In this document: positions 1 through 64,000 of the stretch, piece after piece
How the letters are laid out: each line of letters begins with the position of its first letter
How positions within the stretch are numbered: position 1 is the first letter of the stretch
Assembly (NCBI RefSeq): GCF_003144095.1
Contig: NZ_NSKH01000018.1
Span: forward strand, 279,716 to 343,715
Length of the DNA: 64,000 bases
Reading direction: 5' to 3'
Source: Streptomyces sp. ICBB 8177
GTDB lineage: Bacteria > Actinomycetota > Actinomycetes > Streptomycetales > Streptomycetaceae
Program-made: the position numbers and the translations under genes
Notes under the pieces: model-generated
Seen by the model: only the letters and a program-made list of their open reading frames with translations
What the model was told of the DNA's origin: nothing
Database searches by the model: none

Positions 1-125
1 AGTAGTTGCCTGGTGCCACTGTAGGCCGGGTCCGCGGCGGGAGCCCGGTGAGTCGCCTCACGACGAGAGCGGCCCCGCGAGGAGGCCCGCCTCCGGTGCC
101 CCGCCGTGCCCGCGCCGCCCCGTCG

Positions 126-236
126 TTAAGATGCTCGTGCCCAGGACGGCTCTGGGGGAGGAAACCGGTGCGAGTCCGGTGCGGTCCCGCCACTGTCACC
201 CCGTTCGACCGGGGGAGCCAGGAACTCCCGCCGTCC
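126..236 (+). promoter_or_regulatory. Cobalamin riboswitch upstream of cobN
   Basis: RNA leader that binds adenosylcobalamin and lowers expression of the downstream gene when B12 is plentiful. The conserved core is directly visible: GGTGCGAGTCCGGTGCGG at 167-184, followed by CCCGCCACTGT with the B12 box GCCACTGT at 189-196, then GGGAGCCAGGAACTCCCG at 213-230. The outer edges are approximate. The 40-odd bases between the core and the cobN ribosome binding site (AGGAAGG, 263-269) would be the expression platform; in this family in actinobacteria, sequestering the RBS is a common mechanism, which is inference here. Positions 1-120 show no convincing gene. Confidence 0.92.
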
Positions 237-278
237 CTCTCCCACCCGGGGCGCGGACCCCGAGGAAGGCACGCCGCC

Positions 279-3200
279 GTGATCCTGCTGCTGTCCACCT
301 CCGACACCGACCTGCTGAGCGCGCGCGCCGCCGAGGGGCCGGTTTCCTACCGGTGGGCCAACCCGGCGCGGCTGGACCTGGACGCGCTACCGGGACTGCT
401 GGAGGGCACCGACCTCGTCGTCGTGCGTCTGCTGGGCGGGGTGCGGGCCTGGCAGGAGGGGCTCGACCTGCTGCTGGCCGGGCCGCGCCCGGTCGTCGTG
501 CTCACCGGCGAACAGGCCCCCGACGCCCAGCTGATGGCGGCGTCCACGGTGCCGGTGGGCATCGCCGCCGAGGCGCACGCCTACCTCGCACACGGCGGCC
601 CGGGCAACCTCGGGCAGCTCGCCCGCTTCCTGTCCGACACCGTGCTGCTGACCGGCCACGGCTTCGAACCGCCGAGCCCCGCGCCGAGTTGGGGCGCGCT
701 GGAGCGCGAAGCGCGCGGCGCCGAAGGCCCCGAGGTCGCCGTCCTGTACTACCGCGCCCATCACATGAGCGGCAACACCGGCTTCGTGGACGCCCTGTGC
801 CGCGCGATCGAGGACGCGGGCGGGCGGCCCAAGCCCCTGTACGTCGCCTCGCTGCGCGCGCCCGAGCCGGAGTTGCTGGCCGCGCTCGGCACCGCCGACG
901 CGATCGTGACCACCGTGCTTGCGGCCGGCGGCACACGGCCCGCCGACGCCTCGGCCGGCGGCGACGAGGAAGCGTGGGACGCGGGCGCGCTGGCCTCCCT
1001 CGACGTGCCCGTGCTCCAGGCGCTGTGCCTGACCGGGCCGCGTACCGCGTGGGAGGAGAACGACGAGGGGCTCTCCCCGCTGGACGCGGCGACCCAGGTC
1101 GCGGTGCCGGAGTTCGACGGACGGCTGATCACCGTGCCGTTCTCCTTCAAGGAGATCGACGCCGACGGCCTGCCCTCCTACGTCGCCGACCCCGAACGCG
1201 CCGCCCGCGTCGCCGGGATCGCGGTGCGCCACGCCCGCCTGCGCCACATCCCGGTGGCCGCCAGGCGCCTCGCCCTCGTGCTGTCCGCGTACCCCACGAA
1301 GCACTCGCGCATCGGCAACGCGGTCGGTCTGGACACCCCTGCCAGCGCGGTGGCGCTGCTGCGCAGGCTGCGGGCGGACGGCTGGGACTTCGGCGGCGAC
1401 GACATCCCCGGGCTCGTCTCGGGCGACGGCGACGAGCTGATCCGCGAGCTGATCGAGGCCGGCGGCCACGACCAGGAGTGGCTGACCGAGGAGCAGCTCG
1501 CCCGCAACCCGGTGCGCGTCCCGGCCGCCGACTACCGCCGCTGGTTCGCCCAACTGCCCCGGGAGTTGCGGGAGTCGGTGGAGGAACACTGGGGGCCCGC
1601 GCCCGGCGAGATGTTCGTGGACCGCAGCCGCAACCCCGAGGGCGACATCGTGCTGGCCGCGCTGCGGTACGGCAACCTGCTCGTGCTCATCCAGCCCCCG
1701 CGCGGTTTCGGCGAGAATCCCATCGCCATCTACCACGACCCCGACCTGCCGCCGTCCCACCACTACCTGGCCGCCTACCGCTGGATCGCCGCGCGGCGCG
1801 AGGAGGGCGGCTTCGGCGCCGACGCGATGGTGCACCTGGGCAAGCACGGCAACCTGGAGTGGCTGCCGGGCAAGAACGCGGGCCTGTCCGCCGCCTGCGG
1901 TCCCGACGCGGCCCTCGGCGACCTGCCGCTGGTCTACCCGTTCCTGGTCAACGATCCCGGCGAGGGCACGCAGGCCAAGCGCCGCGCGCACGCCACGCTC
2001 GTGGACCACCTGGTGCCGCCGATGGCCCGCGCCGACTCCTACGGCGACATCGCGCGCCTGGAGCAACTCCTCGACGAGCACGCCTCGATCGCCGCGATGG
2101 ACCCGGCCAAGCTGCCCGCGATCCGCTCGCAGATCTGGACGCTGATCCAGGCCGCCAAGCTCGACCACGACCTCGGGCTGGACGACCGGCCGCACGACGC
2201 GGAGTTCGACGACTTCCTGCTGCACGTCGACGGCTGGCTGTGCGAGATCAAGGACGCCCAGATCCGCGACGGCCTGCACGTGCTGGGCCAGGCGCCGACC
2301 GGCCCGGAGCGGGTCAACCTCGTGCTGGCCATCCTGCGCGCCCGCCAGATCTGGGGCGGCAGCGCGGCGCTGCCCGGCCTGCGCGAGGCGCTCGGCCTGG
2401 ACGAGTCGGCCGCCACGCGCACCGACGCCGACGACGCGGAGGCCCGCGCCCGCGAGCTGGTCGAGGCGATGGAGGCGGCGGGCTGGGACCCGGCCGCCGT
2501 CGAACGCGTCGCCGCCGGGCAGCCGGAGGCGGCCGGCCGCGTGCTGGACTTCGCCGCCCGGCAGGTCGTCCCGCGCCTGGATCGCACCGGCGACGAGATC
2601 GAGGCGGCCGTGCACGCGCTCAACGGCGGCTTCGTGCCCGCCGGTCCGTCCGGCTCGCCGCTTCGCGGTCTGGTCAACGTGCTGCCGACCGGCCGCAACT
2701 TCTACTCCGTCGACCCCAAGGCGATCCCCAGCCGCCTCGCCTGGGACACCGGGCAGGCGCTCGCCGACTCCCTGCTGGAGCGCTACCGCACCGACAACGG
2801 CGACTGGCCGCGCTCGGTCGGCCTGTCGCTGTGGGGGACGAGCGCGATGCGCACCGCCGGTGACGACGTCGCCGAGGCGCTGGCGCTGCTGGGCGTGCGG
2901 CCGGTGTGGGACGACGCCTCCCGGCGTGTGACGGGCGTGGAGGCCATCCCGGCGAAGGAGCTGGGCCGCCCGCGCGTGGACGTCACGTTGCGCATCTCCG
3001 GCTTCTTCCGGGACGCCTTCCCGCACGTCGTCGCGCTGCTGGACGACGCGGTGCGGCTGGTCGCGGCGCTGGAGGAGCCGGACGACGCCAACTTCCTGCG
3101 CGCGCACGCCCGGGCGGACCTCGCCGCCCACGGCGACGAACGCCGCGCGACCACCCGCATCTTCGGCTCCCGGCCCGGCACGTACGGGGCGGGCCTGCTC

Positions 3201-3884
3201 CAGCTCATCGACAGCCGCGACTGGCGCACCGACGCCGACCTCGCGGAGGTCTACACGGCGTGGGGCGGCTACGCCTACGGCCGCGACCTGGCCGGACGCC
3301 CGGCCCGCGAGGAGATGGAGAGCGCGTACAGGCGGATCGCGGTGGCCGCGAAGAACACCGACACCCGCGAGCACGACATCGCCGACTCCGACGACTACTT
3401 CCAGTACCACGGCGGCATGGTCGCCACCGTCCGCGCGCTGTCCGGCCGCGCGCCGCAGGCGTACATCGGCGACAGCACCCGCCCGGAGACGGTGCGCACC
3501 CGCACGCTCGTCGAGGAGACCTCGCGGGTCTTCCGGGCCCGGGTGGTCAACCCCCGCTGGATCGAGGCGATGAAGCGCCACGGCTACAAGGGCGCCTTCG
3601 AACTGGCCGCGACCGTGGACTACTTGTTCGGCTACGACGCGACGACCGGCGTGGTCGCCGACTGGATGTACGACAAGCTCGCCCAGACCTACGTCCTGGA
3701 CGAGGACAACCGTGCCTTCCTCCAGGACGCCAACCCCTGGGCCCTGCACGGCATGGCGGAACGCCTCCTGGAGGCGGAGTCCCGCGGCATGTGGGCCAAG
3801 CCCGACCCGTCGACGCTGGAGGCGCTGCGGCAGGTCTTCCTGGAGACGGAGGGCGAGTTGGAGGGCGGCGAGGACGCCTCGTGA
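279..3884 (+). CDS. cobN: Aerobic cobaltochelatase subunit CobN
   Basis: Large subunit (1201 aa) of the ATP-dependent cobaltochelatase, which with CobS and CobT inserts cobalt into hydrogenobyrinic acid a,c-diamide in aerobic B12 synthesis. It is cytoplasmic. Length and full-length sequence match the CobN/BchH family; recognisable conserved stretches are MVHLGKHGNLEWLPGKN (about residues 518-534) and the C-terminal part with YFQYHGGMVA. The GTG at 279 is chosen because AGGAAGG lies 9 bases upstream and because the frame upstream of it is the riboswitch RNA, although it stays open to position 6. The riboswitch independently supports CobN over a magnesium chelatase H subunit. No cobS/cobT or other cob genes are in the window downstream, so cobN is either monocistronic or the last gene of a B12 cluster to the left. 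Confidence 0.93.
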   Translation: MILLLSTSDTDLLSARAAEGPVSYRWANPARLDLDALPGLLEGTDLVVVRLLGGVRAWQEGLDLLLAGPRPVVVLTGEQAPDAQLMAASTVPVGIAAEAHAYLAHGGPGNLGQLARFLSDTVLLTGHGFEPPSPAPSWGALEREARGAEGPEVAVLYYRAHHMSGNTGFVDALCRAIEDAGGRPKPLYVASLRAPEPELLAALGTADAIVTTVLAAGGTRPADASAGGDEEAWDAGALASLDVPVLQALCLTGPRTAWEENDEGLSPLDAATQVAVPEFDGRLITVPFSFKEIDADGLPSYVADPERAARVAGIAVRHARLRHIPVAARRLALVLSAYPTKHSRIGNAVGLDTPASAVALLRRLRADGWDFGGDDIPGLVSGDGDELIRELIEAGGHDQEWLTEEQLARNPVRVPAADYRRWFAQLPRELRESVEEHWGPAPGEMFVDRSRNPEGDIVLAALRYGNLLVLIQPPRGFGENPIAIYHDPDLPPSHHYLAAYRWIAARREEGGFGADAMVHLGKHGNLEWLPGKNAGLSAACGPDAALGDLPLVYPFLVNDPGEGTQAKRRAHATLVDHLVPPMARADSYGDIARLEQLLDEHASIAAMDPAKLPAIRSQIWTLIQAAKLDHDLGLDDRPHDAEFDDFLLHVDGWLCEIKDAQIRDGLHVLGQAPTGPERVNLVLAILRARQIWGGSAALPGLREALGLDESAATRTDADDAEARARELVEAMEAAGWDPAAVERVAAGQPEAAGRVLDFAARQVVPRLDRTGDEIEAAVHALNGGFVPAGPSGSPLRGLVNVLPTGRNFYSVDPKAIPSRLAWDTGQALADSLLERYRTDNGDWPRSVGLSLWGTSAMRTAGDDVAEALALLGVRPVWDDASRRVTGVEAIPAKELGRPRVDVTLRISGFFRDAFPHVVALLDDAVRLVAALEEPDDANFLRAHARADLAAHGDERRATTRIFGSRPGTYGAGLLQLIDSRDWRTDADLAEVYTAWGGYAYGRDLAGRPAREEMESAYRRIAVAAKNTDTREHDIADSDDYFQYHGGMVATVRALSGRAPQAYIGDSTRPETVRTRTLVEETSRVFRARVVNPRWIEAMKRHGYKGAFELAATVDYLFGYDATTGVVADWMYDKLAQTYVLDEDNRAFLQDANPWALHGMAERLLEAESRGMWAKPDPSTLEALRQVFLETEGELEGGEDAS

Positions 3885-4012
3885 GCCGTGGTGCCGGCCC
3901 CAACCGTGCCGTCTTGCAACGAAACTGACGCGACGCCAGGACATTCCCCCCGCCCCCGGCAGTGCGATAATCACTAAGTCATGCGCGCTGTAGGGGAACG
4001 GGGGACGGACGC

Positions 4013-4738
4013 ATGTCGATCAACCTGCCGCACTGGCTCGCCGAGGTCGTCAACATCCTGGGCTTCAACTGGCCGGAGATAGACGAGGACCAACTGCGCG
4101 AGGCGGCGAAGAACCTGCGCTCGTACGCGCAGGACTGCGAGTCCTCGCACAACGTCACGCACGGTGTCGTCACCGGCGACCTGCCGCAGGTCTACGCCGC
4201 CCAGTCGTACACCGCGCTGGCCGAGCTGTGGGGCGGCAGGACGCAGAACCACATGAAGGACCTCATCGAGGTGTGCCGGCTGCTCGCCGACGCACTCGAC
4301 GTGGCCGCGCTCGGCGTCGAGGGCATGAAGGACGAATGCCTGGTCCAGCTCGGGGTGGCCGCGGGCGAGCTGATCGGCGACCAGATCGGCGCGGTCTTCA
4401 CCCTGGGCCTGTCCGAGGCGGCGGCCGCCGCCGAGATCGAGCTGCAGAACCGGCTGCTCGACGGAATACTCCAACGCTTCGAGCAGGAGGTCGTCGGCGT
4501 GCTGGTCGGCAAGATGACCGGCCCGCTCAAGGAGCAGGTCGACCGGGCCGTGGAGAAGCTGCTGTTCGAGGAGGTCGCCCACCTCGCGGTCGGCGGCCCG
4601 CCGCCGGGCCTGAAGCTCGACACCGGCGCGATGCGCGTCCACGCGGGGACCATCGGCGACCAGGTGGACGCCAACCTCAGCGGCGGCCGGACGTTCGCCT
4701 CGAAGATGTCCGCCCTGTCCTTCACCACCGGAGGCTGA
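4013..4738 (+). CDS. WXG100-like domain protein, probable secretion partner of the RHS toxin
   Basis: 241-aa protein whose N-terminus (LPHWLAEVVNILGFNWPEIDED, read as two parts, then LREAAKNLRSYAQ) resembles the WXG100-like domain found at the N-terminus of CpnT-type type VII secretion effectors. The rest is predicted to be helical, with alternating small and charged residues and no signal peptide or clear membrane segment. The start ATG is preceded by GGGGGACGGACGC. The stop is 8 bases before the GTG of the RHS toxin, so the two genes are almost certainly co-transcribed. In this setting it probably acts as the chaperone or co-exported partner that takes the toxin to an ESX/T7SS machine. That role is inferred from the family and the position; no T7SS structural gene is in the window. 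Confidence 0.72.
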   Translation: MSINLPHWLAEVVNILGFNWPEIDEDQLREAAKNLRSYAQDCESSHNVTHGVVTGDLPQVYAAQSYTALAELWGGRTQNHMKDLIEVCRLLADALDVAALGVEGMKDECLVQLGVAAGELIGDQIGAVFTLGLSEAAAAAEIELQNRLLDGILQRFEQEVVGVLVGKMTGPLKEQVDRAVEKLLFEEVAHLAVGGPPPGLKLDTGAMRVHAGTIGDQVDANLSGGRTFASKMSALSFTTGG

Positions 4739-4746
4739 CCGCCGCC

Positions 4747-7700
4747 GTGAGCGACTTCGTCAGCAAACTGGTCAAGCCCACCGTCGAGTTCATCGACCAC
4801 ATCGCCACCAAGGTCCCGCAGGCGCTGGCCAAGGGCCACCACCGCATCTCCCAGTACGTGCACAAGGCCGCCGACGACTTCGACAAGGCGGAGGACGACC
4901 TGGCCGGCGAGGCCGGGTCGCTGGACCACCACACGCCCGGCACCCATCGGGACCCCGAGGACGTCGGGGGCGTCGGCTCGTCGGCCGCCTCCCGGGCCGC
5001 GAGCGGCGAGCGGTCCGCGTCGGACGCCGCCAGGAACGCGGGGCGCACCGCGGACGGCGAGCACCCCGGCGAGCCCGGCGGGCTGCGTTCGGGGGCGGAC
5101 GGCAGGCGAGCCATCCCCGGCGACGAGAAGCACTGCGAGACCGACCCGGTCGACGTCGTCACCGGCGAGATGCTGATGCCCGCGGTGGACGTCCGGCTGC
5201 CCGGCGCGCTGGAGCTGGTGCTGGAACGCACCCATCTGTCGTCCTACCGGCACGGCACCTGGTTCGGTCCCACCTGGGCCTCCACGCTCGACCAGCGGCT
5301 CCAGCTCGACGCCGACGGGGTGGTGTTCGCCTGCGCCGACGGCATGCTCCTGGAGTACCCGCCGCCCGGCCCCGGCCGGCCGGTCCTGCCGGTGCGCGGG
5401 CCCCGGATGCCGCTGGCCTGGAGCGGGGTGCCCGGCGACCCGATGCGGGTGGGCGACCCGCGCACCGGCCGCACCCTGGTCTTCGGCGACCCCCGCCCGG
5501 CCCCCGGCGTGCCCGGCGGTGTGGTCCTCAGGCTCACCGGCGTCGAGGACCGCAACGACCGCGGCATCGACGTCACCTGGGCCCCGGACGACACCCCGGC
5601 CCTGATATCCCACCACGGCGGCTACCGGGTCGCCGTGGACCGGCACCCCACGCTGCCGCGCGTCACCGGCTTCCGGCTGCTGGACACCGAGGGGCCCGGC
5701 ACCGAGACCGTGCTGGCCCGCTTCGGCTACGACGCCGCGGGCGACCTCACCGAGATCGTCAACTCCTCCGGCCTGCCGGCCCGTCTGGCCTACGACGAAC
5801 GCCACCGCGTCACCGGGTGGACCGACCGCAACGGCACGCGCTACACCTACGCCTACGACGACGCGGGCCGGGTCGTGCGGACCGAGGGCAGCGAGGGCCG
5901 CATGTCGGGCACCTTCGCGTACGAGGCCCGCACCACGCGCTTCACCGACTCGCTGGGCGCCACCACCACCTACGAGTGCAACGACGCCCACCGCCTGGTG
6001 CGGACGACCGACCCGCTCGGCAACGCCACCGTGCGGGAGTGGGACGAGGAGAACCGGGCGACCACCGCGATCACCGACGCCCTGGGCCACACCACGCGCT
6101 TCACCTACGACGCCGCGGGCAACCTCACCGCCGTCGTCCACCCCGACGGCTCCCGCGCCGAAGTGGCGTACAACGAACTGCGTCTGCCGGTGGCGGTCAC
6201 CGACGCGGGCGGCGGGGTGTGGCGCACCGAGTACGACGAGCGTGGCAACCGGACGGCCTCGGTCGATCCCACGGGCGCCCGGGCGGAGTTCGAGCGCGAC
6301 GCGCACGGCTGCCTGGTCGCCGCCACCGACCCGCTGGGGGCGCGCTACGAGGTGGTCAACAACGCCGCCGGGCTCCCGGTGGCGTTCACCGACGCCCTCG
6401 GCCGCCGCACCACCGCCCGCCGGGACGCCTTCGGCCGGGTGGTCGAGGCGACCGACGCCCTCGGCCATGTCGTCCGCTTCGGCTGGAGGGTCGAGGGGCA
6501 GGTCACGTGGTGCGAACGGGCCGACGGGCGCCGGGAGACCTGGGAGCACGACGCCGAGGGCAACGTGGTGGCCCACACCGACAGCGCGGGCCACACCACC
6601 ACCTACGCCGCCTCGCACTTCGACGTGCCCTCCGCGACCACCGGCCCGGACGGGGCCACGTACACCTTCGGCCACGACACCGAACTGCGGCTGACCGACG
6701 TCACCAACCCCGAAGGTCAGGTGTGGCGCTACGACTACGACGCCCGCGGGCTGCTGGTGCGCGAGTCCGACTTCTCCGGGCGGGTCCTCCAGTACGCCTA
6801 CGACGCGGTCGGCAACCTCGTCTCGCGCACCGACTCCGCGGGCGCCACAGTCGGCTTCTCCCGTGACGCGCTCGGCCGGCTCGTCGAGCACCGGCACGGG
6901 GACGAGTGGACCACCTACGGCTACGACTCGGCGGGCAACCTGTGCCGTTCGGCCACCGCACACGCCGAAGTGGTGCGCGAGTTCGACGCGTTGGGCCGCG
7001 TCACCGCCGAGACCGTCAACGGCCGCACCATGCGCTACGCCTACGACGCGCTCGGCCGCCCCGTGGAACGCCGCACCCCTTCCGGTGTGGTCTCCACCTG
7101 GTCGTACGACGCCGTGGGGTTCCCGAACAGGATGGACCTCGCCGGGAACACCACCGCCTTCACCCTGGACGGACTCGGTCGGGAGACGGCGCGTTCCTTC
7201 GGCTCCGGGGTCACCGTCGAGCAGACCTGGGACCGCACCGGACGCCTCACCGGCCAGGTGCTCAGCGCGGGCGGGGCCGGCGCCCGGCGCGTCGTGCAGC
7301 AGCGCGAGTTCTCCTACCGGGCGGACGACCTGCTGACCGAGATTCGGGAACTGGTCGGCGCATCACGCGAGTTCGGCCTCGACCGGGCAGGCCGTGTCAC
7401 GGCGGTGCGCGCACGCGGCTGGAGGGAGTCGTACGCGTACGACGCGCTCGGCAACCTCACCGGCGCCACCACCCCGCTGGAGCCGGCGGGCGAGGCGCCG
7501 GACGCGCCGGAGGGCGCCACCACCCGTCGCTTCGGGCGCACCCGCTACACCTACGACGCCCGTGGCCGGGTGGTGCGCGCCGCCAAACGGCTGCTCGACG
7601 GCCGCACCCGGACCCGCACCTACGCCTGGAACGCCCTGGACCAGCTGGTCGAGACCGTGACGGAGCGGGGCGAGCGATGGCGGTACGCCTACGACCCATG

Positions 7701-8718
7701 GGGGCGGCGCACCGCCAAGCAGCGGGTCGGCGCCGACGGAACGGTGCTGGAGAGCACCGAGTTCGCCTGGTCCGGCAGTGTGCTCGCGGAACGCACGAGC
7801 CGCGACGGGGCGACGACGACCTGGGAGTACAAGCCCGGCACCCACCGCCCCGTCGCCCAGCTCGACCGGCGCCCCGGCCAGGAGGGCACCGACGCGCGCT
7901 TCCACGCCATCGTCACCGACCTGGTCGGCACACCGACCGAACTGGTCGCCCCGGACGGCGAGATCGCCTGGCAGCGGCGCACCACCCTGTGGGGTGTCCC
8001 CGTCACCGGCCCGGACTCGGAGGCCGTCGAGTGCCCGCTGCGCTTCCCCGGCCAGTACGCGGACGACGAGACCGGCTGGAACTACAACCACTTCCGCCAC
8101 TACGACCCGCAGACGGCCCAGTACACGAGCCAGGACCCGCTCGGCCTCGGCCCCGCGCCGAACCCCTCGGCCTACGTGGACAACCCGTTCGCGTCCGCCG
8201 ACCCGTTCGGCCTCAAGGCCGGCTGGGAGCCGGACGACATCACCTGGGGCGGCCGGGTCACCTACGGGGCGCTCGACAGCCGCCGGGGCAACCGGGCGAC
8301 CGGTGTCGAGGCCGTCATCCACAAGGACATGCTCGGCGGACACACCGACGCCCAGCCGGACCCGGCGGGCTGGGGCGACACCGGCGCGGGCTGGGACCCC
8401 GACAGGAAGTACAACCGCGGTCACCTGCTCGGCTCGCTCCTGGGCGGGTCCAACGAGGACCCCCGCAACTTCGCCACCATGCACGAGTTCGCCAACTCCC
8501 CCGTGATGCGCCACTACGAGCTGCAGATTCAGCAGGCGGTCAAGAACGGCCACATCGTGCACTACAAGGTGACGCCGGTGTACGCCAGCGACAAGGACGT
8601 CATCCCCGTCGGCCTCACCCTGGAGGCACGCAGCTCGGACGGCTTCACGTTCAAGGGTACTCCCGGGATCCCAAGACCCGGCGGGCCCTGCGCGCGGGTG
8701 AGGGCACCAACTCCGTGA
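4747..8718 (+). CDS. RHS/YD-repeat polymorphic toxin with C-terminal nuclease domain (apparently frameshifted near its end)
   Basis: Giant exported toxin of 1323 aa. Order of parts: an Ala/Gly/Asp-rich N-terminal region (1-130); a DUF6531-like entry with DPVDVVTGEMLMP at about 134; a long series of YD repeats (about 320-1090; recurring YAYDALGR and YDAAGNL units); the RHS core end with YDPQTAQYTSQDPLGLGP and DPFGLK (about 1115-1158); then a 165-residue toxin domain. The toxin has NRGHLLG (His1226, codon 8422-8424) and a following Asn-rich ANSPVMRHYE segment, as in DNA/RNA non-specific endonucleases of polymorphic toxins. The RHS shell probably encloses the toxin. GTG 4747 is chosen because it follows the upstream gene directly. 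The last 20 residues after about 8655 look out of frame; the other frame reads on to 8753 with much better codon use (see findings). The gene may be a recent pseudogene at its 3' end or carry a sequencing error. Confidence 0.88.
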   Translation: MSDFVSKLVKPTVEFIDHIATKVPQALAKGHHRISQYVHKAADDFDKAEDDLAGEAGSLDHHTPGTHRDPEDVGGVGSSAASRAASGERSASDAARNAGRTADGEHPGEPGGLRSGADGRRAIPGDEKHCETDPVDVVTGEMLMPAVDVRLPGALELVLERTHLSSYRHGTWFGPTWASTLDQRLQLDADGVVFACADGMLLEYPPPGPGRPVLPVRGPRMPLAWSGVPGDPMRVGDPRTGRTLVFGDPRPAPGVPGGVVLRLTGVEDRNDRGIDVTWAPDDTPALISHHGGYRVAVDRHPTLPRVTGFRLLDTEGPGTETVLARFGYDAAGDLTEIVNSSGLPARLAYDERHRVTGWTDRNGTRYTYAYDDAGRVVRTEGSEGRMSGTFAYEARTTRFTDSLGATTTYECNDAHRLVRTTDPLGNATVREWDEENRATTAITDALGHTTRFTYDAAGNLTAVVHPDGSRAEVAYNELRLPVAVTDAGGGVWRTEYDERGNRTASVDPTGARAEFERDAHGCLVAATDPLGARYEVVNNAAGLPVAFTDALGRRTTARRDAFGRVVEATDALGHVVRFGWRVEGQVTWCERADGRRETWEHDAEGNVVAHTDSAGHTTTYAASHFDVPSATTGPDGATYTFGHDTELRLTDVTNPEGQVWRYDYDARGLLVRESDFSGRVLQYAYDAVGNLVSRTDSAGATVGFSRDALGRLVEHRHGDEWTTYGYDSAGNLCRSATAHAEVVREFDALGRVTAETVNGRTMRYAYDALGRPVERRTPSGVVSTWSYDAVGFPNRMDLAGNTTAFTLDGLGRETARSFGSGVTVEQTWDRTGRLTGQVLSAGGAGARRVVQQREFSYRADDLLTEIRELVGASREFGLDRAGRVTAVRARGWRESYAYDALGNLTGATTPLEPAGEAPDAPEGATTRRFGRTRYTYDARGRVVRAAKRLLDGRTRTRTYAWNALDQLVETVTERGERWRYAYDPWGRRTAKQRVGADGTVLESTEFAWSGSVLAERTSRDGATTTWEYKPGTHRPVAQLDRRPGQEGTDARFHAIVTDLVGTPTELVAPDGEIAWQRRTTLWGVPVTGPDSEAVECPLRFPGQYADDETGWNYNHFRHYDPQTAQYTSQDPLGLGPAPNPSAYVDNPFASADPFGLKAGWEPDDITWGGRVTYGALDSRRGNRATGVEAVIHKDMLGGHTDAQPDPAGWGDTGAGWDPDRKYNRGHLLGSLLGGSNEDPRNFATMHEFANSPVMRHYELQIQQAVKNGHIVHYKVTPVYASDKDVIPVGLTLEARSSDGFTFKGTPGIPRPGGPCARVRAPTP

Positions 8719-8841
8719 CCATCATGAACATCCCGAAGGACTGCTCCGGGTGACCGCGGCCGCCTCGGGCGGCGGACGGTACGATGCGGGCCGTCCGCCG
8801 TGCCCCCGACGACGCCGACCGACGACCCCAGGAGCCGCCCC

Positions 8842-9381
8842 GTGGACGCGTCCCTCGCCGAGCTGATCCGCCTGTACGCGCCGGCCGCCCCCGGCCGGGC
8901 CCCCGACTGGGCCGCGGCGCGGGAGGCGCTGGGCACCGCGCTGCCGGCCGACTACCGGGACCTGGTCGAGGCGTTCGGCGCGGGCCTGTTCGACGGGCAC
9001 GTGTGGCTGCTGGAGCCGGGCTGCCCCGACGCCTCCCACGACCTCGTCGCGGACAACGAGGGCCGGATGGAGGATTTCGAGGACTTCTGGGAGATGGGCG
9101 AGGACAAGCCGGAGCAACTGGAGGAGGAGGGCAGCCGCCTCGTCGCCTGGGGGTCCACCTACAGCGGCGAGGTGCTGTACTGGCTGGTGCGGCCCGGCGT
9201 GGCACCGGACGCCTGGACCGTGATGGTCAACGAGTCGCGCGGCCCGCGCTGGGAACACCACGACCTGACCTGCACCGCGTTCCTCGCCGGAGTGCTGACC
9301 GGCAGGGTGCGCTCCGAAATCCTCGCCTCCCGCCTCCCGGCCCCCGGCCACTCCTTCCGCCCGGTCGGCGCGCGGGCCTGA
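8842..9381 (+). CDS. SUKH/SMI1-KNR4 family immunity protein
   Basis: Acidic 179-aa protein with the SUKH (SMI1/KNR4) signature early in the chain: LPADYRDLVEAFGAGLFDGHVWLLEP (quoted in two parts: LPADYRDLVEAFGAG, then LFDGHVWLLEP) at about 35-60. SUKH proteins are the most common immunity proteins for nuclease toxins of bacterial polymorphic toxin systems. This gene lies directly downstream of the RHS nuclease gene on the same strand, so it most likely binds and blocks that nuclease inside the producing cell. GTG 8842 is preferred because AGGAG sits 7 bases upstream (8830-8834); an in-frame GTG at 8800 lacks such a site. The high Glu/Asp content (EDFEDFWEMGEDKPEQLEEE) fits a protein that masks a basic nuclease surface. 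Confidence 0.82.
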   Translation: MDASLAELIRLYAPAAPGRAPDWAAAREALGTALPADYRDLVEAFGAGLFDGHVWLLEPGCPDASHDLVADNEGRMEDFEDFWEMGEDKPEQLEEEGSRLVAWGSTYSGEVLYWLVRPGVAPDAWTVMVNESRGPRWEHHDLTCTAFLAGVLTGRVRSEILASRLPAPGHSFRPVGARA

Positions 9382-9393
9382 GGCGGGCGGCCG

Positions 9394-10155
9394 TCAGCTT
9401 CGGGCCGCGCGCAGGCGCCAGCAGTGGCAGCTCATGGGCAACGCGAGCGTGCCGGTGTCGGTGAGCGTGCGGAAGCGGGTGCGGATCGCCTCGGCGAACT
9501 CCTCGCGGCGGTCCGGCGGTTGGGTCAGGTAGCCGCTGTACGTGGTGAACATGCCGACCAGTTCGTCGGCCGTCACCCGCGTCCGCCAGCGCACCGTGTG
9601 CGACTCCACGCCCGTGAACGGCGCGCCCTCAGGGAGCCACAGGTGCTCCGTCATGTGCTGGATCGCGCGGCCCACCCGGTCGCCGGTGCCGAGGAACTCG
9701 GCCACGAAGGCGTCGAGTTCGGCGACCCACGCGACGCCGCGGTCGCGCCGGGTCCACAGGATGCCGAGCGTGCCGCCGGGGCGCAGGACGCGGGCGATCT
9801 CCGGCAGGGCGCGCGCGGGGTCCATCCAGTGCCAGGCCGCCGAGACCAGCACCGCGTCCACCCGCGCGTCCGGCAGCGGCACCGCCTCCGCCGTGCCCTC
9901 CAGCGCGACCGCCCGCGGACAGGCCTGCGCCAGCACCTCGCGCATCCGCGGGTCCGGGTCGACCGCCACCACGTCCGCCACGCGCTCGACCAGCACCCGG
10001 GTCAGCAGGCCGGTGCCCGCGCCCAGGTCCAGCACCGCCCCGCAGCCGTCCGGCAGCAGCCAGTCGACCGCCTCGGGCGGCGGGCCCGGCCGGTAGCGGT
10101 CGTAGGCGCGGGCCGCCGCCCCGAAGGACGTGGCCAGGCCGGTGCTCTCGTTCAT
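9394..10155 (-). CDS. Class I SAM-dependent methyltransferase
   Basis: 253-aa soluble enzyme with the Rossmann-type methyltransferase fold. Motif I is VLDLGAGTGLLT (about residues 40-51), the acidic residue of motif II is in VVAVDPDPRM, and the post-motif LVSAAWHWMDPARALPEIARVLRPGGTLGILW segment (three parts in the chain, about 103-135) is typical of the UbiE/BioC-like methyltransferase_11 group. The substrate cannot be predicted. It starts 18 bases after the stop of the DUF742 gene on the same strand, which is the position of the GTPase CvnD in complete conservons, so it is probably transcribed with the conservon. It converges with the SUKH immunity gene with only 12 bases between the stops. 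Confidence 0.85.
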   Translation of the reverse strand: MNESTGLATSFGAAARAYDRYRPGPPPEAVDWLLPDGCGAVLDLGAGTGLLTRVLVERVADVVAVDPDPRMREVLAQACPRAVALEGTAEAVPLPDARVDAVLVSAAWHWMDPARALPEIARVLRPGGTLGILWTRRDRGVAWVAELDAFVAEFLGTGDRVGRAIQHMTEHLWLPEGAPFTGVESHTVRWRTRVTADELVGMFTTYSGYLTQPPDRREEFAEAIRTRFRTLTDTGTLALPMSCHCWRLRAARS

Positions 10156-10173
10156 CGCGCTCCCCTCGGGGGC

Positions 10174-10527
10174 CTACAGCCCGCGTAATCCGACCAGGAC
10201 CCGTTCCAGCAGCGTGATGTCCGGGACGCCCTCGGCGTGACCGGGCTGCATCACGTGGACCAGGCCGCTCTCCGCCATGTCGCCCACCAGGACCCGGGCC
10301 ACGCCCAGCGGCATCTTCAGCAGCGCGGCGATCTCCGCGACCGACTTCAGTTCCACGCACAGCCGGCAGATCGCGCGCTTCTCCGGCGCGAGCCGCGCCC
10401 CGCCGTACGGCACGTGCGGGCTGGTGCTGACCAGAGCCTCGATCGCCAACTGGTAACGCGCCTGCGTCCGCCCGCCGGTGACGGCGTACGGTCGCACGAA
10501 CGGTGACGACCTGTGGTCTCCACTCAC
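10174..10527 (-). CDS. DUF742 conservon protein (CvnC-type)
   Basis: 117-aa protein of the DUF742 family, the third member of Streptomyces conservons. Family features visible are the N-terminal VRPYAVTGGRT, followed by a winged-helix-like part (RAICRLCVELKSVAEIAALLKMPLGVARVLVGDMAESGLV, spread over about 50-90). CvnC proteins form a membrane-associated complex with the kinase CvnA, the roadblock protein CvnB and the small GTPase CvnD. The penultimate-region codon for Leu114 is TTA (10186-10188), a rare codon in Streptomyces that needs the bldA tRNA. The gene follows cvnB with about 58 bases between them, and the methyltransferase gene follows after 18 bases. Confidence 0.9.
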   Translation of the reverse strand: MSGDHRSSPFVRPYAVTGGRTQARYQLAIEALVSTSPHVPYGGARLAPEKRAICRLCVELKSVAEIAALLKMPLGVARVLVGDMAESGLVHVMQPGHAEGVPDITLLERVLVGLRGL

Positions 10528-10585
10528 GAGTGCCCATCCTTCCCCACGTGGCCGGGGCGATCGGCCATTCCCACGTTCATCCCGT

Positions 10586-11008
10586 TCATCCGGCCAGCGC
10601 GCCCTGCAACTCGGCGCGCACCTTCGGCGTCAGCACCTCGCCGGTGCGCTCCACCATCAGGGTCATCTCGTAACCCACCAGCTTCAGGTCGCAGTTGGGC
10701 GAGGACAGGACCGCCAGCACCGAGCCGTCGCTGATCGCCGCCACGAACAGGTAGCCGTGCTGCATCTCCACCACGGTCCTGGTCACGGACCCGGCGTCGA
10801 AGACGTTCGCCGCCCCCGTCGTCAGCCCGGCGAGCCCGGAGGCCACCGCCGCCAGCTGGTCGCCGCGCTCCTTCGGCAGCGCCTGCGACGCGGCGAGCTG
10901 GACCCCGTCCGAGGAGACCACCACCGCGTGCGCGACTCCGGGGACGCGGTCCACGAACCTGGCGATCAGCCAGTTCAGGTTCTGCGCCGCCTCGCTCAGC
11001 TCGGCCAT
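10586..11008 (-). CDS. Roadblock/LC7 domain protein (CvnB-type)
   Basis: 140-aa protein made of one roadblock/LC7 domain: LNWLIARFVDRVPGVAHAVVVSSDGVQLA (about 11-39) and the later DLKLVGYEMTLMVERTGEVL region. In conservons this protein is thought to regulate the GTPase partner, much as MglB-type proteins do in other bacteria. The upstream sequence AGGAGTCCCC puts a ribosome binding site right before the ATG. It sits between cvnA and cvnC; the gap to the cvnA stop (about 280 bases) is unusually long for a conservon and is filled by a 21-bp tandem repeat. Confidence 0.92.
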   Translation of the reverse strand: MAELSEAAQNLNWLIARFVDRVPGVAHAVVVSSDGVQLAASQALPKERGDQLAAVASGLAGLTTGAANVFDAGSVTRTVVEMQHGYLFVAAISDGSVLAVLSSPNCDLKLVGYEMTLMVERTGEVLTPKVRAELQGALAG

Positions 11009-11157
11009 GGGGACTCCTAGGTATCGACGTGGTCAGCGTCTCGCACGTGCCGGGCCACCGAGGGCCCGACGACGCGGGGGCGCGGGCCGCCGGCCGGCGG
11101 CCCGGCGGTGCGGCGGGCGGACGGCCCGGGTCAACGGCACGGCGCGCCGGGCCCGCG

Positions 11158-11306
11158 CGGCTCGCCGCGCGTCCGATACGGCTCACCGCACGTTGGATAC
11201 GGCTCGCCGCGCGTCCGATACGGCTCGCCGCACGTTGGATACGGCTCGCCGTTCGTCTGATACGGCTCACCGCACGTTGGATACGGCTCACCGGGCGTCC
11301 GATTCG
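11158..11306. repeat. 21-bp tandem repeat between cvnA and cvnB
   Basis: Six full units of 21 bp (11171-11191, 11192-11212, 11213-11233, 11234-11254, 11255-11275, 11276-11296) with partial copies on both sides. Each unit carries GATACGGCTC followed by RCCG, and the units alternate between a form starting GTCCG and a form starting GTTGG, so a 42-bp higher-order period is also visible. The cvnA stop codon (11288-11290) lies inside the last unit. There are no spacers, so it is not a CRISPR array. On the minus strand one frame is open through the array and would read as repeated GEPYxTx heptapeptides; this frame is not the cvnA frame. Confidence 0.95.
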
Positions 11307-14077
11307 TCCGGGCGTCCGCCCGTGCCACGGCCACCCGCCTCGTCGAGGCCGTGCCGCACGCCCTGCCGGAAGTTCGACAGGCGCTGCTTGAGCCGTTCTG
11401 CGGCCTCCGGCGAACGCAGGGGCTGCGGTTGGGGCTGCGGCCGTGGTGCCCTCGCCGCGGGCGGCGTCTGCTGCCGCTGGGCGGGCGGGACCCCCCGGAC
11501 CCGGCGCGGCAGCTGCGGGCGCCCGGGGTCGGAGGGCCGCGGCGGTCCCGCCGGGGGCTGCGCGGGCCTGCTGTGCTCGGGCGCCGAGCCGTGCCCCGGC
11601 CGCCGTCGTGGCAGCGTTCCGGCGCCGTCGCGCTGCTCGTGGCCGTACCACTCCGACTCGATCGCCTCGAAGATCGGCAGACGGGGGGAGGGCTGCCCGC
11701 CGGACGGCGGTGGCGGCGGGTCGGTGAAGGCGTGGACGCCGTCCGGCCCGGTGCCCTGCGGCTGCTCCTCGAACCACGTGAAGTCGGCGCCCGGGTAGGC
11801 GTCCTGGGGCGACGGCGCCTGCGAATCCTGCTCCGGATCCTCCTCGTGGAACCAGCCGAAGCCCTCGTTCGCCGGCGCCCCGCGGTGCTCGCGCACCAGC
11901 CGCTCGAACGCCGCGTCGTCCTCCGGCTCGTCGGAGAAGGGCCGCTCGGGGAAGGCCTCGCCGCCGAGCATCCCGCCCAGGCCGGTCGGCGCGTCGTACG
12001 TGCCCGGCCGCATCGCCAGGTCGAACGCCGTGCCCGCGTCGCTGTCCACCTCGCTCGCCGCCTTCAGCAGCGACATGGGCAGCGTCACCAGCGCGCTGAC
12101 GCCACCGGTCGCCGCGTGCTCCAGCCGCACCCGCACGCGGTACTTGGCCGCCAGCCGTCCGACGACGAACAGCCCCATCCGGCGCGAGATGGCCACGTCG
12201 ACCACCGGCGGCTCGGCCAGGCGGGCGTTGACCTCCGCCAGTTCCTCGGGCGGCATGCCCAGGCCCGCGTCGGTGATCTCCAGCAGGACCGCGCCGTATC
12301 CCAGCGTCGTCGCGCCCACGACCACCTCGGTGTCGGGGGCGGAGAACTCGGCCGCGTTCTCGATGAGTTCGGCGATCAGGTGGACCACGTCGGTCGCGGC
12401 GTGGCCGGCCAGCGCGATGTCCGGCAGCTCGGTGACCGTGACGCGTTCGTACTGCTCGACCTCGGCGGTGGCGGCGCGGACCACGTCCAGCAGCAGCACC
12501 GGGCGGTTCCAGCGGCGGCCCTGCTCCTCGCCCGCGAGGACGAGCAGGTTCTCGTTGTTGCGGCGCATGCGGGTGGCGAGGTGGTCGAGCTTGAAGAGGC
12601 TCTCAAGCCGCCCCGGGTGCTGCTCGCCGCCCTCCAGCTCGTCGATCAGGCGCAGTTGGCGCTGCACGAGGCTCTCGCTGCGACGCGAGAGGTTGGTGAA
12701 CATGGCGTTGACGTTGCCGCGCATCATCGCCTGCTCGGCGGCGAGCCGCACCGCCTCGGAGTGCACCCGGTCGAAGGCCCGCGCCACCTGGCCGACCTCG
12801 TCGCGCGAGCGCACCCCGATCGGCCGCACCCGCATCAGGTCCTCGGCCTCGTCCGGGTCGGAGAGCCTGGCGTCGCCGAGCCTGCGCACGACGTCCGGCA
12901 GCCGCTTGTCCGCGATCTCCAGCGCCGAGCCGCGCAGCGCCCGCAGTGGCCGGACCACCGAGCGGGCCAGGACGGCGGCGCCGAGGAACGACAGGAGCAC
13001 CACGGCGACGATGATCGCGACGTTCTCGTACAGTTCCTCGCGGCCCGCGTCCAGCAGGTGCGAGGCGCGCTGCGTCATGGCGGCGATGACGCGGTCCTGA
13101 ATGCTCTGGATCGCCTCCAGCTTGACGGTCATCGCCTGGTAGGCGGTCTGCTCGCTCGTGCCGAGGCTGCTGAGCGGGGTGCCTTCCTGCGCCGCGTCGG
13201 TGACCGCCTGGAGGGTGCCGTCCGCCGCGCCGATCTCGTTGCCGCTGACCGTGGACTGGTAGAGGTTGGCGATCCCGGCCGGGGCGTCGTTGGCGATGGC
13301 GTCGTAGGCGCTGGTGAACTGCGCCTGGGCCTGCTCCAGTTCCTGCTTCTGCTCCAGGGTGAAGCCGCCGCTGCGCAGCACGCCGACCAGGTAGCCGCGT
13401 TCGACGGAGGTCTGCTCCTCGGCCTGCTCGACCTGCGCGAGGGTGGCGACGAGGTTGCCGAGGGTGTGGTCGGTGGTGTTGACGGACAGCTGATCGCCGA
13501 AGTCCATCAGGTCGTCGATGATCGTGGTGTACGCGGTGAAGGTGGGGGCGACCGTTCCCAGCCGGATCACCGAGGCCCGCAGGGGCGCCAGGTCCCCGAG
13601 CCTGGCCTCGGCGCGGTCGCCCAGCAGCCGGGTGGCGGGCGGCAGGTCGGCGACGGCGCGGTGGTGGCGGTCCAGCGCGGTGGACAGCGCACCGGCGGCG
13701 GTGTCGGTGGCCTGCCGGGCGCGGGCGAGCGAGGCGTCGCCGTGGACGCCGGTGCCGGTGAGCGCGACCTCGGTCAGGTCGCGTTCCTCGCCGACCTGGT
13801 TGACCAGGGTGGAGATGCGCTGGGCCAGCAGCGCCTGGTCGCGCAGATCGGCGACGGCGCGCAGGGTCCCCAGGTCGGTCACGACGCGGACGCCGGCCAG
13901 CGGGATGATGGCGATCAGGGGGACGAGGACGAGCAGCAGCATGCGGTTGCGCAGCCGCCAGTCGCTCAGCTTCCATCCGCCGCCGCGCCGCCGCGTTAAT
14001 CGGCCGTGCGGTGCCGGGCGGGGCCGGTGGTCGTCCAGGGGTGCCCGGCCCGGGGAGGTCGCCGGTCGTCCGTCCAC
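11288..14077 (-). CDS. Conservon sensor histidine kinase with NIT sensor domain (CvnA-type)
   Basis: 929-aa membrane kinase. Order: a short basic N-terminus; TM1 (about 46-66, RMLLLVLVPLIAIIPLAGV); a large extracellular nitrate/nitrite-sensing (NIT)-like helical domain (about 70-345); TM2 (about 352-375); HAMP; a dimerisation helix with KLDHLATRMRRNNENLLVLAG; a HATPase domain with the N-box ELIENAAEFS (about 572); and a disordered Pro/Gln/Arg-rich tail (about 660-929). This is the CvnA arrangement, in which the kinase recruits CvnB-CvnC(-CvnD) at the membrane. The start is GTG 14077 with GAGGG about 5 bases upstream. Leu27 is encoded by TTA (13997-13999), so translation may depend on bldA. 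The gene is divergent from the ABC importer. The stop lies within the 21-bp repeat array. Confidence 0.9.
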   Translation of the reverse strand: MDGRPATSPGRAPLDDHRPRPAPHGRLTRRRGGGWKLSDWRLRNRMLLLVLVPLIAIIPLAGVRVVTDLGTLRAVADLRDQALLAQRISTLVNQVGEERDLTEVALTGTGVHGDASLARARQATDTAAGALSTALDRHHRAVADLPPATRLLGDRAEARLGDLAPLRASVIRLGTVAPTFTAYTTIIDDLMDFGDQLSVNTTDHTLGNLVATLAQVEQAEEQTSVERGYLVGVLRSGGFTLEQKQELEQAQAQFTSAYDAIANDAPAGIANLYQSTVSGNEIGAADGTLQAVTDAAQEGTPLSSLGTSEQTAYQAMTVKLEAIQSIQDRVIAAMTQRASHLLDAGREELYENVAIIVAVVLLSFLGAAVLARSVVRPLRALRGSALEIADKRLPDVVRRLGDARLSDPDEAEDLMRVRPIGVRSRDEVGQVARAFDRVHSEAVRLAAEQAMMRGNVNAMFTNLSRRSESLVQRQLRLIDELEGGEQHPGRLESLFKLDHLATRMRRNNENLLVLAGEEQGRRWNRPVLLLDVVRAATAEVEQYERVTVTELPDIALAGHAATDVVHLIAELIENAAEFSAPDTEVVVGATTLGYGAVLLEITDAGLGMPPEELAEVNARLAEPPVVDVAISRRMGLFVVGRLAAKYRVRVRLEHAATGGVSALVTLPMSLLKAASEVDSDAGTAFDLAMRPGTYDAPTGLGGMLGGEAFPERPFSDEPEDDAAFERLVREHRGAPANEGFGWFHEEDPEQDSQAPSPQDAYPGADFTWFEEQPQGTGPDGVHAFTDPPPPPSGGQPSPRLPIFEAIESEWYGHEQRDGAGTLPRRRPGHGSAPEHSRPAQPPAGPPRPSDPGRPQLPRRVRGVPPAQRQQTPPAARAPRPQPQPQPLRSPEAAERLKQRLSNFRQGVRHGLDEAGGRGTGGRPDESDAR

Positions 14078-14549
14078 TGACCCTCGCTACGTCGTCGCCC
14101 TGGCACCATGGCCTCGGTTCGGTGCCTCGGTTGTGGTGCGACGCCCGCGGTCGGTGTGCCACGGCGGTACGTCCGTCGGTGCCGACGTCGGTACGTGCTG
14201 TGCGCTGTGTCGTCGCGGAGACGCATTCCAACACACCCCGCAGCCGCCGTAAAGCGTGCGCACAGCAAGGGATCCGGCGTATCCGGACGCGTCCGCCGCC
14301 GCCGGGCGCGCCCCGGTTCCGGACCGCGCGGCCGGGATGCGGCCCTGACGTCGGATATCGGACGGGTGAGTCACAGGACACCCGTTCGTGCCACGGGCAT
14401 ACGACGGCCGATGTGATTTTTCATTCAACTAGCCTGGCGCCGCAGGGCGGAATCACTCCCGTGATGCGAACGGCGCCCAGCCGGACGCCTGTTCGCCCTG
14501 GGAACAGGGAGGCTGTTGCGCACGCCCGGGATCTGGCAGCCTCACGCGG
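14078..14549. other. Divergent intergenic region between cvnA and the ABC importer
   Basis: 472 bases with no convincing gene. It should contain the promoters for both cvnA (leftward) and the ABC importer operon (rightward). The only notable compositional feature is an AT-rich patch at about 14412-14436 (GTGATTTTTCATTCAACTAG), a plausible promoter or operator core in this GC-rich genome. The sequence just before the GTG at 14550 shows no strong ribosome binding site. Confidence 0.5.
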
Positions 14550-15410
14550 GTGAGGACTGAATTACGGCAGGACCCCGACCCGGAACCGGACGCCGCCCGG
14601 CAGCCGGTGACACCCGTCCCGATCGTGCTGGACGGCGTCACCAAGTGCTTCGCCTCCCCGCGCGGTGAGCGCCGTCAGGCCGTGCGCGACGTGTCGTTCC
14701 GGGTGGAGCCCGGCTCGTTCACGGCCGTCATCGGGCCCACCGGCTGCGGCAAGTCGACGCTGCTGTCCCTGATCTGCGGCACCGAACGCCCCGAAAGTGG
14801 AACGGTGTCGGTGGACGGCCGGACGGTCGACGGCATCGGGGACGACATCGGCTTCGTCTTCCAGACCGACGCGGTCTTCCCCTGGAAGACGGTGCTGGGG
14901 AACGTCGCGGCCGGCCCCCGCTTCCGGGGCGTGCCGCGTGCCCGTGCCCAGGCGCTGGCGGCGGACTGGGTGCGCCGGGTGGGGCTCGCCGGGTTCGAGC
15001 GCTACCACCCGCACCAGCTCTCCGGCGGCATGCGCAAGCGGGTCGCACTCGCCCAGACGCTGGTCAACCGGCCGCGGGTGCTGCTGATGGACGAGCCGTT
15101 CTCCGGCCTCGACGTGCAGACCCGGCAGATCATGTCGGACGAACTGCTCTCCCTGTGGGAACTGACCCGCCCCTCGGTCGTGTTCGTCACCCACGACCTG
15201 GAGGAGGCGATCACGCTCGCCGACAAGGTCGTCGTGCTCACCGCGGGCCCGGCCACGGTCAAGGAGGAGTTCGTCATCGACCTGCCCCGGCCGCGCGACG
15301 CCCGGGAGATCCGCCACCACCCCGACTTCGTCCGCCTGCACGAGCTGGTGTGGAAGGCGCTGCGCGACGAGGTACGGGTGGCGTACGAACGCGGCCTGGG
15401 GGCGGCGTGA
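14550..15410 (+). CDS. NitT/TauT-family ABC transporter ATP-binding protein
   Basis: 286-aa ATPase that powers import of a small anion-like substrate (nitrate, sulfonate, taurine or related). Motifs: Walker A GPTGCGKST (about 63-71), the Q-loop FVFQTDAVFPWKT typical of the SsuB/TauB/NrtD group, signature LSGGMRKRVALAQTL, Walker B VLLMDEPFSGLD, and H-loop VFVTHDLEEA. GTG 14550 gives an N-terminal extension of about 20 residues; an in-frame GTG at 14607 is an alternative. If 14550 is right, Leu5 is TTA (14562-14564), a bldA-type codon. The stop overlaps the permease start (GTGA), showing translational coupling. Confidence 0.88.
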   Translation: MRTELRQDPDPEPDAARQPVTPVPIVLDGVTKCFASPRGERRQAVRDVSFRVEPGSFTAVIGPTGCGKSTLLSLICGTERPESGTVSVDGRTVDGIGDDIGFVFQTDAVFPWKTVLGNVAAGPRFRGVPRARAQALAADWVRRVGLAGFERYHPHQLSGGMRKRVALAQTLVNRPRVLLMDEPFSGLDVQTRQIMSDELLSLWELTRPSVVFVTHDLEEAITLADKVVVLTAGPATVKEEFVIDLPRPRDAREIRHHPDFVRLHELVWKALRDEVRVAYERGLGAA

Positions 15411-16351
15411 ACGGCGAGAGCGTGAGCACGGAAGGCGTGGACGCCGAGAGCGCCGGGGGCGTGAGCGCTGAGGGCGTGAGTACGAGGACGGTGCCGGGCG
15501 TGGCGGGGGCGCGGGCCCGAGCGGGCCTTCCCGGCGGCGCCGCCGGCGTCCGCCGGGCCCGGTTACGCGGGCGGCCCCTGGTCGTCGCCGCCGGGCGCGT
15601 CGCGGTGCTCGTGGTCTTCCTCGGCGCGTGGCAGCTGCTCGCGGCCACCCACACCATCGACACCTTCTACTTCGGTGAACCCACCGGCATCTGGGACCGG
15701 TTGGAGACCTGGGTGCGGCACGGCACCTCCCAGGGCCCGCTGCTCACCCAGGTCTGGGTGACCCTCCAGGAGACCCTGCTCGGCTTCGGCATCGGCACCA
15801 CGCTCGGCGTGGCCTGCGGGATCGCGCTCGGCAGGCTGCGGCTGGCGGCCGACATCCTCGCGCCGTACATCAAGACCGCCAACTCCGTCCCGCGCATCGT
15901 GTTCGGCTCGGTCTTCGCGATCTGGTTCGGCCTCGGCATCGGCTCGAAGGTCGCGCTCGCGGTGGTGCTGGTCTTCTTCGGCGTCTTCTTCAACGCCTTC
16001 CAGGGCGCGCGCGAGGTGGACCGCGCCCTGATCGCCAACGCCCGGGTGCTGGGCGCCGGCCCGGTGCAGGTGACCTGGCAGGTGGTCGTGCCGTCCGCGC
16101 TCAGCTGGATCACCACCAGCCTGCACGTCGCCTTCGGGTTCGCCGTCACCGGCGCGATCGTCGGCGAACTGCTGGGCGCGCAGCAGGGACTGGGCCTGCT
16201 GATCTCGCAGGCGCAGGCCAACTTCGACCCCGACGGCGTCTACGCGGGCCTGGTCATCACCGCGCTGCTCGCACTGACCGCCGAGGGCCTGATCACGCTG
16301 CTGGAACGGCGGTTGCTGCGCTGGAGACCGCGTACCGGCTCCAACCGCTAG
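15407..16351 (+). CDS. NitT/TauT-family ABC transporter permease
   Basis: 314-aa membrane component of the importer. After a 60-residue Ser/Gly/Arg-rich cytoplasmic leader come about six membrane segments starting with VAVLVVFLGAWQLLAA. The EAA-type coupling loop is visible as the segment EVDRALIANARVLGAGPVQ. The GTG start overlaps the stop of the ATPase gene by the sequence GTGA. Leu53 is encoded by TTA (15563-15565). The sequence is of the SsuC/TauC/NrtB type; the substrate cannot be fixed from it. Confidence 0.87.
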   Translation: MNGESVSTEGVDAESAGGVSAEGVSTRTVPGVAGARARAGLPGGAAGVRRARLRGRPLVVAAGRVAVLVVFLGAWQLLAATHTIDTFYFGEPTGIWDRLETWVRHGTSQGPLLTQVWVTLQETLLGFGIGTTLGVACGIALGRLRLAADILAPYIKTANSVPRIVFGSVFAIWFGLGIGSKVALAVVLVFFGVFFNAFQGAREVDRALIANARVLGAGPVQVTWQVVVPSALSWITTSLHVAFGFAVTGAIVGELLGAQQGLGLLISQAQANFDPDGVYAGLVITALLALTAEGLITLLERRLLRWRPRTGSNR

Positions 16352-16477
16352 GCGCTCAGCCGCATTTCGCGGTGCCGACAGCCGAACAACCCGGGCCCGC
16401 GGTACGCACACCCGCGTGGCCCGAGTCCGACGAGCCCCATACGCACGACCCCCCATAAGAAGGAGAAGACGCATCCC

Positions 16478-17539
16478 ATGTGGCGCAAGAAGATCGTCGT
16501 CGCGGCCGCCGCCCTCGCCCTGACCACCACGGTCTCGGGCTGTTCCGGCTCGGGCGGCGACGGCCAGGACGGCAAGGACGCGAGCGGGCTGACGACGGCG
16601 ACCATCGCCCTGTCCAACCAGCAGAACCAGAGCTACCTGCCGCTGATCCTCGCCCAGCGCCTGGGCTTCTTCAAGAAGCAGGGCCTGGACGTCAAGATCG
16701 ACAACCTCCAGTCCACCAGCCAGGTCACCGACGCCCTGCTGGCGGGCCAGGTCCAGGGGATGATCGGCTTCTTCGACCACAACCTCGACCTCCAGGCCAA
16801 GGGCAAGCGGACCGAGTCGGTGATCCAGCTGCTCCAGGCCCCCGGCATGGTGGAGATGGCCCGCACCGACGAGTCCATCGGCTCCCCCGCCGACCTGCGC
16901 GGCAAGACCGTCGGCGTGACGGCCCTCGGCTCCTCGACCTCCTACCTGGGCGACTACCTGTCGCTGCACGACGGCGTCCCGCTGGACCAGACCCACCTGG
17001 TGGCCGTCGCCGCGGGCCCGACGTTCGTCGCCGCTTTCCAGCACCACCGCGTCGACGCGGGCGTGACCACCGAGCCGACCATCTCCACCCTGCTCCAGAA
17101 GCACCTGGCGAAGATCACCACCGACATGCGCACGCTCGCGGGCACCAAGGCCGCGCTCGGCGGCCCGTACCCCGGCACCTGCCTGACCGTGCAGGCCTCC
17201 TGGGCCGCGAGCCACAAGGACGTCGTGCAGAAGATGGTCAACGCGCTCTACGCGTCGTTGCAGTGGATCGAGACGCACTCCGCGACCCAGGTCACCGACC
17301 AGGTCCCGGCGGACTTCTACGCGGGCTCCGGCAAGCAGAACTACATCCAGGCGCTCGCCAACGAGATGGGCATGTACGACCCCACCGGTCAGATGCCCAC
17401 CGACGCGCCGCAGACCGTCCTGCGCGTGCTCTCCGCCATCGACCCGGTGGTCAAGGGCCACTCCATCGACCTGTCGAAGACCTACACGGACACCTACGTG
17501 CAGCAGGCGTCCCAGGAGGCGGGACACGCGGCGAAGTGA
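16478..17539 (+). CDS. NitT/TauT-family substrate-binding lipoprotein
   Basis: 353-aa extracytoplasmic solute-binding lipoprotein of the importer. The N-terminus MWRKKIVVAAAALALTTTV has a lipoprotein signal peptide ending in the lipobox VSGC (Cys23 or so), after which it would be lipidated. The body belongs to the NMT1/SsuA-like fold: PLILAQRLGFFKKQGLDVKI, LLAGQVQGMIGFF, and ADLRGKTVGVTALGS are typical of aliphatic sulfonate, nitrate and thiamine-precursor binders. The start ATG has AGAAGGAGAAG close upstream. It lies 126 bases after the permease gene and is followed by a perfect 12-bp hairpin, so it ends the operon. Confidence 0.88.
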   Translation: MWRKKIVVAAAALALTTTVSGCSGSGGDGQDGKDASGLTTATIALSNQQNQSYLPLILAQRLGFFKKQGLDVKIDNLQSTSQVTDALLAGQVQGMIGFFDHNLDLQAKGKRTESVIQLLQAPGMVEMARTDESIGSPADLRGKTVGVTALGSSTSYLGDYLSLHDGVPLDQTHLVAVAAGPTFVAAFQHHRVDAGVTTEPTISTLLQKHLAKITTDMRTLAGTKAALGGPYPGTCLTVQASWAASHKDVVQKMVNALYASLQWIETHSATQVTDQVPADFYAGSGKQNYIQALANEMGMYDPTGQMPTDAPQTVLRVLSAIDPVVKGHSIDLSKTYTDTYVQQASQEAGHAAK

Positions 17540-17550
17540 CCCACCGCGCA

Positions 17551-17584
17551 CCGGAGGCCGCCCGCACCGCGCGGCGGCCTCCGG
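17551..17584 (+). terminator. Hairpin terminator after the ABC importer operon
   Basis: Perfect 12-bp inverted repeat, CCGGAGGCCGCC (17551-17562) and GGCGGCCTCCGG (17573-17584), with a 10-base loop, 11 bases after the stop of the binding-protein gene. There is no U-tract, which is common for Streptomyces terminators. Confidence 0.75.
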
Positions 17585-17664
17585 CGCGCCGGGTCCGGCC
17601 GGACGGCGGTTCGCCCGCCCACCGCACTGTTGACCGCACAGCCTGATCGGAGATACTGCCCGCC

Positions 17665-18222
17665 GTGGAGCAGCGCAACGGCCCGAAGATCCCTCCCGTG
17701 CACGCCGCCGGGCTCGACCCGGCGTTCGTCCCCGGTCTGACCCTGCCACTTCAGGCGGGGGCGGACCGCGCGCCCTCGTCCCCCGACGACCCGACGCCGC
17801 AGGCAGCTGACGACGCGCCGGCCGCCCCGGCCGCCGGCGATGCTGCCGACGCCGACGAGGCCGGGACGCGGGACGCCTCCCCGGAGAACGCCGACGCCGC
17901 GGAGGCGGACGAAGAGGAAGTCTCCGACGAAGTGGACGCCGCGGGCGGGCCCTCGTTCGAGGCGTCCGACCACTGCGGCGGTGTCACCGCCGACCGCCGG
18001 GGCGTGCGCTTCACGCTGGACGGCGAGGAGGCGGACTTCACCTGGGACGAGATCGGCGCCGTCGAGATCGGCACCCCGCGCTTCGGCCGCATCCTGATCG
18101 TCACGGTCCACACGACGAGCCGTCACACGTACGAGGCCTACGTGGACGCGCCCAACCGGTCCCAGCCCAAGCGGTGGGCGACACAGCTCGACGCGGTCCT
18201 GGACGAGTACTTCGAGGGCTGA
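17665..18222 (+). CDS. Conserved-looking hypothetical protein with acidic low-complexity region
   Basis: 185-aa protein that I do not recognise. The first 30 residues are ordinary, residues about 30-95 are Ala/Asp/Glu/Pro-rich and probably disordered, and the last 90 form a compact domain rich in beta-type sequence (GVTADRRGVRFTLDGEEADFTWDEIGAVEI, split over about 105-135, then RILIVTVHTTSRHTYEAYV). The C-terminal half, with alternating hydrophobic residues and a WATQLDAVLDEYF helix, resembles PH-like or SH3-like small domains in style, but this is impressionistic. There is no signal peptide or membrane segment. GTG 17665 is used. The stop codon overlaps a hairpin shared with the convergent lipase gene. 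Confidence 0.75.
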   Translation: MEQRNGPKIPPVHAAGLDPAFVPGLTLPLQAGADRAPSSPDDPTPQAADDAPAAPAAGDAADADEAGTRDASPENADAAEADEEEVSDEVDAAGGPSFEASDHCGGVTADRRGVRFTLDGEEADFTWDEIGAVEIGTPRFGRILIVTVHTTSRHTYEAYVDAPNRSQPKRWATQLDAVLDEYFEG

Positions 18223-18260
18223 GGCTCCGCTTCGAGGCGGCCGGAACCCGAAGCGGCCTC
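18221..18260. terminator. Hairpin between convergent genes
   Basis: GAGGCTCCGCTTCG (18221-18234) pairs with CGAAGCGGCCTC (18249-18260) with a two-base bulge. It begins in the stop codon of the plus-strand gene and ends 11 bases before the stop of the lipase gene, so it may terminate in both directions. Confidence 0.5.
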
Positions 18261-18270
18261 AGGCCCGCGG

Positions 18271-19530
18271 TCAGCAGCCGCTGTCCGCGCTCCTGCCCGC
18301 GAAGCGGTCGGAGAGGAAGTCCAGGACGGACAGCCTGCGGGCCACCGCCTCCTCGACGTGCTCGCCGACCGGGTCGCGCACCTCGTCCACGGTCGCGCCC
18401 TTGGCGCACCAGTCCTTGACGAGGCTGTCGTCCTGGCCCACCGGCACGATCTCGTCGGTGTCCGCGTGGTAGTCGTAGACCGGCGTCGCGGGGGCCTGGG
18501 CGCCGAGCTTGTTCTCGTTCAGGACGGCGGCGACGGACGGCACGCTCAGCGGGTCGGGCACGGTGGTGTCCGACGCCAGCTTCTTGAACGGGTAGGCCGC
18601 GAGCAGTTGGGTCATGCACTTGCCGCCGGTGTCGGCGAAGTCCTGGCGCCCCTGGGCGTTGAGCAGGGACGGGATCTTCGCCTCGGGGAACTCGGTGCTG
18701 ATGCTCCACGCCGCCGCCATCTCGAACCCGGCCGCCGCGCCGCCGTCCAGGGAGCGCGCGACCGCGGTCGGGTCGGCGGGCACGCCGCCCATCGCGGCAC
18801 CGGCCAGCCGCACGTCGGGGGCGTAGGACGGCTGGAGCTGCGCCGCCCAGCCCGTCGCCTCCGCGCCGCCCGAGTAACCGTCCAGCGCCCAGGGGCTGCC
18901 CGCGCCGATGCCGGTGTCCTCGGCGGGCCGGAAGTTCCTCACCGCGCGGATGCCGTCGAGCACCGCGTGCCCGGCCTGCGGGCCCGCCATGAACACCGAC
19001 CTGGGCCCCTCGAAGTCGGGCACCGCGACCGCCCAGCCCTTCAGCAGCAGCGTCGCCGCGTCGGCCAGGTCGGCCACGTCGGTGCCTGACGCGAGGGTGT
19101 AGGAGGGCGCGCACTGCGACCCGGTGCTGTCCTCCGGCGCCTGGAGCGAGACCACCGGCCGGTCGCTCCCCGAGGCCGCGCCGCCGGGCACCATCAGGGT
19201 GGTGACCGTCAACTCCGGTTGCCCGTGCGAGTCGTTGGTGCGGTACGAGATCTGCCAGGCGTCCGTTCCGGTGGGCAGCCCGAGCAGCGTCACCGACACC
19301 GGCCGGGTCGCGACGATCTGGCCGGGGGCGTACGAGCCGATGTCCGCGGGGGCGCTGTAGAAGGGGTCCTGCGCGGGCGCGACGGCCCCGGCGCTCGGGA
19401 CGTCCGAAGCCCGGGCGGTCGTGGCCGTGGCGGTGGCGGGAGCGGTGGCCGCGGTGGCGGGTCCGGCGGCGGCGAGCACGAGCGCGCAGCAGGCGGCGGT
19501 CGCGGCCAGGGTCGTGATGCGTGAAGCCAT
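18271..19530 (-). CDS. Secreted lipase (secretory lipase/LIP family)
   Basis: 419-aa secreted alpha/beta hydrolase. A Sec-type signal peptide covers about residues 1-30 (ITTLAATAACCALVLAAAGPATA). The nucleophile elbow is GYSGGAEA, with the Ser in the GxSxG-like motif at about residue 195; the aspartate and histidine are plausibly in VYDYHADTDEIVP and VGEHVEEA near the C-terminus. The family is that of Candida-type secretory lipases, common in actinobacteria, and it should hydrolyse triglycerides or other esters outside the cell. Two Cys pairs could form disulfides (QCAPSY, GKCMTQ, DWCAKG, DSGC). ATG 19530 is chosen because GAGGA lies 8 bases upstream; an in-frame TTG at 19545 would include that site. 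Confidence 0.87.
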   Translation of the reverse strand: MASRITTLAATAACCALVLAAAGPATAATAPATATATTARASDVPSAGAVAPAQDPFYSAPADIGSYAPGQIVATRPVSVTLLGLPTGTDAWQISYRTNDSHGQPELTVTTLMVPGGAASGSDRPVVSLQAPEDSTGSQCAPSYTLASGTDVADLADAATLLLKGWAVAVPDFEGPRSVFMAGPQAGHAVLDGIRAVRNFRPAEDTGIGAGSPWALDGYSGGAEATGWAAQLQPSYAPDVRLAGAAMGGVPADPTAVARSLDGGAAAGFEMAAAWSISTEFPEAKIPSLLNAQGRQDFADTGGKCMTQLLAAYPFKKLASDTTVPDPLSVPSVAAVLNENKLGAQAPATPVYDYHADTDEIVPVGQDDSLVKDWCAKGATVDEVRDPVGEHVEEAVARRLSVLDFLSDRFAGRSADSGC

Positions 19531-19800
19531 GGTGGGGGTCCTCAACTGGTCGTGGTGGGCGGCACGTCGGGCTGCGGCGGGGCGCGTGCGGGGTGGGGCG
19601 GAGTGCGGGGGCGCGGAACGCAGGGGGCGCGGTGGTGCGGGCGTGCGGCTCGGTGCGCGTACTCGGGGCTGCGGTGCGGCTCAGCCGGCCATCCGGCCAT
19701 CCGGCCAAATCTGACAACGAGGATTTTCAGAGTGGGCCCGAGAGGTGTCAAGGAGTCGCGCACCGTGCGCGTGCGTCGGATTCGGTGAAGACTCGAAGGC

Positions 19801-20358
19801 ATGGGTACGCCCTCCCCCGGCGTGCGGGAGCCCGGTACGGCGCTGCTGACCTTCGGCCACGGCACGCTGCCGCCCGAGGCGATCACGGAGCTGCTGCGCG
19901 GCGCCGGGGTCGGGGCGGTGGTGGACGTGCGGACCGCGCCGGGCAGCAGGCGCAACCCGGACACCCTGCGCGCCGCCATGCAGGAGTGGCTGCCGCGCGA
20001 GGGCGTCGCGTACCGCTGGGAGCCCCGCCTCGGCGGCTTCCGCAAGCCCGCCGCCGACTCGCCGGACGTCTTCTGGGAGAACGACTCGTTCCGGGGCTAC
20101 GCGGGCCACACCCGCGAGCCCGACTTCCTCGCCGCCATGGACGACCTGCTCGCCCAGGCGGCCGGCACGACCACGGCCGTGATGTGCGGGGAGACGGTCT
20201 GGTGGCGCTGCCACCGCAGGATCATCGCCGACTACGCGGTGCTGGCCAGGGGCGCGCGGGTGGTGCACCTCGCGCACGACGGACGCCTCACCGAGCACCC
20301 GCCCACCCGGGGCGCCCGCCTGCGCGCCGACGGGCTGCTCGTCTACGACCTGCTGTGA
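19801..20358 (+). CDS. DUF488 family protein
   Basis: 185-aa soluble protein of the DUF488 family. Hallmarks are TFGHGTLPPEAITELLRGAGVGAVVDVRTAP (about 16-47, in parts), RWEPRLGGFRKP, and the VMCGETVWWRCHRRIIADY motif with the conserved CxE...CHR pattern (about 125-143). The biochemical role of the family is not established; the Cys/Glu/His/Arg cluster suggests a catalytic or metal-binding site. It is divergent from the lipase gene over 270 bases and converges with the DUF309 gene with 13 bases between stops. Confidence 0.88.
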   Translation: MGTPSPGVREPGTALLTFGHGTLPPEAITELLRGAGVGAVVDVRTAPGSRRNPDTLRAAMQEWLPREGVAYRWEPRLGGFRKPAADSPDVFWENDSFRGYAGHTREPDFLAAMDDLLAQAAGTTTAVMCGETVWWRCHRRIIADYAVLARGARVVHLAHDGRLTEHPPTRGARLRADGLLVYDLL

Positions 20359-20371
20359 CCGCGGGCGTCCC

Positions 20372-20995
20372 TCACCGCGCGGGCCCGCGCAACGCCGGCG
20401 GGACCGGGTCCGGCCCGGGCGCGGTCGAGCGGGCCCAGGCGATCAGACCCGGCACGTCGATCCCGTACGGCGTGGGAGGCGCCGCGTAGGGGGCGAGGCC
20501 GTCCGCCGCACGCGACAGGAGGGCCGCCGCGCCCTTGGCGTTGCCCCGCGCGGCGTGCGTCAGCCCCACCGCGAACTGCGCGAGCGCCCGCCACAGCCCC
20601 CGCTCCCCGGGCGGCGCCGTCTTCCAGGCGTCCTCCAGGACCTCGTGGGCATGGAACGGCATCCCGGCGTCCAGCAACCGCTGCGCCTCGGCGAGCGTCT
20701 CGTCGGGCGTGCGCCGCACCCCCTCGGGCTGGCGGGCGACGCCCTCTGTCCCGTACGGCAGCGGCCTGCCGAGCCCGTCGCGCGGCCTGGCGTTGCGCGC
20801 CCGCCCGTCCGCGTCACGGTCCCGGTCGGGCTCCGGCTCCCCGGTGTCGTCACAGCGGGCGCCGCAGTGCTCGCAGGCCCCGTCGTCCGGACGCTCCCGC
20901 ATCCGGCCGCACTGCGGGCAGACCGCGTTCAGCCAGCAGGCCGGGTCGCCGCCCTCCCGCCACGGCTCGTCGTTCCCGCGTCGTTCCTCGTCCAC
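20372..20995 (-). CDS. DUF309 protein with N-terminal zinc-ribbon-like region
   Basis: 207-aa protein in two parts. The N-terminal 50 residues contain two Cys pairs, CPQCGRM and CEHCGARC, as in a zinc ribbon. After an Asp/Arg-rich linker, the C-terminal 110 residues are a DUF309 domain: ETLAEAQRLLDAGMPFHAHEVLEDAWK, then GLWRALAQFAVGLTHAARGNAKGA (each quoted loosely), which forms a small helical bundle with the conserved FHAHEVLE and GLTH motifs. The function of DUF309 is unknown. It heads no obvious operon but lies 12 bases after the stop of the membrane protein gene on the same strand. Confidence 0.85.
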   Translation of the reverse strand: MDEERRGNDEPWREGGDPACWLNAVCPQCGRMRERPDDGACEHCGARCDDTGEPEPDRDRDADGRARNARPRDGLGRPLPYGTEGVARQPEGVRRTPDETLAEAQRLLDAGMPFHAHEVLEDAWKTAPPGERGLWRALAQFAVGLTHAARGNAKGAAALLSRAADGLAPYAAPPTPYGIDVPGLIAWARSTAPGPDPVPPALRGPAR

Positions 20996-21007
20996 GGTCG
21001 CATCCTC

Positions 21008-21436
21008 TCAGGCCGCCAGCGCGCAGGCGCCCAGGGCGAGCAGGACGACGGCCTTGGCCGTCTCCAGCGCGATGTACGCCAAGTGCCCGCGCGAGCGCGG
21101 CAGTTCCTCACCGGCCAGCACGCGGTCCGAGCGCCGGTTCAGCGCGGGCCGCACCGCGGCGAGCTGGACGGCGAGCACGACGCCCGCGGCGGCGGTGAGC
21201 GCGGCGACCGCCGTGGTCGGGCCACCGGTCGCCACGGCCACGATCACCACGAGGGCGAACAGCGCCTCGACCGCGTTGAGGGCGCGGAAGACCAGCCGCC
21301 CGATGCCCAGCCCGACGCGCACCGTCACCCCGGGCGCCCGGAACTTCAGCGGCGCCTCCAGGAAGGAGATGGCCGCGACCATGCCCAGCCAGACGAAGGC
21401 CACCGCGCCGGTGACGGATGCGGCGGTGTGGTTCAT
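21008..21436 (-). CDS. Small four-TM membrane protein
   Basis: 142-aa integral membrane protein with about four hydrophobic helices (about 8-27, 45-65, 70-95, 118-140). The first helix contains WLGMVAAISFLEAPLKFRAPG, a pattern seen in a widespread family of uncharacterised actinobacterial and proteobacterial membrane proteins; NRRSDRVLAG lies in the cytoplasmic loop. It starts 9 bases after the stop of the HTH regulator, so the two are probably one transcript, and the regulator may control it. No enzymatic motif is visible. Confidence 0.8.
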   Translation of the reverse strand: MNHTAASVTGAVAFVWLGMVAAISFLEAPLKFRAPGVTVRVGLGIGRLVFRALNAVEALFALVVIVAVATGGPTTAVAALTAAAGVVLAVQLAAVRPALNRRSDRVLAGEELPRSRGHLAYIALETAKAVVLLALGACALAA

Positions 21437-21445
21437 CCGCGTCGC

Positions 21446-22087
21446 CTACCTCTCCGCGAGGCGGGCCAGGCAGGCGTCCGGCTCGGCGAACGGCTCCAGT
21501 CCGGTCGCCGTCACCTCGTCCCCCAGCTCGTCCAGCGCACCCTGCATCATGCCGAGGTGGACCGAGCAGACGACCTGCCCGTACTCCTCGGCGAGTTCGA
21601 GGAACGGGCAGTGGCGCAGCCGCACCACGTCCGGCCCCGCCCGTTCCGGTTCGAAGCCCAGATCGGCCAGAAGGCCGGTGAGCCGGTCGGCCGCCTGGCC
21701 TGCCGTCAGCCGCTGCCCCGGCGGCGGACGCTCGATCAGGAATCCGCCCCACGCCAGCCCCGCCCGCCGGGCCTCCTCCGGTGCCGTCTCGCCCGCGGCG
21801 GACAGCCGCCCGAGCAGGATCCGCGACAGCAGCCGGTACTCGCGCACCCCGCCGCGGTCCATGCCGGGGCGCGGGGCGTAGACGGTACGGGGGCGGCCGG
21901 GCCCCGACGGCTCCTGCACGGTGCGGTGCGCGGCGCCCTCGGCGACCAGCGCGTCCAGGTGGAAGCGGGCGGTGTTGGGGTGGACGCCGAGCCGGCCGGC
22001 GATCTCGGCGACACCGAGCGGGCCGTCCGCCGCGCGCAGCGCGTCCAGCACCGCACGACGGCGCGGGCCCTGCGGTGTCCGCTCCAC
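21446..22087 (-). CDS. ArsR-like winged-helix transcriptional regulator
   Basis: 213-aa regulator. An N-terminal winged helix-turn-helix (about 8-65) contains LGVAEIAGRLGVHPNTARFHLDALVAEG (in parts) and the wing VQEPSGPGRPRTVYAP. The C-terminal ligand or sensor region has conserved Cys and His residues in VRLRHCPFLELAEEYGQVVCSVHLGMMQG (in parts), typical of the group that includes iron-sulfur-type regulators, so it could bind a metal or an iron-sulfur cluster; this is inference. GTG 22087 is used. The gene is divergent from the cupin gene. An AT-rich promoter-like segment, ACGAATGCTACCTGTAATAA, lies at about 22242-22261. Confidence 0.85.
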   Translation of the reverse strand: MERTPQGPRRRAVLDALRAADGPLGVAEIAGRLGVHPNTARFHLDALVAEGAAHRTVQEPSGPGRPRTVYAPRPGMDRGGVREYRLLSRILLGRLSAAGETAPEEARRAGLAWGGFLIERPPPGQRLTAGQAADRLTGLLADLGFEPERAGPDVVRLRHCPFLELAEEYGQVVCSVHLGMMQGALDELGDEVTATGLEPFAEPDACLARLAER

Positions 22088-22337
22088 GGCTGCCGCCCCT
22101 TCCTGGCGCTCCGGAGGCTGCCCGCGGGCGCGCCCGGAGGCGCTCGCGGGTGGTCCGCCGACGCTCCGGAGTGCGCCCCCGCGTGGGCTCCGGGAGGTGC
22201 CGCGCTGCCGCGCGCCCGTGACGCCGGAGCCCTTCCGACGTTTTCACGAATGCTACCTGTAATAATCGGCGCGACACCGCCGGGGTGCCCGTTCCCGTTC
22301 CGCGAGCGAGGGCCGCCGTGGCGAGGAAGGGGAGCGT

Positions 22338-22748
22338 GTGGCACCGACCCACGAGCCGTCCCAGCGAGAAGGGGCCATGCCACCGGTACCGCGCACGCTG
22401 TGCGACGTGCGGGCGGTCACCGCGCCGGACGCCGTCGCGGACGCGTCCGCCGGGGCGCTGTGGCGGCTGGCCGAACCAGGGCGTCAGCTCGACGCCAACG
22501 TCGTCCACCTGCCCGCGCGGCAGCGCGTGGACCCGCACACCGAACCCGACCTGGACGTCCTGCTGCTGGTCGTGGCGGGCGACGGAACCCTCGCCACCGC
22601 CGAGGGCGCCCAACCCCTCGCCGAGGGAGCCCTGTTGTGGCTGCCGCACGGCGCGGCGCGCGGCCTCACCGCCGGCGCGGGCGGCCTGTCGTACCTGACC
22701 GTCCACCGCAGGAGGCCGGGCCTGCGCATCGGGCCGCCGCCGTCATGA
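22338..22748 (+). CDS. Cupin-like protein
   Basis: 136-aa protein with a single cupin-type beta-barrel pattern: PARQRVDPHTEPDLDVLLLVVAGDGTLATAEG (in parts, about 60-92) and ALLWLPHGAARGLTAG. Only one of the usual metal-binding His residues is clear (DPHTEPDLD), so metal binding is uncertain. GTG 22338 has GAGGAAGGGGAG just upstream; an in-frame ATG at 22377, preceded by GAGAAGGGG, is a serious alternative and would remove 13 residues. The 3' end overlaps the convergent FMN reductase gene by 6 bases. Confidence 0.72.
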   Translation: MAPTHEPSQREGAMPPVPRTLCDVRAVTAPDAVADASAGALWRLAEPGRQLDANVVHLPARQRVDPHTEPDLDVLLLVVAGDGTLATAEGAQPLAEGALLWLPHGAARGLTAGAGGLSYLTVHRRRPGLRIGPPPS

Positions 22749-23300
22749 CGCGGCGGGCAGCAGCGCGGGGCGCCCGCCGAGCGCCGCGCAGAAGCGGTCG
22801 ACGAGTTCCCCCAGCGTCCGCGCCGCCGCGGGCGCGACGGTGACCGCGCCGCACTCGGCGAGCGCGATCTCCTTGTCGAGGGTGAACCACCCGGGCAGGA
22901 TGTGTGCCGCGCCCATCGAGCTGAGCACCGGCCGCAGCGCGTAGTCGATCGCCAGCACGTGCGCGGTGCTGCCTCCGGTCGCCAGCGGCAGCACGGTCTT
23001 GCCGGTCAGCGCGTACTGCGGCAGCAGGTCGAGCAGCGTCTTCAACAGGCCCGAGTACGCGGCCTTGTAGACCGGGGTGCCGACCACCACGCCGTCCGCC
23101 CGGGCGAACAGCTCGGCCGCGCGTACGATCGCCGGGTGCCCGAAGTCGGCGCCGAGCAGCGCCTGCGCGGGCAGCGTGCGCACGTCCAGCGGCACGACCT
23201 CGTGGCCCTGCGCCGCGATCCTGGCGTCGAGGTGGCGCAGCAGCCCCGCGGTGCGCGAGGTGGCGGAGGGACTTCCGGAGACGGACAGGACGACGGCCAT
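22743..23300 (-). CDS. NADPH-dependent FMN reductase (SsuE-like)
   Basis: 185-aa flavodoxin-fold reductase. The FMN phosphate loop SVSGSPSATSRT is at about 6-17, and GTPVYKAAYSGLLKTLLDLLP (in two parts, about 77-97) is the conserved flavin and dimer segment of the SsuE/MsuE group. Such enzymes supply FMNH2 to two-component monooxygenases, for example sulfonate monooxygenases. No monooxygenase partner is adjacent, but a NitT/TauT importer lies 5 kb away. ATG 23300 is chosen over an earlier in-frame start at 23360 because the conserved fold begins at MAVVLSVSG and AAAGG-like sequence precedes it. Confidence 0.86.
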   Translation of the reverse strand: MAVVLSVSGSPSATSRTAGLLRHLDARIAAQGHEVVPLDVRTLPAQALLGADFGHPAIVRAAELFARADGVVVGTPVYKAAYSGLLKTLLDLLPQYALTGKTVLPLATGGSTAHVLAIDYALRPVLSSMGAAHILPGWFTLDKEIALAECGAVTVAPAAARTLGELVDRFCAALGGRPALLPAAS

Positions 23301-23754
23301 GACGGGGACCTTTCCGGCACGGTTGAGGAGACGGACCGACCATTCCGGGCGAACGCCCAACGGAACAGCGAGCCGGCAGGTGAAAAGAGGGCGAAGGGCG
23401 AAGGGTGCACGGCGAATTCCGGATCACCGGTCACGGGTTCATGGTCATGGCCATGGTTCACCCGCGCTACGGGAATGCGGAATGCGGGCGGGGTGAATTC
23501 GCGCCCTGCCGACGCCAGTCGAGCCAGGCGGGAGCAGGGGCGCGCGGCGTGGTGAGGGACCGCGATGGGGCGGGCGGCGCTTCGGCCGTCAGGCCCGGAA
23601 GGAGGGCGGACAGAAAGCACTGGAGACACGCGCGAGATCGACGTGGCGTCGTCGCGTGAGATCCGGTCGCTTCATGCCGTCGATCAAATCAGCCGGAAAT
23701 CGGGGCGGTCAAGAAGCCGGAAAGGGATTTCACATCCCGGACACGGCCGCCCCG
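23301..23754. other. 454-base intergenic region upstream of the FMN reductase gene
   Basis: No convincing gene. It contains a somewhat lower-GC stretch at about 23400-23480, a short minus-strand open frame MAMTMNP followed by TGA (23431-23454), and AT-richer sequence at 23690-23730. It should hold the promoter and leader of the FMN reductase gene. Confidence 0.5.
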
Positions 23755-24756
23755 TCATCCCACCACGCCCCCCGCGTCGAGACCGGGCAGCAACACCAGC
23801 CGCCTGCCGCGCGTGGCACCGCCCTCCACCATGCGGTGCGCCTCGGCGGTGGCGGACAGCGGCAGCGTCTCGACGGAGCGGGTGCGCACCCGGCCGTCCG
23901 CCAGCAGCCGGTTGACGGTCCCGGCCGCCTCGGCCAACTGGGCTGCCGTGGCATGGGAGATGACGAAACCGGTGATCGTGCAGCCCTTCATGTAGAGCGG
24001 ACCGGCCGGGAGTTCGGGGCGGGCCCTGGCGCCCGCGAACAGCACGACGCGGCCACCGCGCGCCAGCAGGTCCACCGACGTGCCCAGATCGTTGCGGCCC
24101 GAGGTGTCCAGGTGCAGGTCGACGCCGTCAGGACAGGCCGCGCGCAGCCGCTCCCCGACGTCCTCGGCGCGGTAGTCCAGTACCTCGGCGGCGCCCAGCG
24201 CCCGCACGTACTCCGCGTCGCGCGCGGCGGCGGTGGCCACGACCCGCGCGCCCGCCTCGGCGGCGAGCGCCACCAGTACCGTGCCGACGTTGCCCGCCGC
24301 GCCCTCGACCAGCACGGTCCGCCCGAGCGCGGCGCGGCCGTGGGCGAACAGCGCGAGGTGGGCGGTGGCGGCGGGGTGGAGCAGGGCGACCGCGGTGGCC
24401 GGGTCCACGCCGGGCGGCAGGTGGTAGAGCCGGTCGGCGGCGACCACGGCGCGTTCGGCGGCGGCGCCCTGGCGGCCGTCGTGGCCGAGGCTGTTGCACC
24501 ACACCATGTCCCCGGGCGAGAAGTCCGCCGCGCCGGGGCCGGCCTGGAGCACCCGGCCGACCAGGTCCCGCCCGACGACGAACGGGAACGGCACCGGCGT
24601 GGCGAACAGGCCGGACCGCACGAAGGCGTCCACCGGGTTGACGGTGGTCGCGATCACCTCGACCAGCACGTCGGTGGGTCCGGGGCGGGGGGTGGGGAGT
24701 TCGCCGTAGACGATCTCCTCGGGCGGTCCCAGGCGTTCGACGAAGGCTGCGCGCAT
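23755..24756 (-). CDS. Quinone-oxidoreductase-like MDR family dehydrogenase
   Basis: 333-aa NADPH-dependent medium-chain dehydrogenase/reductase of the zeta-crystallin/quinone oxidoreductase group. The N-terminal GroES-like domain has VLVEVIATTVNPVDAFVRSG; the nucleotide-binding domain has VLVEGAAGNVGTVLVALA (about 150-167), the AAGNVG variant typical of the family. Structural and catalytic zinc ligands are lacking. ATG 24756 begins the conserved MRAAFVERLGPPEEI. A probable reduction target is an enone or quinone, not resolvable here. The APC permease gene upstream on the same strand ends 131 bases away. Confidence 0.88.
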   Translation of the reverse strand: MRAAFVERLGPPEEIVYGELPTPRPGPTDVLVEVIATTVNPVDAFVRSGLFATPVPFPFVVGRDLVGRVLQAGPGAADFSPGDMVWCNSLGHDGRQGAAAERAVVAADRLYHLPPGVDPATAVALLHPAATAHLALFAHGRAALGRTVLVEGAAGNVGTVLVALAAEAGARVVATAAARDAEYVRALGAAEVLDYRAEDVGERLRAACPDGVDLHLDTSGRNDLGTSVDLLARGGRVVLFAGARARPELPAGPLYMKGCTITGFVISHATAAQLAEAAGTVNRLLADGRVRTRSVETLPLSATAEAHRMVEGGATRGRRLVLLPGLDAGGVVG

Positions 24757-24887
24757 GGGCTCGACGGTAGGCGGGACGGCGGGGGCGGCGCGGCGCGACC
24801 GGCCGGGGCGGGCACCGGATGTCACCGGCACGGAGGCGCGGGGCAGGGCGCCGCGTCCCGGACCGCCTCCGGCAGCGGGCACGGGGT

Positions 24888-26411
24888 TCAGGCCTCGCCG
24901 CCCCCCGGCGCGGACTCGGACGCAGGGCCGGGATCGGTCCCTGGGGCGGGCTCCGGTGTGGTCCGGCCCGGCAGGCGGCCTTGGACCGCCGCCACCGTGT
25001 ACGCCGCCAGCGCGAGGGCGGCGACGCCCAGCGCCACCGCCAGGTCGCGGCCGTCCTGCCGGGACAGGGCCAGCGCCGCCCCGACCACGGCCACCAGCGG
25101 CGGCAGCGGCCACCACGGCATGCGGAACACCCCGCGCAGCCCCCGCCCGCGCACCCGGCCGACCAGCGCGGAGACCGCCACCAGCAGGTACACCACGACG
25201 ATCATGACCCCGGTGAAGGTCACCAGGTCGTCGAGCGAACTGAACACGCACAGCAGCCCGTTGCCCAGGAAGAGGAACGCGAACGCCCGCACCGGCACCC
25301 GCGAGCGCGCCGACGTCCGTGCGAAGAAGCCGTTCAGCGGCCCGGGCAGCATCCCGTCGCGCGCGGTCGCGTAACAGACGCGCGCGTAGCCGAGGTTGGC
25401 GGCGAGACCGGTGTCGAACATCGCCACCACGACGCCCGCGATCAGCGCCCTGGCGCCGTCCGCCCCCATCACCTGGCGCGCGATGAGCGACAGCGGTGAG
25501 GCGTCGGAGGAGGTGCGGCCCAGGTCCCCGACGGCCGAGGTCGCGGCGACGACCGCGAGCAGTTCGACGACGACGGCGACGACCGCGGCCACCACGACGG
25601 CGCGCGGGCCCGCGCGGCGCGATCCCCTGGACTCCTCCACGAAGTACAGCGGCCAGTCGTACCCGTTGAAGGCGAACAGCGCGGGCACGACGGCGGTCAG
25701 CAGCGCGCCGAGGCCGACCGCGTGCGGCAGCGCGCCCGACCCCTGCGCCGCCCTCGGATGCCCGAACGGGTGCGCGCCCGGCGCGGCGTGGGCGAAGGCG
25801 AACGCGGTGAAGACCAGGATGACGGCGAGTTCGAGCACCAGCATCGCGGCGGCCACCCAACTCGCCGGTGACACGCGGCCGATGGACAACGCGGTCACCA
25901 GCGTCATCATCCCCAGCGCCACCCACCCCGTCGGCAGCCCGCCGGGTACCAGCGAGGACAGATAGGTGGCAGAGGCGACCAGGATCGAGGCGGTCGAGAC
26001 CAGCCCCAGCAGCAGGAAGAGCACCGCCGTCACGCCGCCGGCGACCGGTCCGAGCGCACCGCGCACGATCGCGTAGCAGCCCCCGGCCGACGGGAAGCGC
26101 CCGCCGGCCTCCGCGTAACACAGCGCCATGCACAGCGCGATGACCGCGCCGATCACGAACGCCCACACCACACCGGTGCCTGCGGTGCCCAGGCCCGAGC
26201 CGTAGACGAGGAAGACGGAGGTGGTCGGCGAGATCGCGGCGACCGCGATGGCCAGCACGTTCAGCGGGCCGAGTGCGGCGCGTTCCAGACCTACGTCCGC
26301 CCGCCCCTCGTCAGCGCGTCCCTCGTCCGCCCGTCCCTCGTCGCCGTCCGGCCGCCCGGGCGCGGTGCCGCTGTCGTCCGCCGGTCCACCGGCACGTGTC
26401 GCGTCAGCCAT
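24888..26411 (-). CDS. APC-family amino acid/polyamine permease
   Basis: 507-aa secondary transporter with about 12 membrane helices between residues 50 and 470. The APC signature is visible in the first helix (LGPLNVLAIAVAAISPTTSVF) and in ALCYAEAGGRFPSAGGCY (about 95-112). The N-terminal 40 residues are hydrophilic and contain three tandem copies of a DEGRA unit, an in-frame 15-bp repeat. The substrate is probably an amino acid or amine, with no sequence clue to which. It may be co-transcribed with the MDR dehydrogenase gene downstream. Confidence 0.88.
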   Translation of the reverse strand: MADATRAGGPADDSGTAPGRPDGDEGRADEGRADEGRADVGLERAALGPLNVLAIAVAAISPTTSVFLVYGSGLGTAGTGVVWAFVIGAVIALCMALCYAEAGGRFPSAGGCYAIVRGALGPVAGGVTAVLFLLLGLVSTASILVASATYLSSLVPGGLPTGWVALGMMTLVTALSIGRVSPASWVAAAMLVLELAVILVFTAFAFAHAAPGAHPFGHPRAAQGSGALPHAVGLGALLTAVVPALFAFNGYDWPLYFVEESRGSRRAGPRAVVVAAVVAVVVELLAVVAATSAVGDLGRTSSDASPLSLIARQVMGADGARALIAGVVVAMFDTGLAANLGYARVCYATARDGMLPGPLNGFFARTSARSRVPVRAFAFLFLGNGLLCVFSSLDDLVTFTGVMIVVVYLLVAVSALVGRVRGRGLRGVFRMPWWPLPPLVAVVGAALALSRQDGRDLAVALGVAALALAAYTVAAVQGRLPGRTTPEPAPGTDPGPASESAPGGGEA

Positions 26412-26522
26412 GTTCTTGGTTCTCGCCCGCCGGACCCACCGGCCAAACCAGCGCCGACGCGTGAGGGCCGCCCCGGCGGGACGGCCCTCACACGTCGTAC
26501 GCGTCGTACGTCTTCGTCCGCG

Positions 26523-27020
26523 TCACACCAGCTTCGGCGTCCCCAGGCCGAGGGCGCGGAAGGTGATCCGCTGGTCCACCCACAGCAGCGTCACCGTGGC
26601 GCCCGCCATCGCGACGGCGAAGACCAGGTGCCCGGCCGCCGACGTCACCTGCGTACCGGCCGCGCCGAGCAGCAGGTGGGCGCCGAGGCGCGCGGCGATC
26701 AGCCCGATGGCGATCATCCGCGTCCTGGAGTTCTTCAGCATCGCGCGGACCAGCTTGCGCCGCCTGCCCATCACGGTCAGGCCCACCACGATGTTCACGG
26801 CGGCCAGCGCGACCAGCACCACCCAGGCGCCCTTCCACACGTGCATCAGGTCGTACGCGGCACCGATGACGCCCTCGAACCCGAAGAACCAGACCGGCAG
26901 CGGCTTGACCTTCGACAGGTCCACGCCCTTCGCCCCGCCCGCCACGTCGCTGCCGGCGGCCTGAGCCTGCGCCTGCCCCTGCGCCTGCTCCCGCGATCCC
27001 CGCGTCATGATCCCGTTCAT
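26523..27020 (-). CDS. Hypothetical membrane protein
   Basis: 165-aa protein I do not recognise. After a Gln/Ala-rich N-terminus (QAQGQAQAQAAG) come four predicted membrane helices (PLPVWFFGFEGVIGAAYDLM at about 42-61, then about 65-85, 105-125 and 130-150), with a basic loop GRRRKLVRAMLKNSRTRM between the second and third. ATG 27020 has GGGGGACGAG directly upstream; longer in-frame starts to 27128 add only Arg/Gly-rich sequence. It is divergent from the 95-aa gene at 27272. Confidence 0.75.
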   Translation of the reverse strand: MNGIMTRGSREQAQGQAQAQAAGSDVAGGAKGVDLSKVKPLPVWFFGFEGVIGAAYDLMHVWKGAWVVLVALAAVNIVVGLTVMGRRRKLVRAMLKNSRTRMIAIGLIAARLGAHLLLGAAGTQVTSAAGHLVFAVAMAGATVTLLWVDQRITFRALGLGTPKLV

Positions 27021-27198
27021 CTCGTCCCCCTCGGGCCCCGCTCGTGTCACCGCCCTGATGACACCACTCATCCTGCCGCCCGCACCGGCGCCACGGCAGA
27101 GCCGCCTGTCACCATCCCCGCAGGACAAATGTCACCCCCGCCGGCCCCCACGCTCACGCCCGCCCGCGCGATCACGCGCCCACACACGACCGCGCCCG

Positions 27199-27238
27199 CG
27201 GAACGAACGGTTCCGGGGCGTGCGAGGAAGCCTATGCT
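27199..27238 (+). promoter_or_regulatory. Possible promoter with overlapping inverted repeat
   Basis: CGGAAC-GAACG-GTTCCG (27199-27215) is a 6-bp inverted repeat with a 5-base centre, and a TATGCT -10-like hexamer follows at 27233-27238, 34 bases before the ATG of the 95-aa gene. The repeat overlaps where a -35 element would be, so it could be an operator. Confidence 0.35.
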
Positions 27239-27271
27239 GGTGGGGCGAGGGGGTCAGCGCGGAGGTGCGCC

Positions 27272-27559
27272 ATGGGTCGTTGCCGTCATTTCCACATGGA
27301 CCACGCCAGCCACTCGATCACCGTCAACCTGCGCTCGGCAGCGCCGCACGAGCTGGAGCTGCTGATCGACGGCAAGGAGGTCTCCCGGGAGCGTCTGCAC
27401 GGCTCCGGGACCTACCGGCTGACCGGGGTCCTGCCCGACGAACCCACTCATCCGTTCCACGTACGCGTGAGAGAGTCGCGCATGGGGTTCGCGACGCCGA
27501 CCTGCGTCATCGAGATCGACGGCACGGAACTGCTGATGCAGGAGCGTCCGGTGGTCTGA
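27272..27559 (+). CDS. Small conserved-looking hypothetical protein
   Basis: 95-aa soluble protein that I do not recognise. It alternates short beta-like segments (SITVNLRSAAPHELELLIDGKEVS; CVIEIDGTELLMQE) without membrane or signal sequence. ATG 27272 has GGAGGTGCGCC immediately upstream, a good ribosome binding site; a second in-frame ATG at 27296 is less well placed. Third-position GC is high, which supports real coding. It converges with the next minus-strand gene with 25 bases between stops. Confidence 0.75.
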   Translation: MGRCRHFHMDHASHSITVNLRSAAPHELELLIDGKEVSRERLHGSGTYRLTGVLPDEPTHPFHVRVRESRMGFATPTCVIEIDGTELLMQERPVV

Positions 27560-27584
27560 GGCGGCGGCCGGAGCACGCCCGAGC

Positions 27585-28085
27585 TCAGCGGCTCAGCGGC
27601 AACGGCACGGGGGCGGCGTGCCGCGCGTTCGGCTTCGGCTCGGCGGAGGCCTGCGCCCGCGCTCCCGGCTCCACGGCGGCCTGCGCCCGCGATCCCGTTC
27701 CCGACGACGCGGTTTCCACCGCCGCGGTCGCCTCGCGCTGCGCCGGGACCGTGATCGGCATCGCCATCGGGTCGTCGACGGCGGCCAGACGCCGTACCGC
27801 GGGGGAGGAGCCGTGCGCCTCCGCGTGGATGCGCTGCTTGATGGTGGGCGGCAGCGAACCGGGCTTGCGCGGCCTCCTCACCATCTCCAGCGGCGGCACG
27901 CACAACGCCGGGGCGACGGCGGCCCGGCGGCGGGCGGCGGTCTGCTGAGTGGGGATGACGACGGCCGGGAGGGGGGCGGCGGCGCCTTCGCGCTTGACGC
28001 CGAGGGCGGTCAGCAGGCGGGCGAAGACGGAGACGACGGCGGTCAGGCAGGCGGTCCAGAAGGTCGTGACGCGGGTGGTGGCCAC
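27585..28085 (-). CDS. Hypothetical protein with N-terminal hydrophobic segment
   Basis: 166-aa protein. The N-terminus MATTRVTTFWTACLTAVVSVFARLL forms one membrane-type or signal segment, and the rest is soluble, basic and Ala/Pro-rich with a conserved-looking core RKPGSLPPTIKQRIHAEAHG (about 74-93). The C-terminal 50 residues are low complexity. I know similar short proteins in Streptomyces but not their function. The upstream 580 bases are noncoding. Confidence 0.68.
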   Translation of the reverse strand: MATTRVTTFWTACLTAVVSVFARLLTALGVKREGAAAPLPAVVIPTQQTAARRRAAVAPALCVPPLEMVRRPRKPGSLPPTIKQRIHAEAHGSSPAVRRLAAVDDPMAMPITVPAQREATAAVETASSGTGSRAQAAVEPGARAQASAEPKPNARHAAPVPLPLSR

Positions 28086-28665
28086 GGCTCCTCACTTTCG
28101 GTCGATCCAGGCGGTCAGGCGCGGTGCGGACTGGGCGATCAGGGGGCGGACAAGGGACGGCAAGGCGATATGGGCGGTCTGTGTACAGCAGAGCCGCTTT
28201 ACATACCTTCCTCATGATGTGGACGCACCCCGAAGAACGTGGGATCTGAGCATGCGATTCGCGGATCTTCCGATGAACAGCACCCGGACGGAGCAGCGCC
28301 GCCCTCGCCCGGCGCCGCCCCGCGTCGCCGCACTTCCCTCCCGCTGACAGCGAACACACAGGTCAGGGCCGTTCCACATCACGGATGCATAAGGTTCGCT
28401 GTGAATACGGCGTCACCAACCGCCCATAGCAGCCCGATTGACGCCAACCGGCTGACCACGCCTCTGTACAGGGGGGAAGCGGGCGCGGCATACTCGCCGC
28501 CCGGCCACCTCCGGCCGCGACACCAGACTTCGGCGACGAGGCCCCCTTCGCAGGCGGCGGAGTTCGAGCTGTGCCCTGGCAGCCCCACCTGACAGGTGGC
28601 CCCCGCACCCCGTCATCCCTGCCCCCGCCCGTCCGCCGGCCCGGCACGTTCAGCAGGGAGCAGCA
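28086..28665. other. 580-base intergenic region
   Basis: Divergent promoter region between the 166-aa gene and the LAXTG protein gene, comparatively AT-rich at 28190-28230 and 28370-28450. One short plus-strand open frame (28251-28346, 31 codons, MRFADLPMNSTRTEQ...) is present, but it lacks a good ribosome binding site and has mixed codon use, so I do not call it a gene. AGCAGGGAGCA immediately before 28666 is the ribosome binding site of the next gene. Confidence 0.5.
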
Positions 28666-29547
28666 GTGCAACGGACCATCGGCTCAGCAGTCGTCGGCGC
28701 CCTGGGCATCGGCGCGATGGCAGTGGCGGTATCGGTCGCGGGCGTCACCTCCGCGCAGGCCGCGGAACGCCACCACGCGAACAACGGGCAGTGCGGTCAG
28801 GTCGGCGTGGCCTACTCGCTGGACGGCGGCGCCAGTTGGACGACCTCGGGGCGCATCAACGGCTCGGCGCCCGGCACGATCGAGGTCAAGCTCACGCACG
28901 ACGTCGCGCAGGGCTGCCAGTACCCGGTCTCGCTCGCCTCGTACAGCGCGCAGGGGCCGACCTGGCAGACCTCCGGTGAGCAGGCGTTCCTCGGCTGGGA
29001 CACCACCGTCCTCAAGCAAGGCCACCTCCAGGCGACGCTGGACGTCAGCACGCACCTGCCGTCCTGCTTCGGCCAGATCGACCTGTACGGCAACGGGAAC
29101 AAGTACGACGGTGTGGCCAATCCGCTGCCGCACTACCCGGACTCGGCGACGCCCACCGATCTGATCACGGCGTGGAACGGGTCGGCGCCGTGCTCCTCGG
29201 CGAGCCCGTCGCCGTCGTCCCCCGGCGGTTCCACGGCTCCAGCGCCCGGGGGCTCCGGGACGCCGTCCCCGGTGGCTTCCGGCAGCCCGTCCTCCGGCGC
29301 CGGGTCGCCGAGCTCCGCGCCGTCCGCCTCGGCGTCCGCCTCCGCCCCGGCGACGGCCACCGCGGCGCCCAGCGGGACCCCCTCGGTGCCGCCCAGCTCG
29401 ACCACGCCGACCGGCGGCGGCCTCGCCGAGACCGGTGGCAACGGCACCCAGACCGCGGCCTTCGCGGGCGGCGGCGCGGTGCTGCTGCTGGTCGGCGCGG
29501 GCGCGGTCATCGTCGGCCGCCGTCGCCGCACCACGGGCGCCCGCTGA
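28666..29547 (+). CDS. LAXTG-anchored cell-wall surface protein
   Basis: 293-aa exported protein. A Sec signal peptide (residues 1-32, ending AQAAERHH) is followed by a globular domain of about 145 residues with four Cys (GQCGQ, GCQYP, PSCFG, PCSSA) and the sequence VAYSLDGGASWTTSGRI. A Ser/Pro/Ala/Gly spacer (about 175-255) leads to the sorting signal LAETGG, a hydrophobic helix (TAAFAGGGAVLLLVGAGAVIV) and the basic tail GRRRRTTGAR. LAXTG is the motif cleaved by class E sortases of Streptomyces, so the protein should be linked to peptidoglycan. Its function on the surface is unknown. No sortase gene is in the window. GTG 28666 has AGCAGGGAG upstream. Confidence 0.87.
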   Translation: MQRTIGSAVVGALGIGAMAVAVSVAGVTSAQAAERHHANNGQCGQVGVAYSLDGGASWTTSGRINGSAPGTIEVKLTHDVAQGCQYPVSLASYSAQGPTWQTSGEQAFLGWDTTVLKQGHLQATLDVSTHLPSCFGQIDLYGNGNKYDGVANPLPHYPDSATPTDLITAWNGSAPCSSASPSPSSPGGSTAPAPGGSGTPSPVASGSPSSGAGSPSSAPSASASASAPATATAAPSGTPSVPPSSTTPTGGGLAETGGNGTQTAAFAGGGAVLLLVGAGAVIVGRRRRTTGAR

Positions 29548-29577
29548 CGGGCCAGGCGGTACGACGCGGCCGCTGAG

Positions 29578-29611
29578 GAGGCGGGCGGGGCACACGGTCC
29601 CCGCCCGCCTC
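29578..29611 (+). terminator. Strong hairpin terminator after the LAXTG gene
   Basis: Perfect 13-bp stem, GAGGCGGGCGGGG (29578-29590) with CCCCGCCCGCCTC (29599-29611), 8-base loop, 30 bases after the stop. Confidence 0.82.
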
Positions 29612-29751
29612 CCCGCACGAGGGCCGCCCCTGCTCCGCCGTGCGGGTGATCGTGCCGGTTGCTAACGTGAAATGTGCCATTTGCCTGATTCATGCGCACC
29701 GCGCGGCACACCACGTGCCCGGCGCGCATCACGCGACAACGGGAGGCAGCC

Positions 29752-30195
29752 ATGGCGCAGACAACGGGAGCCACCTCGCACGCCCCACCCCCACCCGCCG
29801 CGCGCGGCTCGTCCGGCGGCGGCTGGGCCTCGGGGCTCGTGCTCTTCGCCGGCGTGATGATGGTGGCCAACGGCATCCTCGGCCTCTTCGAGGGCGTCGT
29901 CGCCGTCGCCAAGCAGCACGTCTACGTGTCCACCCCGAACTACGTCTTCAGGTTCACCCTCTACTCGTGGGGCTGGGTGCACATCGTCGTCAGCGCGCTC
30001 GTGCTGATCGTCGGTCTCGGGGTGATCGCGGGACAGGCCTGGGCCCGCGCGACGGGCATCTTCATCGTCGCGCTCAGCCTGCTCGCCAACTTCATGTTCC
30101 TGCCGTACTACCCCTTCTGGTCGCTGATCGTCCTCGCGATCGACGTCTTCGTGCTGTGGGCCCTGTGCACGTACCACCCGCAGCCGCGACGATGA
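29752..30195 (+). CDS. DUF7144-like four-TM membrane protein
   Basis: 147-aa membrane protein with four helices: ASGLVLFAGVMMVANGILGLFEG (about 27-49), WGWVHIVVSALVLIVGLGVI, ARATGIFIVALSLLANFMFL, and WSLIVLAIDVFVLWALCTY. The pattern matches a common actinobacterial family of small membrane proteins (recorded as DUF7144, as far as I recall); its function is unknown. ATG 29752 has GGGAGG 6 bases upstream. The DNA ligase gene starts 4 bases after its stop, so the two form one transcript. Confidence 0.82.
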   Translation: MAQTTGATSHAPPPPAARGSSGGGWASGLVLFAGVMMVANGILGLFEGVVAVAKQHVYVSTPNYVFRFTLYSWGWVHIVVSALVLIVGLGVIAGQAWARATGIFIVALSLLANFMFLPYYPFWSLIVLAIDVFVLWALCTYHPQPRR

Positions 30196-30199
30196 GGTC

Positions 30200-31735
30200 A
30201 TGCTGCTGGCCGACGTAGCCCGGGTGTCCCGCGAGGTGGCGGCCACCCGGGCCCGCACCGCCAAGACGGCCGCCCTCGCCCGGCTCTTCGGCTCCGCCGG
30301 GCCCAGCGAGGCGCCGGTGGTCATCACCTACCTCGCCGGCCGCCTGCCGCAACGCCGCATCGGCGTCGGCTGGAGCACGCTGAGCGAACCGCACCCTGCG
30401 GCTCGGCTGCCGTCGCTGACGGTGCTCCAGACGCACGAGGCGCTCGACCGGATCGCCTCCGTCTCCGGGGCCGGCGCGCAGGGCGAACGCAAGCGCCGGC
30501 TGGGCGAGTTGATGCGCGCGGCGACCGAGGAGGAGCAGCGATTCCTGCGCGCCCTGATCGCCGGGGAACTGCGCCAGGGCGCGCTGGACGCCCTCGCGGT
30601 GGAGGGCCTGGCCGCCGCGGTCGGCGCCGCGCCGGACGACGTACGGCGGGCGGTCATGCTGGGCGGCTCGCTGGGCGCGGTCGCCCAGGCCCTGCTGGCA
30701 CGCGGCGCCGAGGCGCTGGAGGACTTCCGGCTCCAGGTCGGCCGCCCGGTGCTGCCGATGCTCGCCCGCAGCGCCCCGGACGTGGACGACGCGATCGACC
30801 GCCTCGGCCCGTGCGCCCTGGAGGAGAAGCTGGACGGCATCCGCGTCCAGGTGCACCGCGACGGCGACGCGGTGCGGGTCTTCACCCGCACCCTGGAGGA
30901 CATCACCGACCGCCTCCCCGAAGTGGTGGACGCGGCACGGGAGTTGGAGGTCGGCCGGGCGATCCTGGACGGCGAGGTCATCACGCTGGACGAACACGGC
31001 CGCCCGCGCCCGTTCCAGGAGACCTCCTCGCGCGTCGGTTCACGCCTGGAGGTCGGCGAGCGCCAGGCGCGGCTGCCCGTCTCGCCGGTCTTCTTCGACC
31101 TGCTCGCGGTCGACGGCGACGACCTGCTCCAACTCCCCACCGGCGAGCGCAACGCCCGGCTGGCCGCGATCACCCCCGAGCCGCGCCGGGTGCGCCGGGT
31201 CACCGTCGAGGACCCGGCCGACCCCCGACTGCGCGAGGCCGCCCGGCGGTTCGCCGCCGACGTGCTGGAACGGGGGCACGAGGGCGTGATGGCCAAGGCG
31301 CTGGACGCGCCGTACGTGGCCGGGCGGCGCGGCGCGTCCTGGCTGAAGGTGAAGCCGGTGCACACCCTCGACCTGGTGGTGATGGCCGCCGAGTGGGGCC
31401 ACGGACGGCGCACCGGCAAGCTGTCCAACCTGCACCTGGGCGCGCGGCGGCCGGACGGGACGTTCGCGATGCTCGGAAAGACGTTCAAGGGTCTGACCGA
31501 CGCCATGCTGGAGTGGCAGACGCGGGAACTGCTTGGGCTGGCCATCCACGACGACGGGCTCGTGGTGCGGGTCAGGCCCGAACTGGTCGTCGAGATCGCC
31601 TTCGACGGCCTGCAACGCTCCACGCGCTACCCGGCGGGCGTGACGCTGCGGTTCGCCCGGGTCGTGCGCTACCGCGAGGACAAGCGGGCGGACGACGCCG
31701 ACACGGTGGAGACGGTGCTCGCCCTCCAGCGCTGA
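30200..31735 (+). CDS. ligB: ATP-dependent DNA ligase
   Basis: 511-aa ATP-dependent ligase that seals nicks in duplex DNA. Order: an N-terminal DNA-binding domain (about 1-170); the adenylation domain with the active-site lysine in EEKLDGIRVQ (Lys210, codon 30827-30829), ILDGEVI, and EGVMAKALDAPYVAGRRGASWLKVK (in parts) including motifs IV and V; and the OB-fold domain with LVVRVRPELVVEIAFDGLQ. This is the LigB-type single-polypeptide ligase found in mycobacteria and Streptomyces beside the essential NAD-dependent LigA, not the LigD of end joining. It probably acts in repair. The symbol follows the actinobacterial family. Confidence 0.9.
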   Translation: MLLADVARVSREVAATRARTAKTAALARLFGSAGPSEAPVVITYLAGRLPQRRIGVGWSTLSEPHPAARLPSLTVLQTHEALDRIASVSGAGAQGERKRRLGELMRAATEEEQRFLRALIAGELRQGALDALAVEGLAAAVGAAPDDVRRAVMLGGSLGAVAQALLARGAEALEDFRLQVGRPVLPMLARSAPDVDDAIDRLGPCALEEKLDGIRVQVHRDGDAVRVFTRTLEDITDRLPEVVDAARELEVGRAILDGEVITLDEHGRPRPFQETSSRVGSRLEVGERQARLPVSPVFFDLLAVDGDDLLQLPTGERNARLAAITPEPRRVRRVTVEDPADPRLREAARRFAADVLERGHEGVMAKALDAPYVAGRRGASWLKVKPVHTLDLVVMAAEWGHGRRTGKLSNLHLGARRPDGTFAMLGKTFKGLTDAMLEWQTRELLGLAIHDDGLVVRVRPELVVEIAFDGLQRSTRYPAGVTLRFARVVRYREDKRADDADTVETVLALQR

Positions 31736-31799
31736 CCGTCCCGGCACCCCGGCCCCTCGGGCGGCCGGACCCGGACTCCGACCGCCTGCGCGGGTGCTC

Positions 31800-33233
31800 T
31801 CACCAGTCCCCGCCGCCGAAGCCCCCGCCGTCGTCGCCCGAGTCGTCCCCGCCGCCGAAGCCGCCCCCGAAGTCCCCGCCGAAGTCGGTGGCGTCGAAGT
31901 TCGAGCCCGAGTAGTCGCCGCCCTGCGAGCCGTCGTCGCCCCCGCCGCCGTTGCCCACTCCCGCGTCGTAACCGGCGTCGTACCCCGCGTCGTAGCCCCC
32001 GTAGCCGTACCCCGGGCCGCTGAACGCGCTGCCCAGCAGCGTGCCCACCAGCAGGCCGGGCAGCATCCCGCCGCCGAAGTAGCCGCCCGCCCACGGCGCG
32101 TACGCCGAGCCCGCGTCCCAGTACGGCTGCGGGCCGTGCGCGGTCTCGACCGTGCGGCTCATCGGCTCGCGCCCGTCCGCCAGCCGCGCCGCGTCCGCCG
32201 CGCAGGCCGGCACCGTGCGGTGCGTCCCGGCGGGCGGCGCCCAGTCGACGTCGGTCACCGAGGGGCCGTGGCGCGGGTCGAAGAAGCACGGCACCCTGCG
32301 TTCCGGCAGCGGCTCGCCCGCCCGGCGCGCCGCCAGCGTCGCCAGCGCGAACCGGCCGTCCTGGAGCGCCTCGGTGACCGCCCGCACGTCATCCGGCCGC
32401 CGCGCGGCGTCCATCAGCGCCTTCGCCCGGTCGTACGCGTCCAGCGCGTGGGTGTAGTCCTCGCGCATCGCGTCGTCCGCGTGGGGGTCGCCCGGAGTGA
32501 AGTCGAGCCGGTCCAGTTCCTCGCCGAACGCGGTGATGTCCTCGTCGACCACCCGGCGCAGCCGCTCCAGCTGCTCGCGGTCGCGCTCGGCACGGCGCCT
32601 GCGGCTGCGCCGGTAGACCAGGTAGCCGCCACCGCCCGCCACGACCACCAGCGCGCCCACCGCGACGGCGCCCGCCACGCCCGCGCCGCTGCCGCCCTGC
32701 CCGCCCCAGGAGCCGGGGGCGTGGCCGTGGGCCTGCGCGTCGGCCTGGTCCACGAACGCGTCGAGCTGCTTGCTCGCGTCGCCCGCGTAGGAACGCTGGA
32801 CCTCGCCGACCAGGTTGCGCACCGCCGTGTGCGGCATCACCTGCGGGTCCGCGCCCGCGTTGAACCCGTTGCCCAGCCGCACCGCGTAGACGCCGGTGAT
32901 GCCGACCTTGGCCCGCAGGTCCTGGAGCAGGAACTGCTTGGGGTACGCCGTGGTCGCGGGCAGGACGGCGACGAAGACCGGCTTGTCGTCGGAGCGGATC
33001 TTGTCGCTCAGCGCGGTCGCGTCGGACGGCGAGACCTGACCGTTCATCGACGGGTCGACGTAGACCGGGTTCTTCTTCAGCGCGTCGGCGACCGCGTCGA
33101 TCCCGGAGGCGGCCCGCGCCTGCGGGGCCAGCGCCCCGCCGAGGGCGAGCAGCAGGGCGAACAGTCCGGACAGGGCGGCGAGCAGCGGACCGGCCGGCCT
33201 GCCGCCCGCCCGCGATACGAAGCCGAGGCGCAT
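31800..33233 (-). CDS. Exported TPM-like membrane protein with Gly/Asp-rich tail
   Basis: 477-aa protein. A signal peptide (about 1-40; LLAALSGLFALLLALGGALAP) is followed by an extracellular domain of about 130 residues (DDKPVFVAVLPATTAYPKQFLLQDLRAKVGITGVYAVRLG in parts), which has the feel of a TPM-type domain. Then come one membrane helix (GVAGAVAVGALVVVAGGGGYLVY, about 185-207), a basic stretch YRRSRRRRAERDRE, a helical cytoplasmic domain, and a low-complexity tail with three GYDA units and many Gly/Asp residues ending GGGFGGGDW. Such tails are usual for TPM-domain membrane proteins. ATG 33233 has AGGAG about 10 bases upstream. Its role is unknown. Confidence 0.75.
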   Translation of the reverse strand: MRLGFVSRAGGRPAGPLLAALSGLFALLLALGGALAPQARAASGIDAVADALKKNPVYVDPSMNGQVSPSDATALSDKIRSDDKPVFVAVLPATTAYPKQFLLQDLRAKVGITGVYAVRLGNGFNAGADPQVMPHTAVRNLVGEVQRSYAGDASKQLDAFVDQADAQAHGHAPGSWGGQGGSGAGVAGAVAVGALVVVAGGGGYLVYRRSRRRRAERDREQLERLRRVVDEDITAFGEELDRLDFTPGDPHADDAMREDYTHALDAYDRAKALMDAARRPDDVRAVTEALQDGRFALATLAARRAGEPLPERRVPCFFDPRHGPSVTDVDWAPPAGTHRTVPACAADAARLADGREPMSRTVETAHGPQPYWDAGSAYAPWAGGYFGGGMLPGLLVGTLLGSAFSGPGYGYGGYDAGYDAGYDAGVGNGGGGDDGSQGGDYSGSNFDATDFGGDFGGGFGGGDDSGDDGGGFGGGDW

Positions 33234-33461
33234 GGCCGCGCGTCTCCTAGCTGGTGTCTCGAAGTGGTGCGTACGGTCGCCCGCGTGCGGCGAGGTGCCG
33301 TCGCGCGGTCGGTCGTCCCATGGTGCGTCACACAACCGCCCGGCACCGGGTCGCGCCGCGCCGGAGCGGGCGACGAGCCGCCGGTGCCGGGCGGCATGGC
33401 CCGGCGGGGCGCCGGTCGGTACGTGGCCGGCGCCCCGCTCGGTGCCCGGTCAGTGAATGGG

Positions 33462-33758
33462 TCAGTGCTTGGTCATGTCCGGGCCGCTCGCCGGGACCTG
33501 CCGGGCGCCGGCCGTGTCGCCGGGGGCGGACTTGATGGTGCGCTGCGCCGGGGCCTGCGCGTCCGCCGGGGCGGCCTCGTCGGCACCGGAGGCGCCTTCC
33601 TTGAAGTCCTCCTTGAGCGCCCTGGTCTCGCTCTTGAGGATGCGCAGCGACTTGCCGAGCGCCCGTGCCCCCTCCGGCAGGCGCTTGGCTCCGAACAGCA
33701 GGAACACCGCGACGAGGACGATGATCAGGTGCCAGGGTTCGAGACCGTTGCGCAGCAT
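33462..33758 (-). CDS. tatA: Sec-independent protein translocase TatA
   Basis: 98-aa pore-forming subunit of the twin-arginine translocation system, which exports folded proteins. It has the canonical form: a short N-terminus, one membrane helix (LIIVLVAVFLLFGAKRLPEGARALGKSLRI in parts), the FGxKRLPE hinge, an amphipathic helix, and an acidic/Ala-rich disordered tail. No tatB/tatC lies nearby; in Streptomyces the components are often scattered. It could be a second copy of TatA. The start ATG reads MLRNGLEPWHLI. Confidence 0.9.
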   Translation of the reverse strand: MLRNGLEPWHLIIVLVAVFLLFGAKRLPEGARALGKSLRILKSETRALKEDFKEGASGADEAAPADAQAPAQRTIKSAPGDTAGARQVPASGPDMTKH

Positions 33759-33995
33759 CGCGGCGCCTCCTGCCTATTGGTACGTATCCCGCGGGCTCTC
33801 CAGCAGTATCCAGGAAAGCCGGCCGGAGCGCGGAGGAGGGGGCGATCCGCGCCGCTGCGGACGGGGCGGCCCGGGCTGTACGGACGGGGCGGTCCGGGCC
33901 GCGACGGGCCCGGCGGGTCGCCCGGCGTTCGGTCCGGGCTCCGCTCAAGCGAAATGCGAGCGCCGTGCGGCACCGGCTGACGTACTCTGCGCGGT

Positions 33996-35729
33996 GTGCT
34001 GGTCCGACTTTTGCGGGCGTATCTCAGGCCCTACACCACATCCATAGCGCTCATCGTGCTTCTCCAGCTGGTCTCCACGCTGGCGACGCTCTACCTGCCC
34101 ACGCTCAACGCCAACATCATCGACAAGGGGGTCGTGAAGGGGGACACCGGTTACATCGTGGGCACCGGTGGCTTCATGCTCGCGGTCACCCTCGTCCAGA
34201 TCGTCTGCGCCATCGGCGCGGTGTTCTTCGGCGCGCGCACCTCGATGGCGCTCGGCCGGGACGTGCGGGCGGCCGTCTTCGACCGCGTGCAGTCCTTCTC
34301 GGCCCGTGAGGTCGGCCGGTTCGGCGCCCCCTCGCTGATCACCCGGACCACCAACGACGTCCAGCAGGTCCAGATGCTGACCCTGATGACGTTCACCCTG
34401 ATGGTGTCGGCGCCGATCATGTGCGTCGGCGGCATCGTGATGGCGCTCAACCAGGACGTGCCGCTCTCCTCCCTGCTGCTGATCATCGTGCCCGTGCTGG
34501 GCATCGTGGTCTCGCTGATCGTGCGCCGGATGCGTCCGCTGTTCCGCAGCATGCAGGCCCGCATCGACAACGTGAACCGGATCCTGCGCGAGCAGATCAC
34601 CGGTATCCGGGTCATCCGCGCCTTCGTCCGCGACACCCACGAGCGGCAGCGCTTCGGCAGGGCCAACACCGACCTGATGGACGTGGCGGTGCGCTCCGGC
34701 CGCCTGATGTCGATGATGTTCCCGGTCGTCATGCTGGTCGTGAACGTCTCCAGCGTCGCCGTGCTGTGGTTCGGCGGCCACCGCATCGACTCCGGCGGGA
34801 TGCAGGTCGGCGCGCTGACCGCGTTCCTCAGCTACCTGATGCAGATCCTCATGAGCGTCATGATGGCGACGTTCATGTTCATGATGATCCCGCGCGCCGA
34901 GGTCTGCGCCGAGCGGATCCAGGAGGTGCTGGGCACCGACAGCAGCGTCGTGCCGCCCATCGCCCCGGTCACCTCGCTGAGCCGCCACGGTGAGCTGGAG
35001 CTGCGCGGCGTGGAGTTCCGCTACCCCGGTGCCGAGGCCCCCGTGCTGCGGGACATCTCCTTCACCGCCCGCCCCGGCGAGACGACCGCCGTCATCGGCT
35101 CCACCGGCAGCGGCAAGTCGACCCTGATCGGCCTGGTGCCGCGGCTGTTCGACGCCACCGACGGCGCCGTGCTGGTGGACGGCGCCGACGTGCGCGACCT
35201 GGCCCCCGAGACGCTGGCCGAGCTGATCGGCCTCGTGCCGCAGAAGCCGTACCTGTTCAGCGGCACCGTGGCCTCCAACCTGCGCTACGGCAGGCCCGAG
35301 GCGACCGACGAGGAGCTGTGGCAGGCGCTGGAGATCGCGCAGGCCAAGGACTTCGTGGAGCGGATGCCCGAGGGGCTGGAGTCCCCGATCGCGCAGGGCG
35401 GCGGCAACGTCTCCGGCGGTCAGCGCCAGCGCCTGGCCATCGCCCGCGCACTCGTGCGGCGCCCGGAGATCTACCTGTTCGACGACTCCTTCTCGGCCCT
35501 GGACTACGCGACCGACGCCCGCCTTCGCGCCGCGCTCGCCCGCGAGACCCGGGACGCCACGGTGGTCATCGTCGCCCAGCGGGTCAGCACCATCCGCGAC
35601 GCGGACCGCATCGTCGTCCTGGACGAGGGCCGGGTCGTCGGCATCGGCACCCACCACGAACTGATGGCGGACAACGAGACGTACCGGGAGATCGTTCTCT
35701 CCCAGCTCACCGAGCAGGAGGCAGCGTGA
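33996..35729 (+). CDS. ABC exporter half-transporter, subunit 1 (degenerate ATPase site)
   Basis: 577-aa half-transporter with six N-terminal membrane helices (about 1-320) fused to an ATPase domain. Walker A is GSTGSGKST, the signature VSGGQRQRLAIARAL is canonical, but the Walker B region reads IYLFDDSFSALD, with Asp where the catalytic Glu should be. It pairs with the next gene to form a heterodimer of the lipid/multidrug exporter class. The stop overlaps the next start (GTGA). GTG 33996 is used; an overlapping GTG two bases earlier is out of frame. It is divergent from tatA. Confidence 0.88.
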   Translation: MLVRLLRAYLRPYTTSIALIVLLQLVSTLATLYLPTLNANIIDKGVVKGDTGYIVGTGGFMLAVTLVQIVCAIGAVFFGARTSMALGRDVRAAVFDRVQSFSAREVGRFGAPSLITRTTNDVQQVQMLTLMTFTLMVSAPIMCVGGIVMALNQDVPLSSLLLIIVPVLGIVVSLIVRRMRPLFRSMQARIDNVNRILREQITGIRVIRAFVRDTHERQRFGRANTDLMDVAVRSGRLMSMMFPVVMLVVNVSSVAVLWFGGHRIDSGGMQVGALTAFLSYLMQILMSVMMATFMFMMIPRAEVCAERIQEVLGTDSSVVPPIAPVTSLSRHGELELRGVEFRYPGAEAPVLRDISFTARPGETTAVIGSTGSGKSTLIGLVPRLFDATDGAVLVDGADVRDLAPETLAELIGLVPQKPYLFSGTVASNLRYGRPEATDEELWQALEIAQAKDFVERMPEGLESPIAQGGGNVSGGQRQRLAIARALVRRPEIYLFDDSFSALDYATDARLRAALARETRDATVVIVAQRVSTIRDADRIVVLDEGRVVGIGTHHELMADNETYREIVLSQLTEQEAA

Positions 35730-37693
35730 CCACCCCCGCCCCGAGGAGGGGCCCCGCCCCGGCGGCCGGCCCCGCGCGGTTCATGGGCGGCCAGCCCACC
35801 GAGCGGTCGATGGACTTCAAGGGCTCCGGCCGCAGGCTGCTGAGCATGCTCAAGCCCGAGCGGGCCATCATCGCCGTCGCCGTCGCCATGGCGGTCGGCA
35901 GCGTCGCGCTGAGCGTCATCGGCCCCAAGATCCTCGGCCACGCCACCGACCTGATCTTCGCCGGCGTCATCGGCCGCCAGCTGCCCAAGGGCGTCAGCCA
36001 GGCCCAGGCGGTCGCCGGGATGCGCGCGCACGGCCAGGGCAAGGTGGCCGACATCGTCGCCTCGATGCACGGCGTGCGGCCCGGTCACGGCATCGACTTC
36101 CCAGCGGTCGGCACCGTCCTGCTGTGGGTGCTGCTGATCTACGTCGGCGCCGCGATATGCGGCTTCGTGCAGGCCCGCATCGCCACCCGCGTCGTGCAGT
36201 CGGCCGTCTACCGGATGCGCGAGCAGGTCGAGGCGAAGCTCGGACGGCTGCCGCTGAGCTACTTCGACGGCCAGCCGCGCGGCGAGGTGCTCTCCCGCGC
36301 GACCAACGACATCGACAACGTCGCCCAGACCCTCCAGCAGACCCTCAGCCAGATCACCCAGTCGCTGCTGACCATCGTCGGCGTGCTGGTCATGATGTTC
36401 TGGATCTCCTGGCTGCTCGCGCTGGTCGCGCTGCTGACCGTGCCGCTGACCGTCCTGGTCGCCCAGCGCGTCGGCAAGCGGGCGCAGCCGCAGTTCATCG
36501 CGCAGTGGGCCTCGACCGGCAAGCTCAACGCGCACATCGAGGAGATGTACACCGGCCACTCCCTGGTGAAGGTCTTCGGCCGCCAGAAGGAGTCCGCCGA
36601 GACCTTCCGCGAGCACAACGACAAGCTCTACGAGGCCGGTTTCAAGGCGCAGTTCATCTCCGGCACGATGCAGCCCGCGATGATGTTCGTCGGCAACCTC
36701 AACTACGTGCTGGTCGCCGTCATCGGCGGCCTGCGGGTGGCGTCGGGCGCGCTGTCCATCGGCGACGTGCAGGCGTTCGTGCAGTACTCGCGGCAGTTCA
36801 GCCAGCCGCTCACCCAGGTGGCGAGCATGGCCAACCTGATCCAGTCCGGTGTCGCCTCGGCCGAGCGGGTCTTCGAACTCCTCGACGCGCCCGAGCAGGA
36901 CGCGGACCCGGCCAACCCGCTCCGCCCGCAGAAGGTGACCGGCAAGGTCGAGTTCCAGGACGTCTCGTTCTCCTACTCCCCCGACAAGCCGCTCATCGAG
37001 GACCTGTCGCTGTCGGTGCGCCCGGGCCAGACGGTCGCCATCGTCGGCCCGACCGGCGCGGGCAAGACCACCCTGGTCAACCTGCTCATGCGGTTCTACG
37101 AGGTGACCGGCGGCCGGATCACCCTGGACGGCGTGGACATCGCCGCGATGTCGCGGGAGGAACTGCGCGGCAACATCGGCATGGTCCTCCAGGACACCTG
37201 GCTGTTCGGCGGCACCATCGCGGACAACATCGCGTACGGGAGCGAGGGCGCGACGCAGGAGAAGATCGTCGAGGCGGCGAAGGCCACCCACGTCGACCGC
37301 TTCGTGCGCACCCTGCCGGACGGCTACGACACAGTGATCGACGACGAGGGCGGCAACGTCAGCACGGGTGAGAAGCAGCTGATCACCATCGCCCGCGCGT
37401 TCCTCGCCGAGCCCGCGATCCTGGTGCTGGACGAGGCGACCAGCTCGGTGGACACCCGTACCGAGGTGCTCATCCAGCAGGCGATGGCCCAACTGCGGTC
37501 CGGCCGGACCAGTTTCGTCATCGCGCACCGCCTGTCCACGATCCGCGACGCGGACGTGATCCTGGTGATGGAGTCCGGCAGCATCGTGGAGAAGGGCACC
37601 CACGACGAACTGCTGGCGGCGGACGGCGCGTACGCGAAGCTGTACGCGGCGCAGTTCGCCGAGCCGGTCGCGGAGACGGTGGAGTCCAGCTGA
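35726..37693 (+). CDS. ABC exporter half-transporter, subunit 2
   Basis: 655-aa half-transporter, longer than its partner by an N-terminal leader and an inserted loop between TM1 and TM2 (about 60-130, GVSQAQAVAGMRAHGQGKVADIVASM in parts). The ATPase has Walker A GPTGAGKTT, Walker B ILVLDEATSSVD with the catalytic Glu, and a variant signature VSTGEKQ instead of LSGGQ. In the heterodimer, the defective Walker B of subunit 1 and this variant signature fall in the same composite site, leaving one active site, as is known for heterodimeric bacterial exporters. The start GTG 35726 overlaps the previous stop. Confidence 0.88.
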   Translation: MTTPAPRRGPAPAAGPARFMGGQPTERSMDFKGSGRRLLSMLKPERAIIAVAVAMAVGSVALSVIGPKILGHATDLIFAGVIGRQLPKGVSQAQAVAGMRAHGQGKVADIVASMHGVRPGHGIDFPAVGTVLLWVLLIYVGAAICGFVQARIATRVVQSAVYRMREQVEAKLGRLPLSYFDGQPRGEVLSRATNDIDNVAQTLQQTLSQITQSLLTIVGVLVMMFWISWLLALVALLTVPLTVLVAQRVGKRAQPQFIAQWASTGKLNAHIEEMYTGHSLVKVFGRQKESAETFREHNDKLYEAGFKAQFISGTMQPAMMFVGNLNYVLVAVIGGLRVASGALSIGDVQAFVQYSRQFSQPLTQVASMANLIQSGVASAERVFELLDAPEQDADPANPLRPQKVTGKVEFQDVSFSYSPDKPLIEDLSLSVRPGQTVAIVGPTGAGKTTLVNLLMRFYEVTGGRITLDGVDIAAMSREELRGNIGMVLQDTWLFGGTIADNIAYGSEGATQEKIVEAAKATHVDRFVRTLPDGYDTVIDDEGGNVSTGEKQLITIARAFLAEPAILVLDEATSSVDTRTEVLIQQAMAQLRSGRTSFVIAHRLSTIRDADVILVMESGSIVEKGTHDELLAADGAYAKLYAAQFAEPVAETVESS

Positions 37694-37714
37694 GCCGTCC
37701 CGTCCGTCGACCGT

Positions 37715-37748
37715 CCGACGCCGCTCCGGGCTTCCGGAGCGGCGTCGG
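37715..37748 (+). terminator. Strong hairpin terminator after the ABC exporter operon
   Basis: Perfect 15-bp stem, CCGACGCCGCTCCGG (37715-37729) and CCGGAGCGGCGTCGG (37734-37748), 4-base loop GCTT, followed by GCTTT. The right arm with its tail is repeated at 37762-37780. Confidence 0.88.
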
Positions 37749-37800
37749 GCTTTCGGGGTCTGGAGCGGCGTCGGGCTTTCCCCCGGGGTTTTCGGGGCCG

Positions 37801-37878
37801 GTGCGTCCTCGGGCTGTCCGTCGGGCCGTGCGCGGCCCGGTGCGTCCTCGGGCTGTCCGTCGGGCCGTGCGCGGCCCG
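37801..37878. repeat. Perfect 39-bp tandem duplication
   Basis: The 39 bases beginning GTGCGTCCTCGGGCTGTCCG occur twice head to tail (37801-37839 and 37840-37878) without a mismatch. Each copy ends with GGGCCGTGCGCGGCCC, itself a 6-bp hairpin. The region 37694-38037 otherwise has no gene. Confidence 0.93.
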
Positions 37879-38037
37879 AGGATCGCTCTTCGGCGAACGC
37901 TTGTCACCCCGTTGCCGGTGACACGCTTTTCGTCAATTCCGCCTTGACGAAGGGGGCTTCGACAGTCCAGTCGATCCGGTGACGGCAGGCACGACGCCGC
38001 CCCGCGAGGGCCGGCACCGGGAAGGATGGAGGGCACC

Positions 38038-38289
38038 ATGCCCGCGTCTCCCCGCCGGGGCCGTCACCGGCGCACCTGCTCGTTCTGCTCACTGCACCCC
38101 GCCGTCGTCCGCGACCTGGAGACGGACCTCGTGTGGTGCGAGGGGTGCGCCACCGACCTCATCCACGCGGGCGACCCCATCGAGGACTACCGGGAACTCG
38201 ACGACGACCTGTACGCCGGGCTCCTCCAGACGCACGGCAGGGGCCGCTTCACGGGCCTGCGCCCGCACCCGCGTCCGCCGCGCACCTGA
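38038..38289 (+). CDS. Small Cys-rich (zinc-binding-like) protein
   Basis: 83-aa protein with two Cys pairs, CSFC (about 15-18) and CEGC (about 37-40), spaced as in a zinc finger or ribbon, followed by an acidic helix and a Pro/Arg-rich tail. I do not recognise the family; it could be a small DNA- or protein-binding protein. ATG 38038 has GGAGGG 4 bases upstream; ATG 38026 is in frame and would add four residues. It is 65 bases before the rRNA methyltransferase gene on the same strand. Confidence 0.7.
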   Translation: MPASPRRGRHRRTCSFCSLHPAVVRDLETDLVWCEGCATDLIHAGDPIEDYRELDDDLYAGLLQTHGRGRFTGLRPHPRPPRT

Positions 38290-38354
38290 CCCGCCCCACC
38301 CCTGCGCACCGCCGCGCGCCGAGAGTGCGCAGGCCACCGGTACGCTGGCGGACC

Positions 38355-39182
38355 ATGTCCCCCGACGCGCCCGACGCCTTCGGCCTGCTGGTCTGCCCCG
38401 TGTGCGGGGACGGCCTCGCGCGGCGGGCCGGCGGACTCGGCTGCCCGGCCGGCCACTCCTTCGACCTCGCCCGCCAGGGCTACGTCAACCTGCTCACCGG
38501 CAACGCCCGTTCCGGGACCGCGGACACCCCGGACATGGTCGCCGCCCGCGCCGCGTTCCTCGCCGCCGGCCACTACGCGCCGCTGACCGGCGCTGTCGCC
38601 CGCGCCGCCGCCGAGGAGGCCCCCGGCACGGTGCTGGACGCGGGCACCGGCACCGGCCACTACCTGGCCGCGGTCCTGGACGCGCTGCCCGGCGCGACCG
38701 GACTCGGGCTCGACGTCTCGAAGTTCGCCCTGCGCAGGGCGGCCCGGGCGCACCCCAGGGCGCGGGCGGCGGTGTGGGACTTGTGGCGCCCGCTTCCGGT
38801 GCGCACCGGCGCGGTGGACCTCGTGCTCAACGTCTTCGCGCCGCGCAACGCCGCCGAGTTCCACCGCGTACTGCGGCCGGGGGGCACGCTGCTGGTCGTC
38901 ACGCCGGGACCCGACCACCTCGCCGAACTGCGCGCCGGGATGCTGGAGGTCGACGCCGACAAGGACGAACGGCTCGACCGCGCGCTGTCCGGCCACTTCC
39001 GGCAGGTCGACCGGGTGCCTCTGGAGTATCCGATGACGCTCACTCCGGCCGAGGCCGCCGACGCCGTCGGGATGGGGCCGTCCGCCCACCACGCCGAACG
39101 GCGCGCGAGCACGGGGGCGTCGCCCGCGGAACCGGTGCGGGTCACGGCGTCGTTCCGGCTGAGCCGCTACCGTCCGGCGTGA
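38355..39182 (+). CDS. RlmA-type 23S rRNA (guanine-N1) methyltransferase
   Basis: 275-aa enzyme with the two-part structure of RlmA proteins: an N-terminal zinc-binding part with CPVCGDGL and CPAGHSFDLARQGYVNLL (Cys/Cys/Cys/His, about 11-44), and a SAM-binding Rossmann domain with VLDAGTGTGHYLAAVL (about 95-110) and LVLNVFAPRN. RlmA enzymes methylate G745 or G748 in helix 35 of 23S rRNA; the G748 type (TlrB/RlmAII) helps resistance to tylosin-like macrolides. The sequence alone does not decide which target applies. ATG 38355. Its 3' end overlaps the convergent rhomboid-like gene by 41 bases. Confidence 0.86.
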   Translation: MSPDAPDAFGLLVCPVCGDGLARRAGGLGCPAGHSFDLARQGYVNLLTGNARSGTADTPDMVAARAAFLAAGHYAPLTGAVARAAAEEAPGTVLDAGTGTGHYLAAVLDALPGATGLGLDVSKFALRRAARAHPRARAAVWDLWRPLPVRTGAVDLVLNVFAPRNAAEFHRVLRPGGTLLVVTPGPDHLAELRAGMLEVDADKDERLDRALSGHFRQVDRVPLEYPMTLTPAEAADAVGMGPSAHHAERRASTGASPAEPVRVTASFRLSRYRPA

Positions 39183-39903
39183 CCAGTGCCCTGCCGTCCC
39201 GCCCGGACGGAGGCCGCCGCCCGCCGCGCCCGCGCCCGGCGGCCGGGGTGAGCGCGTAGCAGGCGAACCCCAGCAGCAGCGCGGTGAAGTGGCCCAGGTC
39301 GGTGAAGGTGCGGCCGGTCACCACCGACCAGCCGAAGAACGCGAGCACCCCGGCCGCGTACCCCCAGCGCCACGGCCTGGGCACCAGGTACGTCAGCACT
39401 CCGGCCGCCCCGGCGAGCCCGTAGCTCACCCCGATGTCCACGGTGTGCGCCATCGACCGGGGCAGCCGCTCGTAGCGGATGCCGAGCCGTACCGCCTGCT
39501 GGCTGACCAGCGTCGCCCCGACGTGCGCCACGGCCACCGCGGTCAGCCAGCGCCAGGTGCCCAGCCATCGTTCCGCGGTGGCGTGGACGAGTTCGAAGAG
39601 CACGAAGTAGACCAGGAAGCCCGAGGGGGTCTCGATCCACAGCGCGCTGACCACCAGCACCCGGACCGGATGCTCCCGCAGTTGCACGAGGTTGGTGCTG
39701 TTGTGGTGCAGCAGGAACGCGCGCACCCCGGGTGAGACGACCGCGATGACGCCGCTGGTGACGGCCAGCACCAGCAGCCACACGTGCGTGCCGGGCGAGC
39801 GCACGACCCAGTCGGAGACCGCCCGGCGGGCGTGATCGAGCGTACGGCGCGCACGGCCGACCGACGGGCGCGGCCGGTCGCGCGTACGGTCGGGGGACGT
39901 CAA
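39142..39903 (-). CDS. Rhomboid-like membrane protein
   Basis: 253-aa protein with six or so membrane helices. Rhomboid-type marks are a Ser in DIGVSYGLAGAAG (about 157-169) and a His in DLGHFTALLLGF (about 208-219), which match the Ser-His dyad of intramembrane proteases, although the serine motif is GVSYG rather than the usual GxSG; catalysis is therefore uncertain. The N-terminal 30 residues are basic and cytoplasmic. It overlaps the convergent rlmA-like gene by 41 bases. The substrate is unknown. Confidence 0.78.
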   Translation of the reverse strand: MTSPDRTRDRPRPSVGRARRTLDHARRAVSDWVVRSPGTHVWLLVLAVTSGVIAVVSPGVRAFLLHHNSTNLVQLREHPVRVLVVSALWIETPSGFLVYFVLFELVHATAERWLGTWRWLTAVAVAHVGATLVSQQAVRLGIRYERLPRSMAHTVDIGVSYGLAGAAGVLTYLVPRPWRWGYAAGVLAFFGWSVVTGRTFTDLGHFTALLLGFACYALTPAAGRGRGGRRPPSGRDGRALVTPDGSGSAGTTP

Positions 39904-40001
39904 CCGGTGGCCTTTCCCGCGTGCTTCACGGTGATCACGTCATTATCCACCGGTACGCGGTGCCCGCCCGGGTCGCCGTCCCCGGCGACGGCTTTCTCCG
40001 G

Positions 40002-41201
40002 TCAGCCGCTTGCGGTGAGGAACTGCGTGCCCAGGCTGGTCGCCGAGACCACCACCCACAGGCAGCCGCCGAGCAGCAGCGGCGCGGGACCGGTGCGGCG
40101 CAGCCCGGCCAGGTCGGTGGAGAGCCCGATCGCGGACAGCGCCACGGTGATGAGGAAGACGGAGGCGGTGCTGAGCGGGTGGTGCGCGGCGGCCGGGACC
40201 AGGCCGACCGTGTTGGCGGCGGCCAGCACGACGAACCCGACGAGGAACCACGGCACCAGCCGCCCGACCCGCACCCGTTCGGCGTTGCGTGCGGTGCCCT
40301 GTCCGCCGGGCGCGGCGGCGCGGCGGCGGGTGAGGGCGGCGAGACCGAGGCAGACGGGGATGATCAGCAGCGTGCGGGTGAGCTTCACGACGACCGCGTG
40401 GTTGGCGGCGGCCGAGCCGTACGTGCCGGCCGCGGCGACCACGGAGGACATGTCGTTGACGGCGGTCCCGGCGAAGAGCCCGAAGGTGTGCTGGCTCATC
40501 CCGAGCAGATGGCCGAGCGCGGGGAAGGTCAGGACGGCGGCGATGTTGAAGACGAAGATCGTGGAGACCGCGTAGGCGACCTCGGCCTCGGCGGCGCCGA
40601 TGACCGGGGTGACGGCGGCGATCGCGGAGGCGCCGCAGATGCCGGTGCCGACGCCGATCAGGGTGCGCAGGTCGCGCACGATGCCCAGCCGCCTGCCCAG
40701 CCAGTACGCGGCGGCCAGGCAGACCCCCAGGGTGACCACCATGACGGGCAGCGACCCCACGCCGACCCGCAGCACCTGACCCAGCGACAACTGCGTGCCC
40801 AGCACGACGACGGCCAGCTGGAGCACGCCGCGGCTCGCGAACCGGACGCCCGGCCGCAGGCGTTCGCCGGGCCGTGCGAACAGCGCCACGACCACGCCCA
40901 GCACGATCCCGGTCACCGGCCCGCCGACCACGGGCACCAGCCCGCCCAGCACGGTCGCCACGACCGCGATGCCGAGGGCGAGGGCGAGCCCGGGGACCAG
41001 GGAGGGGAGGGCGGCCGTGCGGCCGCGGTCGGGGGACGGCGGGGCGGGGTCCGCCGAACCGCCGTTCGTCCGGGTGTGCGGCGCCTGAGCGTGGTCCGCC
41101 GCCGGGTCGCGGGGGAGGACCGTGGGTGCCGTGGGGGCGGAGTGCGCCGGTGGGCGGTCCGCCAGGGCCTTGTGGGCCGTACAGCCACTGTCGTCGTTCA
41201 T
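40002..41201 (-). CDS. YeiH-family putative sulfate exporter
   Basis: 399-aa membrane protein of the YeiH (UPF0324) family. A Pro/Ala-rich, His-containing cytoplasmic N-terminus of about 65 residues precedes about ten helices. Family hallmarks are GIVLGVVVALFARP, LQLAVVVLGTQLSL, GTGICGASAIAAVTPVI (about 182-198) and FAGTAVNDMSSVVAA. The family is annotated as putative sulfate exporters, but direct evidence is thin. It is divergent from a LysR regulator with a palindromic site between them, as in the enterobacterial yeiE-yeiH pair. Confidence 0.88.
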   Translation of the reverse strand: MNDDSGCTAHKALADRPPAHSAPTAPTVLPRDPAADHAQAPHTRTNGGSADPAPPSPDRGRTAALPSLVPGLALALGIAVVATVLGGLVPVVGGPVTGIVLGVVVALFARPGERLRPGVRFASRGVLQLAVVVLGTQLSLGQVLRVGVGSLPVMVVTLGVCLAAAYWLGRRLGIVRDLRTLIGVGTGICGASAIAAVTPVIGAAEAEVAYAVSTIFVFNIAAVLTFPALGHLLGMSQHTFGLFAGTAVNDMSSVVAAAGTYGSAAANHAVVVKLTRTLLIIPVCLGLAALTRRRAAAPGGQGTARNAERVRVGRLVPWFLVGFVVLAAANTVGLVPAAAHHPLSTASVFLITVALSAIGLSTDLAGLRRTGPAPLLLGGCLWVVVSATSLGTQFLTASG

Positions 41202-41257
41202 GCTTCAACTCTGAGCGTCGCGGCCGGGCCGCTGTAGCCCCCGATCGCGTAGCAGCT

Positions 41258-41285
41258 CATAGCGGAACGCTATGACCCGGTCATA
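41258..41285 (+). promoter_or_regulatory. Nested palindromes between yeiH-like and lysR-type genes
   Basis: CATAGCG-GAA-CGCTATG (41258-41274) is a perfect 7-bp inverted repeat, and ATGAC-CCG-GTCAT (41272-41284) is a second perfect repeat overlapping it. The arrangement and place suit a LysR-type operator controlling both divergent genes. The ATG proposed as the LysR start lies within both palindromes. Confidence 0.68.
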
Positions 41286-42255
41286 CGCTGAGGCTGTGAC
41301 CAGCCTCCCGCCCACCGGCCCCGCGCCCCGCTCCGACCTCCGCGTTCCCTCGCGCACGCCCGACCTGGAGTCCCTGCGGCTGCTCGTGCTCGTCGCCGAC
41401 CTCGGCAGCCTCGGCCGGGCCGCCGCGCGGCTGGGCATCTCGCAGCCGTCCGCCAGCCGCAGGCTCTCCACCCTGGAACGCGGCCTCGGCCTGGTGCTGG
41501 TCGACCGCTCCCGGCGCGGCTCCCGCCTGACCTCCTCCGGCCAGGTCGTCGCGGGCTGGGCGCACCGCGTGCTGGAAGACCTCGACGGCCTGCTCACCGG
41601 CGCCGAGGCGCTGCGCACCAAACGCGACGCGGAACTGCGGGTCGCCGCCAGCCTGACGGTGGCCGAATACCTGATCCCCGACTGGATCAGTGAACTGCGC
41701 AGGCAGCAGCCCGAGTTGTACGTGGGCCTCCAGGTGACCAACAGCGAGCACGTCTCCGGGCTGGTCGACTCCTCGTCGGCGGACCTCGGTTTCATCGAGT
41801 CGCCGCAGGTGCCGAAGGGGATGTCCGCCCGCCAGGTGGCGACCGACCGCCTGGTGACGGTGGTGGCGCCGGACCACCCCTGGGCCCGGCGGCGGCGCCC
41901 GGTCACCGCCGCGGAGCTCTCGGGCACGCCGCTGGTCCTGCGCGAACGCGGTTCCGGCACCCGGCAGACGCTCGACCGGGCGCTGGGCCTGGCCGGTCTC
42001 GACCTGGTACGCCCGCTTCTGGAGCTGGGCTCGACGGCCGCCGTGCGCGGCGCGGTCATCGCGGGCACCGGCCCCGCGGTGCTCAGCGATCTGGCGGTAC
42101 GCGGCGACATCGCCGACGGCAGGCTGCGCGCGGTCGAGGTGGAGGGCCTGGAGCTGCGCCGCAGCCTCCGCGCGATCTGGCCCTCCGGCCACCGCCTCAT
42201 CGGTCCGGCGGCGGACCTGGTGGCGGTGGCGCGGCGCCTGGGCGGGCGGGGGTAG
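41272..42255 (+). CDS. LysR-family transcriptional regulator
   Basis: 327-aa regulator. The helix-turn-helix is at about 30-90 (LESLRLLVLVADLGSLGRAAARLGISQPSASRRLSTLE in parts), followed by the linker and a periplasmic-binding-like effector domain (AELRVAASLTVAEYLIPDWI; SELSGTPLVLRERGSGTRQT in style). The divergent YeiH-type gene is its likely target. ATG 41272 lacks a visible ribosome binding site and sits in the operator-like palindrome, so either the mRNA is leaderless or translation begins at GTG 41296, which would shorten the protein by 8 residues without touching the HTH. Confidence 0.86.
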   Translation: MTRSYAEAVTSLPPTGPAPRSDLRVPSRTPDLESLRLLVLVADLGSLGRAAARLGISQPSASRRLSTLERGLGLVLVDRSRRGSRLTSSGQVVAGWAHRVLEDLDGLLTGAEALRTKRDAELRVAASLTVAEYLIPDWISELRRQQPELYVGLQVTNSEHVSGLVDSSSADLGFIESPQVPKGMSARQVATDRLVTVVAPDHPWARRRRPVTAAELSGTPLVLRERGSGTRQTLDRALGLAGLDLVRPLLELGSTAAVRGAVIAGTGPAVLSDLAVRGDIADGRLRAVEVEGLELRRSLRAIWPSGHRLIGPAADLVAVARRLGGRG

Positions 42256-42330
42256 GTGGGGGGCCCGGGGGCGGGGGGTCCGGGGCGCGGACGCGGGCGG
42301 GGCTGGGGGGCGGGGGCGCCGGGCGGATTT
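42256..42330 (+). other. G-run-rich segment before the GntR-type promoter
   Basis: 75 bases with many runs of four to six G (for example GGGGGGCCCGGGGGCGGGGG), immediately after the LysR stop and before an AT-rich promoter. It has G-quadruplex potential on the plus strand and may act as a barrier to read-through. Confidence 0.5.
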
Positions 42331-42360
42331 TGTTGTAACCTGCATGAAAATTGTAGGATG
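42331..42360 (+). promoter_or_regulatory. Probable promoter of the GntR-MFS operon
   Basis: A sharp AT-rich island in GC-rich DNA. TAGGAT at 42354-42359 is the Streptomyces -10 consensus; TTGTAA at 42333-42338 (15-base spacer) or TGTTGT at 42331-42336 (17-base spacer) would be the -35. The word TTGTA occurs in both elements, which could be half-sites for the regulator encoded downstream. Confidence 0.55.
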
Positions 42361-42407
42361 ACCGGGCAACCTTGCCGACCGTCCCGGAGCGAAAGGGCGT
42401 CCCTGAG

Positions 42408-43115
42408 ATGACCGCACTGCGGGCGGCCGACCGGCGCAGCCTCGTCGACACCGTGGTCGACGCCCTGCGCGCCCAGCTCACCGAACGCGCCTGGAAGGTC
42501 GGCGACCGCATCCCGACCGAACACGTCCTCGCCGAGCAACTCGGCGTCGGCCGCAACACCGTCCGCGAGGCGGTCCGGGTCCTGGTGCACGCCGGACTGC
42601 TGGAGTCGCGCCAGGGCCAGGGCACCTTCGTACGGTCCACCGCCGACCCGTCCGCCGTCCTGCGCGGCATGAAGCAGGCCGGCGTGCGCGACGTCCTGGA
42701 ACTGCGGATCGCACTGGAGACCGAGGCGGCCCGGCTCGCCGCCGTCCGCCGCACACCGGAGGACCTGAGCGCGCTGCGGGCCGCCCTCGACGCGTTGCGC
42801 TCCCACGGCGAGGACCCGCGAGAGGAGGGGGCGCGGACCGCGCAGGCGGAGGACGACATCGACTTCCACACCCGGGTGGTGACCGCCGCCCACAACGGCG
42901 CGCTGACCGAGGTCTACGGCTACTTCAGCTCCTCGGTGCGCGAAGCCCTGCACTCCTCCCTCGGACGGCTGGGCATGCCGCCCATCGACCTGGCCGCACA
43001 CGCCGCAGTCGTCGACGCCATCGAGTCCGGCGACCCGCAGGCGGCGGAGACGGCCGCCCGGGAGCTGCTGACCACACCGCTGCGCGCGGTCGAGGCCCAG
43101 CTGCCGCAGCCATGA
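42408..43115 (+). CDS. FadR-subfamily GntR regulator
   Basis: 235-aa regulator. The N-terminal winged helix (about 10-75) contains GDRIPTEHVLAEQLGVGRNTVREAVRVLVHAGLLESRQGQGTFV (in parts), the GntR signature. The C-terminal FCD domain has LELRIALETEAARLAA, the metal/ligand-site Asp and His in DIDFHTRVVTAAHNG, and a final His in IDLAAHAAVVDAIESGD. ATG 42408 is preferred; the earlier in-frame GTP at 42372 has no clear site. Its stop overlaps the start of the MFS gene (ATGA), so it probably controls that transporter and itself. Confidence 0.87.
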   Translation: MTALRAADRRSLVDTVVDALRAQLTERAWKVGDRIPTEHVLAEQLGVGRNTVREAVRVLVHAGLLESRQGQGTFVRSTADPSAVLRGMKQAGVRDVLELRIALETEAARLAAVRRTPEDLSALRAALDALRSHGEDPREEGARTAQAEDDIDFHTRVVTAAHNGALTEVYGYFSSSVREALHSSLGRLGMPPIDLAAHAAVVDAIESGDPQAAETAARELLTTPLRAVEAQLPQP

Positions 43116-44458
43116 CCCCCGCCCCCGTCCTCGGCCTACGTACGACCGGCTCACGAAGAAAGGCGCACCGCTTGTCCCGCCCGCTGCCCGACCATGCCCC
43201 GTCCGACCGCGCCACCATCCCCCGTGTCCTCGTCGACGCCGAGGACGGCCTGCCCACCCGCGCCGGAACGGCCGCCCGCCGGGCCCTGCTCGCGCACCCC
43301 GTCGTCCTGCTGGTCGGCGTCGTCCTGGCCTCGGTCAACATGCGCGCCGCCCTCGCCAGCATGTCCCCGCTGGTCAGCGAGGTCAGCGCGCACTTCGGGC
43401 TGTCCTCGACGGCGAGCAGCCTGGTCACCTCGGTGCCCGTGCTCTTCCTCGGCCTCGGCGCCGCGATCGCGCCGGGCCTCGCCCGCCGCTTCGGCGCCGA
43501 ACTGGTCCTCTTCTGCGCACTGTTGCTGCTGGGTGTCGGCATCCTGGTGCGGGTGCTGCCCTCGGTCGGCGCGCTGTACGGCGGAAGCCTCCTGGCCGGC
43601 ACCGCGATAGCGCTGCTCAACGTGCTGATGCCGGGCCTGATCAAGCGCGACTTCCCGGACCGCGCGGCGGCGATGACGTCGGTCTACACCGGCGCGATGA
43701 TCGCGGGTGCGACGGTGGCCGCGGCGGCGTCGGTGCCGCTGGAGAAGGCGCTGGGCGGCAGCTGGCAGGGTTCGCTGGCGGCCTGGTCGCTGCTGGCCGC
43801 GGTGGCGGCGGTGGCCTGGCTGCCGCAGGTGCTGATCGCCCGCGGCCGCACCGGCCGCGAGACGGCCGCGCCCGCCCCGTCGCCCGCCCGCAGCGTGTGG
43901 CGCAGCGGCCTCGCCTGGCAGGTCACCCTGTTCATGGGCCTGCAGTCGCTGTGGACGTACGTGCTGATCGCGTGGATGCCGACCATGCTCACCGACCACG
44001 GCATGAGCCGCTCCACCGCGGGCGTGGTCTTCGCGTTCAACAACCTCGTCCAGGTCGTCGGCGCGTTCGTCGTACCGCTGCTGGCCGGCCGGATGCGGGG
44101 GCAACGCCCGCTGGTCGTCCTGGTCAGCGTCATGGTCGCGATCGGCTACGCGGGTCTGCTCGTCGACCCCGCCTCCGGCGCGTGGCTGTGGGCGGCGATC
44201 CTCGGCGTGGGCCAGGGCGGCGGCATCGGTCTCGCGCTCACCCTGATCGTGCTGCGCTCCGGCGACGCGCACACCGCGGCCAGGCTGTCGGGCATGGCCC
44301 AGACCGTCGGCTACCTGCTCGCCGCGGTCGGCCCGTTCGCGGCCGGCGCCCTCTACCAGTCGACGGGCAGCTGGACCGCCCCGATCCTGACCATGCTCTG
44401 CGTCTGCGCCGCCGCCCTGCTGGTCGGCTGGGCGGCGGCCCGCACCCGCACGATCTGA
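43112..44458 (+). CDS. CynX/NimT-type MFS transporter
   Basis: 448-aa secondary transporter with 12 membrane helices after a hydrophilic N-terminus of about 60 residues. LASVNMRAALASMSPLVSEV at about 73-92, LVTSVPVLFLGLGAAIAPGLARRFG (in parts) and LMPGLIKRDFPDRAAAMTSVYTGAM (in parts) are typical of the cyanate permease CynX and NimT family. The substrate is unknown; the FadR-type regulator in front suggests a small carboxylate, amide or cyanate-like compound. ATG 43112 overlaps the previous stop; a TTG at 43172 could be an alternative start. A perfect hairpin follows. Confidence 0.87.
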   Translation: MTPAPVLGLRTTGSRRKAHRLSRPLPDHAPSDRATIPRVLVDAEDGLPTRAGTAARRALLAHPVVLLVGVVLASVNMRAALASMSPLVSEVSAHFGLSSTASSLVTSVPVLFLGLGAAIAPGLARRFGAELVLFCALLLLGVGILVRVLPSVGALYGGSLLAGTAIALLNVLMPGLIKRDFPDRAAAMTSVYTGAMIAGATVAAAASVPLEKALGGSWQGSLAAWSLLAAVAAVAWLPQVLIARGRTGRETAAPAPSPARSVWRSGLAWQVTLFMGLQSLWTYVLIAWMPTMLTDHGMSRSTAGVVFAFNNLVQVVGAFVVPLLAGRMRGQRPLVVLVSVMVAIGYAGLLVDPASGAWLWAAILGVGQGGGIGLALTLIVLRSGDAHTAARLSGMAQTVGYLLAAVGPFAAGALYQSTGSWTAPILTMLCVCAAALLVGWAAARTRTI

Positions 44459-44495
44459 CGGACCGCACCGGGTGTCCGCGACCCTGAGGCGGACG

Positions 44496-44527
44496 GGTGT
44501 GAGCGCGCGAGCCCGCGCGCTCACACC
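44496..44527. terminator. Bidirectional hairpin terminator
   Basis: Perfect 14-bp stem, GGTGTGAGCGCGCG (44496-44509) with CGCGCGCTCACACC (44514-44527), loop AGCC. It lies between the convergent MFS and ABC permease genes and can serve both. Confidence 0.87.
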
Positions 44528-44538
44528 TCACCGGCCGG

Positions 44539-45258
44539 TCACTCCTCTCCGGCGAGGGTCAGCCTGCGCAGCTTGCCGGCCGCTCCCCACGTGGCTCCCA
44601 GCGTGACGACGACCAGCAGGACGACCGCCGCCGGCAGGCCGACCTGGGCGTTGATCGCGCCGCCGTCCGCGATGTACGACGCCGACGCGAGCGCCCACTG
44701 CTGGACGCTGAGCGTCTTCGCCCCGGGCACGAGGCTGCCGATCAGCGACTCCCACACCAGCGCGTACACCAGCCCCGCGACCACCGCGTGCCGGGTGACG
44801 ACGCCCAGCAGCAGGAAGATCGCGCTGTAGGCGAGCGACGCCACCGCTGCGGCGACCCCGTAGGCGACGGCGAGGTGCCTGCTGTTGCCGTCGAGTACCA
44901 GCCCGGCGAAGAACGTCGGTATCGCCGAGAAGAAGACCGAGACCCCCATCGCCACCAGCAGCTTGGTGAGGATCACCACCGGCCTGCGCACCGGCTTGGA
45001 CAGCAGGTAGACGATCGACCCGTCGTCGATCTCCGGGGCTATCGCGCCGGTGCCCGCGATGACGCCGATCAACGGCACCATCGTGGCCAGCGCGAACCCG
45101 CCCAGCAGGTCCCCCGTCGTGCCGTCGTCCGCCCCGGCCAGCAGCCGCACCGCCACCGAGATGACCAGCAGCAGCATCGGCAGCGCGAACAGCAGCGCCG
45201 CCCGCTTCCTTCCCAGCAGCGCCCGGTAGGTGAGCCGGGCGACCGTCGCGTTGTACAT
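44539..45258 (-). CDS. ABC-2 type exporter permease
   Basis: 239-aa permease with about six membrane helices, the last gene of a four-gene operon. It carries EIDDGSIVYLLSKPVRRPVVILTKLL (in parts, about 75-100), the ABC-2 coupling region seen in Streptomyces exporters of the NosY/ABC-2_membrane type. It should pair with the ATPase gene immediately upstream (13 bases). The cargo is unknown. Confidence 0.86.
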   Translation of the reverse strand: MYNATVARLTYRALLGRKRAALLFALPMLLLVISVAVRLLAGADDGTTGDLLGGFALATMVPLIGVIAGTGAIAPEIDDGSIVYLLSKPVRRPVVILTKLLVAMGVSVFFSAIPTFFAGLVLDGNSRHLAVAYGVAAAVASLAYSAIFLLLGVVTRHAVVAGLVYALVWESLIGSLVPGAKTLSVQQWALASASYIADGGAINAQVGLPAAVVLLVVVTLGATWGAAGKLRRLTLAGEE

Positions 45259-45271
45259 GTACGGGCTCCCT

Positions 45272-46189
45272 TCAGGCCGCTACGAGATAGGAGAAGACGC
45301 TTTCCAGCGACTCGTCGGAGGGCGTGACCTCGAACAGCCGCACACCGCGCTCCCGCGCCACGCGAGGCAGCAGTTCGGTGAACCGCGCGAAGTCCACCGC
45401 CTCGACGCGCAACGCCCCCTCTTTGACGTCCAGTTCGAGGCCGCTTGTCGAGTCGTCGGCTATCAGTGCGGCCGCCAGCGCCCGGTCGTCGCTGGAGCGC
45501 ACCACGTAACGGTGCGGCCGGTCGGTCATCAGCCGCCTGATCTTCCGGAAGTCACCCGACGCCGCGTGCCGCCCAGCCACCATCACCTCGATGTGGCGGG
45601 CGAGTTGCTCGACCTCCTCCAGGATGTGCGAGGAGAACAGCACCGTGCGTCCCTCGGCGCCCATCCGCCGCAGCAACTCCATCAACTGGAGCCGCTGCCT
45701 TGGATCCATGCCGTTGAACGGCTCGTCCAGCAGCAGCACCGACGGGTCGTGCACCAACGCGGAGGCCATCTTGACCCGCTGCCGCATGCCCTTGCTGTAG
45801 GTCTCGACGCGCCGCCCGGCGGCGTGGTCCATCTCGACCGTGGCCAGCGCCCGCCGCGTCGCCGCGCCGGGATCGGGCAGCCCGTGCAACTCGGCGTTGG
45901 CCCGCACGAACTCCTCCCCCGTGAGGAAGTCGTACATCGCCTCCCGCTCCGGCACGATCCCCAACTTCCGGTAGGCCTCCTCGTTGCGCCAGACCACTTC
46001 ACCGTCGAGGGTGACCGAGCCGGTCGAGGGCGCGAGGAACCCGGCCATCATGTTGATCAGCGTCGACTTGCCCGCGCCGTTCGGCCCGAGCAGGCCGGTG
46101 ACGCCCGGCCCGATCGTCATCGTGACGTCGTTGACCGCCACCACGTTGCCGAACCAGCGCGAGACGCCGTCGATGGAGAGCGTGGTCAT
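45272..46189 (-). CDS. ABC-2 exporter ATP-binding protein
   Basis: 305-aa ATPase of the NatA/CcmA type. Walker A GPNGAGKST (about 36-44), signature YSKGMRQRVKMASALV, Walker B VLLLDEPFNGMD, and H-loop LFSSHILEEV. The C-terminal 90 residues are the regulatory extension of drug/antibiotic exporters. Its ATG (46189) overlaps the stop of the upstream permease gene, so translation is coupled. Confidence 0.88.
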   Translation of the reverse strand: MTTLSIDGVSRWFGNVVAVNDVTMTIGPGVTGLLGPNGAGKSTLINMMAGFLAPSTGSVTLDGEVVWRNEEAYRKLGIVPEREAMYDFLTGEEFVRANAELHGLPDPGAATRRALATVEMDHAAGRRVETYSKGMRQRVKMASALVHDPSVLLLDEPFNGMDPRQRLQLMELLRRMGAEGRTVLFSSHILEEVEQLARHIEVMVAGRHAASGDFRKIRRLMTDRPHRYVVRSSDDRALAAALIADDSTSGLELDVKEGALRVEAVDFARFTELLPRVARERGVRLFEVTPSDESLESVFSYLVAA

Positions 46190-47100
46190 CCCAGTCCCAC
46201 CTTCCGGTAGCGGCGCATCAGCAGGGCGAACGAGCCGCCGATCAGGCCGAGCGCGACAAGCAGGTACACGATGCCCGCGCCGAGCCCGGGCGGTCCGTAT
46301 CCTCCGACGGCCGCGGAGTGCGCACCGAGCCACCAGGTCTGCACCCCGTCGATCAGCGTGATCGGCGAGAACAGCCCGAGCCACCCGATGGCCCCGGTGT
46401 TGCCCCTGCTGTACGCGATCGCCTCGACGCTGGAGACCGCCCCGTACGAGATGGTCAGCACAGCGATCACCGCCGCGACACCGAACCCGCGGCGCGGGGT
46501 GGCCGCGGCCAGCACCAGACCGATACCGGCCAGCACCAGCGACAGCAGCGCCGCCGCCAGCAGCCCCTTGCCGAACCCCGCGGTCTGCGTGCCGAACGGC
46601 AGCTTCGCCAGCAACGCCCCCGCGTAGAGCAGCACCAGCGGCGCGGCCGTGAGGACGAACAACGCGGCCGCCATCGCCCCGAACTTGGCTATGACGTAGT
46701 CGACACGCTCCATCGGCCGGGAGAAGTAGAGCGGGACGGTCTTGAAGCGCAGGTCGCGCGAGACGGACTGCGGGGCCTGCGCGGCCAGGTACAGACCGAT
46801 GACCGCTTGGAGGTAGATCGCGTAACGCGTGTACTCCACCGGCAGCTTGGTCAGGTGCACGTAGACCGTCACCGCGTCGATGATCGCCGCGGGCAGGCAC
46901 ATCACCGCGAACAGGATCATCGGCAGCACCTTGGACCGCCCCGACCGCCCCAGGCCGTAGGCGCCGCGCAGGCTCTGCGAGAACAGGGCCCGGCGGATGG
47001 AGGCACGGCCGAGGCGCTCGCCGTCGTAGTGCCGGTATCCGATGTTGTGGATGCGCGAGTCGTCGCGGGAACCGTCCCGCAGCGCGGATTCGCTGGGCAT
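46186..47100 (-). CDS. ABC-2 type exporter permease
   Basis: 304-aa permease. A hydrophilic N-terminus (IHNIGYRHYDGERLGRASI) precedes about six membrane helices; SRDLRFKTVPLYFSRPMERVDYVIAK (in parts, about 112-137) is the ABC-2 coupling element. ATG 47100 is chosen because a very strong site, AGAAAGGAGG, ends 8 bases upstream. It is paired with the ATPase gene at 47118 and followed, with overlap, by the second ATPase. Confidence 0.86.
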   Translation of the reverse strand: MPSESALRDGSRDDSRIHNIGYRHYDGERLGRASIRRALFSQSLRGAYGLGRSGRSKVLPMILFAVMCLPAAIIDAVTVYVHLTKLPVEYTRYAIYLQAVIGLYLAAQAPQSVSRDLRFKTVPLYFSRPMERVDYVIAKFGAMAAALFVLTAAPLVLLYAGALLAKLPFGTQTAGFGKGLLAAALLSLVLAGIGLVLAAATPRRGFGVAAVIAVLTISYGAVSSVEAIAYSRGNTGAIGWLGLFSPITLIDGVQTWWLGAHSAAVGGYGPPGLGAGIVYLLVALGLIGGSFALLMRRYRKVGLG

Positions 47101-47117
47101 GAAGTGTGCCTCCTTTC

Positions 47118-48053
47118 TCACTTCTCGTCGTGGCCGGTCGGCCGGTTGTCGAAGACCTCGGCTATGCGGTGGCGGCGCTGCTCCATCCGCACCAGGCCGA
47201 CGCCCAGCTCCGCCACCGCGTCCCGCACCGTGTCGTAGGTGTCCTCGTCACGGATGTCCACCAAGAGCAGCCGGCCGTCCGCCCGTGTGGTCAGCCCCGC
47301 CTCGGCGAAGGCGCTCAACGCGGCGCCGGTGCCGTCCGGGTGGCGGTCGGTGTCGGTGACCTCCACCGCGAGTGAGGCGGTGGCCTGCGTGAAGTCCCGG
47401 GTCGAGGAGGAACGCAGCAGGCTTCCGCCGTCGATGACCACGATGTGGTCGCTCGTGCGCTCCAGCTCACCCAGCAGGTGCGAGGTGACCAGGACCGAGA
47501 TCCCGAAGTCGGCGTGGACGCGCCGGATCAGGCCGAGCATCTCGTCCCGCCCCACCGGGTCGAGGCCGTTGGTCGGCTCGTCCAGCAGCACCAGCCGAGG
47601 GTCGTGGACCAGCGCCTGGGCGAGCTTGACCCGCTGCTTCATACCGGTCGAGTAGCCGCCGATCGCGCGGTACCGCTCCTCGTACAGCCCGACGTGGCGC
47701 AGCGTGTCGGCGGTCCGCTCCCGGGCCGCGGTCGGCGCCAGCCCCGACATGCGGGCCATGTGCACGACGAACTCGGTCGCCGAGACGTCGGGCGGCAGGC
47801 AGTCGTGCTCCGGCATGTAGCCGACGTTGGCCCGGATGCGCGGGCCGTCGGTGGCCACGTCCATGCCGAGCACCGCCGCCGTGCCCTCGGTCGCGGGTGC
47901 GAGCCCCAGCAGGATCTTGATCAACGTCGACTTGCCGGCCCCGTTGGCACCCACCAGCCCCGTCACGCCCGGCTCGATGCGCATGGTCAGCCGGTCCAGG
48001 GCGGTAACCCGTGGATACCGCTTGGTCAGGCCCTCGGTCACGATCACAGTCAC
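47118..48053 (-). CDS. ABC-2 exporter ATP-binding protein
   Basis: 311-aa ATPase and first gene of the operon. Walker A GANGAGKST, signature YSTGMKQRVKLAQALV, Walker B LVLLDEPTNGLD, and LVTSHLLGEL. It is related to the second ATPase of the operon, and the gene order ATPase-permease-ATPase-permease suggests duplication of an ancestral pair. GTG 48053 begins MTVIVTEGLTKRYPR; longer in-frame starts precede the conserved beginning of the ABC domain and are less likely. Confidence 0.88.
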   Translation of the reverse strand: MTVIVTEGLTKRYPRVTALDRLTMRIEPGVTGLVGANGAGKSTLIKILLGLAPATEGTAAVLGMDVATDGPRIRANVGYMPEHDCLPPDVSATEFVVHMARMSGLAPTAARERTADTLRHVGLYEERYRAIGGYSTGMKQRVKLAQALVHDPRLVLLDEPTNGLDPVGRDEMLGLIRRVHADFGISVLVTSHLLGELERTSDHIVVIDGGSLLRSSSTRDFTQATASLAVEVTDTDRHPDGTGAALSAFAEAGLTTRADGRLLLVDIRDEDTYDTVRDAVAELGVGLVRMEQRRHRIAEVFDNRPTGHDEK

Positions 48054-48151
48054 GCTTCGACGGTAGGTGCCGTCACCGGCACCCGTCGTCAGTCCGTGGT
48101 CGACACCGTGCCTACTCCTCAGGTCTGACAGCCCGTAGGGGGGCGGCGCCG

Positions 48152-48871
48152 TCAGCCCTGGGGTATTCGCCACATCGCCCAGGTCGTGGGACCGCCGTGC
48201 GGGATGGTGATCTCACCGGTGACGCGGAACCCGAAGCGTTCGTAGTACGGGACGTTGCGGTCCTTGCTGGACTCCAGGTAGGCGGGCGTCCCCTCGCGGT
48301 CGCAGACCTCCAGCCGGGAGCGCAGCAGGACCGCGCCGACGCCCCGGCCCTGCGCGGCCGGTTCGGTGCCCAGCACCGCCAGGTACCAGTGCGGCTCCTC
48401 GGGGTGGGCGGCGGCCAGCGTGGCCACCGTCTCGCCCGCCACGGCCAGCCTCCGCCCGAAGAGCCTCGCGTACCCGGGCAGCGCGAGCAGCTCGCGCCAG
48501 GCCGGGTTCCTCCACTGGCCGGGCGGGTCCCACAGGGCGGCACCTTGTATCGGCGGGCGGCTTCTCTTGTTCCGGCGTGTGGCCGGCCCCTTGTCGCGGC
48601 GGGCGGAGAGGGAGTCCGCGGCGGTGCTGTGTGCCGAGAAAGCCCGCGCCCCGGCGCCGTCCACGCCCAGCCGCACGGCTCCGTGGCGCAGGTGCTGATG
48701 GCGCAGCAGCACCGAGAACAGACCCGGCAGCCTGCGCGGGCGTTCCTCGGCGTCGGGGAACATCCACGCCATCACCGGGTCGTCGTCGAAGGCGCGGGCC
48801 AGCACCGCCGCGGTCTCCCGCACGTCGGAGCGCCCGGCCGTCCTCACGTCGATTCCCGTTACCTGATTCAT
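48152..48871 (-). CDS. GNAT-family N-acetyltransferase
   Basis: 239-aa acetyltransferase. The CoA-binding motif A is visible as LAVLGTEPAAQGRGVGAVLL (about 165-184, Q/RxxGxG/A as QGRGVG), followed by YLESSKDRNVPYYERFGFRVTGE (in parts). The substrate is unknown. Between residues about 74 and 115 it carries an Arg/Ser/Ala-rich stretch (SARRDKGPATRRNKRSRPPI) that interrupts the usual fold and contains codons rare in the neighbourhood (AGA, ATA, CAA). ATG 48871 (MNQVTGIDV) is preferred to earlier in-frame starts. Confidence 0.85.
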   Translation of the reverse strand: MNQVTGIDVRTAGRSDVRETAAVLARAFDDDPVMAWMFPDAEERPRRLPGLFSVLLRHQHLRHGAVRLGVDGAGARAFSAHSTAADSLSARRDKGPATRRNKRSRPPIQGAALWDPPGQWRNPAWRELLALPGYARLFGRRLAVAGETVATLAAAHPEEPHWYLAVLGTEPAAQGRGVGAVLLRSRLEVCDREGTPAYLESSKDRNVPYYERFGFRVTGEITIPHGGPTTWAMWRIPQG

Positions 48872-49234
48872 ACCGCGATGGTAGGAACGGTCCCCTCCCC
48901 GGCACCTCAACCCACGGGTGGAGGCTCGGGTGGAGATCGCGGGAGGGGGTTCACCCGCCGGGTGGAGAACGGGGCAGGGGCACCCGCCGGATGGGTCTCG
49001 ACGGCGGCCCCGCCCGCGGGCCCTCTACCCTCTCCGCTCCCCACGCGGGTCCGGCCCGGGCCCCGAGCCCGGAAGCGGGCTCAGACCGGGGCCCCCGGCA
49101 GGGCCGGGCCTGGGCATGGGCCCGGCCCCGAACTCGTCCCGGGAAGCCGGTCTCAGGCCCCGGCGCCAGAGCCCGGGTCGAGGCCCAGGATTCAAGCCCA
49201 GGGCCCAGCCCGGGGGCCCTTCCCGGGGACCCGG

Positions 49235-49353
49235 CCCCCGCCGGAGTCCGGTCCTCGCCGGGGTGCGGTCCTCGCCGGGGTGCGGTCGTCGCCGGGGTGC
49301 GGTCGTCGCCGGGGTCCGGCCCCCGCCGGAGTCCGGCCGTCGCCGGGGTCCGG
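49235..49353. repeat. 17-bp tandem repeat array
   Basis: Seven consecutive 17-bp units (49235-49251, then six more to 49353) of the type TCCTCGCCGGGGTGCGG, with variants TCGTCGCCGGGGTSCGG and CCCCCGCCGGAGTCCGG. 17 is not a multiple of three, which argues against coding. There are no spacers. Confidence 0.93.
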
Positions 49354-49460
49354 TCCTCCCGGGCCCGGCAGCGGCCCGCCCGAAACCACGCCCTGCGCGG
49401 CCACCGCGGACTCAGCCCGGCGCGGCCACCACCCGGAACCCGCCCGGCACGTGGCTGGCC

Positions 49461-49480
49461 GCGCAGTTCCCCGCGCCCCT
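49461..49480. repeat. Copy of a dispersed Streptomyces intergenic element
   Basis: GCGCAGTTCCCCGCGCCCCT, the reverse complement of the AGGGGCGCGGGGAACTGCGC word that I know as a very frequent intergenic sequence in Streptomyces genomes. It is flanked by GCGGCCACC repeats. Its role is unknown. Confidence 0.6.
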
Positions 49481-49577
49481 ACCCCGCGCGGCCACCGCCC
49501 AGACCCAAGCCCCGCGCGGCCACCGCCCGCACCCTGGCCCGGCGCGGCCACCGCGCCGTCCCCAGTAGAGTCGCCCC

Positions 49578-50474
49578 ATGCGCCTGAGCACCGTGATCCT
49601 TCCCGTCCGCCGCTGGCACGAGGGCGGCCGTGACGAGTGGACGGCGGCCGAGAGCCTGGGGTTCCACGCCGCGTACACCTACGACCACCTGTCCTGGCGC
49701 AGCTTCCGCGACAAGACGTGGTTCGGGGCGGTCCCGACGCTCACCGCCGCCGCGGCGGCCACGGAGCGCGTGCGCCTGGGCACGCTGGTCACCTCGCCCA
49801 ACTTCCGCCACCCGGTCACGCTGGCCAAGGAACTCATCTCGCTGGACGACGTCTCGGGTGGCCGGGTGACGTTGGGGATCGGCGCCGGCGGCACCGGTTT
49901 CGACGCCACCGCGCTCGGTCAGGACCCCTGGTCGCCGCGCGAACGGGCCGACCGCTTCGGTGAGTTCGTGCCGCTGCTCGACCGGCTGCTGACCGAGGAC
50001 GCGGTGACCCACGAGGGCACCTACTACTCCGCCGACGAGGCCCGCGGCATCCCCGGGTGCGTCCAGCGTCCGCGGCTGCCGTTCGCCGTGGCCGCCACGG
50101 GTCCGCGCGGGCTGGCGATCGCCGCTCGCCACGGGCAGGCGTGGGTGACCACGGGAGACCCGAAGATCGCGTCCACCGGCACGTCCGAGGAGTCCCTGAA
50201 GGCGATCCGCGGGCAGATCGACCGCCTCGGGAAGGCTTGCGCAGCGGCCGGCCGGGACGTCGCGGAGATGGACAAGATCATGCTCGCCGGGTTCACGCCG
50301 GACGGGGACGCCCCGATGCGTTCCCTCGACGCGTTCGTCGACTTCGCGGGCCGGCACGCCGAACTCGGCATCACCGAGATCGCCATCCACGCCCCCATCC
50401 CGGACTCCGTCTTCGCGGGCGACCGTACGGTCTTCGAACGCATCGCCACGGAAGCCCCGGCCCAACTGGGCTGA
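49578..50474 (+). CDS. LLM-class F420-dependent oxidoreductase
   Basis: 298-aa TIM-barrel enzyme of the luciferase-like monooxygenase superfamily. Recognisable parts are AESLGFHAAYTYDHLSWRSF (about 26-45), TERVRLGTLVTSPNFRHPVTLAKELISLDDVSGGRVTLGIGAGG (in parts, about 63-106) and the product-side WVTTGDP segment. In actinobacteria most members with this pattern use coenzyme F420, although FMN is possible. The substrate is unknown. Confidence 0.87.
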   Translation: MRLSTVILPVRRWHEGGRDEWTAAESLGFHAAYTYDHLSWRSFRDKTWFGAVPTLTAAAAATERVRLGTLVTSPNFRHPVTLAKELISLDDVSGGRVTLGIGAGGTGFDATALGQDPWSPRERADRFGEFVPLLDRLLTEDAVTHEGTYYSADEARGIPGCVQRPRLPFAVAATGPRGLAIAARHGQAWVTTGDPKIASTGTSEESLKAIRGQIDRLGKACAAAGRDVAEMDKIMLAGFTPDGDAPMRSLDAFVDFAGRHAELGITEIAIHAPIPDSVFAGDRTVFERIATEAPAQLG

Positions 50475-50975
50475 GGCGGTCGTCGTCCTTCGGTACGCCC
50501 ATAGGCGGTTGAGGCGAGCGCAGGCAGACGCAGGCAGACGCAGGCAGACGGCTGACGATCCCGTAGGTGGCGCGGTTGCCGGCGCGACAAGCCTCGGCCT
50601 TGCGTGGGCGATGGGCGCGGCCTTTCGTATGCGACGGGCTTCGACGCTTCGTGCGCGACCGGCCCCGTCCTCCTCCAGACCGGCTCGCCGCCCCGCCACC
50701 CGCCACCTGCCGACTCCTCGTACCCGCAGCCAGGCCGGCGGCCCCACCAAGCGCACCGGGCCTCTCCCGGCATCCACCGCAGCATCCCGTTCATCCACGC
50801 TTACATGGATGCCCCGACCTGCGGATCCCGTGGGCATTCAGGGCAGGCGACGTGGCGGATTGGGGCGTTCCAGAGCGTCGGGTGCCGCGGGAGCGCGAGG
50901 CACGAACCGCGTGCGGGCGCGCCTCCGCACGCCCCTTCGCCACATCCACGCGCCGGTGTGCGCCACTATGGAGCC
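50475..50975. other. 501-base noncoding region
   Basis: No convincing gene; codon-position GC is not periodic by eye. It holds a perfect triplicate 10-mer, CAGGCAGACG (50521-50550), and less GC-rich sequence at 50600-50650. The promoter of the HAD hydrolase gene is expected near its right end. Confidence 0.5.
50521..50550. repeat. Triplicated 10-mer
   Basis: CAGGCAGACG occurs three times in a row without a mismatch, about 47 bases after the stop of the LLM gene. Confidence 0.9.
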
Positions 50976-51833
50976 GTGACCTCGACCTATCGGACCCCCG
51001 CCACCCCCGAGCCGCACGCCGTGGGGCCCGCGCCCCGGCTGATCGCCACCGACCTGGACGGCACTCTGCTGCGCGACGACAAGACGGTCTCCGACCGCAC
51101 CATCGCCGCGCTCGTAGCGGCCGAGGAGGCGGGCGTCGAGGTGTTCTTCGTCACCGGCCGGCCGGCCCGCTGGATGAGCGTCGTCGCCGAGCACGTCGCC
51201 GGTCACGCCACCGCCATCTGCGCGAACGGCGCGGGCGTCTACGACCTGCGCCGCAACGTACTGCTCGCCGCCTATCCGCTGGCCGAGGCCGACGCGCTCA
51301 CCGTCGTCGGTACGCTGCGCGCAGCCGTTCCCGGCACGGCCTTCGCGGTCGAGCGCACGCACGGATTCCACTACGAGCCGGGTTACTCGGCGCCCTGGGC
51401 CGAACCGGACTCGATGGTCGCCCCGGTCGAGGAACTACTCGTGGCGGACCCCGCGCAGCCCCTGCTGAAGCTGCTGGCCAAACACCCTTCGGCGGATCCG
51501 GACGAGTTCCTGGCGACGGCACGGGCGGCGGCCGGTGAGCACGCGGAGTTCACCCGTTCCAGTCCGTCCGCACTGCTGGAGATCAGCGGCGTCGGCGTGA
51601 GCAAGGCGACGACGCTGGCCCGTTGCTGCGCGGAGCGCGGCATCACCGCGGCCGAGGTCGTCGCCATCGGTGACATGCCGAACGACCTGGAGATGCTCGG
51701 CTGGGCGGGCACCTCCTACGCGGTCGCCAACGCGCACCCCGACGTCCTGGCCGCCACCACCCTGCGCACGGCGGCCAACGAGGACGACGGCGTGGCCCGC
51801 GTCATCGAGTCGGTCCTCGCGGCCCGCGCGTAG
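50976..51833 (+). CDS. HAD-superfamily Cof-type phosphatase
   Basis: 285-aa hydrolase of the Cof/HAD-IIB group, which dephosphorylates small sugar and nucleotide phosphates. Motif I is IATDLDGTLLRDD (about 20-32), motif II FFVTGRPA, motif III includes SKATTL, and motif IV VVAIGDMPNDLEMLGWAG. The cap domain lies between motifs II and III. GTG 50976 is used with GGAG just upstream at a rather short distance; the open frame continues far upstream but without coding character. Confidence 0.87.
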   Translation: MTSTYRTPATPEPHAVGPAPRLIATDLDGTLLRDDKTVSDRTIAALVAAEEAGVEVFFVTGRPARWMSVVAEHVAGHATAICANGAGVYDLRRNVLLAAYPLAEADALTVVGTLRAAVPGTAFAVERTHGFHYEPGYSAPWAEPDSMVAPVEELLVADPAQPLLKLLAKHPSADPDEFLATARAAAGEHAEFTRSSPSALLEISGVGVSKATTLARCCAERGITAAEVVAIGDMPNDLEMLGWAGTSYAVANAHPDVLAATTLRTAANEDDGVARVIESVLAARA

Positions 51834-51946
51834 TCGTCCGGCGTCGGCAAGGCCCGGACGAGTCCCGCAGCCAGCGCAGCCCCGCACCCGCGCTGCCCCC
51901 GTAGCTCCCCCGAACGCCGGTTCGGCGGTGTCCGTACGGGTAACGC

Positions 51947-54900
51947 TCAGCCCACCGGCAACGGTTCCGCCGCCCGCTCGCGTTCCAGCAGTCGGCGGAA
52001 CGGGCCGGAGACGCAGGCCAGTTCGTCGTACGTGCCGCGCTGTACGGCGCGCCCTTCGTCGAGCACCACGATCTCGTCGACCGCTCCCGGCGCCGCGAGC
52101 CCGGCCAGCCGGTGCGTGATCAGCACCGTCGTCCGGCCCTCGGTCGCCCGCAGCAGATCAGCGGTGAGGGCGTCCGCCGTGGCCAGGTCGAGGTGTTCCG
52201 CGGGCTCGTCCAGGACGAGGACGGGGAAGTCCGCGAGCAGGGCCCGGGCCAGCGCGAGCCGTTGCCGCTGGCCGCCCGACATCCGGGCACCGTGCTCACC
52301 GACGAGGGTGTCGAGGCCGTCGGGGAGCGAGTCCACCCAGTCGAGCAGGCGCGCGGAGGCGAGCACGGCGCGCAGGTCGTCGTCGGTGGCGCCGGCACGC
52401 GCCAGGCGCAGGTTCTCGCGCACCGAGCTGTCGAAGACGTGTGCGTCCTGGGCGGACAGCCCCACCAGCCGCCGTACGTCGTCCCCGTCCAGCATGGCGG
52501 CGTCCACTCCTCCCAACGTATACGTGCCGGATTCGCGGTCCACGAAGCGCAGCAGCGTCTGCGCGAGAGTCGTCTTGCCGGCACCGGACGCCCCGACCAC
52601 CGCGATACGCCGGCCGGCGGTCAGCGTTAGCGACAGCCCGTCGAGCGCGGGGCCTGCCCCACCCGGGTGGCGCACCGTCAGGTCGCGGACGACCAGCGGG
52701 TACGGGGACGCGGGCGGCGCGGCCGGCGCCTCCGGCTCGCGTACGGGCACGGGGGCGTCCAGCACGTCCTGCACCCGCCCCGCCGCACGCCCGGCTCGCT
52801 GCCGGTGCTGCACCGCGAGCGGGATACCGGTGACCGCCTCGAAAGCGGCGAGCGGCAGCAGGACGACCACCGCGAGGTCCACCCCGTGCAGCCGTCCGGC
52901 CGCGACGGCTGCCACGCCCACGCAGGCGCTGCCCACGACCGTGATCCCGGTGACCAGGCTCACCAGTCCGGCGCCCAGCGCGGTCGCGGCGGACGAACGG
53001 GCGGCCAGCCGGGTCAGCACCGCGTCGGCCCTGGCCGCCCGCGCCAGCCGCTCCGGCAGCGCACCGGCGACTGTCAACTCCGCGGTGCCGGAGAGCACGT
53101 CGACCACCTGGGTGGACAACTCGCCGCGTGAAGGGGCGAGTCCGGCCTCCGTACGACGCGAGAGCGACGAGGACAGCAGCGGCACGACGACACCCGCCGC
53201 CAGCAGTCCGGCGGCCAGCACGGCCCCCGCCGACGGCAGCATCCACGCGTCGAACCCGATCGCACCCACGCTCACCAGCACCGCGGTCGCGGCGGGCAGC
53301 AGCCAGCGCAGGAAGTAGTCCTGGAGGGAGTCGACGTCGGCGACCAGCCGGGAGAGCAGGTCGCCGCGGCGGGTGTCGCGCAGTCCGGCGGGCGCCAGGC
53401 GCTCCAACCTGCGGTAGACGGCCGCGCGCAGGTCGGCCAGGGCCCGGAAGACGGCGTCGTGGGAGATCAGGCGTTCCGCGTAACGGAAGACGGCCCGGCC
53501 GATGCCGAAGGTGCGGGTCGCCGTCGTGGCGACCAGCAGGTAGAGCACCGGGGGTTGCTGGGACGCGCGGGAGATCAGCCAGCCCGAGGTGGCCATCAGC
53601 CCGATGGCGCTGCCGAGCGCGAGCGCGCCCATCAGCAGCGCGAGCGCGAACCAGGGGCGCAGGGGGCGCGCCATCCGCCGCACGCGCCCCAACGCGCCCC
53701 GATTGACGCAGGGTTGAACATCCTGGGCGGCGGGTCGCTCCGGGTGAGCGCACGAAGAGGGCAGGCTCTCATGACCGTCCGACGCAGGCAGCTCATGGAG
53801 ACCGCAAGCGGCCCGAGCGGAGACCTCCCGCCCCCGGAAGCCCTGCTCGGCCCCGCCCACGACAACGCCATGCGCCCCGCCCGCGCCGGCGCCGCTGCCC
53901 TCCCCCGAATCCATGATCGCCGCACCCGCGAAACCCGCATCTGAGAAGCCCGCACGCGCGAAGCCCGCGTCCGCGTAGCCCCCGCAGCCCGCACCCGCGC
54001 CCGCGAAGCCCCCCTCCCCGATCCGCACGACCCGGTCCGCCACCGCCAGCAGCGCCGGCCGGTGTACGACGAGGATCACCGTGCGGCCGCGCGCCAGCCG
54101 CCGCACCGCCTCGACGACCGAGGCCTCCGTTTCCCCGTCGAGTCCCGCGGTCGGCTCGTCGAGCAGCAGCAACGGCCGGTCGGCCAGGAACGCCCGGGCC
54201 AGCGCGAGGCGTTGCCGCTGCCCCGCGGACAGGCCCGCGCCGCCTTCGCCGAGCCGGGTGTCAGTGCCCCGTGGCAGGCTGTTCACGAAGGCGAGGGCGT
54301 CCGCGTCGCGCAGGGCCTGGCGCACCTCGTCGTCGCTCGCGTCGGGCCGGGCGAGGCGGACGTTCTCCGCGACCGACCCGGCGAAGAGGTAGGGGTGCTG
54401 GGGGACCCAGGCGATCCGGGCCCGCCAGCTGTCGGGGTCGAGGGAGGTGAGATCGGTGGAGCCGATACGAATACGGCCGGAGGCGGGCCGGGCGAAGCCC
54501 AGCAGCGCGGCCAGCAGCGTTGTCTTCCCCGCGCCGGAGGGGCCGACGAGCGCGACGGTCTCGCCGGGCCGGACCTGGAGGCTGGTCTCCGGCAGGGACG
54601 CCCTCGTACGGCCCTCGTGACGTACCGTCACCCGCTCCAGGGTGATCGGGCTGGTGCGCGGGTCGGGCGCGGGCAGGGAGCCCGCGGCGGGCGGTTCGGT
54701 CTCCAGGACGGCGAAGACCTCGTCGGCCGCGGCAAGTCCCTCCGCCGCCGCGTGGTACTGCGCGCCGACCTGGCGCAGCGGAAGGTACGCCTCGGGCGCG
54801 AGCACCAGCACCAGCAGCCCGGTGGACAGGTCCAGGCTGCCGTCCACCAGCCGGAAGCCGATGCCGACCGCGACGAGGGCGACCGAGATGGTGGACAGCA

Positions 54901-55660
54901 GTTCCAGCGCGAAGGAGGAGAGGAAGGCGATCCGCAGGGTCTTGAGGGTGGCCCGGCGGTAGTCGTCGGTGATCCGGCGGATGGAGGCGGCCTGGGCCTT
55001 GGCCCGGCCGAAGACCTTGAGCGTCGGCAGCCCGGCCACCACGTCGAGGAAGTGGCCGGACAGCCGGGACAGGAGGCGCCACTGGCGCTTCATGCGAGCG
55101 TCGGTGTACCAGCCGATCAGTGCCATGAACACCGGGATCAGCGGCAGCGTCAGCACGATGATCAGCGCCGATTCCCAGTCGGCGGTGACGATCCTGGCCA
55201 GCACGACCACGGGGACGACGACGGCCAGCCCGAGCTGCGGCAGATAGCGCGCGAAGTAGTCGTCGAGCGCGTCGGTGCCACGCAGAGCGAGGGTGGTCAG
55301 CTCGCCGGTGCGCCGTGAGCCGGGCCGGGTGGGGGCGAGCCGGGTCGCGCGCTCCAGCAGCCCGCGCCGCAGCTGCGACTTGACCGTGGCGCTGGTGCGG
55401 TGAGCGGCGAGTTCGGTGAGCCAGCTGACCGTCGCCCGGCCGGCCGAGACCGCCACGAGCAGGCCGATCGCGGGGAGGAGCCCGCCCAGGCCCTGGTGGT
55501 GCTGGAACGCGCCGACGACGACGTGGACCAGCAGCGTCGCCTGGGCGACGACCAGTCCCGCCCCGGCCAGGCCGAGCGCCACCGTGGCGGCGAGGAAGAC
55601 GCGGGTGCTCCTGGCGTACCGGAGCAGTCGCGGGTCGACGGGTCGCACGGCTGCCGTCAC
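51947..55660 (-). CDS. cydDC: Fused CydDC thiol/heme ABC exporter
   Basis: 1237-aa protein that joins CydD (about 1-560) and CydC (about 680-1237), each with six membrane helices and an ATPase domain. CydDC exports cysteine and glutathione-like thiols or heme-related cargo and is needed to assemble cytochrome bd. First ATPase: GPSGAGKTT, LSAGQRQRLALARAF, LLLLDEPTAGLD. Second: GASGAGKTT, MSGGQRQRLALARAL, LVLDEPAEHLD. The linker of about 110 residues (560-670) is Gly/Ala-rich with repeated DAGFARAGF-like units and is unusually long. Fusion of the two halves is usual in Streptomyces. It follows cydB with 40 bases between them. Confidence 0.9.
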   Translation of the reverse strand: MTAAVRPVDPRLLRYARSTRVFLAATVALGLAGAGLVVAQATLLVHVVVGAFQHHQGLGGLLPAIGLLVAVSAGRATVSWLTELAAHRTSATVKSQLRRGLLERATRLAPTRPGSRRTGELTTLALRGTDALDDYFARYLPQLGLAVVVPVVVLARIVTADWESALIIVLTLPLIPVFMALIGWYTDARMKRQWRLLSRLSGHFLDVVAGLPTLKVFGRAKAQAASIRRITDDYRRATLKTLRIAFLSSFALELLSTISVALVAVGIGFRLVDGSLDLSTGLLVLVLAPEAYLPLRQVGAQYHAAAEGLAAADEVFAVLETEPPAAGSLPAPDPRTSPITLERVTVRHEGRTRASLPETSLQVRPGETVALVGPSGAGKTTLLAALLGFARPASGRIRIGSTDLTSLDPDSWRARIAWVPQHPYLFAGSVAENVRLARPDASDDEVRQALRDADALAFVNSLPRGTDTRLGEGGAGLSAGQRQRLALARAFLADRPLLLLDEPTAGLDGETEASVVEAVRRLARGRTVILVVHRPALLAVADRVVRIGEGGFAGAGAGCGGYADAGFARAGFSDAGFAGAAIMDSGEGSGAGAGGAHGVVVGGAEQGFRGREVSARAACGLHELPASDGHESLPSSCAHPERPAAQDVQPCVNRGALGRVRRMARPLRPWFALALLMGALALGSAIGLMATSGWLISRASQQPPVLYLLVATTATRTFGIGRAVFRYAERLISHDAVFRALADLRAAVYRRLERLAPAGLRDTRRGDLLSRLVADVDSLQDYFLRWLLPAATAVLVSVGAIGFDAWMLPSAGAVLAAGLLAAGVVVPLLSSSLSRRTEAGLAPSRGELSTQVVDVLSGTAELTVAGALPERLARAARADAVLTRLAARSSAATALGAGLVSLVTGITVVGSACVGVAAVAAGRLHGVDLAVVVLLPLAAFEAVTGIPLAVQHRQRAGRAAGRVQDVLDAPVPVREPEAPAAPPASPYPLVVRDLTVRHPGGAGPALDGLSLTLTAGRRIAVVGASGAGKTTLAQTLLRFVDRESGTYTLGGVDAAMLDGDDVRRLVGLSAQDAHVFDSSVRENLRLARAGATDDDLRAVLASARLLDWVDSLPDGLDTLVGEHGARMSGGQRQRLALARALLADFPVLVLDEPAEHLDLATADALTADLLRATEGRTTVLITHRLAGLAAPGAVDEIVVLDEGRAVQRGTYDELACVSGPFRRLLERERAAEPLPVG

Positions 55661-55700
55661 CTCCTTGGGCTGAGCCCTGTCCGTGGGCGGGGTCGCGCGC

Positions 55701-56708
<1,008 letters not shown>

Positions 56709-56769
56709 GGTGTTACCTCGTTTTCCGAGTCTTGCGGGCCCTGGCTCGCCGAGCTCCCGGTCCGTCGCG

Positions 56770-58350
56770 TCAGTAGGCGAAGGCGAGCGGCTTGTCCGCC
56801 TCGGCGCCGGTGTCGTCGCCGTCACCGCCGGAGGGGCCGCGCAGCCGGGGGTCGCGGGTCGGCGGTTCCTCGTCGACGACCGGGCCGGCCTTGGCGTACC
56901 GGATCATCAGCCGCACCTCGACGAGTGCCAGGACCGCGTACAGCACGGTGAAGACGGCGATGGAGGTGATGACCTCGGCCTGGCCGACGCCGGGGGAGAC
57001 CGCGTCGCGGGTCTTCATCAGCCCGTAGACCACCCAGGGCTGACGGCCCATCTCGGTGAAGATCCAGCCGAAGGAGTTGGCCAGCAGCGGGAAGCCCATG
57101 GTCAGGATGCCGACGCGCCACGACCACTTGGTGAAGAACGTCGACATCTCGCGGTTGGGCGTGACCATCAGCCGCGGCACCTCGTCCTCGCCCGTGCGCA
57201 TCTCAGGCGCGAGCCAGCGCTTGCGGCGGGTCGTCCACAGCCCGATCGCCCCGGCGGCGAAGGACGTCATGCCGAAGCCGATCATCAGCCGGAATCCCCA
57301 GAAGGTGACGAAGATGTTGGGGATGTAGTCCTTGGGTTGGCCGCCGTACTTGGCCGCCTCCGCCTTGGCGACGTTGTTGATGCCGGGCACGGACTGCGAG
57401 AAGTCGTCGTGCGCGAGGAAGGACAGCAGGCCCGGGACCGACAACTCCACCGAGTTGTGGCCCTTGGCGACGTCGCCGACGGCGAACACCGAGAACGGCG
57501 CCGGGGTCTGGGTGTCCCACAGCGCCTCGGCGGACGCCATCTTCATGGGCTGCTGCTCGAACATCACCTTGCCGAGGGTGTCGCCGCTGATCGCGGTGCC
57601 CAGGCCGGCGATCACGGCGAGGACCAGGCCGGTCCGCAGCGAGGTGCGCATCGCGCCGGTCTTCTTGCGTTCCCGGGTGTCCGGGGTGCGCCCGGCGGCC
57701 TGCGCCCGCTTGGCCCGCCACAGGTGGTACGAGGCGATGCCGACGACGAAGGCGGCGCCGGTGAGGAAGGAGGCGGTGAGGGTGTGGAAGGCCTGCACCA
57801 GCGTGGTGTTCTGGGTCAGCACGGTCCAGATGCTGGTCAGACGGGCGCGGTGGGTGTGCGGGTCGATGGTGTAGCCGTTGGGGTGCTGCATCCAGGAGTT
57901 GGCGGCCAGGATGAAGTACGCCGACAGCAGGGTGCCGACCGCCACGATCCAGATGCAGGCGCAGTGGATCCTCTTCGGCAGCCGGTCCCAGCCGAAGATC
58001 CACAGCCCGATGAAGGTGGACTCGAAGAAGAAGGCCAGCAGCGCCTCCATCGCCAGGGGGGCGCCGAAGACGTCGCCGACGAAGCGGGAGTAGGCCGACC
58101 AGTTCATGCCGAACTGGAACTCCTGGACGATGCCGGTGACCACGCCCATCGCAATGTTGATCAGGAAGAGCTTTCCCCAGAACTTCGTGGCGTGGAAGTA
58201 CTTCTCCTTGCCCGTGCGCACCCAGGCCGTCTGTAGGCCGGCGGTGACGGCCGAGAGGCTGATGGTGAGGGGGACGAACAGGAAGTGGTAGACCGTCGTG
58301 ATGCCGAACTGCCAGCGCGCCAGAGTCTCCGGTGCCAGTGCGAGGTCCAC
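56770..58350 (-). CDS. cydA: Cytochrome bd oxidase subunit I
   Basis: 526-aa subunit carrying hemes b558, b595 and d. Visible ligands and motifs: the His in TTVYHFLFVPLT (heme b595 axial type, about residue 19), NSWMQHPNGY (about 183-192), and GWIFTEMGRQPW in the C-terminal part, characteristic of CydA. The quinol loop is short, as expected outside the proteobacterial long-loop type. GTG 58350 has AAGGAGA about 7 bases upstream. It heads the cydABDC operon, and Rex-type palindromes lie in its promoter region. Confidence 0.93.
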   Translation of the reverse strand: MDLALAPETLARWQFGITTVYHFLFVPLTISLSAVTAGLQTAWVRTGKEKYFHATKFWGKLFLINIAMGVVTGIVQEFQFGMNWSAYSRFVGDVFGAPLAMEALLAFFFESTFIGLWIFGWDRLPKRIHCACIWIVAVGTLLSAYFILAANSWMQHPNGYTIDPHTHRARLTSIWTVLTQNTTLVQAFHTLTASFLTGAAFVVGIASYHLWRAKRAQAAGRTPDTRERKKTGAMRTSLRTGLVLAVIAGLGTAISGDTLGKVMFEQQPMKMASAEALWDTQTPAPFSVFAVGDVAKGHNSVELSVPGLLSFLAHDDFSQSVPGINNVAKAEAAKYGGQPKDYIPNIFVTFWGFRLMIGFGMTSFAAGAIGLWTTRRKRWLAPEMRTGEDEVPRLMVTPNREMSTFFTKWSWRVGILTMGFPLLANSFGWIFTEMGRQPWVVYGLMKTRDAVSPGVGQAEVITSIAVFTVLYAVLALVEVRLMIRYAKAGPVVDEEPPTRDPRLRGPSGGDGDDTGAEADKPLAFAY

Positions 58351-58456
58351 GTCGCGTCTCCTTACCTCGGCGCGGATGGTGCGGGCGTCCCGTCGATCCG
58401 TTTCGCGCCGATCCGTCCGCATGTCACGGCCGGATCAACAGGACATTGTGCGCGCT

Positions 58457-58472
58457 TGTGAAAGCGTTCACA
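58457..58472 (-). promoter_or_regulatory. Rex-like operator upstream of cydA
   Basis: TGTGAAAGCGTTCACA matches the known Streptomyces Rex operator form TGTGAACGCGTTCACA at 14 or 15 of 16 positions. It is nested in a wider repeat, CTTGTGAA (58455-58462) and TTCACAAG (58473-58480). A minus-strand TAATAAT (58482-58488) directly upstream of it could be the cydA -10, so bound Rex would block transcription when NADH/NAD is low. Its distance to the cydA start is about 110 bases. Confidence 0.8.
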
Positions 58473-58521
58473 TTCACAAGCATTATTACCCAGGGCTTGA
58501 CGCAGGGTGCAGCCGGGGGTA

Positions 58522-58537
58522 CGTGAGCCCGTTCACA
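58522..58537 (-). promoter_or_regulatory. Second, weaker Rex-like site
   Basis: CGTGAGCCCGTTCACA shares 13 of 16 positions with TGTGAACGCGTTCACA; its right half is perfect. It is 65 bases from the first site. Confidence 0.45.
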
Positions 58538-58584
58538 TGTGTTCGCCGGGCCCCTTTCCGTAACCGTAGGGGCGCGGGAACGGC

Positions 58585-58615
58585 GTAGGGGCGCGCCGGA
58601 TTGGCGCGCCCCTAC
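58585..58615 (-). terminator. Hairpin terminator after the hisC-type gene
   Basis: Perfect 13-bp stem, GTAGGGGCGCGCC (58585-58597) with GGCGCGCCCCTAC (58603-58615), loop GGATT. It is 115 bases downstream of the aminotransferase stop and upstream of the cyd promoter, so it insulates the two units. Confidence 0.85.
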
Positions 58616-58702
58616 GTGCTGAATACGACACTTCGTCGCTGGCCGACGGCGCGGTCGGCAGTCGTGTCCGCTGAGCGGTGTCCCGCGTTACGCGGTCGCC
58701 TT

Positions 58703-58751
58703 CGTCACGACTTCTCGCGGTACGCAGTCGTCACGACTTCTCGCGGTACGC
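58703..58751. repeat. 23-bp duplication of the aminotransferase 3' end
   Basis: CGTCACGACTTCTCGCGGTA plus CGC occurs at 58703-58725 and again at 58729-58751, three bases apart. The second copy contains the last six codons and stop of the minus-strand aminotransferase gene (ending AYREKS), so the first copy is a displaced second gene end. Confidence 0.93.
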
Positions 58752-59828
58752 GGCCGCCGCGGTCAGGAAGATGTCGTTCGCCTCGGTCTCCCCGATCGTG
58801 ACCCGCACGCCCTCACCGGCGAACGGCCGCACCACGACCCCCGCCTTCTCGCAGAAAGCGGCGAAGTCGGTGGTCTCGTCGCCCAGCCTCAGCCAGACGA
58901 AGTTGGCCTGCGTCTCCGGCACCTTCCAGCCCTGCGAGGTCAGTCCCGCGACCACCCGCGTGCGCTCCGCCACCAGCGCGTCCACCCGCTCCAGCAGCGC
59001 CTCCTCCGAACGCAGCGAGGCGACGGCGGCGTCTTGCGCCAGCTGGCTCACGCCGAACGGCACCGCCGTCTTGCGCAGCGCGGCGGCGACCGGTTCGTGC
59101 GCGACCGCGAAGCCGACCCGCAGGCCCGCCAGGCCGTACGCCTTGGAGAAGGTGCGCAGCACGCAGACGTTCGGCCGGTCCCGGTACAGCTCGATGCCGT
59201 CCGGCACCTCGGCGTCCCGGATGAACTCGCGGTACGCCTCGTCCAGGACGACCAGCACGTCGGACGGCACGCGGTCGAGGAACCGTTCCAGCTCCGCGCG
59301 GCGCACCACGGTGCCGGTCGGGTTGTTCGGGTTGCAGACGAAGATCAGCCGGGTGCGGTCGGTGATCGCGGCGGCCATCGCGTCCAGGTCGTGCGTCTCG
59401 TCGGCGTCCAGCGGCACCTGTACGGACGTCGCGCCGGAGATCTGCGTGATGATCGGATACGCCTCGAAGGAGCGCCAGGGGTAGATCACCTCGTCGCCCG
59501 GGCCGGCGGTCGCCTGGAGCAGCTGCTGCGCCACGCCGACCGAGCCGGTACCGGTCGCCACGTGCGACTCCGGCACGTCGAAGCGCTTGGCCAGTTCGGC
59601 GGTCAGGCCCGAGCAGGCCAGGTCCGGGTAGCGGTGGAAGGTGCCGGCCGCGGTCACCGCCGCCTCCAGCACGCCGGGCAGCGGCGGATAGGGGTTCTCG
59701 TTGGAGGACAGCTTGTACGCGGGCTCGCCGGTGGCGGAGACCGCGGGCCTGCCCGGCTTGTACAGCGGTACGCCGTCCAGCACGGCGCGCAGCCGGGGGG
59801 CGCCCGGTCGTTTCGTCGAATCCGTCAC
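58731..59828 (-). CDS. HisC-type histidinol-phosphate/aromatic aminotransferase
   Basis: 365-aa PLP-dependent class I/II aminotransferase of the HisC group. [18 protein letters not shown] (about 39-56) is the substrate-binding start, [12 protein letters not shown] and VLDEAYREF carry PLP-contact residues, and the Schiff-base lysine is in [15 protein letters not shown] (about 230-244). Actinobacteria often have a HisC for histidine and a second, phenylalanine-type enzyme (pat); a lone gene away from the his operon fits the second, but this is not decided. GTG 59828 has AAGGAGG 8 bases upstream. Confidence 0.87.
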
Positions 59829-60357
59829 CGTAGGTCCTCCTTGACCCTTTCAGTGGAGCACACCCCGCACGGTGGGCGGGAGTCCCCGTCCGCGCCGCCG
59901 GAGCACGCTCGCGACACCCGTCCCGGCCGCCTCGCGGGGCGTACCGGGGCCGACGCATCACGCAGGCGATTCCGCGTGAGGCGACCTCGTCCCGTATACC
60001 GCGAACCACCGCGCGGGCGCCGTGACGGGGCACACGCCGCCCGACCGTTCGGACGCGTACGCCTGGTCACACCTTATGAGGGGGCGCACGCCCAGCGGGA
60101 GGGGTTACTTCGCGCGGTGTGCGCCGGTGGCGTGCGCCCTGGCGCGCATCCCTCGTACAGGTGAGGTGCGCGAGGTCCACAATCTGGACCACACGGCGAC
60201 TCGACCGGATGCTGAGGCTCACGAGGCCTGCATAAGGGTGCTGTTCGCCTGGGTTTGCAAGGGGAACACCCGCCTTCCGGCATGCAGAAACGTCACAGCT
60301 CACCGCCATACGAAGGCCCATGTCACCGGACCACCCGAGCCCTACTATCGGCCTGCC
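59829..60357. other. Divergent intergenic region upstream of the LacI-type gene
   Basis: 529 bases without a convincing gene. Short AT-richer stretches occur at 60069-60082 (CACACCTTATGAGG) and 60226-60250. It should contain the promoter of the aminotransferase gene on the minus strand and that of the LacI gene on the plus strand. Confidence 0.5.
60321..60348 (+). promoter_or_regulatory. Probable promoter giving a leaderless LacI-type mRNA
   Basis: TGTCAC (60321-60326), a 16-base spacer and TACTAT (60343-60348) resemble -35 and -10 elements. Transcription would start 7-10 bases later, at or just before the ATG at 60358, and there is no ribosome binding site between them, so a leaderless transcript is likely. 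Confidence 0.6.
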
Positions 60358-61458
60358 ATGACAGCAGCAGGTAACCACCAGGCGAGCCGGTCCACCGGAC
60401 GCCGTCTGGAGCGGGCAGGGATCCGGGACGTGGCCGCCGCGGCCGGGGTCTCGATCACGACTGTCTCCGACGCACTCAACGGCAAGGGGAGGCTCCCCGA
60501 CGCCACCCGGCGCCATGTCCGCGAGGTCGCCAACCGGCTGGGCTACCGCCCCTCCGCGGCGGCCCGCACTCTGCGCACGGGCCGGTCAGGGCTGATCGGC
60601 CTGACGGTGACCACGTACGGGGAAGAACCTTTCACCTTCACGGAGTTCGCCTACTTCGCCGAGATGGCCAGGGCCGCCACCTCCGCGGCGCTGGCCCGCG
60701 GCTACGCGCTGGTCATCCTGCCCGCCTCGTCCCGCCACGACGTATGGAGCAACGTGGCGCTGGACGGCACCGTGGTCATCGACCCCTCCGACCACGACCC
60801 GGTCGTCGCCGACCTGGTGCGGCAGGGCATCCCGGTGGTCAGCGACGGCCGCCCGGCGGGCAACCTGCCGGTGCACGCCTGGGTCGACAACGACCACGAG
60901 CAGGCCGTCATCGGCATCCTCGACCACCTCGCCGCGGCCGGCGCCCGCCGCATCGGCCTGCTCACCGGCACCAGCACCGACACGTACACCCGGCTGTCCA
61001 CCAGCGCCTACCTCACGTGGTGCGAACGCGTCGGCCAGGAACCGGTGTACGAGGCCTACCCGGCGCACGACCCGTGCGCGGGCGCGGTCGCCGCCGACCG
61101 GCTGCTGGCCAGGCCGGACCGCCCGGACGCGGTCTACGGGCTGTTCGACCCCAACGGCACCGACCTGCTCGCCGCCGCCCGGCGCTACGGCCTGCGCGTC
61201 CCGGACGACCTGCTGCTGGTCTGCTGCAGCGAACGTGCGGCGTACGCCACGACCGAGCCGCCCATCAGCACCCTGTCGCTGAAGCCGGGACGGATCGGCA
61301 CGGCCGTCGTGCAGCTGCTGATCGACGCGATCGAGGGGGTCGGACCGGGCCAGCCGGTCTCCCAGGTGATGCCCACCGACCTGATCGTGCGGGCCTCGTC
61401 GCAACGGCGCCCGCCCCGCACGACGGTGAGCCCGCCACGGACGCCGGAGGAGGACTGA
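60358..61458 (+). CDS. LacI-family transcriptional regulator
   Basis: 366-aa regulator. The helix-turn-helix and hinge are GIRDVAAAAGVSITTVSDALNG (in parts, about 21-42) and VREVANRLGYRPSAAARTLRT. The effector domain is of the periplasmic-binding-protein type (LIGLTVTTYGEEPFT; HEQAVIGILDHLAAAGARRIGLLTG in parts). The sugar or other effector is unknown, and no transport or sugar gene is adjacent, so the regulator may act elsewhere. ATG 60358 lacks a ribosome binding site. Confidence 0.88.
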   Translation: MTAAGNHQASRSTGRRLERAGIRDVAAAAGVSITTVSDALNGKGRLPDATRRHVREVANRLGYRPSAAARTLRTGRSGLIGLTVTTYGEEPFTFTEFAYFAEMARAATSAALARGYALVILPASSRHDVWSNVALDGTVVIDPSDHDPVVADLVRQGIPVVSDGRPAGNLPVHAWVDNDHEQAVIGILDHLAAAGARRIGLLTGTSTDTYTRLSTSAYLTWCERVGQEPVYEAYPAHDPCAGAVAADRLLARPDRPDAVYGLFDPNGTDLLAAARRYGLRVPDDLLLVCCSERAAYATTEPPISTLSLKPGRIGTAVVQLLIDAIEGVGPGQPVSQVMPTDLIVRASSQRRPPRTTVSPPRTPEED

Positions 61459-61725
61459 CCGCGGGGCTCCCGAACGCCGGGGCATCACCGGACGCGGCCG
61501 CGGAGGCCGCGCCGGTGCACGGATCGTGGGGAGGCGACCATGAAACGGCGACAATTTCGCGGAGATTGACGGAGATTTGTCTGTCGCGCCCCAATTGGCA
61601 GGCGGCAGGTGCGTCGCAAGGCGGGAGTGTCATTCCTATGATGGGCGGATGACACCGCGGGACGCGTCGGCGCAGGCCGCGCCGGGCGTGACTCGGTGGA
61701 CGGCGGCGCGATGGTGGAGGGGTCG

Positions 61726-63057
61726 ATGACTCAGGGGGCCGGTCAGGGACCCGTAACGCCGGTGACGGGTGCGTCCGTGAGCTGGCGGCCCCCCGAGCGC
61801 TCCCTGCGCGACCAGCCGCTTGCCGACCAGCAGCCGGGCCACGACGACACTCTCGTCGACCACCGTGCGGTCACGCCGCCCGAGCCTCACGCGGTCACGC
61901 CGCCCGGCCCTCACACGGTCACGCCGCCCGAGCACGCCGCCCCCGAACACTCCTTCACGGGCGGAGTCCACCAGGTCCCGCAGACTCCGCAGGCCGCCGT
62001 CCCGCTCCCGCACCCCGACGGCCCGGCCGCGGACGCGGGGGCCGTGGCCCCGCCCGCGCCCCCGGTCGGGCAACCGCCGGCGCAGCCGCCCGCGCAGCCC
62101 GCACCGCCCGTCGTGCCCCCGGCCGCTCCGCCCGCCGTGGAGTACACCCCGACCGCGCACGACCTCCCGATACTGCGGCGTCCCGTCGACCAGCCCACCG
62201 TGCGCCTCGGCACCATGGGCGATCCGGAGGACGGCCCGCACGGGCCGCTCTACGTGGTCGGCGACGTCCACGGCTACCTCGACGAACTACGCGCCGCCCT
62301 GCACGCCGAGGGCCTGGTCGACGCCGAGGGCCACTGGTCCGCGGGCACGGCCCGGCTGTGGTTCCTGGGCGACTTCACCGACCGCGGGCCCGACGGCATC
62401 GGTGTCATCGACCTGGTGATGCAGCTCTCCGCGGAGGCCGCGGCGGCCGGCGGCTACACCAAGGCGCTGATGGGCAATCACGAACTGCTGCTGATCGGTG
62501 CGAAGCGGTTCGGCGACACCCCCGTCAACTCGGTGGCCGGAACCGCCTCCTTCCTCGCCGCCTGGCGGCTCAACGGCGGTCAGCCCAGCGACATGGAACG
62601 CCTCCAGGACCACCACCTGGCCTGGATGTCCCGCCTGGACGCGGTCGCCCTGGAGGACGGCCACCTGCTGCTGCACTCCGACACGACCGCGTACCTGGAG
62701 TACGGCACCAGCATCGACGCCGTCAACGACGCGGTGACCGGCATCCTGCAACGGGGTGACGCCGACGAGTGCTGGGAGCTGTTCCGCAAGTTCACCAAGC
62801 GCTTCGCCTTCCGCGGCGACTCCGGGACGTCCGCGGTGCGCGACCTGCTCGACGCGTACGGCGGCGGGCGGGTCGTGCACGGTCACAGCCCGATCCCGTA
62901 CCTGCTGGGTGAGGTGGGCGCGGAGGACGACGGCGAGGAGCTGGCGCACGTCGTCGAGGGTCCGCACGTGTACGCCGACGAGCTGGCCGTCGCGATGGAC
63001 GGCGGCGTCACGATGGACGGCAAGCTGCTGGTGGCGCAACTCCCGCTGCGGGAATAG
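61726..63057 (+). CDS. PPP-type metallophosphatase with Pro-rich N-terminus
   Basis: 443-aa protein. The first 165 residues are disordered and rich in Pro/Ala/Gln with repeated VTPPEPHAVTPPGPHTVTPP-like units. The C-terminal 280 residues are a calcineurin-like phosphoesterase of the serine/threonine phosphatase type: YVVGDVHGYLDE, WFLGDFTDRGPDG, ALMGNHELLLIG, and later VVHGHSPIP, giving the metal-binding Asp/His/Asn residues GDxHG, GDxxDRG, GNHE and GH. It may dephosphorylate proteins or nucleotides. ATG 61726 has GGAGGGG about 4 bases upstream. A TATGAT at 61637-61642 may be its -10. Confidence 0.87.
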   Translation: MTQGAGQGPVTPVTGASVSWRPPERSLRDQPLADQQPGHDDTLVDHRAVTPPEPHAVTPPGPHTVTPPEHAAPEHSFTGGVHQVPQTPQAAVPLPHPDGPAADAGAVAPPAPPVGQPPAQPPAQPAPPVVPPAAPPAVEYTPTAHDLPILRRPVDQPTVRLGTMGDPEDGPHGPLYVVGDVHGYLDELRAALHAEGLVDAEGHWSAGTARLWFLGDFTDRGPDGIGVIDLVMQLSAEAAAAGGYTKALMGNHELLLIGAKRFGDTPVNSVAGTASFLAAWRLNGGQPSDMERLQDHHLAWMSRLDAVALEDGHLLLHSDTTAYLEYGTSIDAVNDAVTGILQRGDADECWELFRKFTKRFAFRGDSGTSAVRDLLDAYGGGRVVHGHSPIPYLLGEVGAEDDGEELAHVVEGPHVYADELAVAMDGGVTMDGKLLVAQLPLRE

Positions 63058-63081
63058 CAGTTCGCTACTGGGTCGGGCGTG

Positions 63082-63099
63082 CGGTTCCGGACGGAACCG
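63082..63099 (+). terminator. Short hairpin after the phosphatase gene
   Basis: CGGTTCC (63082-63088) pairs with GGAACCG (63093-63099), 4-base loop, 25 bases after the stop. A palindrome TTTCCGGAAA lies further on at about 63129-63138. Confidence 0.45.
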
Positions 63100-63267
63100 G
63101 GCGCTCACCCCGCCCCCGGCACGGTCAATTTCCGGAAACACTCTGTCACCGTGTCAGTCCCGCGCTCTACCATCGGGTTATCCGTCACAGGCTCGCCTCC
63201 GCTTCCGACCGGCCGCCCCGGGAACAGGACGGACTCGGGCTGGTCGGAGGGAACGGAGCATCGGGGG

Positions 63268-64000
63268 ATGTACATGGACAGCGCTCCGCACCTGCTGACC
63301 GAGGACCGCCCGGAGTTCGAGCGCGTCCTCGACCAGGCGCTGCGGGCCGCGGCCGAGGAGTCGACGGCCCGCGGAAGCAGGCTCAACGCCGAGCAGTTGC
63401 GCACCATGGCGCTCAGTGCGGTCGCCGCGATATCCGCCTGCGCCGCCCCGGAGTACGACGCCTACCAGCACGCCCGCGAACGCCTGGGCGTCCCGTCGTC
63501 AACCGCCGCGTCCGCAAACGCGTCGTACGGCGACGGGACGGACGCCGGGGGGCGGGGGTCGGAGGGTCCGGCTGCCTTGGCCGGTTCGTCGAGGTCGCCG
63601 GGCTGGGCGGGACGCGGTGGCGGCAGGCGGGCGGACCCGACTCGCCGGACGGACGGCGCTCATCGGCCGGACGACGCGACGGCGGGCGGTGGGTTCGGGG
63701 ACGCCATGTCGGGCGCCGGGCTCTTCGCCGTGGTGGCCGTGCTGACACCGATCCTGGCCGGGACCGCCGCGATCATCTTCCTGATCGTCGGCTACGTGCT
63801 GGCCGCGATGAGCCCGCAGCCCGCGATCGCGGCGCCGCTGCGCACGGCGGGCTGGCTCTTCCTGGCGATCGCGGGGGCGGGGATCCTGTTCGGCATGGTG
63901 GGCCTGGTGCTGACCGCGCTGCGCGACGGTTCCGCCGCGATCCACGCCGAGCACGAGGGCGAGCCCGCGGAGGTCACCGCCGCCCGTGAGGTGTGGCTGA
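63268..64000 (+). CDS. Two-TM membrane protein, cut by the window end
   Basis: At least 244 residues, open at 64000 (partial). An N-terminal soluble helical part (MYMDSAPHLLTEDRPEFERV..., about 1-75) with EQLRTMALSAVAAISACAAPEYDAY is followed by a Gly/Ser/Arg-rich linker (about 80-150) and two membrane helices (FAVVAVLTPILAGTAAIIFLIVGYVL in parts, about 153-175, and TAGWLFLAIAGAGILFGMVGLVL, about 188-212), then an acidic cytoplasmic segment. I do not recognise the family; comparable proteins are common in Streptomyces. ATG 63268 has a G-rich stretch just upstream; ATG 63274 is an alternative. Confidence 0.72.
   Translation, partial: MYMDSAPHLLTEDRPEFERVLDQALRAAAEESTARGSRLNAEQLRTMALSAVAAISACAAPEYDAYQHARERLGVPSSTAASANASYGDGTDAGGRGSEGPAALAGSSRSPGWAGRGGGRRADPTRRTDGAHRPDDATAGGGFGDAMSGAGLFAVVAVLTPILAGTAAIIFLIVGYVLAAMSPQPAIAAPLRTAGWLFLAIAGAGILFGMVGLVLTALRDGSAAIHAEHEGEPAEVTAAREVWL

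Follow-up and report, generated by a model that had tools for sequence, protein, structure and literature searches.

TTA codons in a conservon lacking cvnD and in its divergent ABC importer: a candidate case of bldA-dependent expression

Conservons are widespread actinobacterial signalling operons of the G-protein type, and to our knowledge the timing and clients of most of them are not known. In streptomycetes UUA is read only by the bldA tRNA, and TTA codons in Streptomyces-type bacteria often tie genes to late growth and development. The DNA analysed here (the window, 64,000 nucleotides) contains a conservon divergent from an ABC importer, with TTA codons in both operons, and the question raised by this locus is whether the two share a developmental translation switch. 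The nearest named relative found was Streptantibioticus, not Streptomyces.

Gene layout and the four TTA codons

The genes and sites concerned are given below with their Pfam assignments.

9394..10155 (-), SAM methyltransferase downstream of cvnC, without TTA (PF08241, 9.4e-23)
10174..10527 (-), cvnC (DUF742), 117 aa (PF05331, 1.2e-36)
10186..10188 (-), TTA of cvnC, codon 114 of 117, secure; also in the sister species (L101), with Leu at this column in 11 of 11 aligned loci
10586..11008 (-), cvnB (Roadblock/LC7), without TTA (PF03259, 6.8e-22)
11288..14077 (-), cvnA, sensor kinase-like, with NIT and HATPase_c; HAMP below cut-off
13997..13999 (-), TTA of cvnA, codon 27 from GTG 14077, very likely coding; kept in L101
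14531..14552 (+), DNA block ending at the ATPase GTG, strongly conserved in 12 aligned loci (one 1-base gap, in L102)
14550..15410 (+), ABC importer ATPase of NitT/TauT type, starting at 14550 or at 14607/14625 (PF00005)
14562..14564 (+), TTA of the ATPase, codon 5 from GTG 14550, coding only with this GTG as start; kept in L101
15407..16351 (+), importer permease, start overlapping the ATPase stop (PF00528, 1.2e-26)
15563..15565 (+), TTA of the permease, codon 53 from GTG 15407, secure, just before the first hydrophobic stretch; kept in L101
16478..17539 (+), NMT1/SsuA-like substrate-binding protein, without TTA (PF09084, 1.6e-22)

In the window cvnA, cvnB and cvnC stand in canonical order by Pfam, and the domains (NIT and a kinase-like ATPase domain, Roadblock, DUF742, in that order) agree with conservons as described in the available parts of PMC13343842 and PMC8510531. 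Unlike the cvnABCD operons presented there, the conservon is followed by a methyltransferase, with homologues detected in 7 of ten loci (L101-L110), and no small GTPase gene cvnD was found in the window or 11 related loci. The CvnD protein of another conservon of this genome (L236, PF03029) was used as tblastn query and matched nothing at 1e-3 in the window, L101-L110 or L037, of which L103 and L037 carry little or no sequence past the conservon; the same query matched L232-L235 and L236 itself, five regions with other conservons. The gene divergent from the L236 conservon encodes a terpene synthase, a candidate client.

The adjoining ATPase, permease and NMT1-like binding protein (Pfam, NCBIfam) form a set as in NitT/TauT importers of taurine, aliphatic sulfonate or nitrate. 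Unlike the named importers of this type, no named-substrate NCBIfam model scored above its curated cut-off among the matches listed; the best models for the ATPase were of taurine/nitrate type, below cut-off (best 25 of 186 matches). The arrangement of cvnA divergent to the importer was found in 11 Streptomycetaceae loci. The original prediction had taken the codons as an argument that conservon and importer work together; this association is better shown by the conserved divergence, to which the codons are the lesser evidence.

Two candidates for the intergenic region were rejected. A riboswitch 5' of the ATPase was not supported, as every Rfam family stayed below its gathering score (one weak match, 16.6 bits against 43), and the fold upstream of the ATPase was only mildly stable (z -1.86). 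In relatives an ORF separates cvnA from the ATPase; the idea that it is a conservon component missing from the window was dropped, since in L108 and L109, the two tested, it matched the N-terminal part of IS4-type transposases.

All four TTA codons were located as predicted, in frame with the named ORFs, and the further claim that other genes of the window have none was borne out by an automatic count over 51 called genes, which returned no additional in-frame TTA inside scored genes. Other than the cvnA and ATPase codons, the remaining TTAs belonged to the 5' extensions of three ORFs, one at 126-128, directly ahead of a cobalamin riboswitch (130-249), and two in frames overlapping neighbouring called genes. 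The four TTA genes have a GC content of 0.93-0.96 at third codon positions.

The prediction would fail for any gene whose real start lies downstream of its TTA, and codon usage alone does place the starts of cvnA (ATG 13942) and the ATPase (GTG 14607 or 14625) there. For cvnA no ATG, GTG or TTG occurs between GTG 14077 and ATG 13942, the latter lies inside the first hydrophobic stretch, and the relatives have a tail ahead of that stretch; the TTA is therefore very probably coding. No start codon is present at the upstream position in L105 and L106. For the ATPase, all 12 loci retain a GTG at the position of 14550, but among nine relatives codons 2-19 vary to a similar degree at first, second and third positions and thus show no coding signature, so that GTG 14550 is a predicted, unproven start on which its TTA codon depends. 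No Shine-Dalgarno sequence was seen by eye in the block at 14531..14552.

A misassignment of starts, with the TTAs of both cvnA and the ATPase ahead of the true ones and two ordinary TTA genes remaining, is distinctly improbable. The codon-score starts, the two relatives without an upstream cvnA start codon and the featureless ATPase codons 2-19 favour it; against this, the next possible cvnA start falls within the hydrophobic stretch, and the cvnC and permease TTAs are independent of start choice.

Rarity, enrichment and conservation of TTA

A tRNA-Leu(UAA) gene of bldA type is present in the same genome. An adpA gene (L246) was also found, with one TTA at codon 263 of its 495-codon ORF, between the DJ-1/PfpI and AraC-type domains; of the genome's 9 PF01965 matches it alone has a TTA, and in its DNA-binding part it matches the AdpA structure 3w6v (2.7e-77). 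Outside the locus, 5 TTA codons were counted in 171,659 sampled codons from 501 genes of this genome, a sample that includes five regions picked for holding conservons, one of which (L236) contributed 2 of the 5 TTA genes. For a genome of an assumed 5,500 genes, chance predicts 8e-4 six-gene runs in which four or more genes carry TTA, 0.11 in which three do and 8 in which two do.

Enrichment was evaluated by pooling 8 of the 12 loci, each with a background from its own genome; the others, lacking such a background, hold two (L103), one (L037) or no TTA codons (L104 and L107). The locus genes had 14 TTA in 17,221 codons against 21 in 363,438 in the background, a 14-fold enrichment. TTAs ahead of likely starts were dropped, namely those immediately preceding the likely start of cvnA or falling in longer upstream readings of this gene (L103-L107), those in such readings of the ATPase (L103-L108 and L110), and the one at alignment column 15 of the L109 cvnA; some of these, for example in the L105 cvnA and the L103 and L104 ATPases, would be in frame if a start farther upstream were used. 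Because homologous TTA sites are shared by descent, distinct sites were also counted, which gave 7 (p 8e-5). Starts had been set by homology in the locus and by codon score in the background, a bias toward the locus that was corrected by using codon usage on both sides, leaving 5 distinct sites (p 0.0036). Relatives alone, with the discovery genus left out, gave 3 (p 0.10). Support for the enrichment is thus weakened when distinct sites are counted or the discovery genus is omitted.

Relaxed codon bias is disfavoured as the sole cause, because CTA, CTT, TTG, ATA and AGA were not raised in the same pooled test over 8 genomes (ratios 0.6-1.3); AAA, ACA and TTT were mildly up (1.75-, 1.74- and 1.99-fold; p 0.012, 0.0036 and 0.06).

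In the sister species all four TTA codons are kept, compared with 8 among 17 other rare codons (small numbers), and where window and sister have the same L, V, A, G, P, T, R or S residue the codon agrees in 86% of cases. In L102, L103, L109, L110 and L037 the orthologues carry TTA at different positions, and L104-L108, five of the 12 loci, lack it in these genes. Retention was 2 of 2 from L102 to L109, 2 of 4 from L109 to L102, 1 of 4 from L109 to L110 and 1 of 2 from L103 to L110.

Two further accounts of this pattern were weighed. Rare codons may gather in weakly expressed, rarely used genes, and the cluster would then be due to chance and kept by short divergence time. The high codon identity of window and sister, the p value of 0.10 for the relatives' three sites, the mild rise of AAA, ACA and TTT and the expectation of 8 genome-wide runs with only two TTA genes are in keeping with such neutrality. 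It is nonetheless judged unlikely, given the lack of a rise in CTA, CTT, TTG, ATA and AGA in the same genes, the third-position GC of 0.93-0.96 in all four TTA genes, and the TTA sites common to L102 and L109, between which only 66% of codons at identical residues agree. Alternatively, TTA may be selected in the conservon only, the importer codons being incidental, the ATPase one perhaps part of a 5' leader, and the operons connected through function or common promoter DNA and not through translation. Conservon genes carry TTA in 7 of 12 loci against 3 of 12 (two lineages) for the importer, the cvnC genes of other conservons also contain TTA, and the lack of a coding signature in ATPase codons 2-19 points the same way. 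The permease TTA is nevertheless secure and also occurs in the sister species, and in L103 a second permease TTA at a different site accompanies a cvnA TTA in the same genome, so that restriction to the conservon is regarded as rather doubtful.

Proposed control and its relation to known systems

Somewhat favoured over its denial is bldA-dependent late expression of the cvnD-less conservon and, in this genus, of the importer too. The conservon (cvnABC, then the methyltransferase) and the divergent NitT/TauT-type importer would lie under a bldA translation gate acting through UUA in cvnC, cvnA, the permease and possibly the ATPase. As only the bldA tRNA reads UUA, full-length proteins would be made mainly when this tRNA is abundant, in late growth or development. 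Both operons would be held back, one by UUA near the cvnA start and the other by UUA in the permease, and downstream genes may be hit by polar effects; operon polarity of TTA is a proposal in the available part of PMC2000904. Sensor and importer may act in one pathway. The cvnC TTA, 4 codons from the end, is an odd site for a switch.

The shared developmental switch of the original prediction is upheld in part. The tRNA-Leu(UAA) gene, the rarity of TTA, the interdomain TTA of adpA, the four codons kept in the sister and the TTA-specific enrichment argue for it; it is not general, as 5 of 12 loci are without TTA, importer TTAs occur in 3 of 12 loci of two lineages, and the ATPase start is unproven.

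Control of this kind looks like the known bldA/TTA system of Streptomyces, with conservon and importer as a new case. UUA codons, tRNA-Leu(UAA), rare TTA and an interdomain TTA in adpA correspond to the account in the available part of PMC4255298, where conserved TTA genes are often regulatory or signalling genes, as is the conservon here. A TTA within a conservon cvnC, common across species, is likewise seen in cvnC13 (SCO7465), which has TTA in 9 of 12 streptomycetes (Table 2 of PMC4255298); unlike the cases in the available part of that table, the combination of conservon and ABC importer with TTA has no entry there. According to the available part of PMC2000904, loss of bldA affects 147 genes in S. 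coelicolor, of which only 2 contain TTA, and a TTA codon present in the annotation turned out to lie upstream of the likely start.

Among cvnC genes in four genomes, 8 of 29 contain TTA, or 4 of 25 without the four of the present conservon. The best Streptomyces matches to the L109 orthologue of this conservon were 59-65% identical and often occurred as two per genome about 5 kb apart (among the matches listed), and 0 of the best-scoring 30 Streptomyces matches contained TTA.

A wider reading is offered tentatively: certain conservons may be a preferred target of the bldA gate, with TTA recruited repeatedly in the cvnC or cvnA of different conservons and also in a divergent client gene, here the importer and at L236 the terpene synthase, sensor and client being licensed together by one rare tRNA. 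The codon evidence would provide a sequence-only way to pick conservons possibly tied to development, and the cvnD-less layout would offer a natural test of the need for the small GTPase.

TTA codons of the window and their start sites

The window (G000:C11:279716-343715 of a 6.33 Mb assembly, 73.4% G+C) belongs to a genome whose closest named relative found was Streptantibioticus parmotrematis (L035). The four TTA triplets of the original prediction, in cvnC, cvnA, the ATPase gene and the permease gene, were borne out in both position and frame, and, as it had also claimed, no further in-frame TTA was found inside the scored genes (51 genes called window-wide by a codon-usage gene caller). 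The genome carries a tRNA-Leu(UAA) gene and an AdpA whose AraC-type part matches the solved AdpA 3w6v (2.7e-77); the single TTA of its adpA lies between the DJ-1/PfpI-type and AraC-type parts, a placement described as a mark of the streptomycete bldA-adpA circuit (PMC4255298). Also within the window, a Cobalamin riboswitch (130-249, 39.8 bits) was detected ahead of the first large gene, and an ARAGORN tRNA call of undetermined type with a four-base anticodon (24965-25044), located within a called gene, is probably spurious. A tandem array (11158-11303; 3.5 copies of a 42-base unit with a 21-base subunit) lies in the gap between cvnB and cvnA and reaches into the 3' end of cvnA.

Two of the codons are securely coding: the permease TTA, because it immediately precedes the first hydrophobic stretch, without a suitable start codon between the two, and the cvnC TTA, because it is close to the stop. 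For cvnA and the ATPase, starts upstream of the TTAs had been predicted; such a start is very likely for cvnA, but the codon-score starts of both genes fall downstream. No ATG, GTG or TTG intervenes in cvnA between GTG 14077 and ATG 13942, which falls within the first hydrophobic stretch, relatives have a tail of ~35 residues ahead of that stretch, and two related loci (L105 and L106) have no start codon at the position matching 14077; the TTA in cvnA thus very probably, though not certainly, belongs to the coding sequence. The relatives' tail perhaps begins at a [VM]T motif, which is absent from the window.

The ATPase TTA is a candidate coding codon. All 12 loci retain a GTG matching 14550, and translation from the next start would truncate the conserved core in L107 and L108. 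The DNA leading to this GTG (14531-14552) is strongly conserved, with no Shine-Dalgarno sequence seen by eye before 14550, and may represent a leaderless-transcript promoter or a regulator site. Among nine relatives, differences in codons 2-19 are spread about equally over codon positions 1, 2 and 3 (0.17, 0.23, and 0.19), unlike those in the gene body (0.10, 0.06, and 0.28).

Distribution among related loci and other conservons

Of the genomes searched (249 including G000, plus 35, plus 1), 11 contained a permease at least 70% identical, with cvnA divergent beside the importer in every one; in the twelfth locus, L037, cvnABC is downstream of the importer on the same strand. No conservon genes were detected at 1e-8 in seven loci carrying more distant importers (L111-L117) or in 20 loci of other bacteria (L042-L061, some short).

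TTA codons in the conservon and importer genes of the twelve loci
Window and L101 (sister species): cvnC, cvnA, ATPase, and permease
L102: cvnC and cvnA
L109: cvnC, and two in cvnA
L103: cvnA and permease (sequence stops short of cvnB and cvnC)
L110: cvnA
L037: cvnA
L104-L108: none

The sites vary by lineage, with two common to L102 and L109 and one common to L103, L109, and L110. Since L102 and L109 are not sisters in the tree, the sites they have in common are either older TTAs since lost elsewhere or the result of transfer. An IS4-type transposase-like ORF separates cvnA and the ATPase gene in L108 (11360-12280) and L109 (11640-12776); this gap measures only 472 bases in the window.

Four genomes together yielded 29 distinct cvnC genes, with L266 included and L271 and L272 treated as a single gene; TTA was present in 8, L267 depending on the start chosen. 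The present conservon supplied four of the eight, and the frequency outside it was 4 of 25. None of the 30 best-scoring Streptomyces matches fetched contained TTA, so the codon is not a trait of all conservons. A second conservon in the window's genome (L236, 4830-10565, G000:C17) is likewise TTA-bearing, in cvnC and in the terpene synthase that lies divergent to it; cvnD and a P450-like gene are also present. TTA in a conservon was already known, because Chandra and Chater list cvnC13 as containing the codon in 9 of 12 streptomycetes (PMC4255298); the searches of open-licence papers turned up no account of this conservon and its importer, or of TTA across several conservons.

TTA enrichment and chance expectation

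In the eight genomes compared, TTA accounted for 14 of 17,221 codons in the locus versus 21 of 363,438 in the background (14-fold, Fisher 1.4e-10), a figure inflated by shared descent; the test covered the loci with a background sample, which L103, L104, L107, and L037 (4 of 12) lack. CTA, CTT, TTG, ATA, and AGA showed no rise in the same test, and AAA, ACA, and TTT were up 1.7-2.0-fold. Counted as distinct sites, TTA gave p 8e-5 (7 sites), 6e-4 (6, omitting the ATPase), or 0.0036 (5, using codon-score starts on both sides). Independent support is real but modest: without the discovery genus, 6 cells gave p 0.001 (Poisson) or 0.0025 (Fisher), and 3 distinct sites p 0.10. Between the window and its sister, TTA was retained at 4 of 4 sites, and other rare codons at 8 of 17; TTA retention was mixed between other locus pairs.

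Outside the locus, 5 of 501 sampled genes of the window's genome (171,659 codons) contained TTA, in a sample that takes in five regions picked for conservons, one of which (L236) holds two of the five. Assuming 5,500 genes per genome, six-gene runs with at least four TTA genes are expected 8e-4 times per genome, those with three 0.11 times, and those with two 8 times; on the window alone, the case thus depends on cvnA and the ATPase, and evidence from relatives is needed.

A conservon lacking cvnD

No cvnD match was found in the window or the 11 related loci, and matches were present in five regions holding other conservons. A SAM methyltransferase gene follows cvnC in the window (9394-14077 with the conservon), an arrangement shared by 7 of the 10 loci L101-L110; the gene was not found in L104 or L109, both with ~3 kb of sequence beyond cvnC. 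The system may draw on a CvnD encoded elsewhere or employ the methyltransferase. Papers on conservons describe CvnA as the input and assign CvnC and CvnD to another, later part (PMC8510531, PMC13343842). That the sensor adjoins a NitT/TauT-type importer suggests that it may sense the imported nutrient. On the best reading, the locus encodes a cvnD-less conservon that would be translated late, limited by tRNA supply, with this gating extended to the importer in the discovery genus.
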